Source: Kribbella sp. NBC_01245 (GTDB lineage Bacteria > Actinomycetota > Actinomycetes > Propionibacteriales > Kribbellaceae). From it: DNA of 64,000 bases. Positions 1 to 64,000 of this stretch are shown in pieces. The notes under the pieces were generated by a model. The model was not told the DNA's origin. It worked only from the letters and a program-made list of their open reading frames with translations, and ran no database searches. Position numbers and translations under genes: made by a program. The stretch lies in NCBI RefSeq assembly GCF_036226525.1, contig NZ_CP108487.1:7316001-7380000 (forward strand). The letters run 5' to 3'. How positions within the stretch are numbered: position 1 is the stretch's first letter; each line of letters opens with the position of its first letter.

Positions 1-44
1 TCGATCGCAGGGTTAGGGCCTGACAAGAACAGGAAGGACCTTCT

Positions 45-863
45 GTGAGTAAGACCGATGTGACGGTATTGGGGCTTGGTTCGATGGGGCACGCGCTTGC
101 TGCCGCGTTCCTGGCCAACGGACACCGGGTGACCGTGTGGAACCGCACCCCCGGCAAGGGCGACGACCTGGTCGCCCAAGGGGCCATCCGCGCGCAAGGC
201 CCGAAGGAAGCAGTACAGGCGTCGCCGGTGGTTGTTGCCTGCGTACTGGACTACCCGACGCTGCACGGCGTGCTGGATGGTTCCTGGGACGCCCTGGCCG
301 GGCGGACGCTGATCAACCTCACGAACGGGACGCCCGCACAGGCGCGGGAGACGGCCAAGCTGCATGACGGGGAGTACGTCGACGGCGGCATCATGGCCGT
401 TCCGCCGATGATCGGTGGGCCGAGCGCGTTTGTGCTCTACAGCGGTTCGCGGGCCGCGTTCGAGCGGTACGAGGACATCCTCGGCGAGCTCGGCGCCACA
501 CACTTTCTGGGCGAGGACGCGGGCATGGCAGCGCTGATCGACCTGGCGCTGCTGAGCGGGATGTACGGCATGTTCGGCGGCGTCGCGCACTCGGTCGCGC
601 TGGCCGCGTCGGGCGGTCTCGACCCGGCCGAGTTCACCACCTCGCTGCTCGCGCCCTGGCTGGTCGCGATGACCGGGGTGCTCAATTCGATCACCGATGA
701 CTCGCCTGCCGACATGCAGGTCATCGCGTTCGGGAACATCGTTGCTGCCAGCAACGACCAGGGCGTTGATCCGGAGTTGCTGAGCCACCTGACCACACCA
801 TTTCGCCAGATGATCGGCCCGGACGCGGCCGGTCTCACCCTCGAGGAGATGTTGAACCGATGA
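45..863 (+). CDS. NAD(P)-binding dehydrogenase, imine-reductase/6-phosphogluconate-dehydrogenase type
   Basis: The 272-residue protein opens with a Rossmann nucleotide-binding strand-turn-helix, GLGSMG at residues 10-15, followed by a basic patch (WNRTPGK) that favours NADPH. The remainder looks like the all-helical C-terminal half of beta-hydroxyacid dehydrogenases and reductive aminases, which reduce imines or beta-hydroxy/keto acids as domain-swapped dimers. The start is GTG with AGGAAGG about seven bases upstream. The stop overlaps the start of the next reductase (ATGA), so the two are translationally coupled. The usual catalytic lysine of hydroxyacid dehydrogenases is not evident, which favours the imine-reductase branch. 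The substrate cannot be deduced. Confidence 0.85.
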
Positions 864-1609
864 CCCGAAAAGCTGTAGTCACAGGCGGTACGCACGGGAT
901 CGGGCTCGCCACCGTCAAGGCGTTGCTCGACGGCGGTGCCGAGGTGCTGCTGACCGGACGCGACGAGCGCAACCTGGAGAAGGCGCGCGGCGAGCTGACC
1001 GGGCGGTCCGCCCACGTGCTGCGGTCCGACGCGGCCAGCCTCGCCGATATCGATGCCCTCGGCAACGAGGTGGGCCAGCGGCTGGGGCAGATCGACCTGC
1101 TCTTCGTGAACGTCGGCATCTCGATGCTGGAGCCGTTCGACCAGGTCACCGAGGCGTCGTACGACCGGAGTTTCGCGGTCAACACCAAGGGCGCGTTCTT
1201 CACCGCCCAGCGCCTCGCGCCGCTGGTCCGCGACGGTGGTGCGATCGTCTTCACCTCGTCGATCGCGGACGAGGGCGGCGAGTCCACGATGACGGTGTAC
1301 GGCGGTACCAAGGCGGCGCTGGTGTCGATGGCCAAGGGCATGGCGGGCGCGCTGCTGGCTCGCGATATCCGGGTCAACGTGGTCAGCCCAGGGTTCATCG
1401 ACACCCCGACGATGGGCGCCGCCGATCTGTCCGAGGCCGACCGGCAGGCCTTCCGCGTGATCGGGGATGAGATGACGCCGATGAAGCGGCACGGTACGGC
1501 GGAGGAGGTGGCGGCCGCGGTCCTCTACCTGGCCTTCGACGCCACCTACACCACCGGATCCCGCCTAGTCGTCGACGGCGGCCTCGGCACCGGCATCACA
1601 CGCGCCTGA
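860..1609 (+). CDS. Short-chain dehydrogenase/reductase (SDR)
   Basis: A 249-residue classical SDR. The cofactor motif TGGTHGIG is at residues 8-15, the VNVG version of the NNAG motif at 84-87, Ser133/134 at the active site, and the catalytic pair Tyr147-x3-Lys151 in YGGTK. PGFIDTP follows the active site as usual. It should be a cytoplasmic NAD(P)H-dependent alcohol/ketone oxidoreductase. It overlaps the preceding reductase by four bases and so forms a two-gene operon with it. The substrate is unknown; pairing with an imine-reductase-like protein suggests both act on one small carbonyl or amine compound, which is inference. Confidence 0.9.
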
Positions 1610-1629
1610 GGAAGGTTTAAGGTCGAGGG

Positions 1630-2541
1630 ATGGCGCGGGAGTTGGTGGTGCTGGGGACGGGGAGTCAGGTGCCGTCGCGGAGCCGCGGCCAGAACGGGTA
1701 TTTCCTGCGCTGGGATGACGAGGGTTTCCTCTTCGACCCGGGCGAAGGTACCCAACGGCAGATGCTCTTCGCGGGTGTCGCCGTCGGCGCGATCACGCGA
1801 ATCTGCATCACCCATTTCCACGGCGACCACTGCCTGGGATTGCCAGGCGTCGTCCAACGGCTCTCCCTCGACCGTGTCCCGCACACCGTGCAAGCGCACT
1901 ACCCAGCGTCCGGCCGGGAGTACTTCGCCAGATTGCGCCACGCCAGCTCCTTCTACGAAGTGGCCAAGGTCGCGGAGGAGCCGGCGTACGACGACGGCCC
2001 GATCGCGTCCGGCCCGTTCGGCGTACTGACTGCGCTGCGCCTGGAGCACCCGGTCGAGGCCTTCGGCTACCAACTCGTCGAGCCCGATGGCGTGCGGATG
2101 TTGCCCGAGGCGCTCGCCGGGTACGGCGTGACCGGGCCGGACGTGGGACGGCTGCAACGCGAGGGCCTGGTGGAGGTGGACGGCCGGGTGGTGACGCTCG
2201 ACCAGGTGAGTACGCCGAGGGCGGGTCAGCGGTTCGCGTTCGTGATGGACACGCGCCTTTGCGACAACGTCTACGAACTGGCGGATCGGGCCGACATGCT
2301 CGTCATCGAGTCCACCTTCCTCAGTTCCGAAAGTGCGCACGCGACGACGTACGGTCATCTCACCGCCCTCGATGCCGCCCGCGTCGCGAAGGAGTGCGGC
2401 GTACGCAAACTGGTGCTGACCCATTTCTCGCAGCGGTACGACGACCCGGACGCCTTCCGCCGCGAAGCCGCCGAGGGGTTCGACGGCGACCTGGTCATCG
2501 CCGCCGACCTCACCCGAATCGCCGTACCGTCCCGAGCCTGA
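1630..2541 (+). CDS. rnz: Ribonuclease Z (tRNA 3' endonuclease), short form
   Basis: A 303-residue metallo-beta-lactamase-fold protein matching the short RNase Z form in length and layout. The zinc motif [12 protein letters not shown] begins at residue 63, the N-terminal GTGSQVP segment is typical, and later metal or catalytic positions appear in [16 protein letters not shown] and LTHFSQRY near the C-terminus. The enzyme cleaves precursor tRNAs after the discriminator base; arylsulfatase-type MBL relatives are the main alternative. It starts 20 bases after the SDR gene and ends one base before the convergent 5'-nucleotidase gene, with no obvious terminator between them. Confidence 0.85.
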
Positions 2542-2542
2542 C

Positions 2543-4321
2543 CTACTTCGCCGTCATGCGCGTGAGTGGAGCCGGCGTCAGGGTCTTGTGGGCCTTCAGG
2601 TAGGCGGCGAAAGTCTCGTGGTCGGTGTTGTTGCGGACCGGATTGCTGTAACCGGCCTTGAACGCGGTATAGCCGTCTCCACCGATCACCGTGTACGCCA
2701 GCACCGCGACCCGGTAGGTCTTGCCCGGGGCGAGGGCGACACCGTCGATCTTCACGTCTGCCGGGTCGACCCGATCGCCGACGGGACGGCTCGCATCGTA
2801 GGAGTAGGCGACGTTCCCCGACACCGCCAGTGGCGCGAACTTCACCGTCCCATTGGGCTGAGTCTGCCATTGCTGCTCGAGCGCGGCGTCCAGCGATTCT
2901 CCGGTCAGGCTCACGGTCAGGACCGGATTGCCGTACCCGTAGGCCTCCCACGACTCACCGAGCAGCACGCGCCCGTCGGCATCACCCGGCTTGTTGCTAT
3001 TGGCAACCAGTAGGTCACCGCGCAACGCCGTACTGCCGACCGCGGGCTTGGCGGCGACGATGCCGAGGTCGGCGGACCCGTTCTGCCGGGCGGTCCACAG
3101 ATGCACGTCGGCGGCCAGGTCCGCGAACGTGCTCTCGCCGGCCGCGTTCGCGGTCCGGGTGAAGTCGCCGGTGATGGTGGCGACCGGTTCGGCGTACTTG
3201 CGCGCGCCGGCGGCGGTCCAGTAGTCGACGATGCGCTGGATTCGGGCGTCCGGGGTGACGTCTCGGGTGACGGCGTGGTTGGTCGAGGTCGTCTTGTCCC
3301 GCAGGACCTCACCCGTACGGCGGTCGAGCTGGAGGTTGATCTCGTTGATCAGACGGCCGTGGTTCGCGGCCTCGACGACCGGGCGCGGATTGCCGGCCGG
3401 GTCCGGGATATTGCAGTTGAAAGCCGTGTGCCAGTGGCCGGTCACGATCGCGTCGATCTGCGGGGTGACCTTGCGGGCGAGTTCGATCGCGGGTCCGGTC
3501 GGGTTGACGCAGTTGTCGTACGTCGGCGATGCGTCGGTACCGCCCTCGTGCATGTTCAGCACGATCGCCTTCACCCCGCGCCGGGTCAGCTCGGCCGCGG
3601 CCGCGTTCGCCGACTCCAGCGGATCGAGTGACTTGAGACCCGGCTGGAACGACGTCGAGCCGACGGGGGTGTCGGGAACGGTCAGGCCGATGAAGCCGAC
3701 CGGGTACGCCCGGCCGTGATCGCTGACCCAGCGGATCGTGTACGGCGCGACGATCGTGCGGCCCATGGCGTCCACGATGTTCGCCGATTGGAACGAGAAG
3801 TCGGCACCGTGGAAGCGGCGCCCGGTGGAGTCGGTGAAGCAACTGTCCACCCCGACCTTGCCGAAGCACTTGCCGTTCGCCATGTGGTCGACCAGGAAGC
3901 TCTTCGACACGTCCAGTTCGTGATTGCCGACCGCGTCGAACTCCACCCCGAGCGCGTTCATCACCTCGACCGTCGGTTCGTCGGCATGCGCGTCGACCTC
4001 GAACGGCCAGCCGGCGAAGCTGTCGCCGGCGGCGAAGAAGATCGAGTTCCGCTGGCCGGCCCAGATGGTGTTCAGATGCGCGGCCAGGTACGCCGCTCCG
4101 CCGACGACCTGGGGCTTGCCGTCGGGGCCGACGATGGTGCCGCCGTCGGCGGGGGACGGCGGTCGCAGGTAACCGTGGAAGTCGGTGATCGAGACCAGCT
4201 GCACCGGTACCGAGGTGGGAACGGCGTCGGCGGCCGCGCCGAACGCGGTGGGGCTCAGGCCGGCCGCGACAACCGCGACGAGGGCCGCGGCCCTGACGCG
4301 TGGGCGGTGAAACATGCGCAC
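2543..4321 (-). CDS. Secreted bifunctional metallophosphatase/5'-nucleotidase
   Basis: About 592 residues with a signal peptide (basic start, then a run of Ala/Val/Leu ending near GAAADA). The N-terminal calcineurin-like domain has ITDFHGYL, AAGDSFAGWP, AVGNHELD and VTGHWH, the dimetal ligands of the UshA/NucA family. The second half is the 5'-nucleotidase substrate-binding domain (NPVLTVSLTGESL, VIGGDGYTAF). It should hydrolyse nucleotides or UDP-sugars outside the cell. The GTG start is chosen because GAGGAG lies six bases upstream; ATG two codons later is the alternative. The gene reads convergently to RNase Z, and a family A palindrome lies upstream. Confidence 0.9.
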   Translation of the reverse strand: MRMFHRPRVRAAALVAVVAAGLSPTAFGAAADAVPTSVPVQLVSITDFHGYLRPPSPADGGTIVGPDGKPQVVGGAAYLAAHLNTIWAGQRNSIFFAAGDSFAGWPFEVDAHADEPTVEVMNALGVEFDAVGNHELDVSKSFLVDHMANGKCFGKVGVDSCFTDSTGRRFHGADFSFQSANIVDAMGRTIVAPYTIRWVSDHGRAYPVGFIGLTVPDTPVGSTSFQPGLKSLDPLESANAAAAELTRRGVKAIVLNMHEGGTDASPTYDNCVNPTGPAIELARKVTPQIDAIVTGHWHTAFNCNIPDPAGNPRPVVEAANHGRLINEINLQLDRRTGEVLRDKTTSTNHAVTRDVTPDARIQRIVDYWTAAGARKYAEPVATITGDFTRTANAAGESTFADLAADVHLWTARQNGSADLGIVAAKPAVGSTALRGDLLVANSNKPGDADGRVLLGESWEAYGYGNPVLTVSLTGESLDAALEQQWQTQPNGTVKFAPLAVSGNVAYSYDASRPVGDRVDPADVKIDGVALAPGKTYRVAVLAYTVIGGDGYTAFKAGYSNPVRNNTDHETFAAYLKAHKTLTPAPLTRMTAK

Positions 4322-4445
4322 AAGTGTCTCCTCAACTGTCCAGGCAAGCACTTTCCGACAGAATCAGACTGCCCCACGATGAACGCCAAGTCACCATCAA
4401 ACGGCGAGTCGCTGAATCCGGAAAGAATCTGCCCACCCGTTGGCC

Positions 4446-4551
4446 CCTTCTTTTGCGTTCATTCGTCGGAATCCGCCCTCTCGGCTCAGTGGACAGGTGC
4501 AGGTCAGCGGTGAGAAGAGGGCGGATTCCGACGAATGAACGCAAAAGAAGG
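4446..4551. repeat. Family A palindromic element, copy 1
   Basis: Two perfectly complementary 36-bp arms (4446-4481 and 4516-4551) separated by a 34-base loop. The arm core reads GCGTTCATTCGTCGGAATCC and continues GCCCTCT. The element lies between the stop of the LysR gene (4556) and the start of the nucleotidase gene, both on the minus strand. Four related copies lie elsewhere in the window. It has no T-run after the hairpin and no coding potential. Confidence 0.9.
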
Positions 4552-4555
4552 TGAG

Positions 4556-5455
4556 CTAGAAGCCGTGGTCGGGGTTGAGGTAGTCGGGGAGGAGGTCGAG
4601 GAGGGCCTCGATCGGGCGGCTTCGGCGGCGGCCGCGGGCGGTTGCGACGTACAGTTTCCAGGTCAGCGGTTGCCCGGCCAGGGGTACGACCACCACGTTC
4701 GACCCGGGCTTGACGTTGAGCTGTGGGATGACCGCGACACCGAGACCCGCCGCGACGTACGCCGGAACGCTGGGCAGATCCGGCACCTCGACCGTGACCC
4801 GGCGCGGCCTGCCCATCGCCTCGTACGCGCGATCCACCACCAGCCGATTGCCGAAACCGCGCAGGGTGTCGACAAAAGGCTCGTCGGTCAACGAAGCCAG
4901 CTCGAGATCCCGCCGATCGGCCAACGCGTGCCGCCGGGGGAGCAGCGCGACGAACGGCATCTCCAGGATCGGGTCCGCGTCCAGCCCGGTGAGGTCTGAC
5001 TCGGGCAGTCCGAGGAAGGCGAGGTCCAGCCGGCTCCGGCGCAGGTCCTCGGCCAGGCCGGTCGAACCCTCGGGCGAGGCGGTCAGGTGTAACTGGACCT
5101 CCGGGTGGCGTTCGTGGAAGGCGCCGGCGAGGGCGGCCAGGTCGATCGCGCCGATCCGCGTGAGCGTGCCGATGCGCAGGCTGCCGCGCAGGCCCGTCGT
5201 GGTCTCCTCGACCGTGGCCCGGGCCCGGTCGAACGCGGCCAGCGCCGCCTTGGCCTCGGGCAGCAGCGCGGCGCCCGCGGGGGAGAGCGCGACGGCCCGG
5301 GTCGATCGCTCGAACAAGGGCGTCCGCAACTCGGTCTCCAGCGCGCGAATCGCCGCCGAAACGGTCGACTGGACGGCGAAGACCCGCTGGGCGGCGCGGG
5401 TGAAGCTCAATTCCTCGGCGACCGCGACGAAGTACTCGAGCTGGCGATTGTCCAC
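4556..5455 (-). CDS. LysR-family transcriptional regulator
   Basis: A 299-residue LysR regulator. The N-terminal winged helix covers residues 1-60 (MDNRQLEYFVAVAEELSFTRAAQ, then STVSAAIRALE), followed by a linker helix and a periplasmic-binding-like effector domain. It is transcribed divergently from an MFS transporter gene, with about 55 bases between starts. That gap holds the palindrome TTATCG-N7-CGATAA, a T-N11-A type site expected to be its own operator. By family behaviour it should repress itself and activate the transporter when a small ligand is bound. The ligand is not deducible. Confidence 0.92.
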   Translation of the reverse strand: MDNRQLEYFVAVAEELSFTRAAQRVFAVQSTVSAAIRALETELRTPLFERSTRAVALSPAGAALLPEAKAALAAFDRARATVEETTTGLRGSLRIGTLTRIGAIDLAALAGAFHERHPEVQLHLTASPEGSTGLAEDLRRSRLDLAFLGLPESDLTGLDADPILEMPFVALLPRRHALADRRDLELASLTDEPFVDTLRGFGNRLVVDRAYEAMGRPRRVTVEVPDLPSVPAYVAAGLGVAVIPQLNVKPGSNVVVVPLAGQPLTWKLYVATARGRRRSRPIEALLDLLPDYLNPDHGF

Positions 5456-5463
5456 GACGGCTA

Positions 5464-5482
5464 TTATCGCTCAAACCGATAA
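5464..5482. promoter_or_regulatory. Candidate LysR operator, TTATCG-N7-CGATAA
   Basis: A perfect six-base inverted repeat with a seven-base centre, located between the divergent LysR and MFS starts. It fits the T-N11-A rule for LysR binding sites. It is the only AT-rich palindrome in this short intergenic region. Confidence 0.65.
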
Positions 5483-5510
5483 GAGCATCCAGGTCTTTTC
5501 GTTGGACTCG

Positions 5511-6752
5511 ATGACTCACGAGTGTGATGGTCGAAGGGTGAACAACAAGCTCAGTCATGCGGCCGGTTCGTGGATCGTCGGCGCCGCCTTCTTCATCACG
5601 ATGGCCTTCGGGACGCTGCCGACTCCGCTCTACGCGCTCTACCAGCAGCGCGACGGGTTCAGCACGTTCACCCTGACGGTCGTTTTCGCCGGTTACGCCT
5701 TCGGGGTGATGGCCAGTCTCTATCTCGCCGGTCACCTCAGCGACCGGCTCGGCCGTCGCCGGGTAGCGCTCGCCGCCGTACTGCTCGAACTGCTGTCCGC
5801 CGGGATCTTCCTGCTCTGGCCGGAGGTGCCCGGGCTGATCCTCGCCCGGTTCGTCTCGGGGCTCGGCGTTGGCGTCATCACCGCGACGGCCACCGCGCAC
5901 GTGGCCGAACTGCGACAGCTCGGGCGCCCCGGCGAGCACCCCAGACGCGCGTCGATGCTCTCCACCGCGGCCAACCTCGGCGGCCTGGCCGTCGGCCCGT
6001 TGATCGCCGGCCTCCTGGCCCAGTATGTGCGGTCGCCACTGACCACGCCGTACGTGGTCTTCGTGCTCCTGCTCGCGATCAGCGCACTCGGGCTGGCGCT
6101 GGTGCCGGAGACGGTGACGCCGCCCGCGGAGCGCGTGCCGTACCGGCCGCAGCGGGTGTCCGTACCGCGCGAGGCCCGCGGCACCTTCCTCGCGGCCGGC
6201 GCCGGTGTGGTGTCGGCGTTCGCGATCCTCGGCTTGTTCACCTCGGTCGCGCCGACGTTCCTGTCCGGGACCTTGCACGAGACCTCGCGGGTGCTCGCGG
6301 GCGCGGTGCCGTTCGCCGTGTTCGCCGCCGCGGCCCTCAGTCAGATCGTGCTCTCGGCGATGACGGTCCGCAATCAGCTCAAACTCGGTACGGCGTTGAT
6401 GGCTGCGGGCCTGGTCGCCATCGCCGCGGCCGTCGTCTTTCCGAGCCTCGCGCTCTTCGTCGTCGGCGGCATCGTCGCGGGCGCCGGCGTCGGCCTGGTC
6501 TTCCGTACGTCGGTCGCGTCCGCCGCCTCGCTGGCAACCCCTGACTCGCGTGGTGAGGTCCTGGCCGCCATCTTCCTGGTCGGCTACAGCGGGTTGTCCC
6601 TCCCGGTGATGGCCATCGGCCTCGCCCTGCTGGTCTTCCCCACCACCGTCGTCCTCCCGGCCTTCGCCCTCTTGGCCCTCCTCGGCGTCCTCTACTCCGC
6701 CACCCGCCTCCTCGCCCCGCCCCCAGCCCCCGTGGTCCCGACCGCCGTCTGA
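5511..6752 (+). CDS. MFS transporter
   Basis: About 413 residues with around twelve hydrophobic segments. The MFS loop 2-3 signature appears as GHLSDRLGRRRVAL, and PLYALYQ and PETV positions are typical of drug/solute exporters of the YdeR/YajR sort. Upstream in-frame codons overlap the LysR gene and are not plausible coding. The ATG at 5511 and GTG at 5538 are both possible; the second lies just before the first membrane segment but has a crowded ribosome site. Divergent from the LysR regulator, which probably controls it. The transported compound is unknown. Confidence 0.88.
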   Translation: MTHECDGRRVNNKLSHAAGSWIVGAAFFITMAFGTLPTPLYALYQQRDGFSTFTLTVVFAGYAFGVMASLYLAGHLSDRLGRRRVALAAVLLELLSAGIFLLWPEVPGLILARFVSGLGVGVITATATAHVAELRQLGRPGEHPRRASMLSTAANLGGLAVGPLIAGLLAQYVRSPLTTPYVVFVLLLAISALGLALVPETVTPPAERVPYRPQRVSVPREARGTFLAAGAGVVSAFAILGLFTSVAPTFLSGTLHETSRVLAGAVPFAVFAAAALSQIVLSAMTVRNQLKLGTALMAAGLVAIAAAVVFPSLALFVVGGIVAGAGVGLVFRTSVASAASLATPDSRGEVLAAIFLVGYSGLSLPVMAIGLALLVFPTTVVLPAFALLALLGVLYSATRLLAPPPAPVVPTAV

Positions 6753-6791
6753 CCGCTCGGAAAGGTGGTTCGCGGTGTCGGCCGGGGCGAA

Positions 6792-6797
6792 TAGACT
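6792..6797 (+). promoter_or_regulatory. Possible -10 box before the glycyl-tRNA synthetase gene
   Basis: TAGACT is placed about 45 bases before the synthetase start, but the matching -35 position (TTCGCG, 17-base spacing) is weak. No T-box, leader peptide or terminator hairpin is seen in the 90-base gap. Confidence 0.3.
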
Positions 6798-6842
6798 TCG
6801 TGCTTCAGGCTTTTCGGCTCACTTCCCCGCGAGGTTTTCGTA

Positions 6843-9830
6843 GTGCTCACCATGCAGGACGCGTTGCTGGCGTTGACGAAGTACTGGACCGACCGAGGCT
6901 GCATGATCGTGCAGCCCTTCAACACCGAGGTCGGCGCCGGCACGCTGAACCCGGCGACCATTCTGCGCGTGCTCGGTCCCGAGCCGTGGAAGGTGTCGTA
7001 CGTCGAGCCCAGCGTCCGGCCGGACGACGCCCGCTACGGCGAGAACCCGAACCGGCTGCAGACGCACACCCAGTTCCAGGTGGTGCTCAAGCCGGACCCG
7101 GGCAACCCGCAGGAGCTGTTCCTGGAGAGCCTCGAGGCCCTCGGGATCGACATCCACGCGCACGACGTCCGCTTCGTCGAGGACAACTGGGCCAACCCGG
7201 CGACCGGTTCGTGGGGTCTCGGCTGGGAGGTCTGGCTGGATGGGCTGGAGATCACCCAGTTCACGTACTTCCAGCAGGCCGGCGGCATGACGCTGGACCC
7301 GGTCTCGGTCGAGATCACCTACGGCGTCGAGCGCATCATGATGGCGCTGCAGGGTGTCAGCCACTTCAAGGACATCGCCTACGCCCCGGGGATCAGCTAC
7401 GGCGAGGCATTCGGCCAAGCTGAGTACGAGATGAGCCGCTACTACCTCGACGACGCGGACGTCGAAGGCCAGAAGCGCCTCTTCGAGGAGTATGCGACCG
7501 AGGCCCGGCGGATGCTCGACGCGCGGCTGCCGGTGCCGGCGCACACCTATGTGCTGCGTTGCTCGCACACGTTCAACGTGCTCGACGCCCGCGGCGCGGT
7601 CAGTACGACGGAGCGCGCGAAGGCCTTCGGGCGGATGCGCGGTCTGGCCCGCGAGGTCGCCCAGCTGTGGGCCGAGCGCCGGACCGAGCTCGAGCACCCG
7701 CTGGGCCTCGCCGAGCTGCCGGCCGTCGCGCCGGTGCCGACCGAGTTCCCGGTGGTGGACGGCGAGCGCCGGCTGCTGTTCGAGCTCGGGACGGAGGAGC
7801 TGCCGCCGAGTGAGGTGACCAAGACCGCCGACGCCGTGCGCAAGGCGCTGACCGAGAAGCTCGGCGCCACCCGCCTCGGCCATGGCGAGATCAGCACCTT
7901 CGCGACCCCGCGCCGGGTGATCGCGATCGTCGACGCCGTTCAGCCCGCCGAGCCGGATGCCGAGCGCGTGGTTCGCGGCCCGAAGAAGGCGGCCGCGTTC
8001 GACGCCGACGGCAATGTGACCAAGGCCGCGGCCGGTTTCGCCCGCGGGCAGGGTGTCGACGTCAGCGAGCTGCACGACATCGACGTGGACGGCGTGGCGT
8101 ATGTCGGTGTCACCAAGGCCGATCTTGGCCGGGGTGCCACCGAGGTGCTCAGCGGTGTGCTCGCCGAGGTCGTGACGGGTCTGCGTTCCGACAAGAACAT
8201 GCGCTGGAACGACCCGAAGCTGTCCTTCACCCGGCCGATTCGCTGGCTCGTTGCGCTGCTCGGTGACCAGCTGATCCCGTTGTCCGTGGGCAGTCTCACC
8301 GCCGGGCGCACCACTCGCGTGCATCGCGTCGCCGCCCAGCCGGAGATCGAGATCGCCTCCGCGGACGCCTACCTCGACCTGCTGCGCTCGAATGGGATCG
8401 AGGCCGACGCTGACGTTCGTCGTACCAGGATCGTCGCTGATGCGGGCCGGCTGGCCGCGACGGTGGATGGTGTGGTCGACGTTGACGGCGAGACCGCGCT
8501 GGTGGACCAGATCGTCAACCTGGTCGAGGAGCCGACCGCGCTGCTCGGTGGTTTCGAGCCGGACTATCTGTCGCTGCCGCCGGAGATCCTCACCACGGTG
8601 ATGCGCAAGCACCAGCGGTACCTGCCGGTGCGTAATGCCGATGGCGGCTTGCTGCCGCACTTCGTCGCGGTGGCGAACGGCGCGATCGATGAGGCGACCG
8701 TGCGCGCGGGTAACGAGGCCGTGCTGCGCGCGCGTTACGAGGACGCCGCGTTCTTCTGGCGCGCGGATCTGCAGACGACGCCCGAGGCGATGAAGTCCGG
8801 GCTGGACAAGCTCGCTTTCGAGGAGCGGCTCGGCTCGATGGCCCAGCGGGCGCAGCGGATCGGCGCGATCGCGCTGGCGCTGGCCGAGACGGCCGGGCTG
8901 GGCGAGGACGAGCTGGTCACGTTGCGCCGGGCGGCCGAGCTGGCGAAGTTCGACCTCGGCTCGCAGATGGTGGTCGAGCTGACCAGCCTGGCCGGCACGA
9001 TGGCCCGGGAGTACGCGCGCCGTGCCGGGGAGACCAAGGCGGTCGCGCAGGCGCTGTTCGACATGGAGTTGCCGCGTTCCGGTGGCGACCCGACGCCGGT
9101 CACGACGGCCGGTGCGTTGCTGGCGCTGGCGGACCGATTCGACCTACTGGCCGGGCTGTTCGCGATCGGTGCCACTCCGACTGGTAGCTCGGACCCGTTC
9201 GGTCTGCGTCGCGCCGCCGCTGGCGTGGTGGCGATCCTGCGCGACCACCCATCGTTGCGCGCAATTACCTTGCCGGTAGGCATTTCCGCGGCGTCCGCGC
9301 AGATCGTTGCCCAGGGCATCGAGGTGCCGGAGGCCTCGCTGGCCGAGGTGGCCGACTTCGCCGTACGTCGGTATGAGCAGCAGTTGCTTGACCGCGGCAA
9401 CGACCCGCACCAGGTTGCCGCCGTGCTATTCCTGGCCAACGCGCCTGTGGTTGCGGACGAGACGCTTGCCGAGTTGCAGCGGCAGGCCGGTAGCGAGTCG
9501 TTCGCTGAGCTGGTTGCCGGATTGCAGCGGACCCGGCGCATCGTGCCGGCCGGGACCGAGGCGACGTACGACGCGTCGAAGCTGACCGAACCGGCCGAGC
9601 TCGCGTTGCACCAGACGGTCACGAAGGTGCGGGAAGCGCTCGGCTCGGGTCCGATCGGGCTGGCCGACTTCATCGCGGCGGCGTCGATCCTGACCGGGCC
9701 GGTGACGGCGTTCTTCGAGGAGATCCTGGTGATGGCCGAGGACCTCGACGTCCGCGCCGCCCGCCTGGGGCTGCTCGCCACCATCCGCGACCTGGCCGCA
9801 CCGGTGCTCGACTGGCAGGCGTTGGTCTAA
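6843..9830 (+). CDS. glyQS: Glycyl-tRNA synthetase, fused alpha and beta subunits
   Basis: A 995-residue fusion. Residues 1 to about 290 match the GlyQ alpha chain: the QPFNTEVGAGTLNP region, LGPEPW, RYGENPNRLQ, FVEDNWANP and WLDGLEITQFTYFQQAGG. From about residue 305 the GlyS beta chain begins with LLFELGTEELPP and continues through the HD-like and anticodon-binding domains. It charges tRNA-Gly. Bacterial-type alpha/beta GlyRS is usually two polypeptides, and well-studied actinobacteria use the unrelated alpha2 type, so this fused enzyme is notable. Start is GTG; an ATG three codons later is possible. A strong terminator follows, so it is monocistronic. Confidence 0.95.
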   Translation: MLTMQDALLALTKYWTDRGCMIVQPFNTEVGAGTLNPATILRVLGPEPWKVSYVEPSVRPDDARYGENPNRLQTHTQFQVVLKPDPGNPQELFLESLEALGIDIHAHDVRFVEDNWANPATGSWGLGWEVWLDGLEITQFTYFQQAGGMTLDPVSVEITYGVERIMMALQGVSHFKDIAYAPGISYGEAFGQAEYEMSRYYLDDADVEGQKRLFEEYATEARRMLDARLPVPAHTYVLRCSHTFNVLDARGAVSTTERAKAFGRMRGLAREVAQLWAERRTELEHPLGLAELPAVAPVPTEFPVVDGERRLLFELGTEELPPSEVTKTADAVRKALTEKLGATRLGHGEISTFATPRRVIAIVDAVQPAEPDAERVVRGPKKAAAFDADGNVTKAAAGFARGQGVDVSELHDIDVDGVAYVGVTKADLGRGATEVLSGVLAEVVTGLRSDKNMRWNDPKLSFTRPIRWLVALLGDQLIPLSVGSLTAGRTTRVHRVAAQPEIEIASADAYLDLLRSNGIEADADVRRTRIVADAGRLAATVDGVVDVDGETALVDQIVNLVEEPTALLGGFEPDYLSLPPEILTTVMRKHQRYLPVRNADGGLLPHFVAVANGAIDEATVRAGNEAVLRARYEDAAFFWRADLQTTPEAMKSGLDKLAFEERLGSMAQRAQRIGAIALALAETAGLGEDELVTLRRAAELAKFDLGSQMVVELTSLAGTMAREYARRAGETKAVAQALFDMELPRSGGDPTPVTTAGALLALADRFDLLAGLFAIGATPTGSSDPFGLRRAAAGVVAILRDHPSLRAITLPVGISAASAQIVAQGIEVPEASLAEVADFAVRRYEQQLLDRGNDPHQVAAVLFLANAPVVADETLAELQRQAGSESFAELVAGLQRTRRIVPAGTEATYDASKLTEPAELALHQTVTKVREALGSGPIGLADFIAAASILTGPVTAFFEEILVMAEDLDVRAARLGLLATIRDLAAPVLDWQALV

Positions 9831-9846
9831 AGCTTTAGGACCTTGA

Positions 9847-9882
9847 AGGGCGTCGGAGGCCAACACCTCCGGCGCCCTTTTT
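9847..9882 (+). terminator. Intrinsic terminator after glyQS
   Basis: A 13-bp stem, AGGGCGTCGGAGG pairing with CCTCCGGCGCCCT apart from one G-T type mismatch, encloses a six-base loop and is followed by five T residues. It lies 17 bases after the synthetase stop. Confidence 0.92.
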
Positions 9883-9900
9883 GCGATTACTGTCGTCTGC

Positions 9901-11313
9901 ATGACCAAGTCCGGGGCGGCGGGGGAGTTGCTGGTCGAGTTGCGCCGTGATGGCGGGGTGGCGTTGCACCAGCAGTTGGAGGCCGGGATCCGGGATCGCA
10001 TTCGCGACGGCCGGTTGCGCCCGGGCGCCGCGTTGCCGTCGAGCCGCGCGCTCGCGGCCGACCTGGGATTGTCGCGCGGTGTGGTGGTCGAGGCGTACCA
10101 GCAGTTGGTCGCCGAGGGCTACTTGGTCAGCCGGTCCGGCGGTTACACCCTGGTCGCGCCGGACGCGGCTTGTGGGCTGCGGGGCGCGCCCGCGTCGATG
10201 GTGGTCGAGCAAGCGCCGCGGATCGACTTCAAGTACAGCCGGCCCGACGTCACGCAATTCCCGCGCGCGGCCTGGTTGCGTTCGCTGCGGAAGGTCCTGA
10301 CCGAGGCGCCGCACGAACGCCTCGCGTACCTCGACGGACGTGGTTCCGAAGAGCTGCGGGTTGCGATGGCGGACTACCTCAACCGCGTTAGAGGTACGTC
10401 GGCTCGGCCCGGAGATCTCCTTATTTGTAACGGGTTTGCGCAGGGTTCGCGGTTGATCCTGCAAGTGCTGGCGGCGGCGGGATTCCGTCGGTTGGCGGTC
10501 GAGGACCCGTCGGACTGGGAGTTGCGGAGTGTCGCGGCGGCCGCCGGGCTGGAGGTCGTCGGCATCCCCGTGCGCGAGGACGGCATCGACGTCGACCGGC
10601 TCGAGGCGTCGGGCGCGGACGTCGTACTCGTGACCGCCGCACACCAGTTCCCAACCGGCGTCGTCACCTCGGCGGCCGTCCGCGCGGCCCTGGTGGCGTG
10701 GGCCTCGCGGCACGACGCGTTGATCATCGAGGACGACTACGACGCGGAATACCGGTACGACCGGGAGCCGATCGGGGCGATCCAAGGGCTCTCGCCTGAC
10801 CACGTCATCTACGCGGGTACGGCCAGCAAAACCCTCGCGCCCGGTCTGCGCCTCGGCTGGCTGATCCTGCCGGCACGACTCGTGCCTGCGATGGCCGCCG
10901 CGAAGATGGCCGACGACCGCGGCTCGTCCGTACTGGATCAGCTGGCCTTCGCCGACTTCGTGGCCCGCGGCGAGTTCGACCGGCATTTGCGGCGGATGCG
11001 TCCGCGTTATCGGGAGTTGCGCGACACCCTCGTTTCGGCCCTGGCCCGGGAGCTGCCGGAGCTCTGCCCGACCGGCATTTCGGCCGGCCTTCACCTGATG
11101 ACGCCGCTGCCGCTGGACGTTGACGAAGATGCTCTTGCTGCCGCGGCGTTGCGGTATGACCTGGGCGTCTACCCGCTGAGTCCGTACCGCCTGAGCGAGC
11201 CGGGACCGCCCGGTCTGGTCTTCGGCTATGGCTCGCTCACGCCCGCGGCCGTGGTGGAGGGCGTCGCGCTCTTGGCTCAGGCCGTCGCCGAGGTCCGCGC
11301 CCACATCGCGTAG
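9901..11313 (+). CDS. MocR-type transcriptional regulator (GntR winged helix fused to aminotransferase domain)
   Basis: 470 residues. Residues about 20-85 form a GntR winged helix (QLEAGIRDRIRDGRL, PSSRALAADLGLSRGVV). From about 120 onward the protein is a fold-type I PLP aminotransferase, with the HQFPTG and EDDYDAEYRYD segments and the PLP-lysine motif AGTASKTLAPGLRLGW. Such proteins sense PLP or amino-compound imines; PdxR is the best known member. No pdx genes are adjacent, so the regulated gene is unclear. The 3' end overlaps the convergent NmrA-like gene by 37 bases. Confidence 0.93.
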   Translation: MTKSGAAGELLVELRRDGGVALHQQLEAGIRDRIRDGRLRPGAALPSSRALAADLGLSRGVVVEAYQQLVAEGYLVSRSGGYTLVAPDAACGLRGAPASMVVEQAPRIDFKYSRPDVTQFPRAAWLRSLRKVLTEAPHERLAYLDGRGSEELRVAMADYLNRVRGTSARPGDLLICNGFAQGSRLILQVLAAAGFRRLAVEDPSDWELRSVAAAAGLEVVGIPVREDGIDVDRLEASGADVVLVTAAHQFPTGVVTSAAVRAALVAWASRHDALIIEDDYDAEYRYDREPIGAIQGLSPDHVIYAGTASKTLAPGLRLGWLILPARLVPAMAAAKMADDRGSSVLDQLAFADFVARGEFDRHLRRMRPRYRELRDTLVSALARELPELCPTGISAGLHLMTPLPLDVDEDALAAAALRYDLGVYPLSPYRLSEPGPPGLVFGYGSLTPAAVVEGVALLAQAVAEVRAHIA

Positions 11314-12122
11314 GTGCGGGCTGGTCGGCCGAGGATGTTCGGTACGTCGTCGGTGAGGATCGCGTTATTGCCTTCGCGTGCCCAGAGTGTGCCGGTGACG
11401 ATCGCGTCGACCGCGCCTGGGTCCATGCCCTGGGCAAGCATTCCGTCGCGCGCGACCTCGGGATGTACGTCGAACAGGTAGACCTTCCGCCCGAGAACTT
11501 CGCCGAGTTGTGTCGCTTGGTCGTCCGCGGTCAGCAGTTCGGGGCCGGTCAACGTGTAGGTCTTTCCGTCGTGCTGGTCGGAGGTCAACGCCTCGACCGC
11601 GACGGCGGCCACGTCGCGCGGGTCGATCACGCCGTACCGCGCATCGCCGAGCAGGTTCGGCACCGGTTCGCCGGCGTTGATCGGCTCGAGCCAGGACAAC
11701 GTGTTCGACGCGAAGCTCGACGGGCGCAGGATGGTCCATCCGAGCCCACTCGCCCGTACGGCGTCGTCGGCTACCTGGTGCCACCGGCCGACCGTACGTC
11801 CTGCGGAGTCCGTCTCGCCGGTGCCGATCGCGGAGAGCCGCACTATCCGGCGCACTCCTTGTGCGCGTGCGGCGGTCAGCAGTGCGAGGTCGTGATCCGC
11901 GCCGGGTGAGGTCGGCGCGGTGAGTAGAAAGACCGTGTCGACCCCGGTCACCGCCTTCGCCAGGGATTCCGGATCACCAAAATCTCCCGCCACTACCTCG
12001 GCCTCCGGCGTGGTGATGCGCTCGGGGTTTCGGGCCATCGCCCGGACCTCCGCACCGCGTTGCACGAGCTGCCGCAGAACTTCACTACCAACAGTGCCAG
12101 TCGCACCAGTAACCAGAATCAT
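11277..12122 (-). CDS. NmrA-like/atypical SDR NAD(P)-binding protein
   Basis: About 281 residues beginning with MILVTGATGTVGSEVL, the glycine-rich cofactor motif of the atypical SDR/NmrA group, followed by MARNPER, GDFGDPESL and VFLLTAP in the positions usual for this family. There is no strict Tyr-x3-Lys catalytic pair. Members reduce quinones or act as redox sensors. The ATG at 12122 is preferred because AGAAGG lies nine bases upstream; another ATG nine bases earlier abuts that site. The 3' end overlaps the MocR gene on the opposite strand. Confidence 0.85.
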   Translation of the reverse strand: MILVTGATGTVGSEVLRQLVQRGAEVRAMARNPERITTPEAEVVAGDFGDPESLAKAVTGVDTVFLLTAPTSPGADHDLALLTAARAQGVRRIVRLSAIGTGETDSAGRTVGRWHQVADDAVRASGLGWTILRPSSFASNTLSWLEPINAGEPVPNLLGDARYGVIDPRDVAAVAVEALTSDQHDGKTYTLTGPELLTADDQATQLGEVLGRKVYLFDVHPEVARDGMLAQGMDPGAVDAIVTGTLWAREGNNAILTDDVPNILGRPARTYAMWARTSATA

Positions 12123-12198
12123 GCCCACCATCCTTCTGCGGCGGCGTCACCCCGAATAGGAGAAACCGGCACAATCCCACCGCCCGGCTCCCGCTTTA

Positions 12199-12286
12199 GC
12201 ATTCATTCGTCGGAATCCGCCCTCTTCCCACCGCGGACATCTGCTGCTCCGCTGCGCTGAGAGGGCGGATTCCGACGAATGAATGC
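12199..12286. repeat. Family A palindromic element, copy 2
   Basis: Perfect 27-bp arms at 12199-12225 and 12260-12286 with a 34-base loop. The arms begin GCATTCATTCGTCGG, carrying A where copies 1 and 5 carry G, with the matching T in the other arm. It sits between divergent genes, the NmrA-like gene on the left and the AraC gene on the right. Confidence 0.9.
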
Positions 12287-12396
12287 AAATGGTTGGGCGC
12301 GTTCGTTGGGCGCAGCCATAGGTGGGCGTTGGATCGGTTTGGCGGCTGGTTTTGCGGGGTTGTGGCTGCGCTGGTGTCCGCTTCGGATCGCCAGGC

Positions 12397-12454
12397 AGGC
12401 ACAACCTGCCCTTGAAGCGCTTCACCGGTCGCGAAGAGCAGGGTTGTGCCTGCG
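12397..12454. repeat. Inverted repeat before the AraC-type gene
   Basis: CAGGCACAACCTGC near 12397 pairs with GCAGGGTTGTGCCTG near 12440, apart from one extra base. The centre holds the small palindrome GAAGCGCTTC. It lies 40-100 bases before the AraC-type start and could be an operator or a leader hairpin. The rest of the 12123-12496 gap holds the family A element and no gene. Confidence 0.6.
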
Positions 12455-12496
12455 TGGAGGTCCGCGGCGGCCTGGGTGGGTCAGTAGAGTTGGTGG

Positions 12497-13333
12497 ATGA
12501 TCGTTGAGGTTGAGCGGCCGGTTCGGCTTCCGTCCGGGTTGCCGGCTGGGGTGGCGGGGATCAGCCTTGGCGCGATGCGTGCCGCCGGGACGGTGGTCGA
12601 GATGCCGGATCACGCCGTCACCCTGGCCGTTCGTACCCGTCCGGATCTGCCGACCGAGTTGGTGGCGATGGGGCCACGGACGCGCGCGATGTACGTCGAC
12701 GGCGAGGTCGGGCCGTCCTGCTTGAAGATCCGCCTCGATCCGGGACTCGCGACCTCTGTGTTCGGGCATTCCCCTGCGGAGTTGGTCGATCAGGCCGAGG
12801 TTCTTGCTGAGCTGCCGACGTCCCGGCGAGGTCCGATGGATCAGCTGGAAACCGTACTGACGATGATCTCCGGCGCAAGGCCCGCGTTGTCGATCGACCT
12901 GGTCGAGCGGGCGGCCCGGCTGCTGGGCGTCGGCGTACGCGTGCGGGAAGTCGCCCAGAGCCTGCACGTCAGCGAGCGCCACCTCGGCGACGTCTTCACC
13001 GCAGCGACCGGCCTCTCGCCCAAGCACTACGCACGCATCGACCGCGTCCGCACCGTCCTCGCCCAAACCCGCAACACCACCCACCCCCACGACATCGCGC
13101 ACCCCCGCGACATCGCGCACCCCCGCGACATCGCGCAGACCCGGGACTCCGCGCAGGCCGGGGACGGCCTGGTGAGTGGGGTCCGGAGTGGTGGGTTGGC
13201 TGAGGTGGCGGTGGCGGCGGGGTATTACGACCAGTCGCATTTGACCGCCGAGTTTCGCCGGGTGATGGGCGTGCCACCACACGCTTTCGCTACCGGAAAG
13301 TTGCCTAGGGCAAGGATGTGTGGGAATGCTTGA
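12497..13333 (+). CDS. AraC-type regulator with a repeat insertion inside the DNA-binding domain
   Basis: 278 residues. The N-terminal 125 residues resemble a sugar-sensing regulatory domain only loosely. The first helix-turn-helix lies at about 150-170 (VREVAQSLHVSERHLGDVF) followed by the linker helix SPKHYARIDRVRTVLA. The second is at about 230-250 (GLAEVAVAAGYYDQSHLTAEFRRVMG). Between them, where AraC proteins normally have about ten residues, there are about forty, encoded largely by 18-bp tandem repeats giving HPRDIA units. The gene probably controls the overlapping alpha/beta hydrolase gene. Start ATG 12497. Confidence 0.82.
   Translation: MIVEVERPVRLPSGLPAGVAGISLGAMRAAGTVVEMPDHAVTLAVRTRPDLPTELVAMGPRTRAMYVDGEVGPSCLKIRLDPGLATSVFGHSPAELVDQAEVLAELPTSRRGPMDQLETVLTMISGARPALSIDLVERAARLLGVGVRVREVAQSLHVSERHLGDVFTAATGLSPKHYARIDRVRTVLAQTRNTTHPHDIAHPRDIAHPRDIAQTRDSAQAGDGLVSGVRSGGLAEVAVAAGYYDQSHLTAEFRRVMGVPPHAFATGKLPRARMCGNA
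13082..13153 (+). repeat. 18-bp coding tandem repeat in the AraC-type gene
   Basis: Four in-frame 18-bp units start at 13082, 13100, 13118 and 13136; the second and third are identical and the fourth is diverged. A fifth, more degenerate unit follows. Each encodes a version of HPRDIA. Unit length is a multiple of three, so gain or loss keeps the frame. Confidence 0.88.
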
Positions 13334-14138
13334 GGAGAAGTACGTCGCGACCGGGCTGGGGCGGCTCCGCGTGGAAACGGGCGGGGATGGGCCGGCGCTG
13401 ATGTTCTGGTCGAGCCTGTTGATGGACTCGTCGATGTGGGCGGCTCAAGTCGAGCACTTCCTGCCGAACCATCGCGTCATCGTGGTGGATCCGCCCGGGC
13501 ACGGCCGCAGCCAGGCGCTGAATCGCCCGTTCACCTTTGACGAATGTGCCGAGGCGATCGTCCGGATCCTCGATGCGCTCGACGTCGAGCGCACGCATTT
13601 CGTCGGCAATTCCTGGGGCGGGATGATCGGTGGCACGTTCGCCGCGACGTACCCGGATCGCGTCGGCGCCGCCGTACTGATGAACTGCACCGCCTCGCTG
13701 GCCGGGCGGAACCAGCAGCTCGAGTACGGCGCACTGGTCGCGGTCGCGCGCGTCATCGGTGGTATTCGCGGACCGCTCGTCAGGTCGGCGGTCGACGCGT
13801 TCCTCGGGCCGACGACCAAGCAGCACAAGCCCGACGTGGTGTCGGCGGTCAAGGCCGCGATCCGGCGACTCGACTTCAACTCGGCGCATTGGGCCGTCAC
13901 CAGCGTGGTGCCGCGGCGGCCGGATCAGCTCGCGCTGGTCGCGGGGATCACCAGTCCCGTGCTGGTCGTCGCCGGTGTCGAGGACGCGACCTTCCCGGTG
14001 GCGGAGACACGCGCGATGGCGGACGCGATTCCCGGCGCCGAGTTCGTCGTACTCGAAGGTGCCGCGCATCTCGCCGCCCTGGAGAGCCCGGCCGAGACCA
14101 ACGCCCTGATCGAGTCCTTCCTGGCCCGCCACGCCTAG
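13326..14138 (+). CDS. Alpha/beta hydrolase
   Basis: About 270 residues with the alpha/beta-hydrolase pattern: oxyanion region FWSSLLMDSSMW, DPPGHGRS, nucleophile elbow GNSWGG, acid residue in VAGVEDATFP and histidine in GAAHLAALE near the C-terminus. The fold matches 3-oxoadipate enol-lactonase-like and C-C hydrolases. The ATG at 13326 has AAGGA nine bases upstream; GTG at 13320 is an alternative. Its start lies inside the end of the AraC-type gene, so the two are co-transcribed. The substrate is unknown. Confidence 0.9.
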   Translation: MLEEKYVATGLGRLRVETGGDGPALMFWSSLLMDSSMWAAQVEHFLPNHRVIVVDPPGHGRSQALNRPFTFDECAEAIVRILDALDVERTHFVGNSWGGMIGGTFAATYPDRVGAAVLMNCTASLAGRNQQLEYGALVAVARVIGGIRGPLVRSAVDAFLGPTTKQHKPDVVSAVKAAIRRLDFNSAHWAVTSVVPRRPDQLALVAGITSPVLVVAGVEDATFPVAETRAMADAIPGAEFVVLEGAAHLAALESPAETNALIESFLARHA

Positions 14139-14195
14139 GTCCTGCGCCCGGCGGTCGTACCGGTTGAAGACCTGGTCGGGAAATATGCTTCGGCC

Positions 14196-14495
14196 ATGGC
14201 TTGCCGGTGCGGGATCGAGGTACGTCAGCCCTGGACGTCCCGGGACGACGTATGGAGCCCGGCCTCGTTCGTGGGTGGCCTGGTGCTGCTGGCGATCGGG
14301 TTCGCCGTGACGCTCGCGGTCCGGGAGTGGTTCGGCTGGATCGTGGTCGGCCTGCTCGGGTTGCTCGTAGTGATCGCCTGGATCGTGCAGGCGACGCGCG
14401 GGCATCGGCGTGGGTGCCTGGTCCGGCGCGGTCTGTGGTTCGGGCTGGCGGCACCGGGCGTACCCATCCGCGTCCTCGCCCAGCTCTCAGTCTGA
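14196..14495 (+). CDS. Small membrane protein of unknown function
   Basis: A predicted 99-residue protein with two adjacent hydrophobic segments (about residues 24-42 and 46-65) followed by a basic, arginine-rich tail and then a short hydrophobic end. The N-terminus has two cysteines (ACRCG). The ribosome site is weak and no family is recognised. It is supported mainly by its membrane pattern and by filling a gap between two plus-strand genes. Confidence 0.45.
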   Translation: MACRCGIEVRQPWTSRDDVWSPASFVGGLVLLAIGFAVTLAVREWFGWIVVGLLGLLVVIAWIVQATRGHRRGCLVRRGLWFGLAAPGVPIRVLAQLSV

Positions 14496-14523
14496 GCCAA
14501 TCCCTAGAACAAGCTGGCAGTCG

Positions 14524-14568
14524 GCTGAGAAAAGCCTTTCCCGGCAAGGGTTTCGGCGTTTTCTCAGC
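14524..14568. promoter_or_regulatory. Inverted repeat upstream of the HtrA-like gene
   Basis: GCTGAGAAAA at 14524 pairs with TTTTCTCAGC at 14559, with an inner pair CCTT/AAGG around CCCGGC. It lies about 80 bases before the protease start and 30 bases after the small membrane gene, so it may be an operator or leader hairpin. Confidence 0.5.
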
Positions 14569-14648
14569 TGATTCACCGATTGCCTTCGACAACCTCTCAG
14601 AACCGCGCGCTCTACTCGAAGAGGGAGATCGTCGAAGGAGAGCCGGAC

Positions 14649-16103
14649 ATGAGCGAGTACGAAGACCAGGGCAAAGACCAGCCACCCGCGGGCCAACCGC
14701 CGCAGCCGCCACAATCGGCCGGGGCGCAACCGCCGATGCCGGCGCCGAACCAGCCGCCGGCGGCCGGATACGACCCGCGCCACTGGCAATACCCGGCCGC
14801 GTCGAACCAACCCAACCCGCCGTACGGCGCAGCAGCTCCGGACCAGCCGTCGTACGCCCAGGGGCAACCGCCGTACGCGCCGGGTCAGCCGCAGTACGCG
14901 CAGGGCCAACCGCAGCCGCAGTTCGCCTATGCGACGTACGGACCGCCGCAGCTGCAAGGTCATCCGCAGCAGCAGTGGGGTCCGCCCGGGCCGCCGAATC
15001 CGCAGCAGACGCGGCGGCGCAAGCGGATCACAATGGCGTTCGGCGCACTCGCGCTCGCCTTCCTCCTGGCCGTCGCCTCGGTCACCTGGGCCGCCGTCCG
15101 CAACGAGGCCACGCTCACCACCGCACAGACCAAGTCGAACAATCCGGCGGCCATCGCGGCGGCGATCTCACCCGGACTCGTCAACATCAACACCGTTCTC
15201 GGTTACGAAGGCGGACAGGCGGCCGGCACGGGCATCGTGATCTCGTCCGACGGCGAGGTGATCACCAACCACCACGTCGTCGAAGGCGCCACCAAGATCA
15301 CCGCCACGAACGTCGGCAACGGCAAGACGTACACCGCCAAGGTCGTCGGCTACGACGCCACCAAGGACATCGCCGTACTCCAGCTCCAGAACGCCTCCGG
15401 CCTCACCACCGCCTCGATCGGTGACTCGTCGGACGTCGAGGTCGGCGACCAGGTCGTCGGTGTGGGCAACGCCGGCGGCAAGGGTGGTACGCCGAGCTAC
15501 GCGCCCGGTCAGGTCACCGCGCTGGACCAGGACATCACCGCGACCGACTCGTCCGGCGGTGACCCGGAGAGCCTGACAGGTCTGATCCAGACCGACGCCA
15601 ACATCCAGCCCGGCGATTCCGGCGGCCCGTTGGTCGACGACAACAGCCAGGTCATCGGCGTGGACGTGGCCGGTTCGGTACCGGCGCCGAACGGGCGGGG
15701 CATGTCGCAGACGGCCGACGGGCAGGGCAGCGCGGACCCGGAGGGATACGCGATCCCGATCAACGAGGCGATGGCGGTCGCGGACCAGATCGAGTCCGGC
15801 CAGGCGACGGACACCGTGCACATCGGTGGTTCCGCGATGCTCGGTATCACCGTGCTGACCAACCAGGCCGCCGCGGGTGTCGTAGTCGCCGAGGTCATCC
15901 CGGACGGCGTCGCCGCCAAAGCCGGAATCGCCGCCGGCTCCACCATCACCCGGCTCGGCGGCAAGACCATCGACTCCGCCGACACCCTGACCAAGCTCCT
16001 CGAGCAGCACAAGCCCGGCGACAAGGTCGACGTCACCTGGACCGACCAGTCCGGCGAACAACACACCGCCAACGTCGAACTAGCCCAAGGCCCAGTCCGC
16101 TAG
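14649..16103 (+). CDS. HtrA/DegP-like membrane-anchored serine protease with PDZ domain
   Basis: 484 residues. Residues 1-120 are a cytoplasmic, low-complexity stretch rich in Pro, Gln, Tyr and Gly. A membrane anchor follows TRRRKR at about 127-150. The trypsin-like domain has His209 (TNHHVVEG), Asp240 (TKDIAVLQL) and Ser324 (PGDSGGPL). A PDZ domain occupies about 390-480 (AGIAAGSTITRLGG). It should degrade or refold damaged envelope proteins outside the membrane. The start is ATG with AAGGAG ten bases upstream. Actinobacteria typically carry several such proteases, often under envelope-stress control. A GC-rich hairpin follows the stop. Confidence 0.93.
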   Translation: MSEYEDQGKDQPPAGQPPQPPQSAGAQPPMPAPNQPPAAGYDPRHWQYPAASNQPNPPYGAAAPDQPSYAQGQPPYAPGQPQYAQGQPQPQFAYATYGPPQLQGHPQQQWGPPGPPNPQQTRRRKRITMAFGALALAFLLAVASVTWAAVRNEATLTTAQTKSNNPAAIAAAISPGLVNINTVLGYEGGQAAGTGIVISSDGEVITNHHVVEGATKITATNVGNGKTYTAKVVGYDATKDIAVLQLQNASGLTTASIGDSSDVEVGDQVVGVGNAGGKGGTPSYAPGQVTALDQDITATDSSGGDPESLTGLIQTDANIQPGDSGGPLVDDNSQVIGVDVAGSVPAPNGRGMSQTADGQGSADPEGYAIPINEAMAVADQIESGQATDTVHIGGSAMLGITVLTNQAAAGVVVAEVIPDGVAAKAGIAAGSTITRLGGKTIDSADTLTKLLEQHKPGDKVDVTWTDQSGEQHTANVELAQGPVR

Positions 16104-16115
16104 CCACCCCCTACC

Positions 16116-16154
16116 AACGCCGGCCCGCCACCCCTCCGTGGCCGGGCCGGCGTT
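16116..16154 (+). terminator. GC-rich hairpin after the HtrA-like gene
   Basis: AACGCCGGCCCG pairs with CGGGCCGGCGTT and the stem continues with CCAC/GTGG. It lies 12 bases after the stop. There is no T-run, as is common for actinobacterial terminators. Confidence 0.65.
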
Positions 16155-16170
16155 CGGCTCCCCTCCTTCT

Positions 16171-16264
16171 GCCGCGAGTGGTCGCCTCTGATCCTCCCGC
16201 GAGTGGTCACCTCTGAACCTCCCGCGAGTGGTCAGGTCATAACGGGTCCACTCGCGGGAGGCGG
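16171..16264. repeat. Family B element: three direct repeats and one inverted copy of CCGCGAGTGG
   Basis: CCGCGAGTGGTC occurs three times at 25-base intervals (starting near 16171, 16196 and 16221), each followed by a variant of CTCTGA. An inverted CCACTCGCGGG at 16248-16258 makes an 11-bp hairpin with the third. The rest of the 16104-16428 gap holds the terminator hairpin and two TetR-type operators, with no gene. Confidence 0.85.
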
Positions 16265-16362
16265 TTCAGCGGCACGCCGTACGACGCACACGGCGCCACC
16301 CCAATTCCCAACCACAAATCGGCTCGGGTGTGTGCGGTACGGGTGCTGTTTGGGGTTGGGGG

Positions 16363-16378
16363 GTGAACGGGTGTTTAC
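16363..16378. promoter_or_regulatory. Candidate TetR operator, distal copy
   Basis: GTGAACGGGTGTTTAC, an imperfect version of the palindrome located 25 bases downstream. The two have the same length and spacing register. They lie 66 and 41 bases before the MFS start. Confidence 0.6.
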
Positions 16379-16387
16379 TGTCGGAGG

Positions 16388-16403
16388 GTGAACAGTTGTT
16401 CAC
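16388..16403. promoter_or_regulatory. Candidate TetR operator, proximal copy
   Basis: GTGAACAGTTGTTCAC, seven complementary bases on each side of GT. It lies just upstream of the MFS gene whose operon ends with a TetR gene, the standard autoregulatory arrangement. Confidence 0.75.
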
Positions 16404-16428
16404 CGCTGGACCGACTGAGGATCTTCGT

Positions 16429-17856
16429 ATGCCTGCTCGTCGCCCACGGCTGGTTGTCGCCGCGTTGTCCGCCTGTGGCGTGGTCGTCGCGATCATGCAA
16501 ACGATCGTGGTGCCGTTGCTGCCGCAATTGCCCGCGCTGACCAACAGTTCGCCGGCGAACGTGAGTTGGCTCGTCACGGTCACCCTGCTCACCGGTGCGG
16601 TCGTGACGCCGTTGCTCGGCCGTGCCGGCGATATGTACGGCAAGCGCCGCGTCCTGCTGCTCGCGATCGGCTCGATGGTCGCCGGATCGTTGCTGTGCGC
16701 CGTCAGTAGGGACCTGACCGTTCTCCTGACCGGCCGCGCGTTGCAGGGTGCTGCCGTCTCGGTGATTCCGCTCGGCATCAGCATCCTCCGCGACGAGTTG
16801 CCCGCGGAGAAGGTCTTGCCCGCGATCGCGCTGATGAGTGCGACCCTCGGGATGGGCGCGGCCTTCGGGATTCCGCTTGCCACCTTGGTCGTCGAGTACG
16901 CGGATTGGCACACGATGTTCTGGGCCAGCGCGAGCGTCGGTCTGGCCGTCATGCTGGCCGTGATCCTGGTCGTGCCGGAATCCCCCCTGCGGACGCGCGG
17001 CCGCTTCGACGTACTCGGTGCTCTCGGCCTGAGCGCTATCCTGATCTGCCTGCTGCTCGCCGTGTCGAAGGGCAGCGTCTGGGGTTGGTCGTCACCGATC
17101 ACGCTCGGCCTGTTCGCCCTCGGCGCTTTCCTCGTGCCGGTGTGGGGCTACCACCAACTCCGTACAGCCAAGCCGATGGTCGACCTGCGAGTATCGGCAC
17201 GGCCGGCGGTTTTGTTCACGAACCTCGCGGCCGTGATGGTCGGCTTCGCGTTCTACGCCAACTCGCTGGCCACCGCGCAACTCGTGCAAGAGCCGACGTG
17301 GACCGGGTACGGCCTTGGCGCGTCGATCGTCGTGAGCGGATTGTGCCTGCTGCCGGGTGGTGTCGCGATGGTGCTGCTGTCGCCGGTATCGGCCCGGCTG
17401 TCGGCGGCGCGCGGGCCGCGGTTCACGCTCGTACTGGCGTCCGCCCTGATGACTTTGGGGTACGTCGTGAGGGTCTTCACGAGTACGAGTCTGACCGCGA
17501 TCGTGCTCGGTGCGACGGTGGTCTCGGCTGGTACGGCGGTGGCGTACTCGGCATTACCCGCGCTGATCATGCATGCTGTGCCGGTGAGCGAGACAGCGGC
17601 GGCGAACGGATTGAACACCCTGATGCGTACGATCGGCCAAGCCGTATGCAGCGCAGTCGTCGTGACGGTGCTGACGAGTTTGGTCGCGACCCATGTGGGT
17701 GGTGGGGTGGCGCCACGTTTGGGGGCGTACCAGGTGATCTTCATGATCGCGGGCGGTTGCGCGCTGGTGGCGACCTTGCTGACGCTGCTCATCCCGGCCC
17801 GGCGTCCGGTGATCGAAGACGTCCAGCTGGCCGAGCCGCAGAGGACCGCCGCGTGA
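16429..17856 (+). CDS. MFS drug exporter (DHA2-like)
   Basis: 475 residues with about fourteen hydrophobic segments, as in DHA2 exporters. Loop 2-3 signature is GRAGDMYGKRRVLL. The ATG at 16429 has GAGGA seven bases upstream; upstream in-frame codons lack a membrane start and overlap the operators. The 3' end overlaps the TetR gene by four bases (GTGA), so expression of both is coupled. With two TetR-like operators upstream it forms a self-contained efflux module. The exported compound is unknown; such modules often confer resistance to a natural product. Confidence 0.9.
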   Translation: MPARRPRLVVAALSACGVVVAIMQTIVVPLLPQLPALTNSSPANVSWLVTVTLLTGAVVTPLLGRAGDMYGKRRVLLLAIGSMVAGSLLCAVSRDLTVLLTGRALQGAAVSVIPLGISILRDELPAEKVLPAIALMSATLGMGAAFGIPLATLVVEYADWHTMFWASASVGLAVMLAVILVVPESPLRTRGRFDVLGALGLSAILICLLLAVSKGSVWGWSSPITLGLFALGAFLVPVWGYHQLRTAKPMVDLRVSARPAVLFTNLAAVMVGFAFYANSLATAQLVQEPTWTGYGLGASIVVSGLCLLPGGVAMVLLSPVSARLSAARGPRFTLVLASALMTLGYVVRVFTSTSLTAIVLGATVVSAGTAVAYSALPALIMHAVPVSETAAANGLNTLMRTIGQAVCSAVVVTVLTSLVATHVGGGVAPRLGAYQVIFMIAGGCALVATLLTLLIPARRPVIEDVQLAEPQRTAA

Positions 17857-18395
17857 CAGTGGTCGATACGGGCAGGGGTGCGATTCTGCTCGCGGCGCGG
17901 CGGGCGTTCGCTCTTCAGCCGTACGCCGCGGTGACGTTGCGCGGGATCGCTGCCGATGCCGGGGTCAGCGCGTCGTTGATCGTGAAGCACTTCGGCAGCA
18001 AGGAGTTGCTGTTCGACGCGGTCGCGGACTTCAGCCCGGCCGCCGCCGAACTGCTGGACGCGCCCAATGACGAGCTCGGGCGGCATGCCGTACTGGCGCT
18101 GGTCCGGTCTCGCCGCGAGCACAAGCAGGACCTGCTGCTCCGAGTGGTCTTCGCGGCCGGTAGTGGGGATGAGCGGGCGCTGTTGCGCGAACGCTTCCGC
18201 GACCAAGTGGTCAAACAGGTCGCCGCGCGTCTGAAGGGCCGAGGCAAAGACCTCCGCGCCGAACTCTTCGCCGCCCACCTCCTCGGCCTCGGCGCCGCCA
18301 TGGCCATCAACAAAGAAGGCCCGGCCGCCACCGCCACCCCCGAAAAACTAGCCGACCTCTACGCCCCCGCCCTCCAATCCCTCGTCGACCAATAG
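17853..18395 (+). CDS. TetR-family repressor of the adjacent MFS exporter
   Basis: 180 residues. The N-terminal helix-turn-helix reads VTLRGIAADAGVSASLIVKHF, typical of TetR proteins, followed by GSKELLFDAV. The C-terminal helical ligand domain matches the TetR_C group with GLGAAMAINK near its end. The GTG start overlaps the exporter stop. It most likely binds the GTGAACA-GT-TGTTCAC sites upstream of the exporter and releases them on binding the exported compound; this link is inferred from position. Confidence 0.9.
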   Translation: MTVVDTGRGAILLAARRAFALQPYAAVTLRGIAADAGVSASLIVKHFGSKELLFDAVADFSPAAAELLDAPNDELGRHAVLALVRSRREHKQDLLLRVVFAAGSGDERALLRERFRDQVVKQVAARLKGRGKDLRAELFAAHLLGLGAAMAINKEGPAATATPEKLADLYAPALQSLVDQ

Positions 18396-18419
18396 CCACT
18401 CCCGCCCGGGCCGGCGTGG

Positions 18420-19190
18420 TTAGGCGAGCGTTTGGGCGTGGGTTAGGTCGCGTTGTAGGCGGGGTTCGAGGGGGAGGGTGGGGTCGGAGTATTGGGCGGT
18501 TAGGCAGATGGGGCCGGTGTAGTTCAATGCGGTGAGGGTGGTTAGAGCCGTGGACCAGTTGGCGAGGCCGTCGGGGGCTTCGACGTAGTACGGGGTCCAG
18601 GCGCCGCCTGTGGTGGGGCGGTAGACGACGTTCTTGAGGTTGACGATTGCGAGGCGGTCCGCGACTAGCGGCAGGGTGACGGTGGGGTCGTCGCCGGCGA
18701 GGGCGTCGTGGGCGGCATCCCAGACGACCTTGAAGTGGTCGGTTGGTAGGCCTTCGAGGAGGGCGAGTACGCCGAGCGAGGATGAGACGAAGCGGCCGTG
18801 GTGTGGTTGCACTCCCACCTGTACGTCGTACTCCCGGGCGAGCGCCACGACGGACTCCAGCCGCGCGCGCATCCGTCGTACGGACGACGTATAGCCGTCC
18901 GCCCCGAGCTCGGCCATGATCCGGATCAGCGGTACGCCCGCCGCCTGGCACGCCGCGAACGTCTCTTCCGCCAGATCACTCGCGATGCTGATGGTCGTTA
19001 CGCCGTGCTCCCGCAATTGCGCCACAAAGCCCGGCAGCAAAGACAACGCGTTAGCCGGAGTGACAAAGGCGTTATCGCGTACGGGCACCTCCGCACCGGT
19101 AAAACCCAAGCCAGCAACGAGTTTTCCGAGTTCGTCACCGGGAAGCGACGCCCAGGGCTTGGTGAAAACAGACCAGATGAACTCAGACAT
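18420..19190 (-). CDS. Sugar phosphate isomerase/epimerase-like TIM-barrel protein
   Basis: About 256 residues of the xylose-isomerase-like TIM barrel type (AP endonuclease 2 fold): SVFTKPWASLPGDEL at the start, GFTGAEVPVRD, RIMAELGAD, VGVQPHHGRF with a metal-binding His, KVVWDAAHDAL and IVNLKNVVYRP. These enzymes isomerise or epimerise keto sugars or act as dehydratases. The ATG at 19190 overlaps the end of the enolase-superfamily gene by eight bases, indicating translational coupling. It is the last gene of a three-gene operon for an acid sugar or related hydroxy acid. Confidence 0.87.
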   Translation of the reverse strand: MSEFIWSVFTKPWASLPGDELGKLVAGLGFTGAEVPVRDNAFVTPANALSLLPGFVAQLREHGVTTISIASDLAEETFAACQAAGVPLIRIMAELGADGYTSSVRRMRARLESVVALAREYDVQVGVQPHHGRFVSSSLGVLALLEGLPTDHFKVVWDAAHDALAGDDPTVTLPLVADRLAIVNLKNVVYRPTTGGAWTPYYVEAPDGLANWSTALTTLTALNYTGPICLTAQYSDPTLPLEPRLQRDLTHAQTLA

Positions 19191-20313
19191 AAACCAGTTC
19201 CTTCGCCTCAGCGCGGATCCGCTCCTCGTCAACGACAACGCCAAGACCGGGAGCCGTGGGCACAGCCGCGACAGCCTTGGTGATCGACAAGCCCTCGACG
19301 TACAAGTCGGCCAGGAGTTCCGGCCCATTCAGCTCGGCCGGTAACGCGAGTTCCAGTTGGCTGAACAAATGCAGAGCCGCCGCAAACCCAATCCCGCAAT
19401 CGGTCAATCCGCTGGCCAGAATCTCCATCCCATTGGCCATGGCAACGTGTGCGGTCTTCAGGGCTTGACGAATTCCGCCCGCCTTGCAGATCTTCACGAC
19501 AACCAGATCGGCCGCCTCAAGCTGAATCGCCCGCGCAAGATCGCTCGCGGTAAAGCTCCCTTCGTCGATCGCGATCGGCAGACTCGTCATCGCGCGCACC
19601 CGCCGCATCCCCAACGTGTCTGTACTCGGTACAGGCTGCTCGACGTTGTGAATCCCCGGCACATCCCGCACCGACTCCAGTAGCTGCCGCAACGCCGACG
19701 GCCGATAAGACTGGTTGGCATCCAGCCAAATCTGCTTGCCCTCAGCAACTTCAGAAGCAGCCCGAACCGCAGCCGCATCAGACGACGGATGGCCGGAGAT
19801 CTTCACCTTGTAGGCGTGGTAATCCGACGACTGCAACACCCGCTCCCGAACCACCGACGGCTGGTCGACGCCGATCGCGGAACAGAGCGGGATCTCGTCG
19901 CGCAATCGGCCGCCCAGCAACTGATGTACCGGAACGCCCGCGAGTTTGCCCGCCGCGTCGTGCATCGCCAGATCCACCGCCGCACGCGCGAAGGGGAACC
20001 CGTTCGACACCGACGGACTGAGCCGCTGGTTGGCCCGGTTGTGGAACAGCTCGACGTCGAACGGCGTGAGCTCCAGCACGATAGGTTCCAGCTGTCGCTT
20101 GATCACCACCGCGATCGTCTCGGCCGTCTCGTAACTCCAACTCGGCAAGGCCCGCTGCTCACCCCACCCGACGATCCCGTCCTCGGTAACCAGCCGGACG
20201 AAGACGACCAACCCGGCCTGATCCGGCGTACCAACAGCGCCGCTGCCGAGCACGAAACCTTTCGCGAACGGCACCGCGACGGCGAAAACCTCCAGCGACC
20301 TGATTCGCGACAT
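19183..20313 (-). CDS. Mandelate racemase/muconate lactonizing enzyme family protein
   Basis: 376 residues of the enolase superfamily. The KxK catalytic pair is at Lys169/Lys171 (YKVKISG). Metal ligands are Asp198 (LDANQSY), Glu225 (VEQPV) and Asp250 (IDEGS), and Lys274 follows in VVKICKAGG, the layout of the MLE/dipeptide-epimerase subgroup. It would abstract an alpha-proton from a carboxylate substrate (cycloisomerisation, dehydration or epimerisation). It lies between a 2-hydroxyacid dehydrogenase gene (four-base gap) and a TIM-barrel isomerase gene (overlap). The substrate is unknown. Confidence 0.93.
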   Translation of the reverse strand: MSRIRSLEVFAVAVPFAKGFVLGSGAVGTPDQAGLVVFVRLVTEDGIVGWGEQRALPSWSYETAETIAVVIKRQLEPIVLELTPFDVELFHNRANQRLSPSVSNGFPFARAAVDLAMHDAAGKLAGVPVHQLLGGRLRDEIPLCSAIGVDQPSVVRERVLQSSDYHAYKVKISGHPSSDAAAVRAASEVAEGKQIWLDANQSYRPSALRQLLESVRDVPGIHNVEQPVPSTDTLGMRRVRAMTSLPIAIDEGSFTASDLARAIQLEAADLVVVKICKAGGIRQALKTAHVAMANGMEILASGLTDCGIGFAAALHLFSQLELALPAELNGPELLADLYVEGLSITKAVAAVPTAPGLGVVVDEERIRAEAKELVYV

Positions 20314-20317
20314 GACG

Positions 20318-21286
20318 TCAGGCCGCGATCGACCAGTTGGCGGGATCGACGTACGACGTGCCGCGCGTGCCGTCGTCCAGCCACTTGAGTACGTCGGCCA
20401 GCACGAACCCGGCCAGAGCGCGATGGCCTTCCACGGTGTCGCCGGCGATATGCGGCGTGACCAGCAGCTGACCAGCGGCGCGTACGTCGTCCACGAGTGT
20501 TGGCGGTTCGGGGTCGAAGACGTCGAGGGCGGCGAAGAGGCGGCCCGCGACGACGTATTCGAGCAAGGCCTGCTGGTCGATCGCCGGACCTCGCGACGAG
20601 TTGATCACGATGGTGCCGTCTCGCATGGCGTCTAGGTGTTTTCGGCTCACGAGACCGCGAGTTTCGGGCACATCCGGCACGTGCAACGAGACGAAGGCGC
20701 ATTGCAGTACTTCGTCCAGCTCGGCCGTGCGTACGCCGAGGGCGCGCGCCTGCTCGTCATCGAGGTACGGGTCGTACACCACCACGTCGCAGCCGAACGG
20801 TTTGAGCAACGTGATCAGCGCCCGAGCCGTCGAACTGGCGCCGAGAATGCCGACCGATTGCCCGGCCAACTCGATCCCCCGCAGGTGACCCGGTTTCCAG
20901 GCGCCATCGCGGAGAGCCTGGTCGAACTGGGGCAGGCGGCGCGCGAGCGTGAGCATCGAGGCCAGGCAGTACTCGCCGACGGACCACGCGATCCGGGTGC
21001 CCGCGGAGAAAACGGCCACGCCCTGGTCGAAGATGACCGGGTCGACGAGGCGTTTGACCGAGCCGGCAGCGTGGGCGACTACGCGCGGACCGTTGCCGTC
21101 GGCCCAGATCGAGGCGGGCAGGTGCGGCGTACCCCAACTGGTCAGCACCACCTCGGCGCCTGCCAGTCCGCTCACGTCATTCCCAGCCCATGTCACCTCG
21201 AACCGGTCCTCGAGCAGTTGGCGGGTTTCGGCGCTGCAGACATCCTCAACGCGTTCGGGGCTCATGGCGACGACCAGTCTGGACAA
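20318..21286 (-). CDS. D-2-hydroxyacid dehydrogenase
   Basis: About 322 residues. The NAD-binding Rossmann region has VGILGASSTAR, the catalytic Arg lies in NSSRGPAID, the Glu in DVFDPEPP and the active-site His in TPHIAGDT. It interconverts 2-hydroxy and 2-keto acids. A TTG start is chosen because GAGGAG lies seven bases upstream; the first ATG is seven codons later. It heads the operon with the enolase-superfamily and isomerase genes and is divergent from a LysR regulator that probably controls it. A close relative is encoded at 52518-53528; both keep SWG-P and GAGSV- or AGSV-RLVD-like segments. Confidence 0.88.
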   Translation of the reverse strand: MSRLVVAMSPERVEDVCSAETRQLLEDRFEVTWAGNDVSGLAGAEVVLTSWGTPHLPASIWADGNGPRVVAHAAGSVKRLVDPVIFDQGVAVFSAGTRIAWSVGEYCLASMLTLARRLPQFDQALRDGAWKPGHLRGIELAGQSVGILGASSTARALITLLKPFGCDVVVYDPYLDDEQARALGVRTAELDEVLQCAFVSLHVPDVPETRGLVSRKHLDAMRDGTIVINSSRGPAIDQQALLEYVVAGRLFAALDVFDPEPPTLVDDVRAAGQLLVTPHIAGDTVEGHRALAGFVLADVLKWLDDGTRGTSYVDPANWSIAA

Positions 21287-21332
21287 CGTCCGGCTCCTCA
21301 AGGTTTTGGTGGCATCCGCACGACGACGGTAA

Positions 21333-21360
21333 GGGCTTTCCGTTATGCTCGTCCAAGCCC
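21333..21360. promoter_or_regulatory. Divergent promoter region with GGGCTT/AAGCCC inverted repeat
   Basis: The 104-base gap between the dehydrogenase and LysR starts contains GGGCTT-N16-AAGCCC, with TATGCT inside it as a possible -10 box for the LysR gene. It could be the LysR site, but the match is weak. Confidence 0.35.
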
Positions 21361-21390
21361 ATTTCCGCATCGACCGATACCTTCTGGGGT

Positions 21391-22254
21391 ATGGATCTCT
21401 CCCTGAACCAGCTCCGGGGGTTTGTCGCCGTCGCCGAGGAGTCCCACTTCGGCCGGGCCGCCGAACGCCTGAACGTGACGCAGCCGCCGTTGACCCGCCA
21501 GATCCAGGCCGTCGAGAAGGCGGTCGGCGTCAGTCTCTTCGACCGGACCGGCCGAGGTGTGCGATTGACGGCCGCAGGCGAGGTCTTTCTGTCGCACTGC
21601 CGCCGGGTGCTGGCCCTGCTGGAGGTGGCGCCCGAGGCCAGTCGCCGCGCGGCCGAAGGTCAGACCGGCACGTTGCGGTTGGCGTTCACCGCGGTCGGCG
21701 CGTACGCCGTACTCGCGGAGTTCCTGACCGAGGTCAACACGCGGCTGCCGGGGGTGAGCATCGCGTTGGCGGAGCTGGTGAGCGAGGACCAGTTCGAGGC
21801 GCTCGGCAATTTGCGCGTCGACATCGGGTTGGTCCGGCCGCCGATTCCGCCCGGTTTCGAGTCGGTGCTGGTGCATTCGGAGGACCTTGTGCTCGCCGTG
21901 CCGGTTGATCATGAGCTCGAGGGGACGGTGGCGCTGGCTGAGGTGACCGAGGACTACATCGGGTACAGCCCGGAGGGGTCGCGCTATCTGCATGACATCT
22001 GCGCGGCGATGATCGGCATGGACCGGTACGTCGTGAGTCAGCTCGCGTCCCAGGTGCCGACGATGCTCGCGCTGGTCCGGGCCGGGTTCGGCTGCTCGCT
22101 GGTGCCGAGGTCGATCATGGCGATGGGCGTCGAAGGCGTCCGCTATTGCGAACTCGCCGCCTCCGACGCCCATTCCGTCACGCTGCACGCCTGTTGGAGT
22201 CCCGACAACCCCAACCCGGCGCTGCAGCGATTGGCTGAAACCCTCAAGAAATAA
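21391..22254 (+). CDS. LysR-family transcriptional regulator
   Basis: 287 residues. Winged helix at 1-60 (LSLNQLRGFVAVAEESHFGRAAERLNVTQPPLTRQI in register with the family), then an effector domain similar to CatR/BenM-type regulators (GFESVLVHSEDLVLAVP, GFGCSLVP). The relatives are known to sense aromatic or muconate-type compounds, which agrees with an enolase-superfamily enzyme in the divergent operon. ATG at 21391 fixes the standard N-terminus; in-frame codons upstream overlap the dehydrogenase gene. It ends three bases before the convergent AlaRS-like gene. Confidence 0.92.
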   Translation: MDLSLNQLRGFVAVAEESHFGRAAERLNVTQPPLTRQIQAVEKAVGVSLFDRTGRGVRLTAAGEVFLSHCRRVLALLEVAPEASRRAAEGQTGTLRLAFTAVGAYAVLAEFLTEVNTRLPGVSIALAELVSEDQFEALGNLRVDIGLVRPPIPPGFESVLVHSEDLVLAVPVDHELEGTVALAEVTEDYIGYSPEGSRYLHDICAAMIGMDRYVVSQLASQVPTMLALVRAGFGCSLVPRSIMAMGVEGVRYCELAASDAHSVTLHACWSPDNPNPALQRLAETLKK

Positions 22255-22257
22255 GGG

Positions 22258-23424
22258 CTACTGGCTTTCGGTGAGCACTGATTCGACCACCTCCCGGGGT
22301 AGGCCGTGGGTCTCGCGAAGGAAGGTGAAGTCGGACTCGGTCAACGGCCCGCGCTCGTGCAGGCGGAGAACGCGGTCGCGGCCGCGGTCGAGCAGCTGGC
22401 GGAAACGCCGTTCCTCGTCGAGCAGGAGTTCGCGGATGCGACCGGGGTCGTCGGGCTGACCGAAGTGGTCGATCGTGTGCTGGATCAGGTCGATCGGCAG
22501 CTCCTCCAGGCCGTGCGTCGGATCGAGCCGGCGCAACGTCGTCAGCGAGCGGCGGACCAACCGGCGCAGGACGTAACCCCGCCCGGTGTTGGACGGGCGT
22601 ACGCCATCCCCGATCACGACGATCGACGAGCGGAGATGGTCCGACAGGATCCGGAATGACGTCTCGTCGGGCCGCCAGAGACGTCGTACGTGCTGCGACC
22701 AAGGCCCGAACTGGTCCGTCTCGTACACCGAATCGACGCCCTGCAAGAACATCAGCAATCGCTCGAACCCCATCCCTGTATCCACGTTGGACGGCGTGAA
22801 CGGCCGCAGCACGCCATCGTCGTACCGGTGGAAACGCATGTGGACGTGGTTCCACACCTCGACCCAGCGCGGGTCTGTGCTGGGGGTGCCCTCGGGTTCG
22901 GTATTGCCGGTCCAGACAAAGATCTCGCTGTCCGGGCCGCACGGACCGGTCGGGCCGTTCGACCACCAGTTGTCGTCGACGAGGCGCTCGACCGGTAGGC
23001 CGAGTTCGGACCAGACGCGTTCGGATTCGAGATCGGGTCCGACTTCGTGGTTGCCGCCGAAAACCGTTACGTGTAAGCGGTTTAGGCCGAAGCCGTTGGT
23101 GAGTAGGTCGTACCCCCAGCGCAGGCTCTGCTCGTGGGTGTAGTCGCCGAGTGACCATGACCCGAGCATCTCGAACACGGTCAGGTGCGAGGTGTCCCCG
23201 ACCTCGTCCAGGTCTGTCGTACGCAGACATCGCTGGCGGTTCGACAGCCGTCGGTGTGGATGCCGTCGCGTGCCGTCGAGGTATGGCGTGAGGGGGTGCA
23301 TGCCCGAGGTCGTGAACAGGACCGGGTCGCCGGGCTCGGGCAGCAGGGTGCTGCCGGTGATGCGGTGATGTCCGCGATCGCTGAAGAAGTCTTCGAACGT
23401 GCGCAGGACTTTGGTGGATTCCAT
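22258..23424 (-). CDS. Alanyl-tRNA synthetase paralogue reduced to the catalytic core
   Basis: 388 residues, against about 880 for full AlaRS. It keeps the class II aminoacylation core: motif 2 region with FEMLGSWSLGDY at 84-95, GPCGPDSEIF near 160-169, DTGMGFERL at 215-223 and GRGYVLRRLVRR at 281-292. It lacks the editing domain, the C-Ala domain and anything beyond the start of the helical tRNA-recognition domain. It could form alanyl-adenylate, and charge tRNA poorly or load another carrier. It is preceded by an alanine-rich leader peptide and terminator, so it looks controlled by alanyl-tRNA supply. It is probably not the housekeeping enzyme. AAAGG lies seven bases before the ATG. Confidence 0.9.
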   Translation of the reverse strand: MESTKVLRTFEDFFSDRGHHRITGSTLLPEPGDPVLFTTSGMHPLTPYLDGTRRHPHRRLSNRQRCLRTTDLDEVGDTSHLTVFEMLGSWSLGDYTHEQSLRWGYDLLTNGFGLNRLHVTVFGGNHEVGPDLESERVWSELGLPVERLVDDNWWSNGPTGPCGPDSEIFVWTGNTEPEGTPSTDPRWVEVWNHVHMRFHRYDDGVLRPFTPSNVDTGMGFERLLMFLQGVDSVYETDQFGPWSQHVRRLWRPDETSFRILSDHLRSSIVVIGDGVRPSNTGRGYVLRRLVRRSLTTLRRLDPTHGLEELPIDLIQHTIDHFGQPDDPGRIRELLLDEERRFRQLLDRGRDRVLRLHERGPLTESDFTFLRETHGLPREVVESVLTESQ

Positions 23425-23476
23425 CGGAGTGCCTTTCGGGAGAAGGCGACCGACAGCTCACGGGCTCCAGGAACGG

Positions 23477-23507
23477 AAAAACCGGCGAACTGTCGCGTTC
23501 GCCGGTT
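23477..23507 (-). terminator. Intrinsic terminator in the AlaRS-paralogue leader (attenuator)
   Basis: On the minus strand an 11-bp perfect stem, AACCGGCGAAC with GTTCGCCGGTT, encloses GCGACA and runs into five T residues. It lies 22 bases after the leader peptide stop and about 55 bases before the AlaRS-like start, so transcription must pass it to reach the gene. Confidence 0.88.
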
Positions 23508-23528
23508 TGCTGGAGTGAACTCAGAAGC

Positions 23529-23600
23529 TCAGGTCTGATCAGCCGACGGCGCGAACGCCCCGGCTGCTGCAACCCTCACCCAAGTCCTCATACCCGCCAT
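23529..23600 (-). CDS. Alanine-rich leader peptide for the AlaRS paralogue
   Basis: A 23-residue reading frame with seven alanines, six of them within eleven codons (VAAAGAFA then PSA). The codons GCA GCA GCC are consecutive. The end of the frame overlaps a possible hairpin, CAGCCG...CGGCTG around GGCG-TTCG-CGCC. An internal GCGTTCGC is complementary to GCGAACGC in the rising arm of the downstream terminator, which would allow an antiterminator. The ribosome site is weak (GGTAGG just before the ATG; a second in-frame ATG lies nine bases on). The design matches ribosome-mediated attenuation responding to charged tRNA-Ala. Confidence 0.62.
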   Translation of the reverse strand: MAGMRTWVRVAAAGAFAPSADQT

Positions 23601-23626
23601 CCTACCAACCCTCTGCCACCCCCTTT

Positions 23627-23900
23627 TTTTCCGTTCATCGGACCCTTGTGACGCGGCGTGTCGGCATTCATCGGTCCCTTGTGACCAGCACGGCGGGCCC
23701 AACGCCTCTGCATTCATTCGTCGGAATCCGCCCTCTCCCGTCTGCTGACCCGCGCCGGTCCGCTGTGGCTGAGAGGGCGGATTCCGACGAAAGAATGCAA
23801 GTGACGGACGGCTAGCGGGTCGATGCCGGATGGCGCGCGTGGTCAGAAGGGACCGATGAATGCCGACACGCCGCGTCACAAGGGTCCGATGAACGGAAAA
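23627..23900. repeat. Composite nested palindrome: 54-bp outer arms around family A copy 3
   Basis: The outer arms, 23627-23680 and 23847-23900, are perfectly complementary over 54 bp. Each arm contains two related pieces, CGTTCATCGG-ACCCTTGTGAC and CATTCATCGG-TCCCTT. Inside is family A copy 3, arms 23709-23737 and 23771-23799 with one mismatch. The whole 274 bp could extrude as a large cruciform or fold as a long RNA hairpin. It fills the gap between the AlaRS leader and the GNAT gene; no gene lies in it. Confidence 0.92.
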
Positions 23901-23939
23901 GAGGGGAGGCGGGGGAGTGGGGGTCGTTAGGGTCGGGGT

Positions 23940-24410
23940 ATGGAGTTGCGTGCGGCGGTGAGTGGGGATGCGGGAGTGGTGGCGGGGATTTGGTATGCGG
24001 GGTGGCGGGATGGGCATTGGGGGCATATTCCGGAGGCGTTGGTGGCGGTGCGGACGCGGGAGTCGTTTGACTTGCGGGCGGCTGAGCGGGTTGGGGATAC
24101 CACCGTTTGTACGGTCGACGGGCGCGTCGTTGGGTTCGTGATGGTGGTGGGGGATGAGGTCGAGCAGGTCTATCTGGCTAGCGATCAACGCGGTTCGGGG
24201 TTGGCGGCGGAGTTGCTGGCCGAGGCGGAGCGGCAGGTCAGGGCGAATGGGCATAGCCGTGCCTGGCTTGCGGTGGTCGAGGGCAATGCCCGGGCGCGCC
24301 GGTTCTACGAGCGCCAGGGCTGGGTGAGCGAGGGCCCGTTCGACTACCAGGCGTCGTCCGCGGACGGCCCGATCGCCGTACCTTGTCTCCGCTACGCCAA
24401 GCCAGTCTGA
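23940..24410 (+). CDS. GNAT-family N-acetyltransferase
   Basis: 156 residues with the GNAT fold: beta-strand VGFVMVVGDEVEQVYLASD, the acetyl-CoA loop DQRGSGLAAELL at about 81-92, and NARARRFYERQGW near the C-terminus. It transfers acetyl from acetyl-CoA to an amine on a small molecule or protein; the acceptor is unknown. The ATG at 23940 follows GGGGAGGCGGGGG-type sequence. It lies right after the composite palindrome and ends ten bases before the convergent beta-helix gene. Confidence 0.88.
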   Translation: MELRAAVSGDAGVVAGIWYAGWRDGHWGHIPEALVAVRTRESFDLRAAERVGDTTVCTVDGRVVGFVMVVGDEVEQVYLASDQRGSGLAAELLAEAERQVRANGHSRAWLAVVEGNARARRFYERQGWVSEGPFDYQASSADGPIAVPCLRYAKPV

Positions 24411-24419
24411 AGCAACGGC

Positions 24420-26012
24420 TCAGGGCATTCTCCGATCCAGGTATTGCGCCTGATAGAGCGAGGACGGAAAGAGGCCAGGGGTATTGGCGCCTTCGATCAA
24501 GCCGGCGGGTTGGGGGAACGGGCCATCGCCGGTGATGATGCCGCGGCACCCGATCGCATAGTTCTGCGCCGTCGGCGGTTTCTGTACGACGAGCTTGGTG
24601 CCGGCCGTGTCGCAGTTCCAGCCGACCGAGTGCGACGTCGCCCAGCCGTGCCCGGTGCCGTAATCCCCGCGGTTGTAAATGCCAAGAGTCAGATCAACCT
24701 TCGGCGCGACCTCGCGATGGTTGTCCCAAAGCAACCCCTGGCTCCACCGGCGATGGCCTTCGCTCGACGCGAGACTGCCCTCCGCCGTACCGCGGAGGAA
24801 CACGATGCCCGACGCGCTGCTGGTGCCGTTCGAGATGAAGGCGTGCCGGGCCTTCGAGGCGTAGCAGTCGACGAACAACACCTGCTGGGAGTACGCCTCG
24901 CAGTTGAAGTTGTACCGCAGCCCGCCCGTGATGACCGAGGCCGGATCGAGCGCCCGGCAATTCCGGATCGTCGCCCGGGTCGTCTCCACCGTCTCCACTC
25001 CCGCCTTTGCGAAGTGCAGGAAGGTGCTGTCACGGACCCAGACGTCCTCCGCCTGCCGGATCTTGACCGCCACCCACGCATGCGCCTCGTCCACGTCGGG
25101 ATCACCGGCGAACTCGATGTCGATCCGCAGCGACTCCACCCCCACGCCGGTCACCAGGCCCGCGCGGTCCCACTTGTAGAGGTACGACTGCGACCGCTCG
25201 CGCCGCAGATGCTCGAACAGCGGTACGTCGACAGTAACGGTGTTACCGCGAATCGCCCGGACGTACCGGTTGTAGGTGATCGGCTGGCTGTCCACCACCC
25301 AGGGCGCGTCCTTGCCCGTACCGCCATGGTCGACCGAGGCCAGCCACGCCTCGGTACACGGGTGGACCAGGATGACGTTGTCGCCCCGGCGCAACCCGCT
25401 CGCGTCGGCCACTTCGAACGAGCGCGAGCCGACTTGCACCCAGTCGCTGGTGATGTCGGTCCGCGTACCGGGCACTTGGCCGCGCCACCCCGTGCTGGCG
25501 CCGCCGCCGACCACGATCACGTCGCGCGACACCGGGACGTTGCCGGTCGCCCGGACGATCGTGTTCTTGGCCGGGTCGGCGCCGTCGCCGGATCCGCGCA
25601 GCACGACGCCACTGTGGTTCAGGCGCAACGTACCCGCGACGGGGTAGTCGCCGGGCTCGAGTCGCAACGCGCCGCGAAAGCCGTTCCGGTCGAGTGGTCG
25701 GTTGCCCACGGCATCGATCGCCGCCTGCAGGTGTGCGGTGTTGTCGCCGTCAACCGGTCCGACGGTACGTACGGTCCGGACGTGGGGGATCGGGCTGTCG
25801 CCGTTCTTGTAACCGGCATGGCTGAAATCCGGGATTCGGTTGCCCTCGGCATCTTCGGCGTACCTGAGCCGGTGTGCCGAGTCGTAGCGGACAACTTCGG
25901 ACTGCCAGATCCCACTCGGGGCGGCTTGAGCGATTCCGGGGCCGAAGACGGCGCCGCCGGCGAGTGCGCCGCCGAGGCCGAGCAGGCGTCGCCTACTGAA
26001 GTCGTACGTCAT
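24420..26012 (-). CDS. Tat-exported right-handed beta-helix protein, probable polysaccharide lyase/hydrolase
   Basis: 530 residues. The N-terminus has the twin-arginine signal SRRRLLGLGGALAGG with an AQA-type cleavage site. The mature protein has the pectate-lyase superfamily layout: DNTAHLQAAIDAVGN, LEPGDYPVAGTLRL, GVVLRGSGDG, then repeated beta-helix coils (DVWVRDSTFLHF, ATIRNCRALDP). It should act on a polysaccharide outside the cell. GGAGG lies six bases before the ATG. A perfect LacI-type palindrome, GGCAAGCGCTTGCC, lies 58 bases upstream, so the gene is probably carbohydrate-controlled. The exact substrate cannot be assigned. Confidence 0.85.
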   Translation of the reverse strand: MTYDFSRRRLLGLGGALAGGAVFGPGIAQAAPSGIWQSEVVRYDSAHRLRYAEDAEGNRIPDFSHAGYKNGDSPIPHVRTVRTVGPVDGDNTAHLQAAIDAVGNRPLDRNGFRGALRLEPGDYPVAGTLRLNHSGVVLRGSGDGADPAKNTIVRATGNVPVSRDVIVVGGGASTGWRGQVPGTRTDITSDWVQVGSRSFEVADASGLRRGDNVILVHPCTEAWLASVDHGGTGKDAPWVVDSQPITYNRYVRAIRGNTVTVDVPLFEHLRRERSQSYLYKWDRAGLVTGVGVESLRIDIEFAGDPDVDEAHAWVAVKIRQAEDVWVRDSTFLHFAKAGVETVETTRATIRNCRALDPASVITGGLRYNFNCEAYSQQVLFVDCYASKARHAFISNGTSSASGIVFLRGTAEGSLASSEGHRRWSQGLLWDNHREVAPKVDLTLGIYNRGDYGTGHGWATSHSVGWNCDTAGTKLVVQKPPTAQNYAIGCRGIITGDGPFPQPAGLIEGANTPGLFPSSLYQAQYLDRRMP

Positions 26013-26069
26013 CGAAAACCTCCTGATGGGCGGATCAGGAGGCTCAGTCTGCGGTCGCGAGCACCGCTT

Positions 26070-26083
26070 GGCAAGCGCTTGCC
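26070..26083. promoter_or_regulatory. LacI-type operator GGCAAGCGCTTGCC
   Basis: A perfect 14-bp palindrome with the AAGCGCTT core typical of LacI/GalR operators, placed before the beta-helix gene. Related sites lie before the ABC importer operon and the heparinase-like gene. Confidence 0.75.
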
Positions 26084-26157
26084 GACAGGTGGGAAAACGA
26101 AGTCCCGTGAGCCGGAACCAGCCGCCAGGGCAGTTCCGCAGGGCTGAAACGAATCTG

Positions 26158-26233
26158 CCGCGAGTGGTCGCGTCTGACCCGGCACACCGACGTCTGCTGA
26201 GCCGCCGCGTGGACCAGACGCGACCACTCGCGG
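26158..26233. repeat. Family B palindrome between divergent genes
   Basis: Perfect 19-bp arms, CCGCGAGTGGTCGCGTCTG at 26158-26176 and its complement at 26215-26233, with a 38-base loop. It lies 25 bases before the XRE-NB-ARC gene start. Confidence 0.9.
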
Positions 26234-26257
26234 TGAAGAAGGCACTACCCTGACGGC

Positions 26258-28624
26258 GTGACTGACGAGGTCGGGCGGTTGTTGCGGACCGCACGGATCC
26301 GGGCCGGCCTGACCCAGGAAGAGGTCGCCGAGCGCTCCGGGGTGAGCGTGCGGGCGATCAGCGATATCGAGCGCGGCCGGGTGCGCGCGCCCCAGCCGCG
26401 TACGGTCGACGCCCTCGCCGACGCGGCCCGATTCACGCCGGACGAGCGCCAATTACTGACCGAGATCGCGAAGTCGGCCCGTTCCCGGACCGAGGAAGTC
26501 GCGCCCTGGGTCGCCGCCGCCCAATGCGAACCGCCGGCCGGCCTGAGCGATTTCGTCGGCCGCGCCGAAGAGCTCGCCACGTTGACCAACCTCGCCACCA
26601 CCGGAACGACCCGGCCGGTCGCCGTACTGAGCGGGCCGCCAGGCGTCGGGAAGTCGAGTCTGGCGGTACGCGCGGGCCGTTCGCTCGCGGCCGGTTTCCC
26701 CGGCGGCTGCCTGTACGTCGACCTGGCCGAACCGGGCGAAGGCGCTGCGCTCCGCCGCCTACTCGGCGCCCTCGGTGTGGCCTCGGCCGAGGTCCCAGCG
26801 GATCCGATCGACCAGGCCCGCCTCTATCGGGCGATGCTCACGCGCCGACCCGCCTTGGTCCTGATCGACAACGCGATGGACGAGGCGCAGGTCCGGCCGC
26901 TGCTCGCCACCGGCGCAGGCGCGTTCACGATCGTGACCAGCAGGCGAGTACTGGCCGGGCTCGAGGGCGCGGTCTGGATTCCGCTCGGCCCGTTCTCCAC
27001 GGCGGAAGCAACCGACCTGCTCGCGGCGATCGTGGGCGACGAGCGGCTGGCGGCGGAGGCCGAAACCGCCGAGCAGATCGCGGAGCTGTGCGGACATCTC
27101 CCGCTCGCTCTGCGTATCGCCGGCAACCGGCTCGCCAGTCGGCCGTTGTGGTCGCTCGGGCATTTCGCGACCCAGTTGGGCGAGGCGCGGTTGGCCGGGC
27201 TGGAGGCGGGGGATCTGCGGGTCGTCGCTGCGTTCACCATGTCGTACCGGCAGCTGTCCGAGTCGGCCGCGCTCGTTTTCCGGCGACTCGCCTTGCTGAC
27301 CGGGGAGTACCTGTCGGCCGAGATCGCCGCCGTACTGGCCGATCTGCGACTTGCGTCAGCCCGCCGAGCCGTCGAGGAGCTCGCCGACTTCAGCCTGATC
27401 GAGCCGGTCGGCTCCGATGGCGGCTACCGCATTCACAACCTGCTGGCGTTGTTCGCCACGGAATGCCTGGCCGCCGAAGAGACCGTCGAGGCGGTCGAAA
27501 CGGCCGAGCGGAGGATGACCGGCTGGTTCCTGCGTTCGGCCACCGCGGCCGGGCATTGCTTCCTGCCCGAGGTGCTGCAACCTGGGCCGGCCGTGCCGCC
27601 AGGGCCCGGAATGGCCTTTGATTGCAGGCATTCGGCGCTCGGTTGGTTGCATCGCCATCGCGCCGATTGGCTCGCGGCCCTGCGCTGGGCGGCCGCGGAC
27701 GATCGCTGGTCGGCGGAGGTGCTGGCGCTGACCGATGCCCTCCACTGGTACTCCGACCTGGGCGTGTTGCCGGAGGTCTGGCCCGAGGTCTTTCAGCTGG
27801 GCGTTGATGTCGCACGGCGGGTGGGCGACCGTGGCGCCGAGGCGGTCCAGCTCAACCTGCTCGGCTGGGCGGTCGGCGTACTGCTGGAGCAGCGGCAAGA
27901 GGGGTTGCGCCTGCATCGGCAGGCCCTTGCCGCCGCCCGCGAGGCCGGTGATCCGGTCGAAGAGGGCTGGGCGTTGTTCTACCTGGCGACGCTCGAGCGC
28001 GTCACCGGCGATACCGAAGCCGCGACCGAGCTCGCGAATCTCGCCGTCGAGCGGTTCGGCGCGGCGCCCGAGCCGCTCGGCCAGCACATCGCCTGGTCGC
28101 TGGTGGCCTCGCTGGACCAGGCCCGCGGCGATTCCGCTGCCGCGCTCGCCGTACATCGTCGTGTCGTCGCGTACTTCCGCCGCTCCGAGCATTCGCCGAC
28201 CGACGGCACGGGCGCGGTCTTGCTCGGGCATCGCCTGCTCGCGTACGGCGCCACGCTCGCGCGGTCGCGGGAATGGGCCGACGCGATCTCGGCGTACTCC
28301 GAAGCGATCGAGCTGTTCCGGGCCGCGGGGATGCGCAGCGGAGAGGCCCGTGCCTGTTACGGGCTGGGGAGTTCGTCTGCCGGGCTCGGGAATCTGGCCG
28401 ACGCCCGGGAGGAGCTGGAACGGGCGGTCGAGTTGCTGCGCGATACCGGTGCCGGTATCAGGCGAGTGGAGGCACAGGCCGAGCTGGCCGACGTACTCGA
28501 TCGGCTGGGGGAAACCGAGGCGGCGGCGCGGGTCCGGGCCGAGGCGCTGGAGTTCTGCCGGGAGTGGGATCGCCCCGAGCTGACTGCGGTGGCAGCGACT
28601 CTCCAAGACGCCCTGGCGCACTAG
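26258..28624 (+). CDS. XRE-type HTH, NB-ARC ATPase and TPR regulator
   Basis: 788 residues. An XRE helix-turn-helix covers about 5-60 (RIRAGLTQEEVAERSGVSVRAISDIERG). A P-loop ATPase domain begins near 97: Walker A SGPPGVGKSSL at 125-135, Walker B ALVLIDNAMDE, then GHLPLALRIAGNRL of the NB-ARC/AP-ATPase group. The C-terminal half is alpha-helical with TPR-like repeats. This is the common actinobacterial STAND-type regulator that binds DNA when a signal triggers nucleotide-dependent assembly. GTG start. A hairpin follows the stop. The regulated genes are unknown; the divergent beta-helix gene or the next operon are candidates. Confidence 0.9.
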   Translation: MTDEVGRLLRTARIRAGLTQEEVAERSGVSVRAISDIERGRVRAPQPRTVDALADAARFTPDERQLLTEIAKSARSRTEEVAPWVAAAQCEPPAGLSDFVGRAEELATLTNLATTGTTRPVAVLSGPPGVGKSSLAVRAGRSLAAGFPGGCLYVDLAEPGEGAALRRLLGALGVASAEVPADPIDQARLYRAMLTRRPALVLIDNAMDEAQVRPLLATGAGAFTIVTSRRVLAGLEGAVWIPLGPFSTAEATDLLAAIVGDERLAAEAETAEQIAELCGHLPLALRIAGNRLASRPLWSLGHFATQLGEARLAGLEAGDLRVVAAFTMSYRQLSESAALVFRRLALLTGEYLSAEIAAVLADLRLASARRAVEELADFSLIEPVGSDGGYRIHNLLALFATECLAAEETVEAVETAERRMTGWFLRSATAAGHCFLPEVLQPGPAVPPGPGMAFDCRHSALGWLHRHRADWLAALRWAAADDRWSAEVLALTDALHWYSDLGVLPEVWPEVFQLGVDVARRVGDRGAEAVQLNLLGWAVGVLLEQRQEGLRLHRQALAAAREAGDPVEEGWALFYLATLERVTGDTEAATELANLAVERFGAAPEPLGQHIAWSLVASLDQARGDSAAALAVHRRVVAYFRRSEHSPTDGTGAVLLGHRLLAYGATLARSREWADAISAYSEAIELFRAAGMRSGEARACYGLGSSSAGLGNLADAREELERAVELLRDTGAGIRRVEAQAELADVLDRLGETEAAARVRAEALEFCREWDRPELTAVAATLQDALAH

Positions 28625-28626
28625 CA

Positions 28627-28660
28627 ACCGGCAGAACCGGAAGGCGGGAGTTCTGCCGGT
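28627..28660 (+). terminator. Hairpin after the XRE-NB-ARC gene
   Basis: ACCGGCAGAAC pairs perfectly with GTTCTGCCGGT around a 12-base loop, three bases after the stop. There is no T-run. Confidence 0.55.
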
Positions 28661-28772
28661 CGTTCTGCGTGGGCAGTGCCGGGTGGTTGCGCTGAACTTG
28701 CGAATTGTTAACTCACTTTCCAATTCGGTCTGCCCGCCCCAGGCGTCCCCGAGCCAACCGCAGGAGTGCGAC

Positions 28773-30374
28773 ATGTTCCCGCTCAGAAAACTGAAAGTGC
28801 CCATGGTGTCGTTCGTCGTCCTGGCGATCGCGACCACCGTCGGCCTGCAATCCAGCTCAGGTGCCACCACCGCCGACGTGTTGTTGTCCCGCAACGCGTT
28901 GACGATCACGTCCAGCATCGAGGACAGCAACTTCCTCGGAAAGTACGCCGTTGACGGCAGCACGACGACCCGCTGGGCCAGCGCGGAGGGCATCGACCCG
29001 CAGTGGATCCGGGTCGACCTCGGCCAGCCGTCGGCCGTCAATCGGCTGAAGCTCAACTGGGAGGTGGCCTACGCCAAGTCGTACCGAATCGAGATCTCCG
29101 ACGACGGCGCGAACTTCCGGACGCTCAAGACCATCACCACGGGGGATGGTGGCATCGACGACCACACCGGCCTGGCCGCCAATGGCCGTTACGTCCGCGT
29201 CGTCGGCACCCAGCGCGGCACGCCGTACGGCTATTCGCTGTGGGAGATGGAGATCTTCGGCGTCAGCGGTTCCACCGGTGACACGCAGGCCCCGACCGTG
29301 CCGACCAACCTGACCGCCGGCACCGTCACCAGCACCACCGTGGCGCTGAACTGGACGGCCTCGACGGACAACGTCGGTGTCAGCGGGTACGACGTGTTCC
29401 GCAACGGCGTCTTCGTGGCCTCGGTGGCGGAGAACACCTTCACCGACACCGCGCTGACTCCGCAGACGGCCTACAGCTACACGGTGCTGGCCAAGGACCC
29501 GAACAACAACAAGTCGGCGCAGAGCGCTCCGCTCTCGGTCACGACCGCCTCCGGTCCCACCGGGGTGTTCGTGCTCGCGGCGGCCGGTGACATCGCCGAC
29601 CAATGCACCGCGTCCAGCAGCTCCTGCGTGCACCCGAAGACGGCCAGGGTCGTCGACTTCATCAAGCCCGTCAACGTCATCACCATGGGCGACAACCAGT
29701 ACGACGACGCCCACTACTCCGACTTCACCAGCTACTTCAACACCTCGTGGGGCCGCTTCAAGAGCATCATGAAGCCCTCGGTCGGCAACCACGAGACCTA
29801 CTCCTCGCCGGCGTACGACGGTTACCACCGGTACTTCGGCGACATCGCCCGCCCGAACGGCAAGCGGTACTACAGCTGGGAGCGCGGCAACTGGCACTTC
29901 ATCGCGCTCGACTCGACCGAGGACTCGCCCGGCCTGGTCGAATCCGCACAGCACACCTGGCTCAAGGCGGACCTCGCGGCCAACACCAAGAAGTGCGTCG
30001 CGGCCTACTACCACCACCCCCGGTACAGCTCCGGTTCGCACGGCGACAACCCCAAGATGGCCACGCTCTGGAACATCCTGGTCGACAACAACGTCGACCT
30101 CGTGCTCAACGGCCACGACCACCACTACGAGCGCTTCGTGGCGCAGGACAAGTACGGCAACCCGAACGCGGCCGGTACGACGCAGATCATCGGCGGCATG
30201 GGTGGCACGGACAACTTCTACCCCGTGCACGCCGAGCACGAGGCGACCGCCAAGACGATCACGGACACGCATGGCGTGCTCAAGCTGACGATGACCGACA
30301 ACTCGTTCACCAGCCAGCTGATCGGTCTGAACAACACGGTACTGGACAGCTCCCCGACCACCACCTGCCACTGA
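28773..30374 (+). CDS. Secreted metallophosphoesterase with discoidin and fibronectin type III domains
   Basis: 533 residues with an N-terminal signal segment. Residues about 30-165 form a discoidin/F5-8C carbohydrate-binding domain (YAVDGSTTTRWAS, WIRVDLGQ). About 170-260 is a fibronectin III domain. From 265 on is a calcineurin-like phosphoesterase: AAAGDIAD, MGDNQYDD, VGNHETY, YYHHPRYSS and NGHDHHYERF, as in purple acid phosphatase relatives. It should release phosphate from a substrate bound at a glycan surface. AGGAG lies seven bases before the ATG. It is followed after ten bases by an MFS gene and then a beta-propeller gene, an apparent operon. Confidence 0.92.
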   Translation: MFPLRKLKVPMVSFVVLAIATTVGLQSSSGATTADVLLSRNALTITSSIEDSNFLGKYAVDGSTTTRWASAEGIDPQWIRVDLGQPSAVNRLKLNWEVAYAKSYRIEISDDGANFRTLKTITTGDGGIDDHTGLAANGRYVRVVGTQRGTPYGYSLWEMEIFGVSGSTGDTQAPTVPTNLTAGTVTSTTVALNWTASTDNVGVSGYDVFRNGVFVASVAENTFTDTALTPQTAYSYTVLAKDPNNNKSAQSAPLSVTTASGPTGVFVLAAAGDIADQCTASSSSCVHPKTARVVDFIKPVNVITMGDNQYDDAHYSDFTSYFNTSWGRFKSIMKPSVGNHETYSSPAYDGYHRYFGDIARPNGKRYYSWERGNWHFIALDSTEDSPGLVESAQHTWLKADLAANTKKCVAAYYHHPRYSSGSHGDNPKMATLWNILVDNNVDLVLNGHDHHYERFVAQDKYGNPNAAGTTQIIGGMGGTDNFYPVHAEHEATAKTITDTHGVLKLTMTDNSFTSQLIGLNNTVLDSSPTTTCH

Positions 30375-30384
30375 CGAGCCGACC

Positions 30385-31614
30385 ATGTATCTAGCCGATA
30401 CCCGCGCGGCGGGAACCACCAAAGGGAAGATCGGGCGGCGAGTCTCCGGCAACGTGCTGGCGCTCGGCATGGTCAGCCTGGTCACCGATATCTCGGCGGA
30501 GATGGTGACCGCGGTATTGCCGCTCTACCTGGTTGTCGGTCTTGGCCTCAATCCGCTCCAGTTCGGTCTGCTGGACGGGTTGTACGCCGGGGCGACCGCG
30601 CTGGTTCGGCTGGTCGGTGGGCATGCCGCCGATCGCTGGCGACGGTTGAAGGCCGTCGCCGGCATCGGCTACGGGTTATCCGCTGCCAGCAAACTCGGTT
30701 TGCTGGCAGCGGGCTCCTCGGTCCCGGCGATCGGCGCCGTACTGGCCGTCGACCGGGCCGGCAAGGGGATCCGGACGGCACCCAGGGACGCGCTGATCTC
30801 GTTGAGCAGCGAGCCGGAAAGTCTCGGCCGCTCGTTCGGCGTCCATCGTGCGATGGACACGATCGGCGCGTTCCTGGGTCCGCTGGTCGCGATGGTGGTG
30901 CTCTGGGGCAGCCTGGGGGACTACAGCTCGGTGTTCGTCACCAGCTTCTGCATCGCGACCATCGGGGTGCTGGTGCTGGTCGCCTTCGTCCGTGATCGAC
31001 CGCCCACCGACGGACCGGCGAAACCCGTTCCGGTGCGGTCGATGCTGCAGCTCCTTCGCATTCCGGGCTTTCGCCGGCTCTGCGGATGGGCCGCCGCGCT
31101 GGCGCTGATCAGCGTCACGGATTCGTTCCTCTATCTCGCTCTGCAACGCAACTTCGACGTCAGTACGACGATGTTCCCGTTGCTGCCGCTCGGTACCGCC
31201 GGCGTCTATCTGTTGCTGGCCGTGCCGCTCGGGCGGCTTGCCGACAAGTACGGCCGGTGGCGCGTCTTCGTCGGCGGTCATCTGGTGATGGCGACCGCGC
31301 TCGGACTCGTCTGTGGTCCCTTTGCTGGCTGGTGGATCGCCGTCTGCGTACTGGTCCTGCATGGCGTGTTCTATGCCGCGACCGACGGCGTTCTGATGGC
31401 GGCGGCAGGCCCCTGGCTGCCGGAGCACCTCCGCGCGAGTGGCATGGCCCTGATCCAAACCGGTCAGGCCCTGGCGCGGATGGTGTCCGCCGTTCTGTTC
31501 GGGCTGGCCTGGACGCTGTGGGATCTCCGCCCGACCATGATCGTCGTGGCCGTCGGCCTGCTGGTCGTCACCATTGCCGCCGCCCTGCTCAAGCCCTGGG
31601 AGAAGCCCGCATGA
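30385..31614 (+). CDS. MFS transporter
   Basis: 409 residues with about twelve hydrophobic segments. Loop 2-3 carries GGHAADRWRRLKAV, and DRAGKGIRTAPRDALI matches a branch of MFS proteins known from metal/organic solute efflux groups. It starts ten bases after the phosphoesterase and overlaps the next gene by four bases (ATGA), so it belongs to one operon. Placement after a secreted phosphatase suggests movement of the product or export of its substrate, which is inference. Confidence 0.9.
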   Translation: MYLADTRAAGTTKGKIGRRVSGNVLALGMVSLVTDISAEMVTAVLPLYLVVGLGLNPLQFGLLDGLYAGATALVRLVGGHAADRWRRLKAVAGIGYGLSAASKLGLLAAGSSVPAIGAVLAVDRAGKGIRTAPRDALISLSSEPESLGRSFGVHRAMDTIGAFLGPLVAMVVLWGSLGDYSSVFVTSFCIATIGVLVLVAFVRDRPPTDGPAKPVPVRSMLQLLRIPGFRRLCGWAAALALISVTDSFLYLALQRNFDVSTTMFPLLPLGTAGVYLLLAVPLGRLADKYGRWRVFVGGHLVMATALGLVCGPFAGWWIAVCVLVLHGVFYAATDGVLMAAAGPWLPEHLRASGMALIQTGQALARMVSAVLFGLAWTLWDLRPTMIVVAVGLLVVTIAAALLKPWEKPA

Positions 31615-32591
31615 GAAAGATTTTGGTGACCGTGCTGGGCGTACTCGTCCTCGCCGGGGCGGCGATCGGGTACGTCGTCTCCGCCCGGACCGGGGCCGCG
31701 GTGAACGCGGTACCGGTGCAGAACGGGACGATCGAGCTCGGGCCGGATCGGCTGTACTTCCGGAACACCGCGGCCGGGCCGGACGAGGGCAAACTGGCTT
31801 CCCTGCCTTCTGCCTCATCGGCTGTGCGGTTGGTGGATGGGTTGAAGTGTGACCGTTTTGCGCTCGCGAAGGGGACGGGGATCTGCCTGGCGCTCCAGCC
31901 GGGTGTGCTGCCGCCGATCACGGATGTCGTGGTGGTGGGACGCGATATGTCCGTTGTTTACAAGAAATCCCTGCCTGGTACGCCGAGCCGGGCGCGGGTC
32001 TCGCCGGACGGCAAGATCGTGTATTGGACGGTGTTTGTGACTGGTGATTCGTATGCGGCGACCGGATTCTCCACCCGCGCGGGTTTGTACGACCTCGAGA
32101 AGAAGCAGCTGGTCAAGAGCATCGAGGAAATGGCCGTGTACGTCGACGGGCGCCGGTATCGCTCGTCCGATATCAACTACTGGGGAATCACCTTCGCCGG
32201 GGACGGGAATCGCTTCTACGCGACGATGGCCAGCAAGGGGAAGACTCATCTGGTCGAGGCCGACTACCAGGATTTCAACGGCAAGGCCACTCTGGAGAAC
32301 GTGGAATGCCCTTCGCTGTCGCCTGACGAGAAGCGAATCGCCTTCAAACAAAGGAATCCGGACGGAACGTGGCGGTTGTCGGTTGTCGAGTTGGCGACGC
32401 GCAAGATCGTGCGAACGGCCGAGACCGGCAACGTGGACGACCAGCCGTTGTGGCGGGATAACACGACGTTGCTTTATGGCTTGACTGGATCGGATGGCGG
32501 TTCGGACATCTGGTCTGTGCCTGCCAATGGCTCGGGTGCGCCTGTGTTGGTCGTACCGGATGCCGCGTCACCGGCGGTCTTGGCGCGGTAG
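31611..32591 (+). CDS. Membrane-anchored WD40/TolB-like beta-propeller protein
   Basis: 326 residues. A single hydrophobic segment at about 4-24 has no lipobox cysteine, so the protein is probably anchored by its N-terminus. The rest carries repeats of the TolB/PD40 kind (SRARVSPDGKIVYWT, CPSLSPDEKRIAFKQR, DDQPLWRDNTTLLYG). No enzyme motif is visible; such proteins bind partners at the cell surface. It overlaps the MFS stop by four bases. Its last 118 bases overlap the end of the DUF418 gene on the opposite strand. Confidence 0.8.
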   Translation: MRKILVTVLGVLVLAGAAIGYVVSARTGAAVNAVPVQNGTIELGPDRLYFRNTAAGPDEGKLASLPSASSAVRLVDGLKCDRFALAKGTGICLALQPGVLPPITDVVVVGRDMSVVYKKSLPGTPSRARVSPDGKIVYWTVFVTGDSYAATGFSTRAGLYDLEKKQLVKSIEEMAVYVDGRRYRSSDINYWGITFAGDGNRFYATMASKGKTHLVEADYQDFNGKATLENVECPSLSPDEKRIAFKQRNPDGTWRLSVVELATRKIVRTAETGNVDDQPLWRDNTTLLYGLTGSDGGSDIWSVPANGSGAPVLVVPDAASPAVLAR

Positions 32592-33802
32592 GGCTGCTTC
32601 TTCTCGTCGTCGGTCAGCTTCCTCTCGCGGTAGGTCAGCTTTCGGAGGAGCACCTCGAACGGGCCGCGCAGGCCTCGGTGGTGCATCCAGTTGGCGAGGA
32701 GGACCGTGGCTAGCCAAGTGGCGACGGCGATACCGGCGAGGGACGTGACGGTGAGGTGCGGCGTCAGGTTGAAGGCGTACGGCGCGAAGGCGAGCGTCCA
32801 GACGAGCGATTGGGCCAGGTAACACGTCATCGACCGCTGCCCCACAGCCGCAAGCGCCGTAACGACACGCCCTCGTCCAACGTTCGTCGGGGTTGCGCTG
32901 ATTCGGTTGGCCAGAAGGGCGATCGCGGCGGCGTAGCCGAGGCCGCCGAAGTGGCCGGTGGCGTCGTGCAACGTGCCCAGCAGGCCGAGGGTATTCGCGG
33001 CCGGCTGGTCGATCACTCCCGCGAGGACGAGCCCGACCGGCAGGCCACCGAGGATCGCCGTACTAATGCCGAATCCAGCGACGCATCGCAACAGCGTCAG
33101 GTGTTGGCCGGGCAGTTCGAGCAGTCGGGCCCGAGCCGCGAGAATGCCGATCAGGAACGGCAAGAGCAAGCCAATCGGATACAGCGGCACCAATACCAGC
33201 AGAGCCGGCGCCCGATCCATCACGCCGGACCAGATGCCTTGCGGCAGCATCGCCGGCTCAGGCGCGACCGTACTCTCGACCGCCAGTGAACCGCCCAGTG
33301 GCAGGCTCGTGATGACGAATGCGAGAGAGGCCAGAGTGACGATCGTGCGGGTCTTCCACCGCAAGGCCGGAACCAGCAGAAACGCGAGAATCCCGTACGC
33401 CGCGAGGATGTCCCCGACGTACAGGAATATCCCATGCAGGAAGCCGATCACGATCATCCACAAACTCCTTCGGCGCAGGAGTTTGCGAATAGGCTTCCAG
33501 TCTTTGCCGGCAGCCTGTTGGCGACGGTAGATCTGCACCAGGCCGTACCCGAAGAGCGCGGCGAACATCGGATAGGCCCGACCGTCCACAAGTGTCGCGA
33601 TAAGCCCGACCAAGAACGCGTCGATCCCGGTGGTACCAACCGGGAAACCGCCCAACGCCGGCCCGTTCTGCAGGAAGTAGTGCGAGTTCGCGACGGCGAT
33701 GAACAGCAACATCACGCCCCGCGCCAAATCCGGCGCAAGAAACCGCTCACTCAACTTGGTAGACGTAGACGCCCCACTCCGACTCTCATTCACCCCACCC
33801 AC
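32474..33802 (-). CDS. DUF418-type multi-pass membrane protein
   Basis: 442 residues with about ten membrane segments. Recognisable features of the DUF418 group are DLARGVMLLFIAVAN at the start, the RRRSLWMIVIGFLHGIF segment, and the C-terminal GQRSMTCYLAQSL ... WMHHRGLRGPFEVLLRKLTY. Function is unknown; the family resembles acyltransferase-3-type membrane proteins. After that motif comes an unusual 45-residue hydrophilic tail (ERKLTDDEKKQP onward), and this tail is the part encoded opposite the end of the beta-propeller gene. GTG start. Confidence 0.88.
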   Translation of the reverse strand: MGGVNESRSGASTSTKLSERFLAPDLARGVMLLFIAVANSHYFLQNGPALGGFPVGTTGIDAFLVGLIATLVDGRAYPMFAALFGYGLVQIYRRQQAAGKDWKPIRKLLRRRSLWMIVIGFLHGIFLYVGDILAAYGILAFLLVPALRWKTRTIVTLASLAFVITSLPLGGSLAVESTVAPEPAMLPQGIWSGVMDRAPALLVLVPLYPIGLLLPFLIGILAARARLLELPGQHLTLLRCVAGFGISTAILGGLPVGLVLAGVIDQPAANTLGLLGTLHDATGHFGGLGYAAAIALLANRISATPTNVGRGRVVTALAAVGQRSMTCYLAQSLVWTLAFAPYAFNLTPHLTVTSLAGIAVATWLATVLLANWMHHRGLRGPFEVLLRKLTYRERKLTDDEKKQPYRAKTAGDAASGTTNTGAPEPLAGTDQMSEPPSDPVKP

Positions 33803-33886
33803 TCAACCCCTCCCCGCCCCACCCCACGTCCACCCAAGGTCTCCGCGACCTCAACTAAAGACGCGCTCCCGCCCCGGTGTGTCGGT

Positions 33887-34125
33887 ATCCCGTTCATCGG
33901 TCCCTTATGACCGAAGGCGTGCGCCAACCGCACTTTGCATTCATTCGTCGGAATCCGCCCTCGCCCGCGCGCTGGCCTGTACTGGACTGCGGTGGCTGAG
34001 AGGGCGGATTCCGACGAATGAATGCAAAGTGAAGGTGCCTGGCGGGTCGCCGCGGAGAGCCGCGTGGTCAGAAGGCCCGACGTACGCCGATACGCCGCGT
34101 CGGAAGGGACCGATGAGCGGGATAC
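33887..34125. repeat. Composite nested palindrome around family A copy 4
   Basis: Inner family A arms are perfect over 31 bp (33933-33963 and 34001-34031) with a 37-base loop. Outer arms at 33887-33907 and 34105-34125 pair over 21 bp with one mismatch (TATCCCGTTCATCGG against TATCCCGCTCATCGG). The outer sequence is related to that around copy 3. It fills the gap 33803-34146 between two minus-strand genes; no gene lies in it. Confidence 0.9.
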
Positions 34126-34146
34126 ACGCCGCGTCGGGGTAGCGGG

Positions 34147-35127
34147 CTAGATGGGAGCTCGTGGGTCTAGGAGGTTGGCGGTGTGGAGGGCTGTCCAGAG
34201 TTGGGTGGGGATGGGGGTGGTGGAGGAGGTGAGGTTGTGGGTGGCCTCGGTTGCTGTGCGCATGCCGATTACTACGCCTGCGACGACGGGGTGGAGGAGG
34301 GGGAAGGCGATTGCGGCTTCGGGGAGGGTTACGCCGTGGGATTCGCAGATGTCGGCGATGCGGTTTGCCTTGTCCAGAAGGGCTTTTGACGCGGGGGCGT
34401 AGTCGAAGCGTGCGCCTTCCGTTGGACGCGCTGAGGCGAGTAGGCCGGAGTTGAAGATGGCTGCCGCGAGGATCGACACGTCGCGTTCGGCGCAGGTGGG
34501 CAGCAGGGTGTCGAGGGCGCTTTGGTCGAGCAGGGTGTAGCGGCCGGCCAGCATCACCACGTCCACGTCGGTCTCGCGTACGAGGGTGGTGAGCATCGTT
34601 GGGTCGTACATGCCGGCGCCGATCGCGCTGACCATTCCCTCCGCACGCAGCTCGGCGAGGGCGGGATAGCCGTCTCGCAACGCGTCGTCGAAGTGCTTCT
34701 CGGCGTCGTGCAGATAGAGCACGTCGATCCGGTCGAGGCCGAGCCGGGTCAGCGAGTCCTCGACGCTGCGCCGGACGCCGTCGCGGGTGAAGTCCCAGAC
34801 GCGCCGATGGGTCGCGGGCACCTGGAAGGCTTCGTCCATCCTGCCGTTCGCCTCTTGCGGGATGAGGATGCGCCCGACTTTGGTCGACAGCGTGTACTCG
34901 GAGCGCGGCTTGCCCCGCAGGAACTCGCCGATCCGGCGCTCGGAATGCCCGATGCCGTAATGCGGAGAGGTGTCGTAGTACCTGATGCCGCCTTGCCAGG
35001 ATGCGTCTAGCGCTCCGGCGGCGGTCTCGTCGTCGAGCGGTTCGAACAGGCCGCCGAGCGGACCACCTCCAAAGCCGATCTCGGTCACGGTGACGTCCGT
35101 ACGGCCGAGCTTCCGCGTCTTCTCCAC
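34147..35127 (-). CDS. Aldo/keto reductase
   Basis: 326 residues of the AKR fold: GFGGGPLGGLF near the start, RYYDTSPHYGIGHSERRIGE with the catalytic Asp-Tyr region, Lys in STKVGR, and DVLYLHD. The C-terminal part TLPEAAIAFPLLHPVVAGVVIGMR is usual for the D-threo-aldose 1-dehydrogenase (fucose dehydrogenase) branch. It should oxidise or reduce a sugar or carbonyl with NAD(P). The GTG start at 35127 is preferred because AAGG lies about seven bases upstream and it begins right before the first strand. Confidence 0.9.
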   Translation of the reverse strand: MEKTRKLGRTDVTVTEIGFGGGPLGGLFEPLDDETAAGALDASWQGGIRYYDTSPHYGIGHSERRIGEFLRGKPRSEYTLSTKVGRILIPQEANGRMDEAFQVPATHRRVWDFTRDGVRRSVEDSLTRLGLDRIDVLYLHDAEKHFDDALRDGYPALAELRAEGMVSAIGAGMYDPTMLTTLVRETDVDVVMLAGRYTLLDQSALDTLLPTCAERDVSILAAAIFNSGLLASARPTEGARFDYAPASKALLDKANRIADICESHGVTLPEAAIAFPLLHPVVAGVVIGMRTATEATHNLTSSTTPIPTQLWTALHTANLLDPRAPI

Positions 35128-35266
35128 GACACCACCTTGTCGTCGTACCGAGGGGTCGGGCAACGGGTTTAGGCCTGCTGCAGGTAGCTGCAGCATCGTT
35201 GAGGGCTTGCCGCTCGCGCGTCTACGGTCTGCCTTAGTCGCATCCCGCGACGACTAGGGAGTGATG

Positions 35267-35629
35267 ATGGCGACAGGTTTGCGTCGATCCGGTTTGCGCG
35301 CGATGGCGATCATGCTGGTGGCGATCCCGGGCGTCGGTGCGGCGGTGGGGACTGCGCCGGCTGCGGCTGAGATGGCGCCCGCGCTGCTGACGGATTGCTC
35401 GGCTTTCAGGTACCTCACCACGGCAGGTGAGCCGTACGTGCAGGGCGGCTGCAAGGGAGGTTCCGGGCTCATGAGGGTGAAGGCCTTCTGCAGCAGCAAA
35501 ACTGCCGACCACACCTTCGACAAATGGGTGTACGGGGCCTGGGTTGGTCGGACAACGGTTTCGAAGGCCTATTGCGGCTCCGCCGGGTTCCAGATCAAGT
35601 CCAACGCTTATGGCTACGAACTCCGCTGA
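35267..35629 (+). CDS. Small secreted cysteine-containing protein
   Basis: About 120 residues with a Sec signal peptide (LRRSGLRAMAIMLVAIPGVG, cleavage near AAAEMA). The mature part of about 80 residues has four cysteines that could form two disulfides, and many Gly, Ser, Lys and Tyr residues. No family is recognised. AGGGA sits six bases before the ATG at 35267; GTG at 35261 and ATG at 35264 are closer to it. It stands alone between oppositely oriented neighbours. Confidence 0.65.
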   Translation: MATGLRRSGLRAMAIMLVAIPGVGAAVGTAPAAAEMAPALLTDCSAFRYLTTAGEPYVQGGCKGGSGLMRVKAFCSSKTADHTFDKWVYGAWVGRTTVSKAYCGSAGFQIKSNAYGYELR

Positions 35630-35647
35630 TCGCTCGGCTCCGATTGG

Positions 35648-36145
35648 CTAGGCGGCGTACGGCTGGAATCCCAGTGAGTGGTAGAGCTTGAGCGCCGGGT
35701 CGTTGGTGGTGAGGACGCGAAGTGCCAGGTGGGTGGCGCCTTTGTGGGCGAGGCGGGCCATTGACCAGGTGAGTAGTGCCCGGCCGAGGCCGATGCGGCG
35801 GTCGTCCGGGTGGGTGAAAACCTCAATGGCGAAAGGGCAATCAGGGGTACCGGGCCAAGGTGCTCGACGTACGACGTGGACTACACCGGCGACCCGGCCG
35901 TCGGCCACGGCGATGGGTGAGACGGCGGGCCATAGGTCGCCGTACACGCCGTCGAATGTTTCCACCATCCCGAGTCGCGCAGCGGCCAGATCCTGCGCGC
36001 CTATCTCCGGCGGGTAGGCGGCCAGATAGGTGGCTGCCATCGCTTCCAGATCCGCCGTCTCGGTCGGCCTGACGAGGTACTTCCCAGGTGCGCCGATTTC
36101 CGCAACCTGGGCCAGCTCCGCAATCAAAATCACCCCGTCCGCCAT
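35648..36145 (-). CDS. GNAT-family N-acetyltransferase
   Basis: About 165 residues. GNAT features: AGVVHVVRRAPW strand, EVFTHPDDRRIGLGRALLTW acetyl-CoA loop at about 114-133, and NDPALKLYHSLGFQPY at the C-terminus. The acceptor substrate is unknown. The ATG at 36145 is chosen; a GTG six codons upstream is possible. It converges with the small secreted protein gene and is divergent from the SARP gene across a structured gap. Confidence 0.85.
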   Translation of the reverse strand: MADGVILIAELAQVAEIGAPGKYLVRPTETADLEAMAATYLAAYPPEIGAQDLAAARLGMVETFDGVYGDLWPAVSPIAVADGRVAGVVHVVRRAPWPGTPDCPFAIEVFTHPDDRRIGLGRALLTWSMARLAHKGATHLALRVLTTNDPALKLYHSLGFQPYAA

Positions 36146-36224
36146 AACCCCGCAGTCTCCCACCCATTTAGGTCACCCCGCGTCGGCATGACTCGCCAAC
36201 ACCGGCACAGGCATCCGATTCGCA

Positions 36225-36417
36225 CCCCCTAAGCACATCGACGCTAATCCAGCACCACGAATTCCGGCTTTCCCGGGTAAGAGCTCCGGGCGGGAGTACT
36301 TCGTGGGCCGGGATTAGCGACGATTCGTCAGGATTCGACCGCATGGCCCGAGTTGACCAAGGTGGCCCGCCGCGGGAGCGGGTCGAATCCAGACGAATCG
36401 ACGCAGGGCTTAGGGGG
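36225..36417. repeat. Multi-branched nested inverted-repeat element
   Basis: An outer pair, CCCCCTAAGC at 36225 and GCTTAGGGGG at 36408, encloses two long hairpins. Hairpin 1 pairs CGACGCTAATCC (36239) with GGATTAGCGACG (36311), with CCACGAA/TTCGTGG inside. Hairpin 2 pairs CGATTCGTC-A-GGATTCGACC (36321) with GGTCGAATCC-A-GACGAATCG (36381). The feet of the two hairpins overlap by a few bases. It lies in the gap 36146-36496, with no gene in it. Confidence 0.85.
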
Positions 36418-36496
36418 TGGGGCTGAGTGGGCGTCTGCCGGTGTTGGCGTGCGAGGGGTTGGCGGTGTTGGCGTGGTGGGGACGTAGGGTGCGGGG

Positions 36497-39400
36497 GTGA
36501 GTGAGTTGAGGTTGTTGGGGCGGGGGGTGTGTCGGGGGCAGGTGGTTGCCGGGGCTCGGTTGCGGGGGTTGTTGGCGCTGCTGGCGGGGGACTTGCGGGC
36601 GGGGTGCAGTACGGGGCGGTTGGTGGAGGGGCTTTGGCCGGAGGAGCAGCCGGAGAACCCGACCAAGGCGGTTCAGGTCCTCGTCTCGCGTGCTCGTTCG
36701 CAGTTCGGCGCCGACCTCATCGCGAGCACCCCGACCGGCTACCGGCTAGCGCTCACCGACGACCAGGTCGACACGTCAGCCGTCCTCCAAAGCGCCAACG
36801 CCTGCGCGCAAAGCGCCCGCACTGGTGACCACGCGGCCGCGCTCGGCCATGCCGAAACCGGGCTCGCCTACTGGGAAGACGGCGTCGCCACCGACGAACC
36901 CGGCGACGATCCGCTCTCAGTCCTCCGCGCGGCGCGGGCTTCGACGTACCACTCGTTGGTCAAGGCAAGAGCGCTCGCGCTCGGAAGGCTCGGGCGGCGG
37001 GCCGAGGCGATCGAGGCGTTGACCCCGCTCACCACGGAGTACCCACGCGACGAGGAACTCCTGCTCGAGCTCCTCAAAAGCGAGGCCGCCACGGCTGGGC
37101 CATCCGCGGCGCTCGCGCGGTACGACGCCTACCGGCGGGACCTCCGCGACGAGCTCGGGACCGACCCGGGCGCGGGATTGCAGGCGTTCTACCGCGACCT
37201 CCTCCAGGACGACGCCCCGGCCGTGCGCCACGGCGTACCGCATGAGCCGAACGCCCTGCTCGGTCGCGACGCCGACATCGCGGCCGTGACGGGCCTCATC
37301 CACTCGTCGCGAGTCACCTCGATCGTGGGACCGGGCGGCCTTGGCAAGACCCGGCTCGCGCAGGTGGTGAGCCGGCAGGCGGAGCAGCGTTCGGTCCACT
37401 TCATCAGCCTGGCCGGCGTCAAGACCGACGAGGACGTCACCGGCGAAGTCGCTTCGGCGTTCGGCGTCGGGGAGAGCCTGCGTACGGCGGATCAGCTGGT
37501 CGGGATCATCGGCGCTCTCGGGGCCGGGCCGGTGCTGCTTGTGCTGGACAACTGCGAGCAGGTCGTCCGTGGTGTCGCCGATCTCGTGCAGGCGCTGGTC
37601 GCGATGACGCAGGACCTTCGCATCCTCACCACCACGCGCGCTCCGCTGGACCTCTCGTCGGAGGCGGTCTACCTGTTGCCGGAGCTCGACCTCCCGACGT
37701 CCATCGAGTTGTTCGTTCAACGCGCCCGGGCGGCCCGGCCGAATGCCGAGCTGCCCGCCGATGCCGTGGCGGAGCTGTGCCGTCAGCTGGACGGATTGCC
37801 GTTGGCGGTCGAGCTCGCGGCCGCGCGCGTCCGGGTGCTCCAGGTCGCGGAGATCGCCCGTCGGCTCGAAGACCGTTTCGCCTTGTTGCGTGGGGCTGCG
37901 CGGGACAAACCCGAACGGCATCAGACGTTGTACGCCGTGGTCGACTGGAGCTGGAACCTGCTCGAACCAGCCGGGCGAACCGCACTCGTACGGCTGTCGA
38001 TCTTCCCTGGCGGGTTCACGGCGTCGGCCGCCGAGCACCTGATCGACGACGACGCCCTGGAGATCCTCGAGCATCTGGCCGACCAGTCATTGCTCAAGGC
38101 AACCGATACTCCAGCGGGGTTGAGGTTCCGGATGCTGGAGACGGTGCGCGAGTTCAGTACGGCGCATCGCCCGGCCGATGACGACGCGCGGCCCCGATTC
38201 CTTTCCTGGGCAAGGGAATTCGGCACTGTCCACCACACCCAGCTCTACGAGGTGAACCCAGGCCCGGCCATTCAGAAGGTCCGCGCCGACCAGGACAACC
38301 TCGTGCACGCCCTGCGTTGGGCCATCGCGGACGACGATCGCGCCACCATCGCGTCCGTCGCCGCCGTACTCGGGAGCCTGTGGAACCTCGAGTTCAACCA
38401 CACCCGGATGGCGACGCTCGTACAGGACACCGAGTGGACCCTGGTGCACTACCGACCGGAGCCGGAGTACGTCGAGGTCACGCGTACGGCACTGGCGCTG
38501 GCCGCGTCGGGCGTCTTCCTGGTCCAAGGCGCGGTCGCGACGCGTGCGCTGGTTGGCTTAAAGCGTCTACCGGCGGCGCCGCCCGACACGATCATGCGCG
38601 CGGTCGCCGTGATGGCCGGTACGGCGTACGAGTCGGCTGAGCGTTTTCCCCTTGTATTGCGGGAGTTCCGCGACAGCGCCGAGCCGCTACTGGCCGGAGT
38701 CGCGAACGCCGTCGCGGGCTATCTCGCCGAGGTCGAAGGCGATCTCGACAACGCGATGACGGCCGCGCAGCGCATGCACGACGCGTTCGCCGGTTCGCGT
38801 ACGCCGTGGATGCGGCTGATGGCGCACCTGCGGATCAGCGAGTTGTGCCTGCAGGTGGAACGAGGGGCCGAGGCGCGGCAGCACATGCTGGCGGCGCAGG
38901 CCGAGCTGGGCGTGATCGGCGAACCGGCCGAGATGATGGAGTTCCAGCTTCGGTGGGGCCTAGTGCTGGCCGCGCTGCAGACGGGTGATGCCGACGAGAC
39001 CGAGCGGCTGCTGGCGCATTCCGCGGGGACGTGGGACGGCGAGGCGGTCGCGATTCCCGATCTGGGGATCCGGGCCGAGATCGCCTTGTGCCGTGGGCAG
39101 ATCGACGACGGGCTGGCGTTGTGGCGGCAGGCCGTACGGACCGACAACCAGGACAATCCGGCGTTCGACCTGATCGTCGATCCGACGATGGACCCTTGGG
39201 TGCTGGAGGTGCAGGCCGCGGCCGTGGTCGCGCATGCCCAGCACGGGCGGTTGGACGAGGTGGCGGACGTCGTCGCCGAATTGCCGGCCAAGGTGTCGCT
39301 GCTGCTGAACGATCCGGTGGCCAAACCGGTGTCGATGATGGAGTTCCCGGTTTGTGGTTCGATGCTGCTCGCGCTCGGGATGGTCGACCTCGATCGAGGT

Positions 39401-39622
39401 GCGACGGCCTCGGGCGTGCGGCTGATCGCGTTGGCTTCGCGACTGCGCTTCTTGCGGAACTTCCAGCCGACCATGTCCGCCGTACAAGCTCGTGTAACCG
39501 CCGAAAAGGCCGAAACAGCCGGCAGGCCGACGTACGTCGACTGGGAGTCGTCGTACGCCGGCCTGGGGCGCGGGGAGTTGCGGGCTGCCGCGCTGGCGGC
39601 GCTTAGAGACCGGGACATTTAG
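36497..39622 (+). CDS. SARP/AfsR-type regulator with BTAD, NB-ARC-like ATPase and helical repeats
   Basis: 1041 residues. Residues 1-90 are an OmpR-like winged helix in SARP form (RLRGLLALLAGDLRAG, LWPEEQPENPTKAVQVLVSRAR), and 95-235 the bacterial activator domain (DPLSVLRAARAS, EYPRDEELLLELLK, YDAYRRDLRDELG). An ATPase domain follows with Walker A VGPGGLGKTR at 277-286 and Walker B VLLVLDNCEQ. The C-terminal half is helical. Such proteins activate secondary-metabolite or transport genes from direct repeats. The GTG start follows GGGTGCGGGGG-type sequence. The 3' end overlaps the convergent ABC permease gene by four bases; the ABC operon may be its target. Confidence 0.92.
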   Translation: MSELRLLGRGVCRGQVVAGARLRGLLALLAGDLRAGCSTGRLVEGLWPEEQPENPTKAVQVLVSRARSQFGADLIASTPTGYRLALTDDQVDTSAVLQSANACAQSARTGDHAAALGHAETGLAYWEDGVATDEPGDDPLSVLRAARASTYHSLVKARALALGRLGRRAEAIEALTPLTTEYPRDEELLLELLKSEAATAGPSAALARYDAYRRDLRDELGTDPGAGLQAFYRDLLQDDAPAVRHGVPHEPNALLGRDADIAAVTGLIHSSRVTSIVGPGGLGKTRLAQVVSRQAEQRSVHFISLAGVKTDEDVTGEVASAFGVGESLRTADQLVGIIGALGAGPVLLVLDNCEQVVRGVADLVQALVAMTQDLRILTTTRAPLDLSSEAVYLLPELDLPTSIELFVQRARAARPNAELPADAVAELCRQLDGLPLAVELAAARVRVLQVAEIARRLEDRFALLRGAARDKPERHQTLYAVVDWSWNLLEPAGRTALVRLSIFPGGFTASAAEHLIDDDALEILEHLADQSLLKATDTPAGLRFRMLETVREFSTAHRPADDDARPRFLSWAREFGTVHHTQLYEVNPGPAIQKVRADQDNLVHALRWAIADDDRATIASVAAVLGSLWNLEFNHTRMATLVQDTEWTLVHYRPEPEYVEVTRTALALAASGVFLVQGAVATRALVGLKRLPAAPPDTIMRAVAVMAGTAYESAERFPLVLREFRDSAEPLLAGVANAVAGYLAEVEGDLDNAMTAAQRMHDAFAGSRTPWMRLMAHLRISELCLQVERGAEARQHMLAAQAELGVIGEPAEMMEFQLRWGLVLAALQTGDADETERLLAHSAGTWDGEAVAIPDLGIRAEIALCRGQIDDGLALWRQAVRTDNQDNPAFDLIVDPTMDPWVLEVQAAAVVAHAQHGRLDEVADVVAELPAKVSLLLNDPVAKPVSMMEFPVCGSMLLALGMVDLDRGATASGVRLIALASRLRFLRNFQPTMSAVQARVTAEKAETAGRPTYVDWESSYAGLGRGELRAAALAALRDRDI

Positions 39623-40398
39623 CGTGACGGGTCCTTGCGGTAGGCGGCGCGGGACCAGAGGTAGCCGATGACCGTGATGACCGCGCACCAGATGATGCTG
39701 TAGATCCACTGGTTGCCGATCGGCGTGCCCATCAGCAGACCGCGGATCGTCTCCGTGATCGGGGTGAACGGCTGGTACTCGGCGAACCAGCGCAGGCCGC
39801 TCGGCATCGAGTCCACCGGGACGAACGTGCTGCTCAGGAAGGGCAGGAACTGCAGCGGCAGAACGACGTTGCTAGCGGCCTCGGGGGTCTGGCTGACCAG
39901 GCCCATCGCGACGGCCAGCCAGGTGAAGGCGAACGTGATCGCGGCGAGGATGGCGGCGGCGCCGAGCCAGTCGCCGAAGCTCGCGTTCGGCCGGAAGCCC
40001 ATCAGTAGGCCGACCCCGACGACCAGCACGAGGCTGCCCATGGTCAGGATCATGCTGCCGATGACATGCCCGGTGAGGACCGACGGCCGGAAGATCGCCA
40101 TCGTGCGGAACCGGGCGATGATGCCCTCGGTCATGTCGGTGCACACCGCGACGGCGGTCGAGATCGAGCCGGCCGCTACCGCCATCAGCAGGATGCCGGG
40201 CACGAGGTAGTCGATGTACTCGCCGCCGCCGGCCGCGGCCGGGCCGATCGCGCCGCCGAAGACGTAGACGAACAGCAGCAGCATGATGACCGGCATACCG
40301 AGTGAGCCGAGGCTGAGGCCGGGATAGCGGGCCGCGTGCAACAGGTTGCGGCGCAGCATGGTGGCGGAATCGGTGAGGGCAAGGGTCAGTGAGCTCAT
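39619..40398 (-). CDS. ABC-2 type permease, DrrB-like
   Basis: 259 residues with six membrane segments of the ABC-2 transporter type: RNLLHAARYPGLSLGSLGMP near the start, DYLVPGILLMAVAAGSISTAVAV, and FLPFLSSTFVPVDSMPSGLRWFAEYQPFTP, the last being typical of daunorubicin-resistance-type permeases. It forms an exporter with the ATPase encoded just upstream; start and stop share one base. The exported compound is unknown. Confidence 0.92.
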   Translation of the reverse strand: MSSLTLALTDSATMLRRNLLHAARYPGLSLGSLGMPVIMLLLFVYVFGGAIGPAAAGGGEYIDYLVPGILLMAVAAGSISTAVAVCTDMTEGIIARFRTMAIFRPSVLTGHVIGSMILTMGSLVLVVGVGLLMGFRPNASFGDWLGAAAILAAITFAFTWLAVAMGLVSQTPEAASNVVLPLQFLPFLSSTFVPVDSMPSGLRWFAEYQPFTPITETIRGLLMGTPIGNQWIYSIIWCAVITVIGYLWSRAAYRKDPSR

Positions 40399-41363
40399 CA
40401 GATCGTCGCTTCCTCAGTCGCGGTGGTGGTGTTCTGAGCGCCGGTGACGGCGAAGAACACGTCGTCAAGGTCGGGGGTGTGCACTGACAGCGACTCGACC
40501 TCGAGCGAGGCGTCGTCGAGCCGGGCGAGCAGGGCGCGCAGCGAGTGCACGGTGCCGTCGTTCGGGACGCGCAAGCTGAGCGACTCGGGATCCGGCATGG
40601 TCTCGTCGAGATACCGGACGGCCAGGTCGAGCTCTTCCGCCGTAGCGAACTGAAGCCGGACGTGCCCACCGGGAACGAGCCGCTTCAACTCGTCGGCCGT
40701 GCCCTGGGCGACCAGCTTGCCGCCATCGAGTACGGCGATCCGGTCGGCGAGGCGATCGGCCTCTTCCAAGTACTGCGTGGTCAGGAAGATCGTCACGCCC
40801 TCGGCGACGAGCCCCCGGATGATCTCCCAGACGGTCTGCCGGCTGCGCGGGTCCAGTCCGGTCGTCGGCTCGTCGAGGAAGATGATGCGCGGGTTGCCGA
40901 CCAGGCTCATCGCGAGGTCGAGCCGCCGCTTCATACCGCCGGAGTACGTCGACGCGGGCTTCTTGCCGGCCTCGACCAGGTCGAACTTCGCCAGCAGTTC
41001 CTTGGCCAGGCGGCGGCCTTCCTTCTTGGGAAGGTGGTGCAGATCGGCCATCAGGATCAGGTTCTCCTCGCCGGTCAGCAGGCCGTCGACCGCGGAGAAC
41101 TGTCCGGTGACACCGATCGCGGCACGCACCGCGTCGGGCTGCTCGGTCACCTTGTGGCCGGCGACCTCGACCGCGCCGCCGTCCGCGGTGATGTAGGTGG
41201 TGAGGATCTGGACGGCCGTGGTCTTACCGGCGCCGTTCGGCCCGAGCAGCGCGAAGATCGTGCCTTCGGCGACGTTCAGGTCGATGCCGTCCAGCACGAC
41301 CTTGTCGCCGTAGGCCTTTCGCAGCCCGGTGGCCGCGATGGCCGGGCGATTTGAGCTGGTCAT
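40398..41363 (-). CDS. ABC transporter ATP-binding protein, DrrA-like
   Basis: 321 residues. Walker A GPNGAGKTT at 41-49, Q-loop region VTGQFSAVDGLLTGEENL, signature YSGGMKRRLDLA, Walker B IIFLDEPTTGLD and switch histidine in LTTQYLEEADRLADR. A C-terminal domain of about 80 residues matches the DrrA-type extension. It powers the adjacent permease, exporting a hydrophobic drug or lipid. Upstream, five phased direct repeats (GTGAAACC type) suggest control by an OmpR-fold regulator such as the nearby SARP. Confidence 0.94.
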   Translation of the reverse strand: MTSSNRPAIAATGLRKAYGDKVVLDGIDLNVAEGTIFALLGPNGAGKTTAVQILTTYITADGGAVEVAGHKVTEQPDAVRAAIGVTGQFSAVDGLLTGEENLILMADLHHLPKKEGRRLAKELLAKFDLVEAGKKPASTYSGGMKRRLDLAMSLVGNPRIIFLDEPTTGLDPRSRQTVWEIIRGLVAEGVTIFLTTQYLEEADRLADRIAVLDGGKLVAQGTADELKRLVPGGHVRLQFATAEELDLAVRYLDETMPDPESLSLRVPNDGTVHSLRALLARLDDASLEVESLSVHTPDLDDVFFAVTGAQNTTTATEEATI

Positions 41364-41439
41364 TGCTCCCTCATCTCTTCGGTGTGGTTCTCGCTGTTTG
41401 CTTCCACTGTTTGCGTCTGAGAAGAGATTGCGGCCGGCC

Positions 41440-41489
41440 GGTTTTACGACGGCATCACCGTGGTTTCACCGGGCTTCAGCTGGTTTCAC
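41440..41489 (-). promoter_or_regulatory. Five phased direct repeats upstream of the ABC exporter operon
   Basis: Read on the minus strand: GTGAAACC, CTGAAGCC, GTGAAACC, GTGATGCC and GTAAAACC, starting at 41489, 41479, 41469, 41458 and 41447, so at 10-11 base steps. One-helical-turn spacing is the hallmark of sites for OmpR/PhoB-fold regulators and SARPs. They lie 75-125 bases before the ATPase start. Confidence 0.65.
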
Positions 41490-41573
41490 GCCCCTGTGGA
41501 GGTGTCGGGGGTGTAGCGAACCGTTGACGAATGAGTGACGAGCTGCAACCTTTGTCCCCTGGCTCGCAAGAAG

Positions 41574-41602
41574 TTGGCAAATTCACGCAACTTACGTAGA
41601 CC
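41574..41602 (+). promoter_or_regulatory. Promoter candidate for the large glycan hydrolase gene
   Basis: TTGGCA at 41574 and TAGACC at 41597 with a 17-base spacer, 85 bases before the start. The rest of the 41364-41686 gap holds the phased repeats and no gene. Confidence 0.55.
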
Positions 41603-41686
41603 ACCCTGCAGGTTCGGGGCAGACGTGCCCTGAAGCTGCGGCGGTCGCGTCACGCCCGCCCCCACGACCAGCAGAACTGAGGACAC

Positions 41687-44600
41687 ATGAAACGGACCCT
41701 GAAACGGACGCAGCCCAGATGGCGGGCGATCACCGGCCTGCTCGCGGCGGCCTTGCTCGCGGCCGGGAGCGCGATCATGCCGGCCATTGCCACCGCACGG
41801 GTGATCGAGACTTTTGGGACGCAGGCGGTGGCCGCCGATGTGGCCCTGGCGAAGACCGTGTCGGCGAGTAGCGCATTGGGCGGGTATCCCGTGGGCAATA
41901 GCGCCGACGGCAACCAGGCGTCGTACTGGGAGAGCAACAACAACGCGTTCCCTCAGTGGATCCAGGCCGATCTCGGCGCATCCGTGAAGGTCAACCGGGT
42001 CGTGCTGAAGCTGCCGTCGTCGTGGGGTGCGCGTACGCAAACGCTGTCGGTCCGCGGCAGTACGAACGGCTCGACGTTCACCGACATCGTGGCGTCGGCC
42101 GGGCATGCGTTCACCCAGGCCGGCGGTAATACCGTCACCATCTCGTTCCCGGAGACGACTACGCGGTACGTCCGGCTGAACGTCACGGCCAATACCGAGT
42201 GGCCCGCCGCCCAGGTCTCCGAGTTCGACCTGTTCGGGCCGGACTCGGGCGGCGGCGACACGCAGGCGCCCACCGCCCCCGGGAACCTCGCGCTGACCGA
42301 ACCGGCGTCCGGGCAGATCCGGCTCGCCTGGTCGGCGTCGACGGACAACGTCGGGGTCACCGGGTACGTCGTACACCGCAACGGCACGCCCATCACCACG
42401 GTCGCGGGCAACGTCCTCACGTACACCGACAGCCAGCCGACAACGGCCACTGTCGAGTACGTCGTCCGCGCGCGTGATGCCGCCGGCAACGAGTCCGGCG
42501 ACAGCAACCGAGTGGTGCGGAACGGTGAGGGTGGTGGCGCCAACCTCGCCGCGGGCAAGCCGATCGAGGCCTCCTCGCACGTGCACAGCTTCGTCGCGAC
42601 CAACGCGAACGACCCCAGTGGCACTAGTTATTGGGAATCGAACGGCTTCCCGGCGACGTTGACGGTCAAGCTCGGTTCCAATGCCGACATCACGTCCGTC
42701 GTGGTGAAGCTCAACCCGGACCCGATCTGGGGAACGCGTACGCAGAGCATCGAGGTCCTCGGCCGCGATCAGGGTTCGACCTCGTACACGTCGTTGCGGG
42801 CGCGGGCGGATTACGTCTTCAACCCGGCGTCTGGCGGGAACTCGGTCACGATTCCGGTCAGCGGGCGCACGGCCGACGTACGGCTGCAGTTCTTCAGCAA
42901 CACCGGTGCGCCGGGCGGCCAGGTCGCCGATCTGCAGGTCGTCGGCACACCTGCGCCCAACCCGGACCTGGTGATCACGTCGACCACCTGGACGCCGTCA
43001 TCGCCGAGTGAGACCAGCCCGATCACGCTGTCGGCGACGGTCCAGAACATCGGTTCGGCGGCGGCCGGCGCGACCTCGGTCAACGTCAGCCTCGCCGGCG
43101 TGGTCGTCGGCACCGCTCAGGTGGGTGCGTTGAACGCGGGCGCCTCGACCACCGTCTCGGTCAACGCCGGAACGCGGGCAGAGGGCAGCTACACCGTCAC
43201 CTCTGTCGTGGATCCCACCAACACGATTGTCGAACAAAACAACGACAACAACAGCTACACGGCGCCTACTCAACTTGTGGTCGCGCAAGCGCCGGGTCCT
43301 GACCTCCAGGTCCTGGGCGTTGCCTCCAACCCGGCGAACCCTGCCGTCGGGACGCCGGTCAGCTTCAGCGTGACCGTCAACAACCGTGGTACGTCCGCCA
43401 GCGCCGCCTCGGTCACCCGCGTGGTGGTCGGCGGTACGACGCTGACCGGCAACACCGCCTCGATCGCCGCCGGCGCAACGGCAACCGTGCCGATCAGTGG
43501 AACCTGGACCGCCACCAACGGCGGTGCCACGATTACGGCGACGGCCGACGCGACCAATGTCGTTGCCGAGACCAACGAAACGAACAACGTCTACTCGCAG
43601 TCGATCGTGGTCGGACGCGGTGCCGCCGTGCCGTACGTCGAGTACGAGGCGGAAGCGGCCAACTACCAGGGCACGCTGCTGGTGACCGACCCGCTGCGCA
43701 CGTTCGGGCATACCAACTTCGCCACCGAGTCGTCCGGCCGGCAGTCGGTCCGGCTGAACTCGACGGGCCAGTTCGTGGAGTTCACCTCGACGAACCAGTC
43801 CAACTCGATCGTCGTACGGAACTCGATCCCCGACGCCCCGGGTGGTGGCGGTATCGACGCGACCATCAGCCTCTACGTCAACGGCACCTTCGCGCAGAAG
43901 CTGACGTTGTCCTCGAAGCACAGCTGGCTCTACGGCACGAGCGATGGTCCCGAGGCGCTGACGAACACCCCGCAGGGTGATGCCCGACGGCTGTTCGACG
44001 AGTCGCACGCGCTGCTGTCCGCGTCGTACCCGCCGGGCACGAAGTTCAAGTTGCAGCGCGACGCGGGCGACACGGCGTCGTTCTACATCATCGACCTGGT
44101 CGATCTCGAGCAGGTGGCGCCCGCCTCGTCGCAGCCGTCCGGATGTACGTCGATCACGTCGTACGGCGCGGTGCCGAACGATGGTCTCGACGACACCGAT
44201 GCTCTGCAGCGCGCGGTCACCGACGACCAGAACGGTGTCATCGGTTGTGTCTGGATCCCGGCCGGTCAATGGCGGCAGGAGAAGAAGATCCTTACCGACG
44301 ACCCGTTGAACCGCGGCCAGTTCAACCAGGTCGGCATCAGCAACGTCACCATTCGCGGTGCCGGGATGTGGCATTCCCAGCTGTACACGTTGACCGAACC
44401 GCAGAACGCCCAGGGCGGAATCAACCACCCGCATGAGGGCAACTTCGGCTTTGACATCGACAAGAACACGCAGATCTCCGATATCGCGATCTTCGGTTCC
44501 GGCCGGATTCGCGGTGGTGACGGCAATGCCGAAGGTGGTGTCGGCCTGAACGGGCGATTCGGTACCAACACCAAGATCACCAACGTCTGGATCGAGCACG

Positions 44601-45364
44601 CGAATGTCGGCGCCTGGGTCGGTCGCGACTACGACAACATCCCGGAATTGTGGGGACCGGCCGACGGCCTCGAATTCACTGGGATGCGGATCCGCAACAC
44701 CTACGCGGACGGGGTCAACTTCTCCAATGGGTCGCGTAATTCCAAGGTCTTCAACTCGTCATTCCGCACTACCGGTGATGACGCGCTGGCGGTCTGGGCG
44801 AACAAGTACGTGAAGGACCAGTCGGTCGATATCGGTCACGACAATTCCTTTGTGAACAACACGATCCAGCTGCCGTGGCGTGCGAACGGCATCGCGATCT
44901 ACGGCGGCTACGGCAACAAGATCGAGAACAACCTTGTCTACGACACGATGAACTACCCGGCCATCATGCTCGCCACGGACCACGACCCGCTGCCCTTCTC
45001 CGGCACCACGCTGATCGCCAACAACGGGCTCTACCGCACCGGCGGCGCGTTCTGGAACGAGGACCAGGAGTTCGGCGCGATCACCCTCTTCCCGTCGAAC
45101 CTGCCCATCCCCGGCGTAACCATCCGCGACACCGACATCCACGACTCCACCTACGACGGCATCCAGTTCAAGACCGGCGGCGGCACCATGCCCGACGTAC
45201 GGATCACCAACGTCCGCATCGACAAGTCCAACAACGGCGCCGGCATCCTCGCCATGGGCGGCGCCCGCGGCAACGCCATCCTCTCCAACGTCACCATCAC
45301 CAACTCGGCAGACGGCAACATCCTCATCCAGCCAGGTTCGACCTTCACCATCACCGGCAACTAA
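41687..45364 (+). CDS. Secreted multidomain beta-helix glycan hydrolase, possible GH87-type alpha-1,3-glucanase
   Basis: 1225 residues with a signal peptide. Domains in order: discoidin-like module about 40-185 (GNSADGNQASYWES), fibronectin III about 190-275, a second discoidin-like module about 285-420, two CARDB modules about 425-640, a CBM35-like module about 645-805, and from about 815 a right-handed beta-helix catalytic domain (SITSYGAVPNDGLDDTDALQ). The helix contains RTTGDDALAVWANK, similar to the acidic active-site segment of mycodextranases. It should cleave an exopolysaccharide outside the cell. GAGGA lies before the ATG; a strong terminator follows. Family assignment is by resemblance only. 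Confidence 0.85.
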   Translation: MKRTLKRTQPRWRAITGLLAAALLAAGSAIMPAIATARVIETFGTQAVAADVALAKTVSASSALGGYPVGNSADGNQASYWESNNNAFPQWIQADLGASVKVNRVVLKLPSSWGARTQTLSVRGSTNGSTFTDIVASAGHAFTQAGGNTVTISFPETTTRYVRLNVTANTEWPAAQVSEFDLFGPDSGGGDTQAPTAPGNLALTEPASGQIRLAWSASTDNVGVTGYVVHRNGTPITTVAGNVLTYTDSQPTTATVEYVVRARDAAGNESGDSNRVVRNGEGGGANLAAGKPIEASSHVHSFVATNANDPSGTSYWESNGFPATLTVKLGSNADITSVVVKLNPDPIWGTRTQSIEVLGRDQGSTSYTSLRARADYVFNPASGGNSVTIPVSGRTADVRLQFFSNTGAPGGQVADLQVVGTPAPNPDLVITSTTWTPSSPSETSPITLSATVQNIGSAAAGATSVNVSLAGVVVGTAQVGALNAGASTTVSVNAGTRAEGSYTVTSVVDPTNTIVEQNNDNNSYTAPTQLVVAQAPGPDLQVLGVASNPANPAVGTPVSFSVTVNNRGTSASAASVTRVVVGGTTLTGNTASIAAGATATVPISGTWTATNGGATITATADATNVVAETNETNNVYSQSIVVGRGAAVPYVEYEAEAANYQGTLLVTDPLRTFGHTNFATESSGRQSVRLNSTGQFVEFTSTNQSNSIVVRNSIPDAPGGGGIDATISLYVNGTFAQKLTLSSKHSWLYGTSDGPEALTNTPQGDARRLFDESHALLSASYPPGTKFKLQRDAGDTASFYIIDLVDLEQVAPASSQPSGCTSITSYGAVPNDGLDDTDALQRAVTDDQNGVIGCVWIPAGQWRQEKKILTDDPLNRGQFNQVGISNVTIRGAGMWHSQLYTLTEPQNAQGGINHPHEGNFGFDIDKNTQISDIAIFGSGRIRGGDGNAEGGVGLNGRFGTNTKITNVWIEHANVGAWVGRDYDNIPELWGPADGLEFTGMRIRNTYADGVNFSNGSRNSKVFNSSFRTTGDDALAVWANKYVKDQSVDIGHDNSFVNNTIQLPWRANGIAIYGGYGNKIENNLVYDTMNYPAIMLATDHDPLPFSGTTLIANNGLYRTGGAFWNEDQEFGAITLFPSNLPIPGVTIRDTDIHDSTYDGIQFKTGGGTMPDVRITNVRIDKSNNGAGILAMGGARGNAILSNVTITNSADGNILIQPGSTFTITGN

Positions 45365-45390
45365 TCCCACGGGCGTCCGCCCACCCACCC

Positions 45391-45425
45391 GAAGGCCTCC
45401 TGGTCCCGCCCGCCAGGAGGCCTTC
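45391..45425 (+). terminator. Intrinsic terminator after the large hydrolase gene
   Basis: GAAGGCCTCCTGG pairs perfectly with CCAGGAGGCCTTC over 13 bp around a nine-base loop, followed by a T-rich stretch (CTCGTCTTCTTTT) that is also the left end of family A copy 5. Confidence 0.85.
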
Positions 45426-45430
45426 CTCGT

Positions 45431-45534
45431 CTTCTTTTGCGTTCATTCGTCGGAATCCGCCCTCTTGCCACCGCGGACAGGTGCTTCGCCGCGGCGCTGA
45501 GAGGGCGGATTCCGACGAATGAACGCAAAAGAAG
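45431..45534. repeat. Family A palindromic element, copy 5
   Basis: Perfect 35-bp arms at 45431-45465 and 45500-45534 with a 34-base loop. The arms are the same subtype as copy 1 (TTTTGCGTTCATTCG). Its loop resembles that of copy 2 (both contain CCACCGCGGACA). It lies between the terminator and the GH18-like gene. Confidence 0.92.
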
Positions 45535-45573
45535 GGGGCCCCTGCGGAGGTTAGGCTGCCGGGTCGAGGGGGT

Positions 45574-46587
45574 GTGGTGAAGCGGCGGATTCGGTTGGGG
45601 CTGGTCGGGGTGTTGGCGTTCCTGGTGATGTTGCCGGGGATCGTGGCGCTTGAGCTGCGGATGGAGTACGCCGGGGAGGTATCGGGGGAGGCGCGGACCA
45701 GAGGGCGGGATGCGGTTTGGTTGGGGCATGCGTGGGTTGATGGGCGGAAGACGGACGCGGATGTCGCCGAATTGGCCAAGCAGTTGGATGGCACGGGGAT
45801 GCGGGATTTGTACGTGCATACCGGGCCGCTCGAGCATGACGGCACGGTGCCGGCGAAGGTCCATCCGCGTGCGCGGTGGTTCGTGGATGCCGTACATCGG
45901 GTGATGCCGAAGGTGCGGGTTCAGGCCTGGTTGGGGGATGTGGTCGCGCCGGAGAAGCGGCCGGCGCTCGACCTGGAGGATCCAGCGGCTCGTGCTCGTG
46001 TCGCCGCTTCGTCCGCGCAGGTGCTGGATCTTGGTTTCGACGGGATCCACTTCGACTTCGAGCCGGTGCGGTCGGGGTCGCGCGGGTTCCTCGCGGTGCT
46101 GGACGACGTACGCGCGCTGACCGAATCGCGGCAGAAGTTGCTGTCCATCGCGACGCCGCAAATCGACCCGTTGCCGGCCGTCCATCGGGTCGGGATCGCC
46201 CTTGCCGGGCAGGGGAAATACTGGTCCCAGGCGTACTTCGCCGAGACCGCGCGCCGGGTCGACCAGGTCGCCGTCATGTCATACGACACGGCCATGCCGA
46301 TCGAGTCCCTGTACGGCGGATTCGTCGCGCGCCAGACCGCCCTTGCCCTGGAAGTGACCGGCGATGACGTAGACCTCCTGATGGGCTTACCCGCGTATTG
46401 GAAGGACGCCGTCGGCCACCGTGGTTCGGCCGAAACGGTCGAGGCGGCCGTCCGCGGCGCACGCCTCGGCCTCGACCGGAACGCGCCCGGACGCCAATCC
46501 TTCGGCCTCGCCTTGTACGTCGACTTCACCGCCACCCCAGCCCACTGGGCGGCGTACATAGACGGCTGGTGCACCAACCAGAGCTAA
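45574..46587 (+). CDS. Membrane-anchored GH18-like TIM-barrel protein
   Basis: 337 residues with one N-terminal hydrophobic segment (about 7-27) and no lipobox. The motif FDGIHFDFEPV at 155-165 matches the DxxDxDxE catalytic strand of GH18 chitinases, Glu163 being the expected acid. Other strands fit the same barrel (RDLYVHTGPL, VRVQAWLGDV, VAVMSYDT, DLLMGLPAYW). It may hydrolyse or bind an amino-sugar polymer at the cell surface, or be an inactive relative. GTG at 45574 or 45577; GAGGG precedes both. A family B palindrome follows its stop. Confidence 0.75.
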   Translation: MVKRRIRLGLVGVLAFLVMLPGIVALELRMEYAGEVSGEARTRGRDAVWLGHAWVDGRKTDADVAELAKQLDGTGMRDLYVHTGPLEHDGTVPAKVHPRARWFVDAVHRVMPKVRVQAWLGDVVAPEKRPALDLEDPAARARVAASSAQVLDLGFDGIHFDFEPVRSGSRGFLAVLDDVRALTESRQKLLSIATPQIDPLPAVHRVGIALAGQGKYWSQAYFAETARRVDQVAVMSYDTAMPIESLYGGFVARQTALALEVTGDDVDLLMGLPAYWKDAVGHRGSAETVEAAVRGARLGLDRNAPGRQSFGLALYVDFTATPAHWAAYIDGWCTNQS

Positions 46588-46603
46588 TCACTCGCCAACC
46601 TCC

Positions 46604-46692
46604 CTTCCTGCCGCGAGTGGTCGCGTCTGATCCGGGCAGCAACTCAGCCGCGTCGACCGTGCGGACCAGATGTGACCACTCGCGGCAGGAAG
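46604..46692. repeat. Family B palindrome after the GH18-like gene
   Basis: Left arm 46604-46629 (CTTCCTGCCGCGAGTGGTCG onward) and right arm 46667-46692 pair over 26 positions with two mismatches, around a 37-base loop. It lies between two plus-strand genes. Confidence 0.88.
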
Positions 46693-46739
46693 AAGAAGAC
46701 CAGGGGCAAATTGGGTTGTGCTGGGTAGGGGCCGCTGCG

Positions 46740-47594
46740 ATGGTGTGCGCCATGCCGACCTTTTCCGCGCCTGACGGTGCTGAGCTCGCCTATCACGTAA
46801 TAGGCGAAGGTGAACCGCTGATCTGCCTCCCCGGTGGACCAATGCAGGCCTCCGTCTATCTCGGCGAACTCGGCGGCCTTTCGAAACACCGGCAATTGGT
46901 TTTGCTGGACCTGCGCGGAACCGGCGATTCGGCGATTTTCGCGGACGTCACCACCTACCGCTGCGACGAACAGGTCGATGACGTTGAGGCATTGCGCGAG
47001 CACCTCGGCCTCGACCGGGTGGACCTGCTTGGGCATTCCGCCGGCGCGAATCTGGCTGCGTTGTATATCGGCCGCTATCCGGAACGAGTCGGCAAGCTCC
47101 TGCTGATCACGCCTAGCGTTTTCGCCGTCGGGCTCCAGGTCACCGGCGACGACCGGCTCGAGGTCACGCGGCTCCGGCAGGACGAGCCGTGGTTCGGCCC
47201 GGCGTTCGAGGCTTTGCAGCAGATCATCGCCGGCAACGCCACGGGGGAGAGCTGGGCGGCCATCGCGCCGTTCTCGTACGGCCGCTGGGATGTGGCGGCG
47301 CAGGCGCACCAGGCGGCCGAGGACGGTCAGCGGAACAACGAGGCCGCGGCGGCGTACGCAGGCGAAGGCGCCTTCGATCCGGACTCAACTCGTACGGCGC
47401 TCGCGACGTTCTCCCGGCCCGTGCTGGTACTCGCCGGCGAGGTTGATCCCGGCGCTCCGCCGCGCGTGATCGCCGAGTACGCCGGGCTGTTCCCGAACGC
47501 CGAGTTCGCCGTACAACCGGGAGCCGGGCACATGCCGTGGCTGGACGATCCCGACCACTTCGTCGCGACAGTCGCACCCTTCCTGAAGGATTGA
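46740..47594 (+). CDS. Alpha/beta hydrolase
   Basis: 284 residues. Fold features: LICLPGGPMQ oxyanion strand, LDLRGTGDS, nucleophile elbow GHSAGA, Asp in LAGEVDPGAPP and His in GAGHMPWLDDP. It resembles proline iminopeptidase and haloalkane-type hydrolases. The start may be ATG 46740 or 46752; the second gives the more usual N-terminus (MPTFSAPDGAELAYHV). It stands alone between a family B palindrome and the lipoate ligase gene. The substrate is unknown. Confidence 0.9.
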   Translation: MVCAMPTFSAPDGAELAYHVIGEGEPLICLPGGPMQASVYLGELGGLSKHRQLVLLDLRGTGDSAIFADVTTYRCDEQVDDVEALREHLGLDRVDLLGHSAGANLAALYIGRYPERVGKLLLITPSVFAVGLQVTGDDRLEVTRLRQDEPWFGPAFEALQQIIAGNATGESWAAIAPFSYGRWDVAAQAHQAAEDGQRNNEAAAAYAGEGAFDPDSTRTALATFSRPVLVLAGEVDPGAPPRVIAEYAGLFPNAEFAVQPGAGHMPWLDDPDHFVATVAPFLKD

Positions 47595-47687
47595 CCGCGA
47601 ATAGTCTTATTTTGTTGCCTTTCGTGGGCCCGACCTCGGACGTCGACCTGCCCTACGGCATCACCAGCCTCGAACTCGGATAGGTCC

Positions 47688-47714
47688 CCCTTGTTTATGC
47701 GGCATAAACAAGGG
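47688..47714. promoter_or_regulatory. Perfect 27-bp palindrome over the lipoate ligase ribosome-binding site
   Basis: Arms CCCTTGTTTATGC at 47688-47700 and its complement at 47702-47714 around one base. The right arm includes the start of AGGGAGG, the ribosome site for the downstream GTG. It may be an operator or an RNA hairpin that hides the ribosome site. There is no T-run. Confidence 0.75.
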
Positions 47715-47726
47715 AGGCGGGCGGTT

Positions 47727-48788
47727 GTGGCGGGTATGCATGGTGAGTACAAGGTGCCTGGTGGCAAGTTGGTGGTTGCGGACGTTGATGTGAGCGAAGG
47801 GGTTCGGATCAAGCGCGCGCAGATCAGCGGCGACTTCTTCCTCGAACCAGACGACGCGCTCGAGCGGATCAACGGAGCACTGGCAGGCCTGCCGATCGAG
47901 GCATCGACGGCCCAGGTGGCGGCCCGGGTCCGGGCGGCGCTGGGGGATGGCGTCGAGATGATCGGGTTCTCGCCGGAGGCCGTCGCGGTCGCCGTACGAC
48001 GTGCGTTGACCGGCGCGACCGGCTGGCACGACCACCAGTGGGAGTTCGTGCACGACGTACCGCGTGAACCGGCGTTGCAGATGGCGCTCGACGAGGTGCT
48101 GGCCGAAGAGGTCGGCAACGGGGAGCGGCCGCCGACCCTGCGCGTCTGGGAGTGGGCGTCAAACGCGGTCATCGTCGGCAGCTTCCAGTCGCTCCGCAAC
48201 GAGGTCGACCTGGAAGGCGCAGCCAAGCACAACGTCACGGTCGTACGGCGGATCAGCGGTGGCGGTGCGATGTTCGTCGAGCCCGGCAACACCATCACGT
48301 ACTCCCTCTACGTGCCCGAGTCGCTCGTCTCCGGCCTCTCGTTCGTGGAGTCGTACGCGTTCCTCGACGACTGGGTCATCGGCGCGCTGAACGAACTCGG
48401 CATCGCGGCGACATACCAGCCGATCAACGACATCACCTCGCCCGCGGGCAAGATCGCCGGCGCCGCGCAGAAGCGGTTCGCGGGCGGCGCGCTGCTGCAT
48501 CACGTGACGATGGCGTACGACATGGACGCCGCGAAGATGGTCGAGGTGCTGCGCATCGGGCGCGAGAAGCTCTCCGACAAGGGCACCACCAGCGCCAACA
48601 AACGGGTCGACCCGCTGCGCAGTCAGACCGGGCTCGAGCGCGGAGCCGTCATCGACCGGATGGCTGGTTCGTTCAAGGAACGCTACGGCCTGGCTGAAGG
48701 CAAGATCGGCGACGAGACGGTTGCCGAGGCCCAGCAGCGCGTGCTCACAAAATTCGGCACCGAAGAGTGGCTCACGCGGGTGCCCTGA
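47727..48788 (+). CDS. Lipoate-protein ligase with permuted domain order
   Basis: 353 residues. Residues about 1-90 match the accessory C-terminal domain of LplA (KVPGGKLVVADVDV, ISGDFFLEPDDALERI), here at the N-terminus. Residues about 105-345 are the catalytic LplA/BirA-like domain: ALQMALDEVL, VVRRISGGGAMF and the lysine segment ITSPAGKIAGAAQK. It attaches lipoate or octanoate to 2-oxoacid dehydrogenase or glycine cleavage proteins. The GTG at 47727 has AGGGAGG nine bases upstream; ATG 47736 is an alternative. The 3' end overlaps the DUF624 gene on the other strand by 17 bases. Confidence 0.9.
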   Translation: MAGMHGEYKVPGGKLVVADVDVSEGVRIKRAQISGDFFLEPDDALERINGALAGLPIEASTAQVAARVRAALGDGVEMIGFSPEAVAVAVRRALTGATGWHDHQWEFVHDVPREPALQMALDEVLAEEVGNGERPPTLRVWEWASNAVIVGSFQSLRNEVDLEGAAKHNVTVVRRISGGGAMFVEPGNTITYSLYVPESLVSGLSFVESYAFLDDWVIGALNELGIAATYQPINDITSPAGKIAGAAQKRFAGGALLHHVTMAYDMDAAKMVEVLRIGREKLSDKGTTSANKRVDPLRSQTGLERGAVIDRMAGSFKERYGLAEGKIGDETVAEAQQRVLTKFGTEEWLTRVP

Positions 48789-49428
48789 CGGACGCCCCGA
48801 GTTGGAAGCGCGCGTTGATGAGCATCACCCACGCGGCACAACCTGGCACGGTGGTCAGGCCCAGCAGCGGAGCCTGGTTGACCAGGACCAGTGCGACCGC
48901 GCCGACGACCAGGCTGACCAGACTCCACGGCCAGCCGCGAACCGCCGCATAGACGGCGACTCGTGCCACCGAAAACAGGTCAAGAGCAGAGCCCGAAAGC
49001 AGTGCGAGCGCACAAGACCCGGCCGACACCAGCAAGACCACCAACACGACTAAGAGCGGGACGAGCGCCGCACCCGGCATCGCGTCGTACAGCATCGCGA
49101 TGTCAGCCAGCAGCACCCCGACCAACCCGGTCACCACCGCCGAGATCGCCAGCGCACGACGCCAATGCGCCCGATAGGCCGCGACGAACAACCGCACCGG
49201 AGGCCGGGAATCGTCGTCTCCCAGATACGCAAAAGCCGCAGCAACCGCCGGCCCCGCGAGCACCACGAGAATCCCAAAGAAGACGGGATAACGCCACGGC
49301 TCGGCGACCGTGAGCAACCCGAAAAGCAGCGGAAGTGACCCTACCACGAGCCCAAGATTCACTACCAGGACCCGATGGATGAACGACCAAAGCAGTTCCC
49401 AGGTGTCGAGCGTCAGCAAGCGGTTCAT
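48772..49428 (-). CDS. DUF624/YesL-like membrane protein
   Basis: 218 residues with about five hydrophobic segments. The start MNRLLTLDTWELLWSF and the RVLVVNLGLVVGSLP and WPWSLVSLVVG segments fit the DUF624 family, which is regularly found beside sugar ABC importers in Gram-positive bacteria. Function unknown. ATG overlaps the stop of the permease gene by four bases, so it closes the ABC operon. Confidence 0.85.
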   Translation of the reverse strand: MNRLLTLDTWELLWSFIHRVLVVNLGLVVGSLPLLFGLLTVAEPWRYPVFFGILVVLAGPAVAAAFAYLGDDDSRPPVRLFVAAYRAHWRRALAISAVVTGLVGVLLADIAMLYDAMPGAALVPLLVVLVVLLVSAGSCALALLSGSALDLFSVARVAVYAAVRGWPWSLVSLVVGAVALVLVNQAPLLGLTTVPGCAAWVMLINARFQLGASVRAPA

Positions 49429-50312
49429 TTCATTCCACTGGTGGCGATGCCTTGCACGAAGTACTTCTGCCCGAGCAAGAAGATCACCAGAATCGGCAGC
49501 ACCGACAAAACCGAGCCCGTCATGATCATCGCGTACTCCGCATCGTATAAACCGACAAACGACCGCAGGCCCAACTGAATCGTCCACAACTTGTTGTCCG
49601 TCAAGTAAATGAACGGCCCCATGTAGTCATTCCACGTATGCACGAAAGTGAGTAGCGCAAGGCTGGCCAGCGCCGGTTTCGACAGCGGCAGCATGATTCG
49701 CGCCCAGATCCCGTATTCGCTGAGCCCGTCCAACCGCGCGGCCTCGCTGAGCTCATCGGGAATCGTCAGGTAGTACTGCCGCATCAAGAAGACGCCGAAG
49801 GCACTGAACGCCTGCAACAAGATCAACGACAGGTGCGTGTTCACCAGGCCGGCCTTCTGCATGATGATGTACTGCGGCACCATGTACGCCTGCCACGGCA
49901 CGGCGATCGTCGCCAGGTACGCAAGGAACAACGCGTCGCGGCCGGGGAAACGCACCTTGGCGAAGCCGTACGCCGCGAAGCTGCCCGTCAATACCTGCAG
50001 GGCCGTGATCGTGATGCTCAGGAAGACCGAGTTGCGCAAGTACGTCAGCAGCGGGATGCGATCCCAGATCTTGGTGAAGTTGTCCCAGTGGAACTCCGCC
50101 GGAATCCACCGGACCGGGACGCTGAACACCTCGGCGTCGAGCTTGAGCGACGACGACACCATCCACGCGAACGGCATCAGCACCGCCGCCGACAACACCA
50201 CCAGCAGCACGTATGCCAGCACACGTCGTACGGACGGCCGCTGTCGTGACGGCCGGTGCTCCAAAACAGGCGGGTCCTCGACTGGCGTCGGCGGAGAGAC
50301 GGTCAACGTCAT
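49425..50312 (-). CDS. Carbohydrate ABC transporter permease, MalG type
   Basis: 295 residues, six membrane segments. The inner-membrane signature EAARLDGLSEYGIWARIMLPLSKPALA (EAA loop) is clear, and the C-terminus FLLGQKYFVQGIATSGMK is typical of the MalG/LacG group. It pairs with the MalF-type permease encoded upstream, which it overlaps by four bases. No ATPase gene is nearby; these CUT1 importers often share an MsiK-type ATPase encoded elsewhere. Confidence 0.95.
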   Translation of the reverse strand: MTLTVSPPTPVEDPPVLEHRPSRQRPSVRRVLAYVLLVVLSAAVLMPFAWMVSSSLKLDAEVFSVPVRWIPAEFHWDNFTKIWDRIPLLTYLRNSVFLSITITALQVLTGSFAAYGFAKVRFPGRDALFLAYLATIAVPWQAYMVPQYIIMQKAGLVNTHLSLILLQAFSAFGVFLMRQYYLTIPDELSEAARLDGLSEYGIWARIMLPLSKPALASLALLTFVHTWNDYMGPFIYLTDNKLWTIQLGLRSFVGLYDAEYAMIMTGSVLSVLPILVIFLLGQKYFVQGIATSGMK

Positions 50313-51214
50313 CGCTCACTCCTTCGCTGCAAGCGGAACTGGATCACCGTGATCAGCAGCACGATCACGAACAGGACCATCGAGACCGCCGACGAGTAAC
50401 CGAACCGGCCCTGGGTGATGCCCTCGCGGAAGATCACCTGGGACAGCACCAGCGTCGCGCGGCCAGGACCGCCCTCCGTCATCACCTGCACCAGGTCGAA
50501 CACCTTGAAGCTCGAGATGGTCAGCATGATCAGCACGAAGAACGTTGTCGGACGCAACGACGGCACGGTGATGTGCCGGAATTGCTGCCAGGCGTTCGCC
50601 CCGTCGACCTTGGCCGCCTCGTACAGCTCGCCCGGAATCGTCTGCAGTCCGGCCAGGTAGAGGATCATGTAGTAGCCGAGATCGCGCCAGACGCTGGCCA
50701 TGATCACGGCCGGCATCGCCCAGGTCGTGGACGTCGTCCAGCCCGGCGGGTTGTCGATGCCGATGGTCCGCAACAGCTGGTTGACCGGGCCGAGGTCCGG
50801 ACTGAGCAGCATGTTCCACACCACGGCAACCGCGACCAGTGACGTGATGTAGGGAAAGAACAGCGCGGTCCGGAAGAACTGCACCGCCCGCAACTTCTGG
50901 TTCAGCAGTACGGCGAAACCGAGGGCCGCGCACAACGTGAGCGGCACATGGCCGACCGCGTAGTACACGGTGTTCTGCAACGCCGTCCAGAAGGTGTCGT
51001 TGTGGATCATCCGGCGGAAGTTCGCCAGGCCGACCCACTTCGGGGTGCTGTAGGAATCCCAGTCCAGGAAGGACAGGGCGAGCGAGGCCAGGACCGGCAC
51101 GAGCGTCAGGGCGGCGAAGCCGAGGAAGTTCGGCAGGATGAAACTCCAGCCCACCCTGATGCTGTGCCGGCGTCGGGCCGCCGCGGTCGTTGGACCGGTT
51201 GCGGTGAGGGTCAC
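50309..51214 (-). CDS. Carbohydrate ABC transporter permease, MalF/UgpA type
   Basis: 301 residues with six membrane segments and the EAA loop ELYEAAKVDGANAWQQFRHITVP. The N-terminus has GWSFILPNFLGFAALTLVPV, usual in the UgpA group. It forms the CUT1 importer with the MalG-type permease. It starts five bases before the substrate-binding protein stop on the operon, close enough for coupling. Confidence 0.95.
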   Translation of the reverse strand: MTLTATGPTTAAARRRHSIRVGWSFILPNFLGFAALTLVPVLASLALSFLDWDSYSTPKWVGLANFRRMIHNDTFWTALQNTVYYAVGHVPLTLCAALGFAVLLNQKLRAVQFFRTALFFPYITSLVAVAVVWNMLLSPDLGPVNQLLRTIGIDNPPGWTTSTTWAMPAVIMASVWRDLGYYMILYLAGLQTIPGELYEAAKVDGANAWQQFRHITVPSLRPTTFFVLIMLTISSFKVFDLVQVMTEGGPGRATLVLSQVIFREGITQGRFGYSSAVSMVLFVIVLLITVIQFRLQRRSER

Positions 51215-51219
51215 GGGGC

Positions 51220-52491
51220 TCAGCCGACCTCGGACTTCACCCGGTTGGACATCTCGGTGAGACCTTCGTCCAGGGACTTCTCACCGGTCATGATCAGCTC
51301 GTGCTCCTCGGTCAGGATCTGGTCGATATCCGAGGCCTTGTCGCTGACCGGCATCTCCAGCACGACCTGGTCCGGCTTGAAGGCCTTCTTCGCCACCGCG
51401 TCGTTCGGGATACCGGGCAGGGCGAAGTAGGTGTCGAGGATCTGCTGGCTCTGCAGGGACGGCGTCGCGCCCACCTTGGCGACCGCGGTCGCGCCGTCGG
51501 TGCCGGCGGCCCAGGTGACGAACTTCTTCGCCGCCTCGGCGTTCTTGGCCTTCTTGTTCACCGCGAAGGCGGTCGGCGAACCGAAGCTGGTCACCTTGCC
51601 ACCGGCCTCGCGCTGCGGTAGCGGAGCCATGCCCCAGTCGACCTTGTGCTTGCCCGCGGCCTTGTCCGTCAGCAACCTCGCGCCGTACCAGGTGCCCATC
51701 GGCATCATCACGGCCTTGCTGGTGGAGAACATGGTGTCGTAGGTGACCTTCTGGCTCGAGGTCGTTGCCCACGGCATCAACGCGCCACTGGTCTGCAGGT
51801 CCAGCGTCATCGCGTACTGGTCGCGCATGAACCCGTAGTTGCCACTGAGCAGGTCGCCACCGGTCTGCGCGGCCGCGACGGCCTCGACGACCGATCGCCA
51901 GGTGTGCTGGTGCACGCCGTACACCTTGCTCGCGCCGGTGCCCTTGGTCATGCTCTTGCCCAGCGCGGCGTAGTCGGCCCAGGTGAGATTCTGCAGCTTC
52001 GACTCGGGCACGCCCGCCTGCTTCAGCAGCGTCTTGTTGTAGTAGAGCACCCAGAAGTCCTGCCGGTAGGGCAAGGCGTAGTACTCGCCGCTGAGCTCGT
52101 ACGACGTCAGTCCCGACTGCTTCACCGGGTCGAGCTGCTTGGCCTCTTCGGTCAGCGAGGCCAGCTGACCGCGGGTGCCGAAGCGCGCGTAGTCGATGAC
52201 GTTCTTCATCGTGAGTACGTCGGTGGTGTCGCCGCCGGCCAGCATGGTGGTGACCTTCTCGGCGTAGTCGTCGGCCAGGATGTCGACCGGCTGTACGTCG
52301 ATGTCGGGGTTGGCCTTCTCGAAGCCGTCGATGATCGCCTTGAACTCCGGAGTGGTCTCGTAGTTCCAGAGGGCGACCTTGAGGATCTGCCGGCCATCGG
52401 CGGACTGGCTGGGGGTGTCGCCACCGCCGCAACCGGCCAGCAAGGTCAGGCTGGCGGCCGCAGCGAGGGCGGGGACGAGGTGTCGCTTCAC
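51220..52491 (-). CDS. Extracellular sugar-binding lipoprotein of an ABC importer
   Basis: 423 residues. Signal peptide with lipobox TLLAGC, the lipidated cysteine being residue 21. The mature part is a CUT1 family 1 solute-binding protein (ILKVALWNYETTPEFKAIIDGF, DVLTMKNVIDYARF, VLYYNKTLLKQAGVP, WTWADYAALGK-like region). It delivers an oligosaccharide or glycoside to the two permeases. The GTG start has AAGGAG eight bases upstream. The adjacent heparinase-like genes suggest a uronate-containing glycan fragment, which is inference. Confidence 0.94.
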   Translation of the reverse strand: MKRHLVPALAAAASLTLLAGCGGGDTPSQSADGRQILKVALWNYETTPEFKAIIDGFEKANPDIDVQPVDILADDYAEKVTTMLAGGDTTDVLTMKNVIDYARFGTRGQLASLTEEAKQLDPVKQSGLTSYELSGEYYALPYRQDFWVLYYNKTLLKQAGVPESKLQNLTWADYAALGKSMTKGTGASKVYGVHQHTWRSVVEAVAAAQTGGDLLSGNYGFMRDQYAMTLDLQTSGALMPWATTSSQKVTYDTMFSTSKAVMMPMGTWYGARLLTDKAAGKHKVDWGMAPLPQREAGGKVTSFGSPTAFAVNKKAKNAEAAKKFVTWAAGTDGATAVAKVGATPSLQSQQILDTYFALPGIPNDAVAKKAFKPDQVVLEMPVSDKASDIDQILTEEHELIMTGEKSLDEGLTEMSNRVKSEVG

Positions 52492-52517
52492 GGCGAAACT
52501 CCTTGTGTTGAAGGGGA

Positions 52518-53528
52518 TTAGGCGTTGAGGGCGAAACCCTCGGCGGTGATCCGGGTACGCAGCGGAACGTCCGCGACCCATCGGGCGATCTCGTCGAGGG
52601 TGTGGTCGGTCAACCGGCGGATCTCCGAGCCGAGTGAGCCGGCGATATGCGGGGTGACCATCACGTTGGGTACCGAGCGCAGCGGCGAGTCGCCCGGTAG
52701 TGGTTCGGGATCGGTGACGTCGAGGATCGCGAACAGCCGTCCCGAGCGGCATTCGCGGGCCAGGGCGGCGGAGTCGATCAAGCTGCCCCGCGCGGTGTTG
52801 ACGACGGTCGCGTGGTCCGGCAGCAGCGCGAGCTCCGCGGCCCCGATCATGTGGTGCGTGCTGGGCAGCGCCGGCGCGTGCAACGAGAGCACCTCGGCCC
52901 TGGCGAGCAGCTCGGGTAGTTCCACCAGCACACCGCCCGCCTCGGCGACGGCGACGGGATCGGCGTACGGGTCGGCGACCAGAACGGTCGGTTCGTCGAG
53001 GGTCCGGAGTAGTTCGACGACCCGGCGCCCGGTCCGCGAGAACCCGACGATGCCGATCGTGCGCCGGTAGTTGGACAGGTTGCCGAAGCCGCGCGGATGC
53101 CCCCAGCCCTGGTACGCCGTGCTCTCGTCGACGGCGAGGAACGGCGCCTTCTTGCCCGCGAAGATGATCGCCGCGAGCGTGTACTCGGCGACCGGTACGG
53201 CGTTCGCGTCCGCGGCGCTGGTGACCGTGATCGGGCGGTTCCACACCTCGTCGTCCACCAGCGGCCGGACGCTGCCCGCGCCGTGGAAGACGGCCCGCAG
53301 TCGCGTAGCTGCGTCGAGGCGGTCCCGGGTCAGCCGGGGCGCTCCCCACGAGGTGAACAGCAGGTCCGCCGTGGCCAGCCGCGCCCGGGCCGGCGACGAG
53401 TCGAGCTCGTCGGTCCAGACCGGATCGGCCAGCCTGACCAGCGAGGCGAGCCGATCCAGCCGGGCCTGGTCGAAATGGGCCTCGAACGAATCGCGGTCCA
53501 TCACGATCAGCGCGGTGGGCTTTTGCAA
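52518..53528 (-). CDS. D-2-hydroxyacid dehydrogenase
   Basis: About 336 residues. NAD-binding GIVGFSRTGR, catalytic Arg in NTARGSLID, Glu in DVTDPEP, His in TPHIAGSLG. It heads the ABC importer operon and probably oxidises or reduces a breakdown acid. A TTG start is chosen because GGAG lies eight bases upstream; the first ATG is nine codons on. A LacI-type site lies 20 bases before the start. It is a relative of the dehydrogenase at 20318-21286, sharing SWG-P, GAGSVRPLVD and the TPHIAG region. Confidence 0.87.
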   Translation of the reverse strand: MQKPTALIVMDRDSFEAHFDQARLDRLASLVRLADPVWTDELDSSPARARLATADLLFTSWGAPRLTRDRLDAATRLRAVFHGAGSVRPLVDDEVWNRPITVTSAADANAVPVAEYTLAAIIFAGKKAPFLAVDESTAYQGWGHPRGFGNLSNYRRTIGIVGFSRTGRRVVELLRTLDEPTVLVADPYADPVAVAEAGGVLVELPELLARAEVLSLHAPALPSTHHMIGAAELALLPDHATVVNTARGSLIDSAALARECRSGRLFAILDVTDPEPLPGDSPLRSVPNVMVTPHIAGSLGSEIRRLTDHTLDEIARWVADVPLRTRITAEGFALNA

Positions 53529-53547
53529 GGTGGGTTCTCCAGACGCT

Positions 53548-53561
53548 GGCAAGCGGTTACC
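53548..53561. promoter_or_regulatory. LacI-type operator before the ABC importer operon
   Basis: GGCAAGCGGTTACC, one arm identical to the palindrome at 26070 and the other diverged. It lies in the divergent gap between the dehydrogenase and the DeoR/LacI hybrid regulator. Confidence 0.55.
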
Positions 53562-53572
53562 GTTTCGGGTGT

Positions 53573-53653
53573 GTGAACATGAGATGTCTTGCTCGAACAC
53601 AAGATCTACGGCTCGATCGGAACTGATCAGAAACGTTCAGACTCGAACATGGG
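53573..53653. promoter_or_regulatory. Three GAACA-type direct repeats before the hybrid regulator
   Basis: GTGAACATGAG, CTCGAACACAAG and CTCGAACATGGG occur at 53573, 53592 and 53642. Direct repeats are common DeoR sites, so these may bind the regulator encoded immediately downstream. Confidence 0.4.
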
Positions 53654-53662
53654 AGGAATCGG

Positions 53663-54763
53663 ATGTCCGACGACCGTCTGTTCGGGCTGCAACGCCATGA
53701 GCGAGTGATGGATGAGCTGCGCCGGCATGGCTCTGTCCGCGTGAAGGACCTGGCCCAACTGCTCGGCGTCAGCGAGTTGACCGTGCGCCGGGACATCGCG
53801 GCCCTCGCCGCGCAGAACCTGCTGACCAAGGTGCACGGCGGCGCGACGCTACCGACCGACCTCGCGCCTTCGGGTCCGGCCCGGCGCAGGAGTTCGGCGG
53901 CTCCTCGCTTCACCATCGGCATGGTGGTTCCGTCGCTGGACTATTACTGGCCGCCGATCGTCAGTGGCGCCCGATCGGCCGCTGCCGCGCTTGGCGTGCA
54001 CATCCAACTGCGCGGATCGACGTACGACTGGAACGAGGATCGCCGCCAGATCACCCGCCTGATCGAGGCGCAGCAGGTCCAGGGGCTGCTACTCGCGCCG
54101 AACCTGGAGGGCGAGGACGTCGGCGAGATGATCCAGTGGATCGGCGATCTGCCCGTGCCCGTGATTCTGGTGGAGCGGCACCCGCCGCGCTGGACGCCGA
54201 CGAAGTACCAGCTCGAGTGGGTTCGCAGCGATCACTCGCTCGGCGCCGAGATCGCCGTACGGCATCTGCACGACCACGGTCATCGCAACATCGGCCTGCT
54301 GCTTTCCAAGGGCAGCCCGACCTCGGCACACCTGGCGCACGGATGGGGCCTGGCCTGCGCGGATCTCGATATCCCGGCCGGCATGGTGTTGCGCGAGTCG
54401 GTCCGGATGGACGAGCCGGGTCATCGCGAGATCGTCGCGCAGATCCTCAAGCAGTGCGACGAAGCCGGTACGACGGCCTTGATCATCCACTCCGACCCGG
54501 ACGCGATGGCCGTCGCGCAGTACTGCGTCGAGCTCGGCATGTCGATCCCGGAGGACCTGGCGATCATCGCGTACGACGACGAGGTGGCCGGGCTGGCCGA
54601 GCCGGCGATGACCGCGGTCCGGCCGCCCAAGTCGATGGTCGGACGGACGGCGGTCGAGCTGATGGTGGCCCGATTGGTCGAGGGCAAGCGCCGCCCGACG
54701 CAACGCGTGCTGCTCACTCCCGAACTCGTCATCCGGGACTCGTCGATCGTGCTAGCCCTTTAA
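53663..54763 (+). CDS. Transcriptional regulator: DeoR-type HTH fused to LacI-type sugar-binding domain
   Basis: 366 residues. Residues 8-65 are a DeoR winged helix (QRHERVMDELRRHGSVRVKDLAQLLGVSELTVRRDIAAL, in family register, followed by LLTKVHGGA). From about 82 to the end is a periplasmic-binding-protein fold as in LacI/GalR regulators (FTIGMVVPSLDYYWPPIVSGA, IIAYDDEVAGLAEPAMTAVRPP). It should bind a sugar and control the divergent importer operon and perhaps the glycan genes downstream. GGGAGG precedes the ATG. Its end overlaps the convergent DUF2264 gene by 12 bases. Confidence 0.9.
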   Translation: MSDDRLFGLQRHERVMDELRRHGSVRVKDLAQLLGVSELTVRRDIAALAAQNLLTKVHGGATLPTDLAPSGPARRRSSAAPRFTIGMVVPSLDYYWPPIVSGARSAAAALGVHIQLRGSTYDWNEDRRQITRLIEAQQVQGLLLAPNLEGEDVGEMIQWIGDLPVPVILVERHPPRWTPTKYQLEWVRSDHSLGAEIAVRHLHDHGHRNIGLLLSKGSPTSAHLAHGWGLACADLDIPAGMVLRESVRMDEPGHREIVAQILKQCDEAGTTALIIHSDPDAMAVAQYCVELGMSIPEDLAIIAYDDEVAGLAEPAMTAVRPPKSMVGRTAVELMVARLVEGKRRPTQRVLLTPELVIRDSSIVLAL

Positions 54764-56599
54764 AACAAGGGAGGACGTCGTGCCATCGGGCCAATGCGCG
54801 ACGACGGTTCCGTCGGGGTGGACGTCCACCTTGGGCGGGGTTTTCGCCGTACCGGCTAGTGTCACGACGGCGGCGTACGTCTCGCCGGGGTGCGGTGTCG
54901 TGGTGACCAGTGGGATGGCGGTGTGGCTTCCGGTTGGGCCGGCGTTGACCAGGCGACGGATCCCGGCTTGGCCGAAACCTGATACCGAGGAGTGCAGGTC
55001 GTTGCCTTCGACAACAGCCTGGCCGGCCTCCATCGAACCTGCCGGAGCATCGTCCCCGGTGATCGGCCAGCCGCTGATCTCCAACGTCCACGACGGATCC
55101 AGCTCGGCGGCCGGGTCGACGCGCACCGCCCGGACCTCCTGTCCGCCGTGCAGCAGGGATCCGAGGATGAGGCGCGGCCCTTTTGCGACGCTGCCCGCGC
55201 GACCGGATCCGTGCTCGGGCCCATCGTCCTCGTCCGTCTTGACCCAATGTGCCTCGGTGATCGAGATTCCGTACGGTCTCGCCGTGAAGCCGTTGCGATG
55301 ACTCGGGCCGAGCTCCGGATGAACGATGGCGACGCTGTTCTCGAGCGCCTGGTCCCACGCGCCCGCGGCCATCGACGGCATGGTGTGGGTGGAATAGCCG
55401 AGGCGTGCGTACAGCGGTGAGTCCGCGCGTTCGTCGCCCGGATTCGAATGATCCGTGCCGTGGTTGACGATCCGGACGATGCCGTCGTCGCTGGTGCCGT
55501 TGACCAGCCATCCCGGCTCGGGCAGCGTCAGCTCGAAGTCGCCGGTCTCGACTGGTAGCGGCAGTTCCGCGTCAGCCCAGACGGGATGTTCCGCCGGTAG
55601 CGTGAGGCCGAGCATCCCTTTCACCGCCCAGTACGGCGAACCCGGGCCGGAGTACGACTGCGCCATGGCGGGCCATTCGCCGTACCAACCGAGGTTGAGC
55701 AGGCCGCGTTCGTCCGGGACACCGCGATCCAGGAAGTGGCCGAGCATCCCGGAGGCGGCTCGTCTCAGCAGGCCTGGCGGCAGGTCCGTCGCGCCGGTGA
55801 TCGCGCCGACCCAGAACGGCGCGGCCGCAGCGAAGCGATAGGTGAGGCTGCGGCCTTGGGCGAGCGGCGAACCGTTGGCGCCGATGAGGTGCACGGCCGT
55901 TTGCAAGTATTCGTTGAGGCGTTCTCGCCAGAGCGTTTCCCTTTGAGGGTCGCACAAGCCGGGTTCCATGGTTGCCCAGAGCAACGGATAGACGTGCAGG
56001 GCCCAGCCGTTGTAGTGGTCGTACGCGCGTTCGGGTCCGTCGGCGTACCAGCCGTTGCCGCGATAGAGCGACTCGTGTACGGCCAGACCGCTCTCGATAT
56101 CGGCCATCGACCAGGGGCCGCCGACGGACTTGAGGAAGGTCTCGACGACGATCTGGAACCACACCCAGTTGATCGGCGGATACTCCTCGCCGACGACCGT
56201 TGCGAGCCAGGCGACGAGTTGCTCGCGATCCCGATCGGCCAGTTTGTCCCAGAGCCAAGGGCGGCTCAGGTGCAGGCCTAGGGCGATCGAACAGGCCTCC
56301 ACTTTTGCCTGGCCCAACTCGTCGGGTCGCGGCCAGCGGTGGGGGGATTGCGGGTCTGTTCCGACGCGGAGGCCGTCGGCGTACCACTCGGCCAGTCCGT
56401 GCGGGTCGACCCCGTTCTCGCCGCGCAGCCGGATCGCGGCGAGGAGGAACGAACGGGCGAATGCTTCCAGGGAGTCGCTGTCCGGGCCGTACGCGCTCGC
56501 CGGGCCGGGGAGGTCGATGCGTGCGTGGTCGGGGGAGGCCCAGGGGCGCAACGACAGCAACAGGTTGTCGGCCGTGGCGGCCCACAATTCACGGGACAC
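54752..56599 (-). CDS. DUF2264 family protein
   Basis: 615 residues, no signal peptide. The N-terminal 350 residues look like an (alpha/alpha) barrel (FARSFLLAAIRLRGE, GRGNGWYADGPERAYDHYNGWALHVY region, SGPGSPYWAVKGMLGLTLP), the C-terminal part beta-rich. This matches DUF2264, a family seen near polysaccharide-lyase and uronate genes and thought to act on glycans. It starts 11 bases inside the end of the heparinase-like gene, so the two are coupled. The activity is not known. Confidence 0.88.
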   Translation of the reverse strand: MSRELWAATADNLLLSLRPWASPDHARIDLPGPASAYGPDSDSLEAFARSFLLAAIRLRGENGVDPHGLAEWYADGLRVGTDPQSPHRWPRPDELGQAKVEACSIALGLHLSRPWLWDKLADRDREQLVAWLATVVGEEYPPINWVWFQIVVETFLKSVGGPWSMADIESGLAVHESLYRGNGWYADGPERAYDHYNGWALHVYPLLWATMEPGLCDPQRETLWRERLNEYLQTAVHLIGANGSPLAQGRSLTYRFAAAAPFWVGAITGATDLPPGLLRRAASGMLGHFLDRGVPDERGLLNLGWYGEWPAMAQSYSGPGSPYWAVKGMLGLTLPAEHPVWADAELPLPVETGDFELTLPEPGWLVNGTSDDGIVRIVNHGTDHSNPGDERADSPLYARLGYSTHTMPSMAAGAWDQALENSVAIVHPELGPSHRNGFTARPYGISITEAHWVKTDEDDGPEHGSGRAGSVAKGPRLILGSLLHGGQEVRAVRVDPAAELDPSWTLEISGWPITGDDAPAGSMEAGQAVVEGNDLHSSVSGFGQAGIRRLVNAGPTGSHTAIPLVTTTPHPGETYAAVVTLAGTAKTPPKVDVHPDGTVVAHWPDGTTSSLVLKG

Positions 56600-58493
56600 G
56601 GGGGCTCTCCTTGAGCGTGGTGATGGTCAGGTCGAACGACGTCTGGTTGGGGCCGAGGTCGATTACTAGGCGATGTACGGCCGGGCCCCAGACGTCGCTG
56701 AGCAGGGGGTCATCGATGGTTCGTTTCTCCAGGCGTCCTTGGCCGAGGTGGGGAGCCCAGGTCAGGCGTGCCTTTGCTTTTGCTTTTGCGCCGGCCAAGG
56801 TCTCGACGGTCAACTCGCCTGCGTGGTGGGCGATCGGGCGTCCCGCCAGGACGTGGTGGAGCGTGACGTGGTCCGCGTTCTCCCACTCGTCGTGGACGCG
56901 GACCGTGCTCGCTTGCCGGTCCAGGGTTGCCGTCCGTCGCCAGCGGGCGTCTGTTGGGTAGGCGGTCGAGAGGTCGGCCGAGAACGAGTCGCCCTCTGGT
57001 GTTAGGCGTACGTCGACCTCGCTCGCCCGCCATTGCGCGCCTGCGGGTTGTTCGTGGCCGGCGATCAGCGGCAGGTTGTGCCATTCGCTGCGTACGACCC
57101 ATTGCTCGTAACGGCGTTCGGAGAACGAGATGCTCGTGTACGTCGGCTGGCCGAGGTCGATCAGCACGGGCGTACCGTCGACGGCGACGACGTAAGACCC
57201 GACGTCGTTGTGGTTGTGGTTCTCCGCGTTATGCCCGCCCTTGATCGCAAGCGCCAGACCTTTCGTCGTACCGGCTTGTTCGCGCGAGACCAACAGCTGC
57301 ACATCAGGAAGCCAACTCGACGCTGGCAATGGCAGCGCCGCCGGTTGCGCCGCCGGTTGCACCGCCGGTTGCGCCGTCATCCAGTCGTCGTCGAGTAGCC
57401 CGGTCAGTGCCCGGCCCAAACCCGCCTTGGCCGAGATCGCTTGGCCTCGATGGGCGGCGGCCTGCGCCCGTACGTCGTGATCGCCGATCCGGCCGCCCCA
57501 CCGATGCAGGACATGCCAGGGCTGGTCGGGATCAGGCCGTGCCGGTCCATCGCCGACGTTGACGTACCAGCCTTCGCCTAATGCCATCCGCTGCGGATAC
57601 CGTGCGAGTTCGGCCAGCGGCGCGATATCCCAAGGCGCGAACTCTCCACCCGTGACACGATCGAGCAGCTCCAGCGCCTCGGCCAGCCGCGCCGGCCCGT
57701 TCCACCAGTAGGCGTACCCCTCGTCGCAACCACCGTCCGCCGGTAGCGCGGCGAGATAGCGATCGAGGCCGTCGATGGTCAGCTCGACGACGGCCCGCTT
57801 GGTGGCCGAATCGGTTTCGAGCAATAACGTTGCCGCCAGCAACTGTCCATGGATCCACGGATTCCAGTTGTGCAGGTGACCGTCGAGCCCGAGCCAATGC
57901 CAACGGCGATCCTCGAGAAACGGCCGAATCACGCGCCGCCGTGCTTCCTCGCGAAGGCGCCGCCGAAGCCCCGGAACCCGCCGGTCAAGCGCCGACGCAA
58001 GCGCCAAATCCGCCCAAGCCAATATCGAGACCGTCTCCGCGGCGCCAAGATCGAGGTACGGGTGATCCGGATCCGGAACGACCTCCTTCCGCTCCGACGC
58101 GAACGACTCATGTGCCGCCCAGCACCAACTCGTCTGCTCGCACAACAGCAGCAACCCGTCCGCCGCCTGGTCGAGGTGCTTCTCCTCCCCAGTCAACGCC
58201 GCCGCGAGAACCGCTGCACTCGTACGCCGTCTAACGTCACCCGCAGGACCCTCATACGCCGTACGAACCCCATCCCGCCAATAGCGCGCGTAATCCGACA
58301 AGAAAGTCCCCGGCCACGGCACCCCCGCGTCCCTCGAAGCCTCAGCGGCGATCGCGGCAGCCGTCTCCGGGTCGCACGTCTCCCAGGCCGCCCGATCACC
58401 GACATCCGGCACGCCAACCCGCGCGCGGGCATGCCCCAACGCCGCAGCACGCACAGGCTCGCCCAAGTCGAACCACCGCCGCGTCAGCGTCAC
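56589..58493 (-). CDS. Heparinase II/III-like protein
   Basis: About 634 residues with no signal peptide, so probably cytoplasmic. The N-terminal two thirds form a helical toroid (WNPWIHGQLLAATLLLETDS, GGCDEGYAYWWNGPARLAEAL). The C-terminal part is the heparinase II/III beta domain with GGHNAENHNHNDVGSYVVAVDG, the histidine-rich active-site segment. It may degrade imported oligouronides. The GTG at 58493 is chosen because GGAGG precedes it and a LacI-type operator overlaps the upstream in-frame codons; an earlier ATG lies at 58523. It is co-transcribed with the DUF2264 gene. Confidence 0.88.
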   Translation of the reverse strand: MTLTRRWFDLGEPVRAAALGHARARVGVPDVGDRAAWETCDPETAAAIAAEASRDAGVPWPGTFLSDYARYWRDGVRTAYEGPAGDVRRRTSAAVLAAALTGEEKHLDQAADGLLLLCEQTSWCWAAHESFASERKEVVPDPDHPYLDLGAAETVSILAWADLALASALDRRVPGLRRRLREEARRRVIRPFLEDRRWHWLGLDGHLHNWNPWIHGQLLAATLLLETDSATKRAVVELTIDGLDRYLAALPADGGCDEGYAYWWNGPARLAEALELLDRVTGGEFAPWDIAPLAELARYPQRMALGEGWYVNVGDGPARPDPDQPWHVLHRWGGRIGDHDVRAQAAAHRGQAISAKAGLGRALTGLLDDDWMTAQPAVQPAAQPAALPLPASSWLPDVQLLVSREQAGTTKGLALAIKGGHNAENHNHNDVGSYVVAVDGTPVLIDLGQPTYTSISFSERRYEQWVVRSEWHNLPLIAGHEQPAGAQWRASEVDVRLTPEGDSFSADLSTAYPTDARWRRTATLDRQASTVRVHDEWENADHVTLHHVLAGRPIAHHAGELTVETLAGAKAKAKARLTWAPHLGQGRLEKRTIDDPLLSDVWGPAVHRLVIDLGPNQTSFDLTITTLKESPRVP

Positions 58494-58505
58494 CAAACCT
58501 CCAAA

Positions 58506-58519
58506 GGAAAGCGCTTGCC
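58506..58519. promoter_or_regulatory. LacI-type operator before the heparinase-like gene
   Basis: GGAAAGCGCTTGCC, with the AAGCGCTT core of the site at 26070. It lies 13 bases before the chosen GTG start. Confidence 0.65.
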
Positions 58520-58540
58520 GCATCCATCCTAAATCGCCCC

Positions 58541-58812
58541 TCACGGGCAAGGCCCAGGGGCCCACCTGTCCATAGCGCTGCCACGGCCGGACGCAGAATG
58601 CGACCCGCGCACGGATTTGGGGATAACCCTCCCGCGAGGTGCCTTATGCGTCGCGCGCGTGCAAACACAAGGAGGCACCTCGCGGCAAGGTTGTCCACAA
58701 AACAGCCCGCACGTGTGCGGTTGGGGCTTAGGCGCCGTGGGCTCGGCATCCACAGGCGGCCCGCATTCCGCGTCCGACCGTGGCAGGCCTTCCATGCGAC
58801 TGGACGCGCCAT
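58541..58812. repeat. 270-bp nested palindrome, copy 1
   Basis: Contains an outer pair TGCCACGGCCGGACGCAGAA (58579) with its near complement ending at 58785, and an inner perfect 13-bp pair CCGCGAGGTGCCT (58632) with AGGCACCTCGCGG (58673). It includes TTGTCCACA at 58691 and GCATCCACA at 58746, like DnaA boxes. A second copy follows about 454 bases downstream. No gene is present. Confidence 0.85.
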
Positions 58813-59340
58813 AACGCGACCACGCATGCCCATTCCCCTCCGCGATTAGACGCGTCATAACGCGACCACGCCTGCCCAATTCCCCCTGCAAGTGGACGCG
58901 TCATAAGGCGACCACGCGCGCCCGACCTTCTCGCGAGTGGACGCGTACTGCCGCGACCACTCGGGCGCCGGCCCGCCGATCCGGGCGGCGCCTCGCGGGT
59001 AAGGGCGAGGGGGCTCGCCTGTGGATAGTGCTGCCACGGTCGGACGTGGAATGCGGCGCGCGGGCGGATATTGGGGACAACTCTGTCGCGAGGTGCCTTG
59101 TTGTGTCGCGCGTGTGCAAACACAAGGAGGCACTTCGCGCGAGGGTTTTCCACAAATCAGCCCGGACGTGTGCGGTTGGGACCTAGGGGCTGTGGGCTTA
59201 GCGTCCACAGGTGGGCCGCATTTTGCGTCCGACCGTGGCGGGGATTCAATGCGAGTGGACGCGTCATTACCTGACTACTCGTGTCCAGGGTCTGCGCGGG
59301 GGCGTCAGGACGCGACCATTCGCGGGCAAGATCCCCGCGA
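58801..59340. repeat. Region of diverged family B units between the large repeats
   Basis: Repeats of the type GGACGCGTCATAACGCGACCAC occur around 58801, 58848, 58890 and 58930, and again after 59250, interleaved with copy 2 of the large repeat (58993-59266). Each is a weak inverted repeat. No gene is seen. Confidence 0.7.
58993..59266. repeat. 270-bp nested palindrome, copy 2
   Basis: Aligns along its length with 58541-58812. It keeps the outer and inner palindromes with several changes, and carries CTATCCACA (minus strand, 59020), TTTTCCACA (59146) and GCGTCCACA (59201). Confidence 0.85.
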
Positions 59341-59592
59341 GTGGTCGCGTATGCGGTGACGACGCGTGCCCCGAGTCCCCGCGAGTGGTCGCGTTGTGCG
59401 GTGACGACGCGTGCCCCGAGTCCCCGCGAGTGGTCGCGTATGCGGTGACGACGCGTGCCCCGAGTCCCCGCGAGTGGTCGCGTTATAACGCGACCACTCG
59501 TGCCCAAGATCCCGCGAGTGGTCGCGTTTTGACGTGATGACGTGTGGCTAAGGGCCCCGCAAGTGGTCGCGCCCTAACGCGACCACTTGCGG
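59341..59592. repeat. Tandem array of 44-45 bp family B units
   Basis: GTGGTCGCG recurs at 59341, 59385, 59430, 59474, 59518 and 59563. The first three units are nearly identical. The fourth forms a 30-bp uninterrupted perfect palindrome at 59471-59500 (CGAGTGGTCGCGTTA and its complement). The sixth is a 15-bp inverted repeat with a six-base gap (59557-59592). The array ends 21 bases before the stop of the GH39-like gene. Confidence 0.92.
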
Positions 59593-59612
59593 AGGGGAGG
59601 AGGGGGTGGGGG

Positions 59613-62330
59613 TTAGGACTGGGGGATGCGGGTGCGGGGGATGGTGGTGGGGGTGCCGAGGGTGGTGGGGGCGATGGTGAGTTTGTCTAGGTCGGGGGCG
59701 AAGGCGGTTGGGTTGCCGAAGACCAGGGAGCCGGTGGAGGTGTGGAGGGTTACGGGGATTGTGCGTTCTAGGAAGCTGTTCCAGGCGTAGGTGTAGCGGA
59801 AGTACGCGTGGCCGGCGGGCGTTGTGCTGCCGGTTTCGGTGATGTTGAGGCGGCGGTCGACTACCTGGGGGTTGTAGTCGTGGGCGCCACTTAGCTCGGC
59901 GTTCGCGTAGCTGACGACGACGTTGTACTCCCCGGGCTTGTCGAAACCGGGGCCGCGCGGCACCTCGATCGTGTTACCGGCGCCATTGCCGATGTAACCG
60001 GCGCCCTTCAGCCCAGACGCGTTGCTGCCCGAAGCAGGCGTGTACGTGTTCACAACGGCAGTGCCGTGACGGACAGCGTTCTCGGCCTCGACAACGACTG
60101 CGGCGCTGTCGGCCGACGCGGCTCGGGTCGTGGTGACCTGCTGGAGCAGAATCCCGTTGGCCGAGCTCAACTCGAGCTCGTTGATCCCCTGCACCAAGTG
60201 AACCCGTGCCGTAGAACGCCATACGCCAAGGCGCGGTGCACTCAACTGCGTGACCGCGCGCCCGTTCACGCGGATACCAACCTTCGCCGCGGCAGTCGTC
60301 CGATAGTCGACGCTGATGTCGTAGTACCCGGTCTCCCAGGCCTGAGCGTAGACGTCGGCCCGCTGACCAGCACCGCGGATGCTGCCGTGACCACGCGCCT
60401 GCGCAACGCCGTACGTCACTGCAGCGCCACCGGCATAACGCAGCGTCGACGCCGGGTAGACCGTCGGCTCGCCATCGGTGACGTCCGTCAGCAGGAACTT
60501 GTCGAGCGTGATATCCGAGTTCGGCAGCAGGGTGGTCCCATCCGCGCTCGCCCGCAGCGAAAGCGTGTGTTGCCCGGCCGTCAACGGGATCGTCACCTCA
60601 GCACTGCCGCGATACTGCCACTTCTGGTACGACGTGAGCGCAAGGTTTGCCGTGTACTGGACCGGCGAGGCCATGACGTTGTCGACGAAGAGCGCATGCC
60701 GCCCAGGGGTGCCAGGCGTGGCCCCGATGATCTGGAACCGGTATTTGCCGTCGCGCGGAACGCTGACCGTCCAGTCAGCCTTTGACGTCGGCTGGTTGAA
60801 GGACCCGACATCGCGTCCACCGGAGGCGAGGAACTTCCAGCCGCCGCCGGACAACGGGTCCTGGGTGTAGACCGTGGCCGCGGTGAGGTTCGTGTTCTCG
60901 GCCTCAACGCTGGCCGCCCACACCTTGCCCGCCTCGAGCGTGCGGTCTTGCTCGGGGGTGACGATGACCTGATACCCGGCGTATCGGTCGTACGTCGGCA
61001 CCTCGAGCTCGACCGTGCCGTTGACCACGCGAACACCCTTGAGGGCCTTGATCACCGGCGGAGTGCCGGCGACACCTTCGGCCCCGGAGAGTGTGTTCTC
61101 GCGGACCTCGATGTCGACCTTGGTGCCGAAGGAGCTGAGACCGGCCAGCTTGAGCGAAACGGCCCCACCACTGCCGCCGCCGTACAGGACAGTGGCTCGC
61201 CTGTTCTTGGTATCGATGGCGCCAATGCCTTGCAGGGTGTCGACCGTGTTCAGCGCGGGCGGCGTGACCTTGACCGTCTGGCTGCCCGCGAGATCGCCGT
61301 ACCACTTGTACATCCACCAGCCGGCGTTGGCCGAGTTGGTCCGCGCGCTGTTGTCGTTGAAGTTGCCGGCGTAGTTCCAGTAGGCGGTCTGCCCGTCGAC
61401 CTTCAGGTCTTCCATGATGGACAGCCATTGGACGAGCTGCCCGGGCGTGCCCATGTCGCGCAGCATGCCGTACTCGGTGATGTTGATCGGGATCGGGCCG
61501 AGGCCGAGGTCCTTCTCGAGCTGCCGGTATTCGGCGAAGTGGGACCGGAAGGTTCTGAGGTTGTCGATGCCCAGTTCGTGCCAGATGAAGATGTCAGGCA
61601 GTACGCCGTTGGCCTTCGCGAAAGTGAGGATGTCCGCGGAACGCGCGGGCTGCCATCGGGTGTCACCAGGACCGCCGATGCGCGCATGCCCGAGATTGTG
61701 GCGGGCGTACACCTCTTGGATCTTTGTGTAGATGGCCTTCCAGTCAGCGAGGAAGGTCGCCTTCATGGTGGACCAGTTGGCGTACCAGTTGCCGCCGTCC
61801 GGTTCGTTGAAGGGGATGAAGACGTAGTCCTTGGGCCGCGAGGATCCGGTCGCTACCGCCTCGGTGACGAACTCGACGACCTCCAGGTAATCCCAGATGC
61901 CGTTGGGTTCGTTGCTGTAGGCACCGGTCGCCTGGTTGTACGTGCGGGTGTCGGCAGGGCGCACACCACCGTGGTACGACCAGTCCGGGTAATAGTCCTG
62001 GATGTAGATGTACATGTCCTTGCCGTGCTTCTGGAAGAAGCCGTCCTCGACCTTGAGGGCGTCACCGCTGGGATGCTGGGTCCCGTGCGGAGCCTTCTGC
62101 GAGGTGTTGGTGATGGCGGCGCCGTTGATGAGGGCCTGCGTCGGTGCGCCTTCGTCGCCGAAGCCGTACAACGTGCCCGTCGCGCCGCCGCGGAACGAGC
62201 CGGTGGTCTGGGAGAAGTCGACGCTCAAGGTGTCCGTGATCGCCTCCAGGGCTGCGACCGGCGCGGACAGGCTGCCCAGCGCCAGCGTGGTGATGACCGA
62301 TGCGGCCACGAGTTTTGCGGCTTTCTTCAT
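59613..62330 (-). CDS. Secreted GH39-like glycoside hydrolase with carbohydrate-binding modules
   Basis: 905 residues with a Sec signal peptide (MKKAAKLVAASVITTLALGS, cleavage near ALEA). The catalytic TIM barrel at about 35-360 has the acid/base FIPFNEPDGG (Glu176) and the nucleophile INITEYGM (Glu286), as in clan GH-A enzymes such as GH39. A beta-sandwich follows, then about 475-620 and 745-890 look like CBM35/CBM6-type modules (VEAENTNL, VVEAENAVRHG). It should cleave a plant or microbial polysaccharide outside the cell. AAGGAG lies six bases before the ATG. It overlaps the alpha-galactosidase gene by four bases. Confidence 0.83.
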   Translation of the reverse strand: MKKAAKLVAASVITTLALGSLSAPVAALEAITDTLSVDFSQTTGSFRGGATGTLYGFGDEGAPTQALINGAAITNTSQKAPHGTQHPSGDALKVEDGFFQKHGKDMYIYIQDYYPDWSYHGGVRPADTRTYNQATGAYSNEPNGIWDYLEVVEFVTEAVATGSSRPKDYVFIPFNEPDGGNWYANWSTMKATFLADWKAIYTKIQEVYARHNLGHARIGGPGDTRWQPARSADILTFAKANGVLPDIFIWHELGIDNLRTFRSHFAEYRQLEKDLGLGPIPINITEYGMLRDMGTPGQLVQWLSIMEDLKVDGQTAYWNYAGNFNDNSARTNSANAGWWMYKWYGDLAGSQTVKVTPPALNTVDTLQGIGAIDTKNRRATVLYGGGSGGAVSLKLAGLSSFGTKVDIEVRENTLSGAEGVAGTPPVIKALKGVRVVNGTVELEVPTYDRYAGYQVIVTPEQDRTLEAGKVWAASVEAENTNLTAATVYTQDPLSGGGWKFLASGGRDVGSFNQPTSKADWTVSVPRDGKYRFQIIGATPGTPGRHALFVDNVMASPVQYTANLALTSYQKWQYRGSAEVTIPLTAGQHTLSLRASADGTTLLPNSDITLDKFLLTDVTDGEPTVYPASTLRYAGGAAVTYGVAQARGHGSIRGAGQRADVYAQAWETGYYDISVDYRTTAAAKVGIRVNGRAVTQLSAPRLGVWRSTARVHLVQGINELELSSANGILLQQVTTTRAASADSAAVVVEAENAVRHGTAVVNTYTPASGSNASGLKGAGYIGNGAGNTIEVPRGPGFDKPGEYNVVVSYANAELSGAHDYNPQVVDRRLNITETGSTTPAGHAYFRYTYAWNSFLERTIPVTLHTSTGSLVFGNPTAFAPDLDKLTIAPTTLGTPTTIPRTRIPQS

Positions 62331-64000
62331 TCGATGCTCCTTAGGGCAAGGACCACTGCCTGATGAGGATGCGGAAGGGTGATCTTCAAAGAGCCCGAGA
62401 CCAGCTCGACAGTCGCGTCCGTCCCCGTCGGATAGACGACTTCAACGCGAGTGGCGAAAACGGGCAGCTGCAGCGTGCGAGTGTCGGTGACTCCACCGCG
62501 CCGCCAGATCGCCACCAACGCCTGCCCGCCGGAGCGCAGGCCGTGCACGATCCACTTGTCCTCCCACTCGGGCAGGCCAAGGGGCCAGAACGGTACGGCG
62601 GTCGCGATGAACTGGCGGTGAGCTCGATAGGCGTCGACGGCTTCGGTGACCAGAGCTCGCTGGTCGTCGGTCATCTTGTCCAGATGTCCCGATAGGTGCA
62701 GGCGGCCGAGCATCCCCGCGGTCATCGTGAACGCGATCTCTTCATCGGTGAACGTGGGCTGGGGATAGGCCCAACTGGCTGCCTGCTCTGGCGCGATCGC
62801 CGCGGCGGCCGCGGCCGCGATGGGGGGATACCGCAGGAAGTCCTGCTGGTCACTGGTCGACTGCATCTGCAGGTGGGACAGCATGGCGTAGTCAACGCGC
62901 ATCCCACCCGACGCGCAGCTCTCGAGAGTGAGGTCGGGGTGCTGGTCGAGCACCTCGTCGATCCACTGGAGGAAGGCCCGGTTGTGGCCCAGTAGTCCAG
63001 CTCCGGCGGCGAGTTCGTCGCGGTCGGTGCCGGCGCCGATGTTGATGTTGTAGTCCAGCTTGAGATAGCCGATGCCCAGACCGCCGACGAGTCGGTCGAT
63101 CACCTCGTCGAGATGTTTGCGGGCCAACGGGTGGCGCAGATCGAGGTGGTACCGGCCGTGTTCGACGACGCGATGGCCATGGCGCAGGAAGAACGCCTCG
63201 TCCGGCAGCAGATCCGCGACGGCGCTGCGTACGCCGACGACCTCCGGCTCCAGCCATAGCCCCGGGACCATGCCTCGGTCGCGAATGTGCTGGATGACCT
63301 CCGCCAGCCCGCCCGGGAAGCGGTTCGTCGCCGGCTCCCAAGCGCCGACGCTGTCCCACCAGCCAGTGGAATCGTCGTCATACCAGCCGGCGTCGATGCA
63401 GAACGTTTCTGCGCCAACGGCTGCCGCGGCGTCGATCAGCGGTAGTAGCTTGGCCGTCGTCGGGTCGCCCATAAGGGTGTTCATGTAGTCGTTGAAGACA
63501 ACCGGCAGCCGCTCGTGGTCCGGATGTGGCCGCCGATCGTGACGCCGGGCGACCGTCAGGGCCGCGATCACGCCTTCGAAACCGTCCGTGGCAAAAGCGA
63601 TGGTCGCGGGAACGGTCGTGAACTCCTCGCCAGGGGCCAGCCGTTCGTACCAGTTGTGCTCGGTCTCAGTCGGGCCGAGCAGACTGACGTACAGGCCATC
63701 GGTGCGCTCGCCGACTTGCCAGTGCCATGGCCCGTTGTGCTCGATCTGCCAACCCAAGGCGTTGGCCTCGTTGACGACCACGCCAAGCGGCAGTGTGCCG
63801 TCGGAGGACCAGGCACCCAACGCCGTACGCGAGAAGGTGCCGCGCGGGTCGTGCTCATGCACGCTCCGATTGAGGTCCGGCATCAACTCGCGGACGCCGG
63901 CCGAGCGCCAGCGGTTCTCGGCGAGCCAGTCGTTGTCCGCCCACCACAGCTGCAGAGATTCCAACGGCGAGCCGATGCCGATCACCGCGGACGTGACCCA
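62327..64000 (-). CDS. Alpha-galactosidase, GH36 type (5' end beyond the window)
   Basis: The reading frame is open to the right edge, so the N-terminus lies outside; about 558 residues are present of an expected 690-720. The catalytic barrel has FCIDAGWYDD, GLWLEPEVVG, the nucleophile Asp in YLKLDYN, and LESCASGGMRVDYAML with STSDQQD carrying the acid/base Asp. It hydrolyses terminal alpha-galactosyl residues and probably acts inside the cell. It precedes the GH39-like gene in the same operon (ATGA overlap), supporting use of a galactose-containing glycan. Confidence 0.93.
   Translation of the reverse strand, partial: WVTSAVIGIGSPLESLQLWWADNDWLAENRWRSAGVRELMPDLNRSVHEHDPRGTFSRTALGAWSSDGTLPLGVVVNEANALGWQIEHNGPWHWQVGERTDGLYVSLLGPTETEHNWYERLAPGEEFTTVPATIAFATDGFEGVIAALTVARRHDRRPHPDHERLPVVFNDYMNTLMGDPTTAKLLPLIDAAAAVGAETFCIDAGWYDDDSTGWWDSVGAWEPATNRFPGGLAEVIQHIRDRGMVPGLWLEPEVVGVRSAVADLLPDEAFFLRHGHRVVEHGRYHLDLRHPLARKHLDEVIDRLVGGLGIGYLKLDYNINIGAGTDRDELAAGAGLLGHNRAFLQWIDEVLDQHPDLTLESCASGGMRVDYAMLSHLQMQSTSDQQDFLRYPPIAAAAAAAIAPEQAASWAYPQPTFTDEEIAFTMTAGMLGRLHLSGHLDKMTDDQRALVTEAVDAYRAHRQFIATAVPFWPLGLPEWEDKWIVHGLRSGGQALVAIWRRGGVTDTRTLQLPVFATRVEVVYPTGTDATVELVSGSLKITLPHPHQAVVLALRSIE

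Follow-up and report, generated by a model that had tools for sequence, protein, structure and literature searches.

Introduction

BIMEs are mosaics of REPs in which several repeats lie in opposite orientation between genes, and MITEs are short, non-coding elements that have long inverted ends and occur in many copies. REPINs are described, in the available part of PMC3116915, as REP doublets that form hairpins. The abstract of PMC3733652 names gamma- and alpha-Proteobacteria as the main groups with reported tagged REPs; the text of that paper contains no mention of Actinobacteria, Streptomyces, or Kribbella and does mention untagged REP-like families in M. tuberculosis. Genomes with REPs but without a RAYT gene are mentioned in the corresponding part of PMC6006769. 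GTAG-tagged REPs are explained by RAYT enzymes.

Here we describe a nested hairpin structure in a 64-kb window (the whole stretch of DNA that was analysed, positions 7316001–7380000 of a one-contig Kribbella chromosome of 8,679,014 bp). The structure is real and probably no artefact, and it is one copy of a scattered family of hairpin repeats, apparently a new and lineage-specific form of the REP/REPIN/BIME-like kind. In literature searches on palindromic repeats in Kribbella and on REPs, dispersed palindromes, bidirectional terminators, and MITEs in actinobacteria, this family was absent among the matches listed.

Results

Anatomy of the window palindrome

The locus consists of two outer arms that enclose a hairpin of family A (Table 1). 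The longest mismatch-free stretch at the locus is 54 bp, over which the outer arms are perfect reverse complements of each other; when mismatches were allowed, the arms extended to 67 nt with 96% complementarity, differed at 3 of the 67 positions, and were separated by 152 nt. The arms of the enclosed A hairpin are 97% complementary. Each outer arm contains two TTCATCGG.CCCTTGTGAC pieces (B units) at a spacing of 33 bp, and in some A hairpins the arm starts with CATTCATCGGTCC, the same as the start of the B unit. The identical 54-bp arms, the hairpin between them, the two related pieces in each arm, and the CATTCAT start common to these pieces and family A were thus all as described in the original prediction. 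Its account of a nested palindrome held for the nested hairpin; rather than a single perfect palindrome, the whole is a hairpin flanked by dispersed repeats in inverted pairs, and its two spacers differ in length (25 and 44 bp).

Table 1. Coordinates of the palindrome and of further family A loci in the window
Feature	Position	Strand	Details
Left outer arm	23627–23680	+	Exact 54 bp; 67-nt arm with mismatches 23621–23687; B units 23634–23652 and 23667–23685
Short spacer, second B unit to A core	23686–23710		25 bp
Family A hairpin	23709–23799		29-nt arms (23709–23737 / 23771–23799), 33 nt between; 25-bp core arms from 23711
Long spacer, A core to inverted B unit	23798–23841		44 bp
Right outer arm	23847–23900	−	Exact 54 bp; 67-nt arm 23840–23906; inverted B units 23842–23860 and 23875–23893
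Solo A hairpin	4446–4551
Solo A hairpin	12196–12289
Second, partial composite	33885–34125		A hairpin 33931–34031, single B unit on either side
Solo A hairpin	45431–45534

Folding of the 286-nt stretch gave a z score of −20 as RNA and −18.9 as DNA, and none of 200 shuffles equaled either value. The A-arm motif was found 10 times in the 64-kb window with up to three mismatches, compared to 0.30 expected, and none of 100 shuffles reached 10. An assembly error at this copy appears unlikely because the same anatomy was found at other loci with different letters.

Other repeats are also present in the window. A third kind of palindromic repeat, CCGCGAGTGGTCGCGT, forms several inverted pairs (26158–26233, 46604–46692, and 59379–59592), and a cluster of further inverted repeats with 36–39-nt arms and GGGGATAACC-like pieces occupies 58607–59239. 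Pieces of TTATCCACAGG, similar to the GGGGATAACC-like ones, occur in congeners at one orthologous convergent site.

Family size and distribution

About 130–150 A hairpins are present in the 8.68-Mb chromosome. Genome-wide, A-arm motifs with up to three mismatches numbered 155 forward and 151 reverse, and B units with up to one mismatch numbered 127 forward and 106 reverse (233 in total), with no matches in either control. A special reason for the persistence of the palindrome, namely function or recent formation, had been suggested; it found no support, as the outer arms belong to this family of 233 units. The sequence fetched for closer analysis covered 1.83 Mb, about 21% of the genome, and contained 193 clusters of A/B matches, in which chance matches at 4–5 mismatches are possibly included, and 107 complete A hairpins. 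Since these stretches were mostly picked around known copies, the hairpin, cluster, and context counts obtained from them are not genome totals.

The composite sequence had no match among plasmid and phage records, and the B pattern was absent from viral contigs. The exact 20-mer of the A arm was found neither in viral contigs nor in a genome-contig collection, which is incomplete: it lacks G031, a genome carrying an exact 24-mer copy, and possibly the source genome too. A search of the 64-kb window against Rfam yielded no match above the gathering score; at E ≤ 5, the matches were confined to six microRNA models and a single viral snoRNA model, all under the gathering score.

Arms, loop, and pairing of the A hairpin

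In 400 pairs sampled from 90 main-subfamily A hairpins, identity was 97% in the arms, 67% in the loops, and 47% in the flanks, and the loop measured 34–38 nt in 105 of 107 hairpins. Over the 25 core pairs of these 107 hairpins (2675 pair cells), departures from the commonest pair were two-sided in 88 cells and one-sided in 20. The second base pair of the arm was A-T in 66 of the 107 and G-C in the other 41, with no other pair. An alignment of 51 copies (every other one of the 107 hairpins, 54, minus three) demonstrated a covariation score of 0.153 compared to 0.072 when shuffled (0 of 500 as high), and two-sided change was observed at 18 of 41 pairs (shuffled mean 11.4); further pair types were unexceptional (44 vs. 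40.0 shuffled, with 33 of 500 shuffles as high). G-T pairs as intermediates were nearly absent.

The inner stem within the loop was weak, with 68% of cells paired. Pairing extended past the conserved arm in a copy-specific manner, by at least 10 more bp with one mismatch allowed in 33% of the copies, compared to 2% when flanks of different copies were combined. At the base of the stem, the 5′ strand carried T and the 3′ strand A (T-A in 89, 96, and 91 of 107 hairpins at three positions). The terminator scans covered loops of 3–8 nt and therefore have no bearing on A hairpins, the loops of which are about 36 nt. By inspection, GTAG was not seen on either strand of the A-arm consensus; CGTC was present within the arm, but without the 8–9 bp stem for which it is the foot. 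More kinds of hairpin that resemble A by eye were noticed at 7200001–7540000 of the chromosome, with arms GCGACGATCGGTCCCAATTTGCCGCT and a shorter form CGTTCATTCGTCGGAATACGGC.

The composite B-A-B unit

The B units, 33 bp apart, were mostly oriented toward A. Twenty A hairpins in the 1.83 Mb were flanked by B on both sides, and 13 of these had one spacer of 19–29 bp and another of 41–48 bp, in both orientations. The layout of the directional unit is B-B, about 26 bp, A, about 45 bp, and inverted B-B. Spacer likeness between composite copies was 0.66 and 0.62, compared to 0.46 and 0.49 for shuffled sequence. The spacer sizes and this likeness between copies suggest that the composite is a directional unit and was copied as such. 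The A hairpins in B-bearing clusters belonged nearly all to one arm subfamily, with A at arm position 2 in 35 of 36, and hairpins without B had A at that position in 31 cases and G in 40.

Inverted B pairs on both sides were compared at 24 loci, 17 with an A arm in the cluster and 7 without. B-arm identity averaged 85% within a locus, a figure slightly favored by the choice of the best pair per locus, vs. 81% between loci (a value that none of 5000 permutations reached), and the outer arms of the window copy ranked highest at 97%. The greater likeness within loci suggests that some correction of one arm to the other is possible, and the exact 54 bp is the top of the distribution of arm identities, perhaps helped by such correction. 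B-only inverted pairs were considered as empty targets of A, and this was rejected: two of the pairs read, at 6639941 and 8003990, appear by eye to retain a right-hand tip of A and therefore may be deletion scars. Orphan A tips were few in general (4 of 197).

Position relative to genes

Gene contexts were obtained with a crude codon-usage gene caller. A stop codon lay within 30 nt in 45 of the 68 solo A hairpins with parsed context, compared to 8.3% under random placement, and a start codon lay within 30 nt in 2 of the 44 that have one adjoining. The 69 solo A hairpins were located between convergent genes in 24 cases (16% expected), tandem genes in 37, and divergent genes in 7, with 1 unparsed. 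The composites, including the window copy, are less bound to gene 3′ ends: clusters with both A and B were convergent in 12 of 44 cases, divergent in 8, and tandem in 24. In single-orientation B arrays, the gene 3′ end was on the head side in 32 of 49.

In its placement, the window copy departs from the usual pattern: it lies between a divergent AlaRS-like gene with a putative leader and a GNAT gene starting at 23940, which was missed by the caller. The AlaRS-like gene (388 aa) matches PF01411 and lies under the alaS equivalog cut-offs. Upstream of it, on the minus strand at 23424–23591, are a short frame MRTWVRVAAAGAFAPSADQT with many Ala codons and a 12-bp hairpin (23479–23508), which together are a candidate for leader-peptide attenuation by alanine supply. 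A special tie of the palindrome to this leader, which had also been proposed, was unsupported, as other composites are located elsewhere; a transcript role of the window structure is possible, as a candidate only.

Relatives and sister families in Kribbella

A conserved stretch of about 2.35 kb was 79–83% identical in 28 of 37 congeners, and the other nine gave shorter or weaker matches. None of the 37 contained a B unit with up to one mismatch or an A arm with up to two. By these sequence comparisons, the A/B repeats are lineage-specific with respect to the congeners searched, all of them fairly distant relatives.

A covariance model of A, scored on at most 106 candidates per genome, gave one match beyond the source genome among the 37 congeners (G007, E 9e-8). 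This match is a family member with 77 matches of its DNA in G007, both strands counted, and 20 of 20 stretches of the sister repeat matched records of Kribbella catacumbae DSM 19601. The K. catacumbae arms start with TTCATTCG and end mostly with CCCTC, as in A; the middle is CCCCCTTTTCA or similar, with CGCC where the A arm has CGTC. Eight of 10 loci were parsed, and in seven of these copies a predicted gene 3′ end was no more than 30 nt away; the arm was absent from viral contigs. Hairpins with the tip pattern numbered 131 in the source genome, 35 in G007, 3 in G031, 2 in G008, 1 in G015, and 0 in 33 genomes, with 0 in the control. Hairpins with arms of at least 25 and loops of at most 60 numbered 25 in 340 kb of the source genome, several of them outside family A, vs. 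none in 200 kb of G009 and one in 200 kb of G033.

Ten congener loci were read at an orthologous convergent site, and their gaps were 12 and 21 bp, 65 and 75 bp, 108–120 bp at four loci, and 221 and 401 bp. One of these loci carries an exact CACTCACCAACC ... GGTTGGTGAGTG hairpin, and three more are similar by eye. The CACTCACCAACC ... GGTTGGTGAGTG hairpins, an unrelated-looking family with lengths clustered near 69–70 and 79–80 bp and variable loops, were found in 19 of 38 Kribbella genomes and were absent from the source genome.

Search for an enzyme and for transposition marks

The source genome contained one partial match to PF01797 (Y1_Tnp; 27.7 bits, model positions 44–111 of 121), and none was found in 12 relatives, G007 not among them (control matches in 5 of 14). 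As a candidate RAYT, this match at 1478393 was rejected; it is a partial IS200/IS605-type Y1 match adjoining TnpB. The adjoining IS605-type TnpB is a 481-aa frame (L086 53–1689). No complete A and no B unit was present within 2 kb of the Y1 match in the fetched stretch. At the 69 solo A hairpins, a search for target-site duplications gave no excess of direct repeats of lengths 3–9 at any tested offset; the largest, 4 of 69 for a 3-mer vs. 0.6 expected, was as expected given the number of trials.

Discussion

The data suggest that the window structure is probably a copy of a dispersed, non-autonomous REPIN/BIME-like hairpin repeat, spread by single-strand hairpin copying and tolerated or used at mRNA 3′ ends. 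The A hairpin would be the REPIN-like unit, in which two conserved arms of 25 bp, inverted to each other, enclose a loop that varies in letters and hardly in length. Together with the paired B units 33 bp apart, it would make up a composite, BIME-like unit, which would also have been copied as a whole. Spread may occur by copying of the single-stranded hairpin, with a putative enzyme acting in trans and recognizing the conserved arms. Copies beside stop codons would survive because a hairpin transcribed at the 3′ end is tolerated or aids in defining or protecting the end of the mRNA. Mobility is inferred from the copy number and from a single orthologous site at which two congeners have only a short gap, which loss in those congeners could also explain.

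Selection on functional RNA hairpins, acting as two-way terminators or as stabilizers of mRNA 3′ ends, with copying rare or long past, is a rather unlikely explanation of the family. The polarity of the stem base, with T 5′ and A 3′, is the opposite of what an intrinsic terminator requires and speaks against a classical one, even if A sits 10–30 nt past stop codons and solo copies are enriched between convergent genes (24 of 69 vs. 16%). Strong pairing with two-sided changes would fit such a function, but the arm letters are conserved and not the pairing alone, G-T intermediates are nearly absent, and 2 of 10 congener loci at the orthologous convergent site have only 12–21 bp.

It is improbable that A is a MITE family moved by a DDE transposase, with the arms as terminal inverted repeats. 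Its long inverted arms, core of about 86 bp, and many copies would suit such an element, but the finding of no target-site duplication at 69 solo A hairpins speaks against it, the loops diverge far more than the arms, and no gene-bearing full-length element was encountered in the part of the genome covered. A recent inverted duplication or assembly artefact at the window locus alone, to which the exact 54-bp arms, the highest arm identity of 24 loci, and the excess of arm likeness within loci over that between loci (0 of 5000 permutations) might point, is very improbable given the same anatomy elsewhere with different letters and the 3 of 67 differing positions.

Beyond the dispersed hairpin repeat of the source genome, a tentative wider reading is that a genus-level superfamily of mobile hairpins exists in Kribbella. 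Its tips would be fixed (TTCATTCG outside and mostly CCCTC inside in the two largest sets) and the arm middle swapped between lineages; it could spread without RAYT through a single-strand enzyme or through polymerase template switching in which one arm serves as the template of the other, with B-A-B as a second, larger replicating form. Copying of this kind would likewise account for outer stems that are specific to each copy but self-complementary. An actinobacterial genome that has abundant REPIN-like hairpins with arm letters of their own and in which no RAYT was found, together with the sister family of another species, makes REP-like spread without RAYT testable in related genomes. The case also illustrates how a palindrome that stands out by itself can turn out to be an ordinary repeat-family member.

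Compared to known systems, A differs from intrinsic terminators, in which a GC-rich hairpin is followed by a T run, in that the 3′ side of its stem base is A-rich. It resembles MITEs in being short, non-coding, and present in many copies with long inverted ends, and differs in that no target-site duplication was found. The composite is like BIMEs in combining several oppositely oriented intergenic repeats; its letters are unrelated, and it has a direct pair spaced 33 bp on each side and a hairpin of another kind in the middle.

The best reading is that A works like a REPIN; the statement that it is one fails on the GTAG foot and on RAYT. The likeness to REPINs, as these are presented in the available part of PMC3116915, includes two conserved ends in inverted orientation, a spacer whose length is kept better than its letters, compensatory changes, a high copy number, and the hairpin as the unit. 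The differences are the 25-bp arms, with no GTAG-tagged REP in common and no RAYT found in the source genome, and outer stems that extend in a copy-specific manner. Families with CGTC and without a dedicated transposase, described in the available part of PMC3733652, are a further parallel, but CGTC lies inside the A arm rather than at the foot of an 8–9 bp stem, and in the K. catacumbae family its place is taken by CGCC. With the tagged REPs in the same part of PMC3733652, the A/B repeats share a location within about 20 bp of gene 3′ ends and species-specific families, and some REP dimers there sit within long palindromes, as A does within the B arms.
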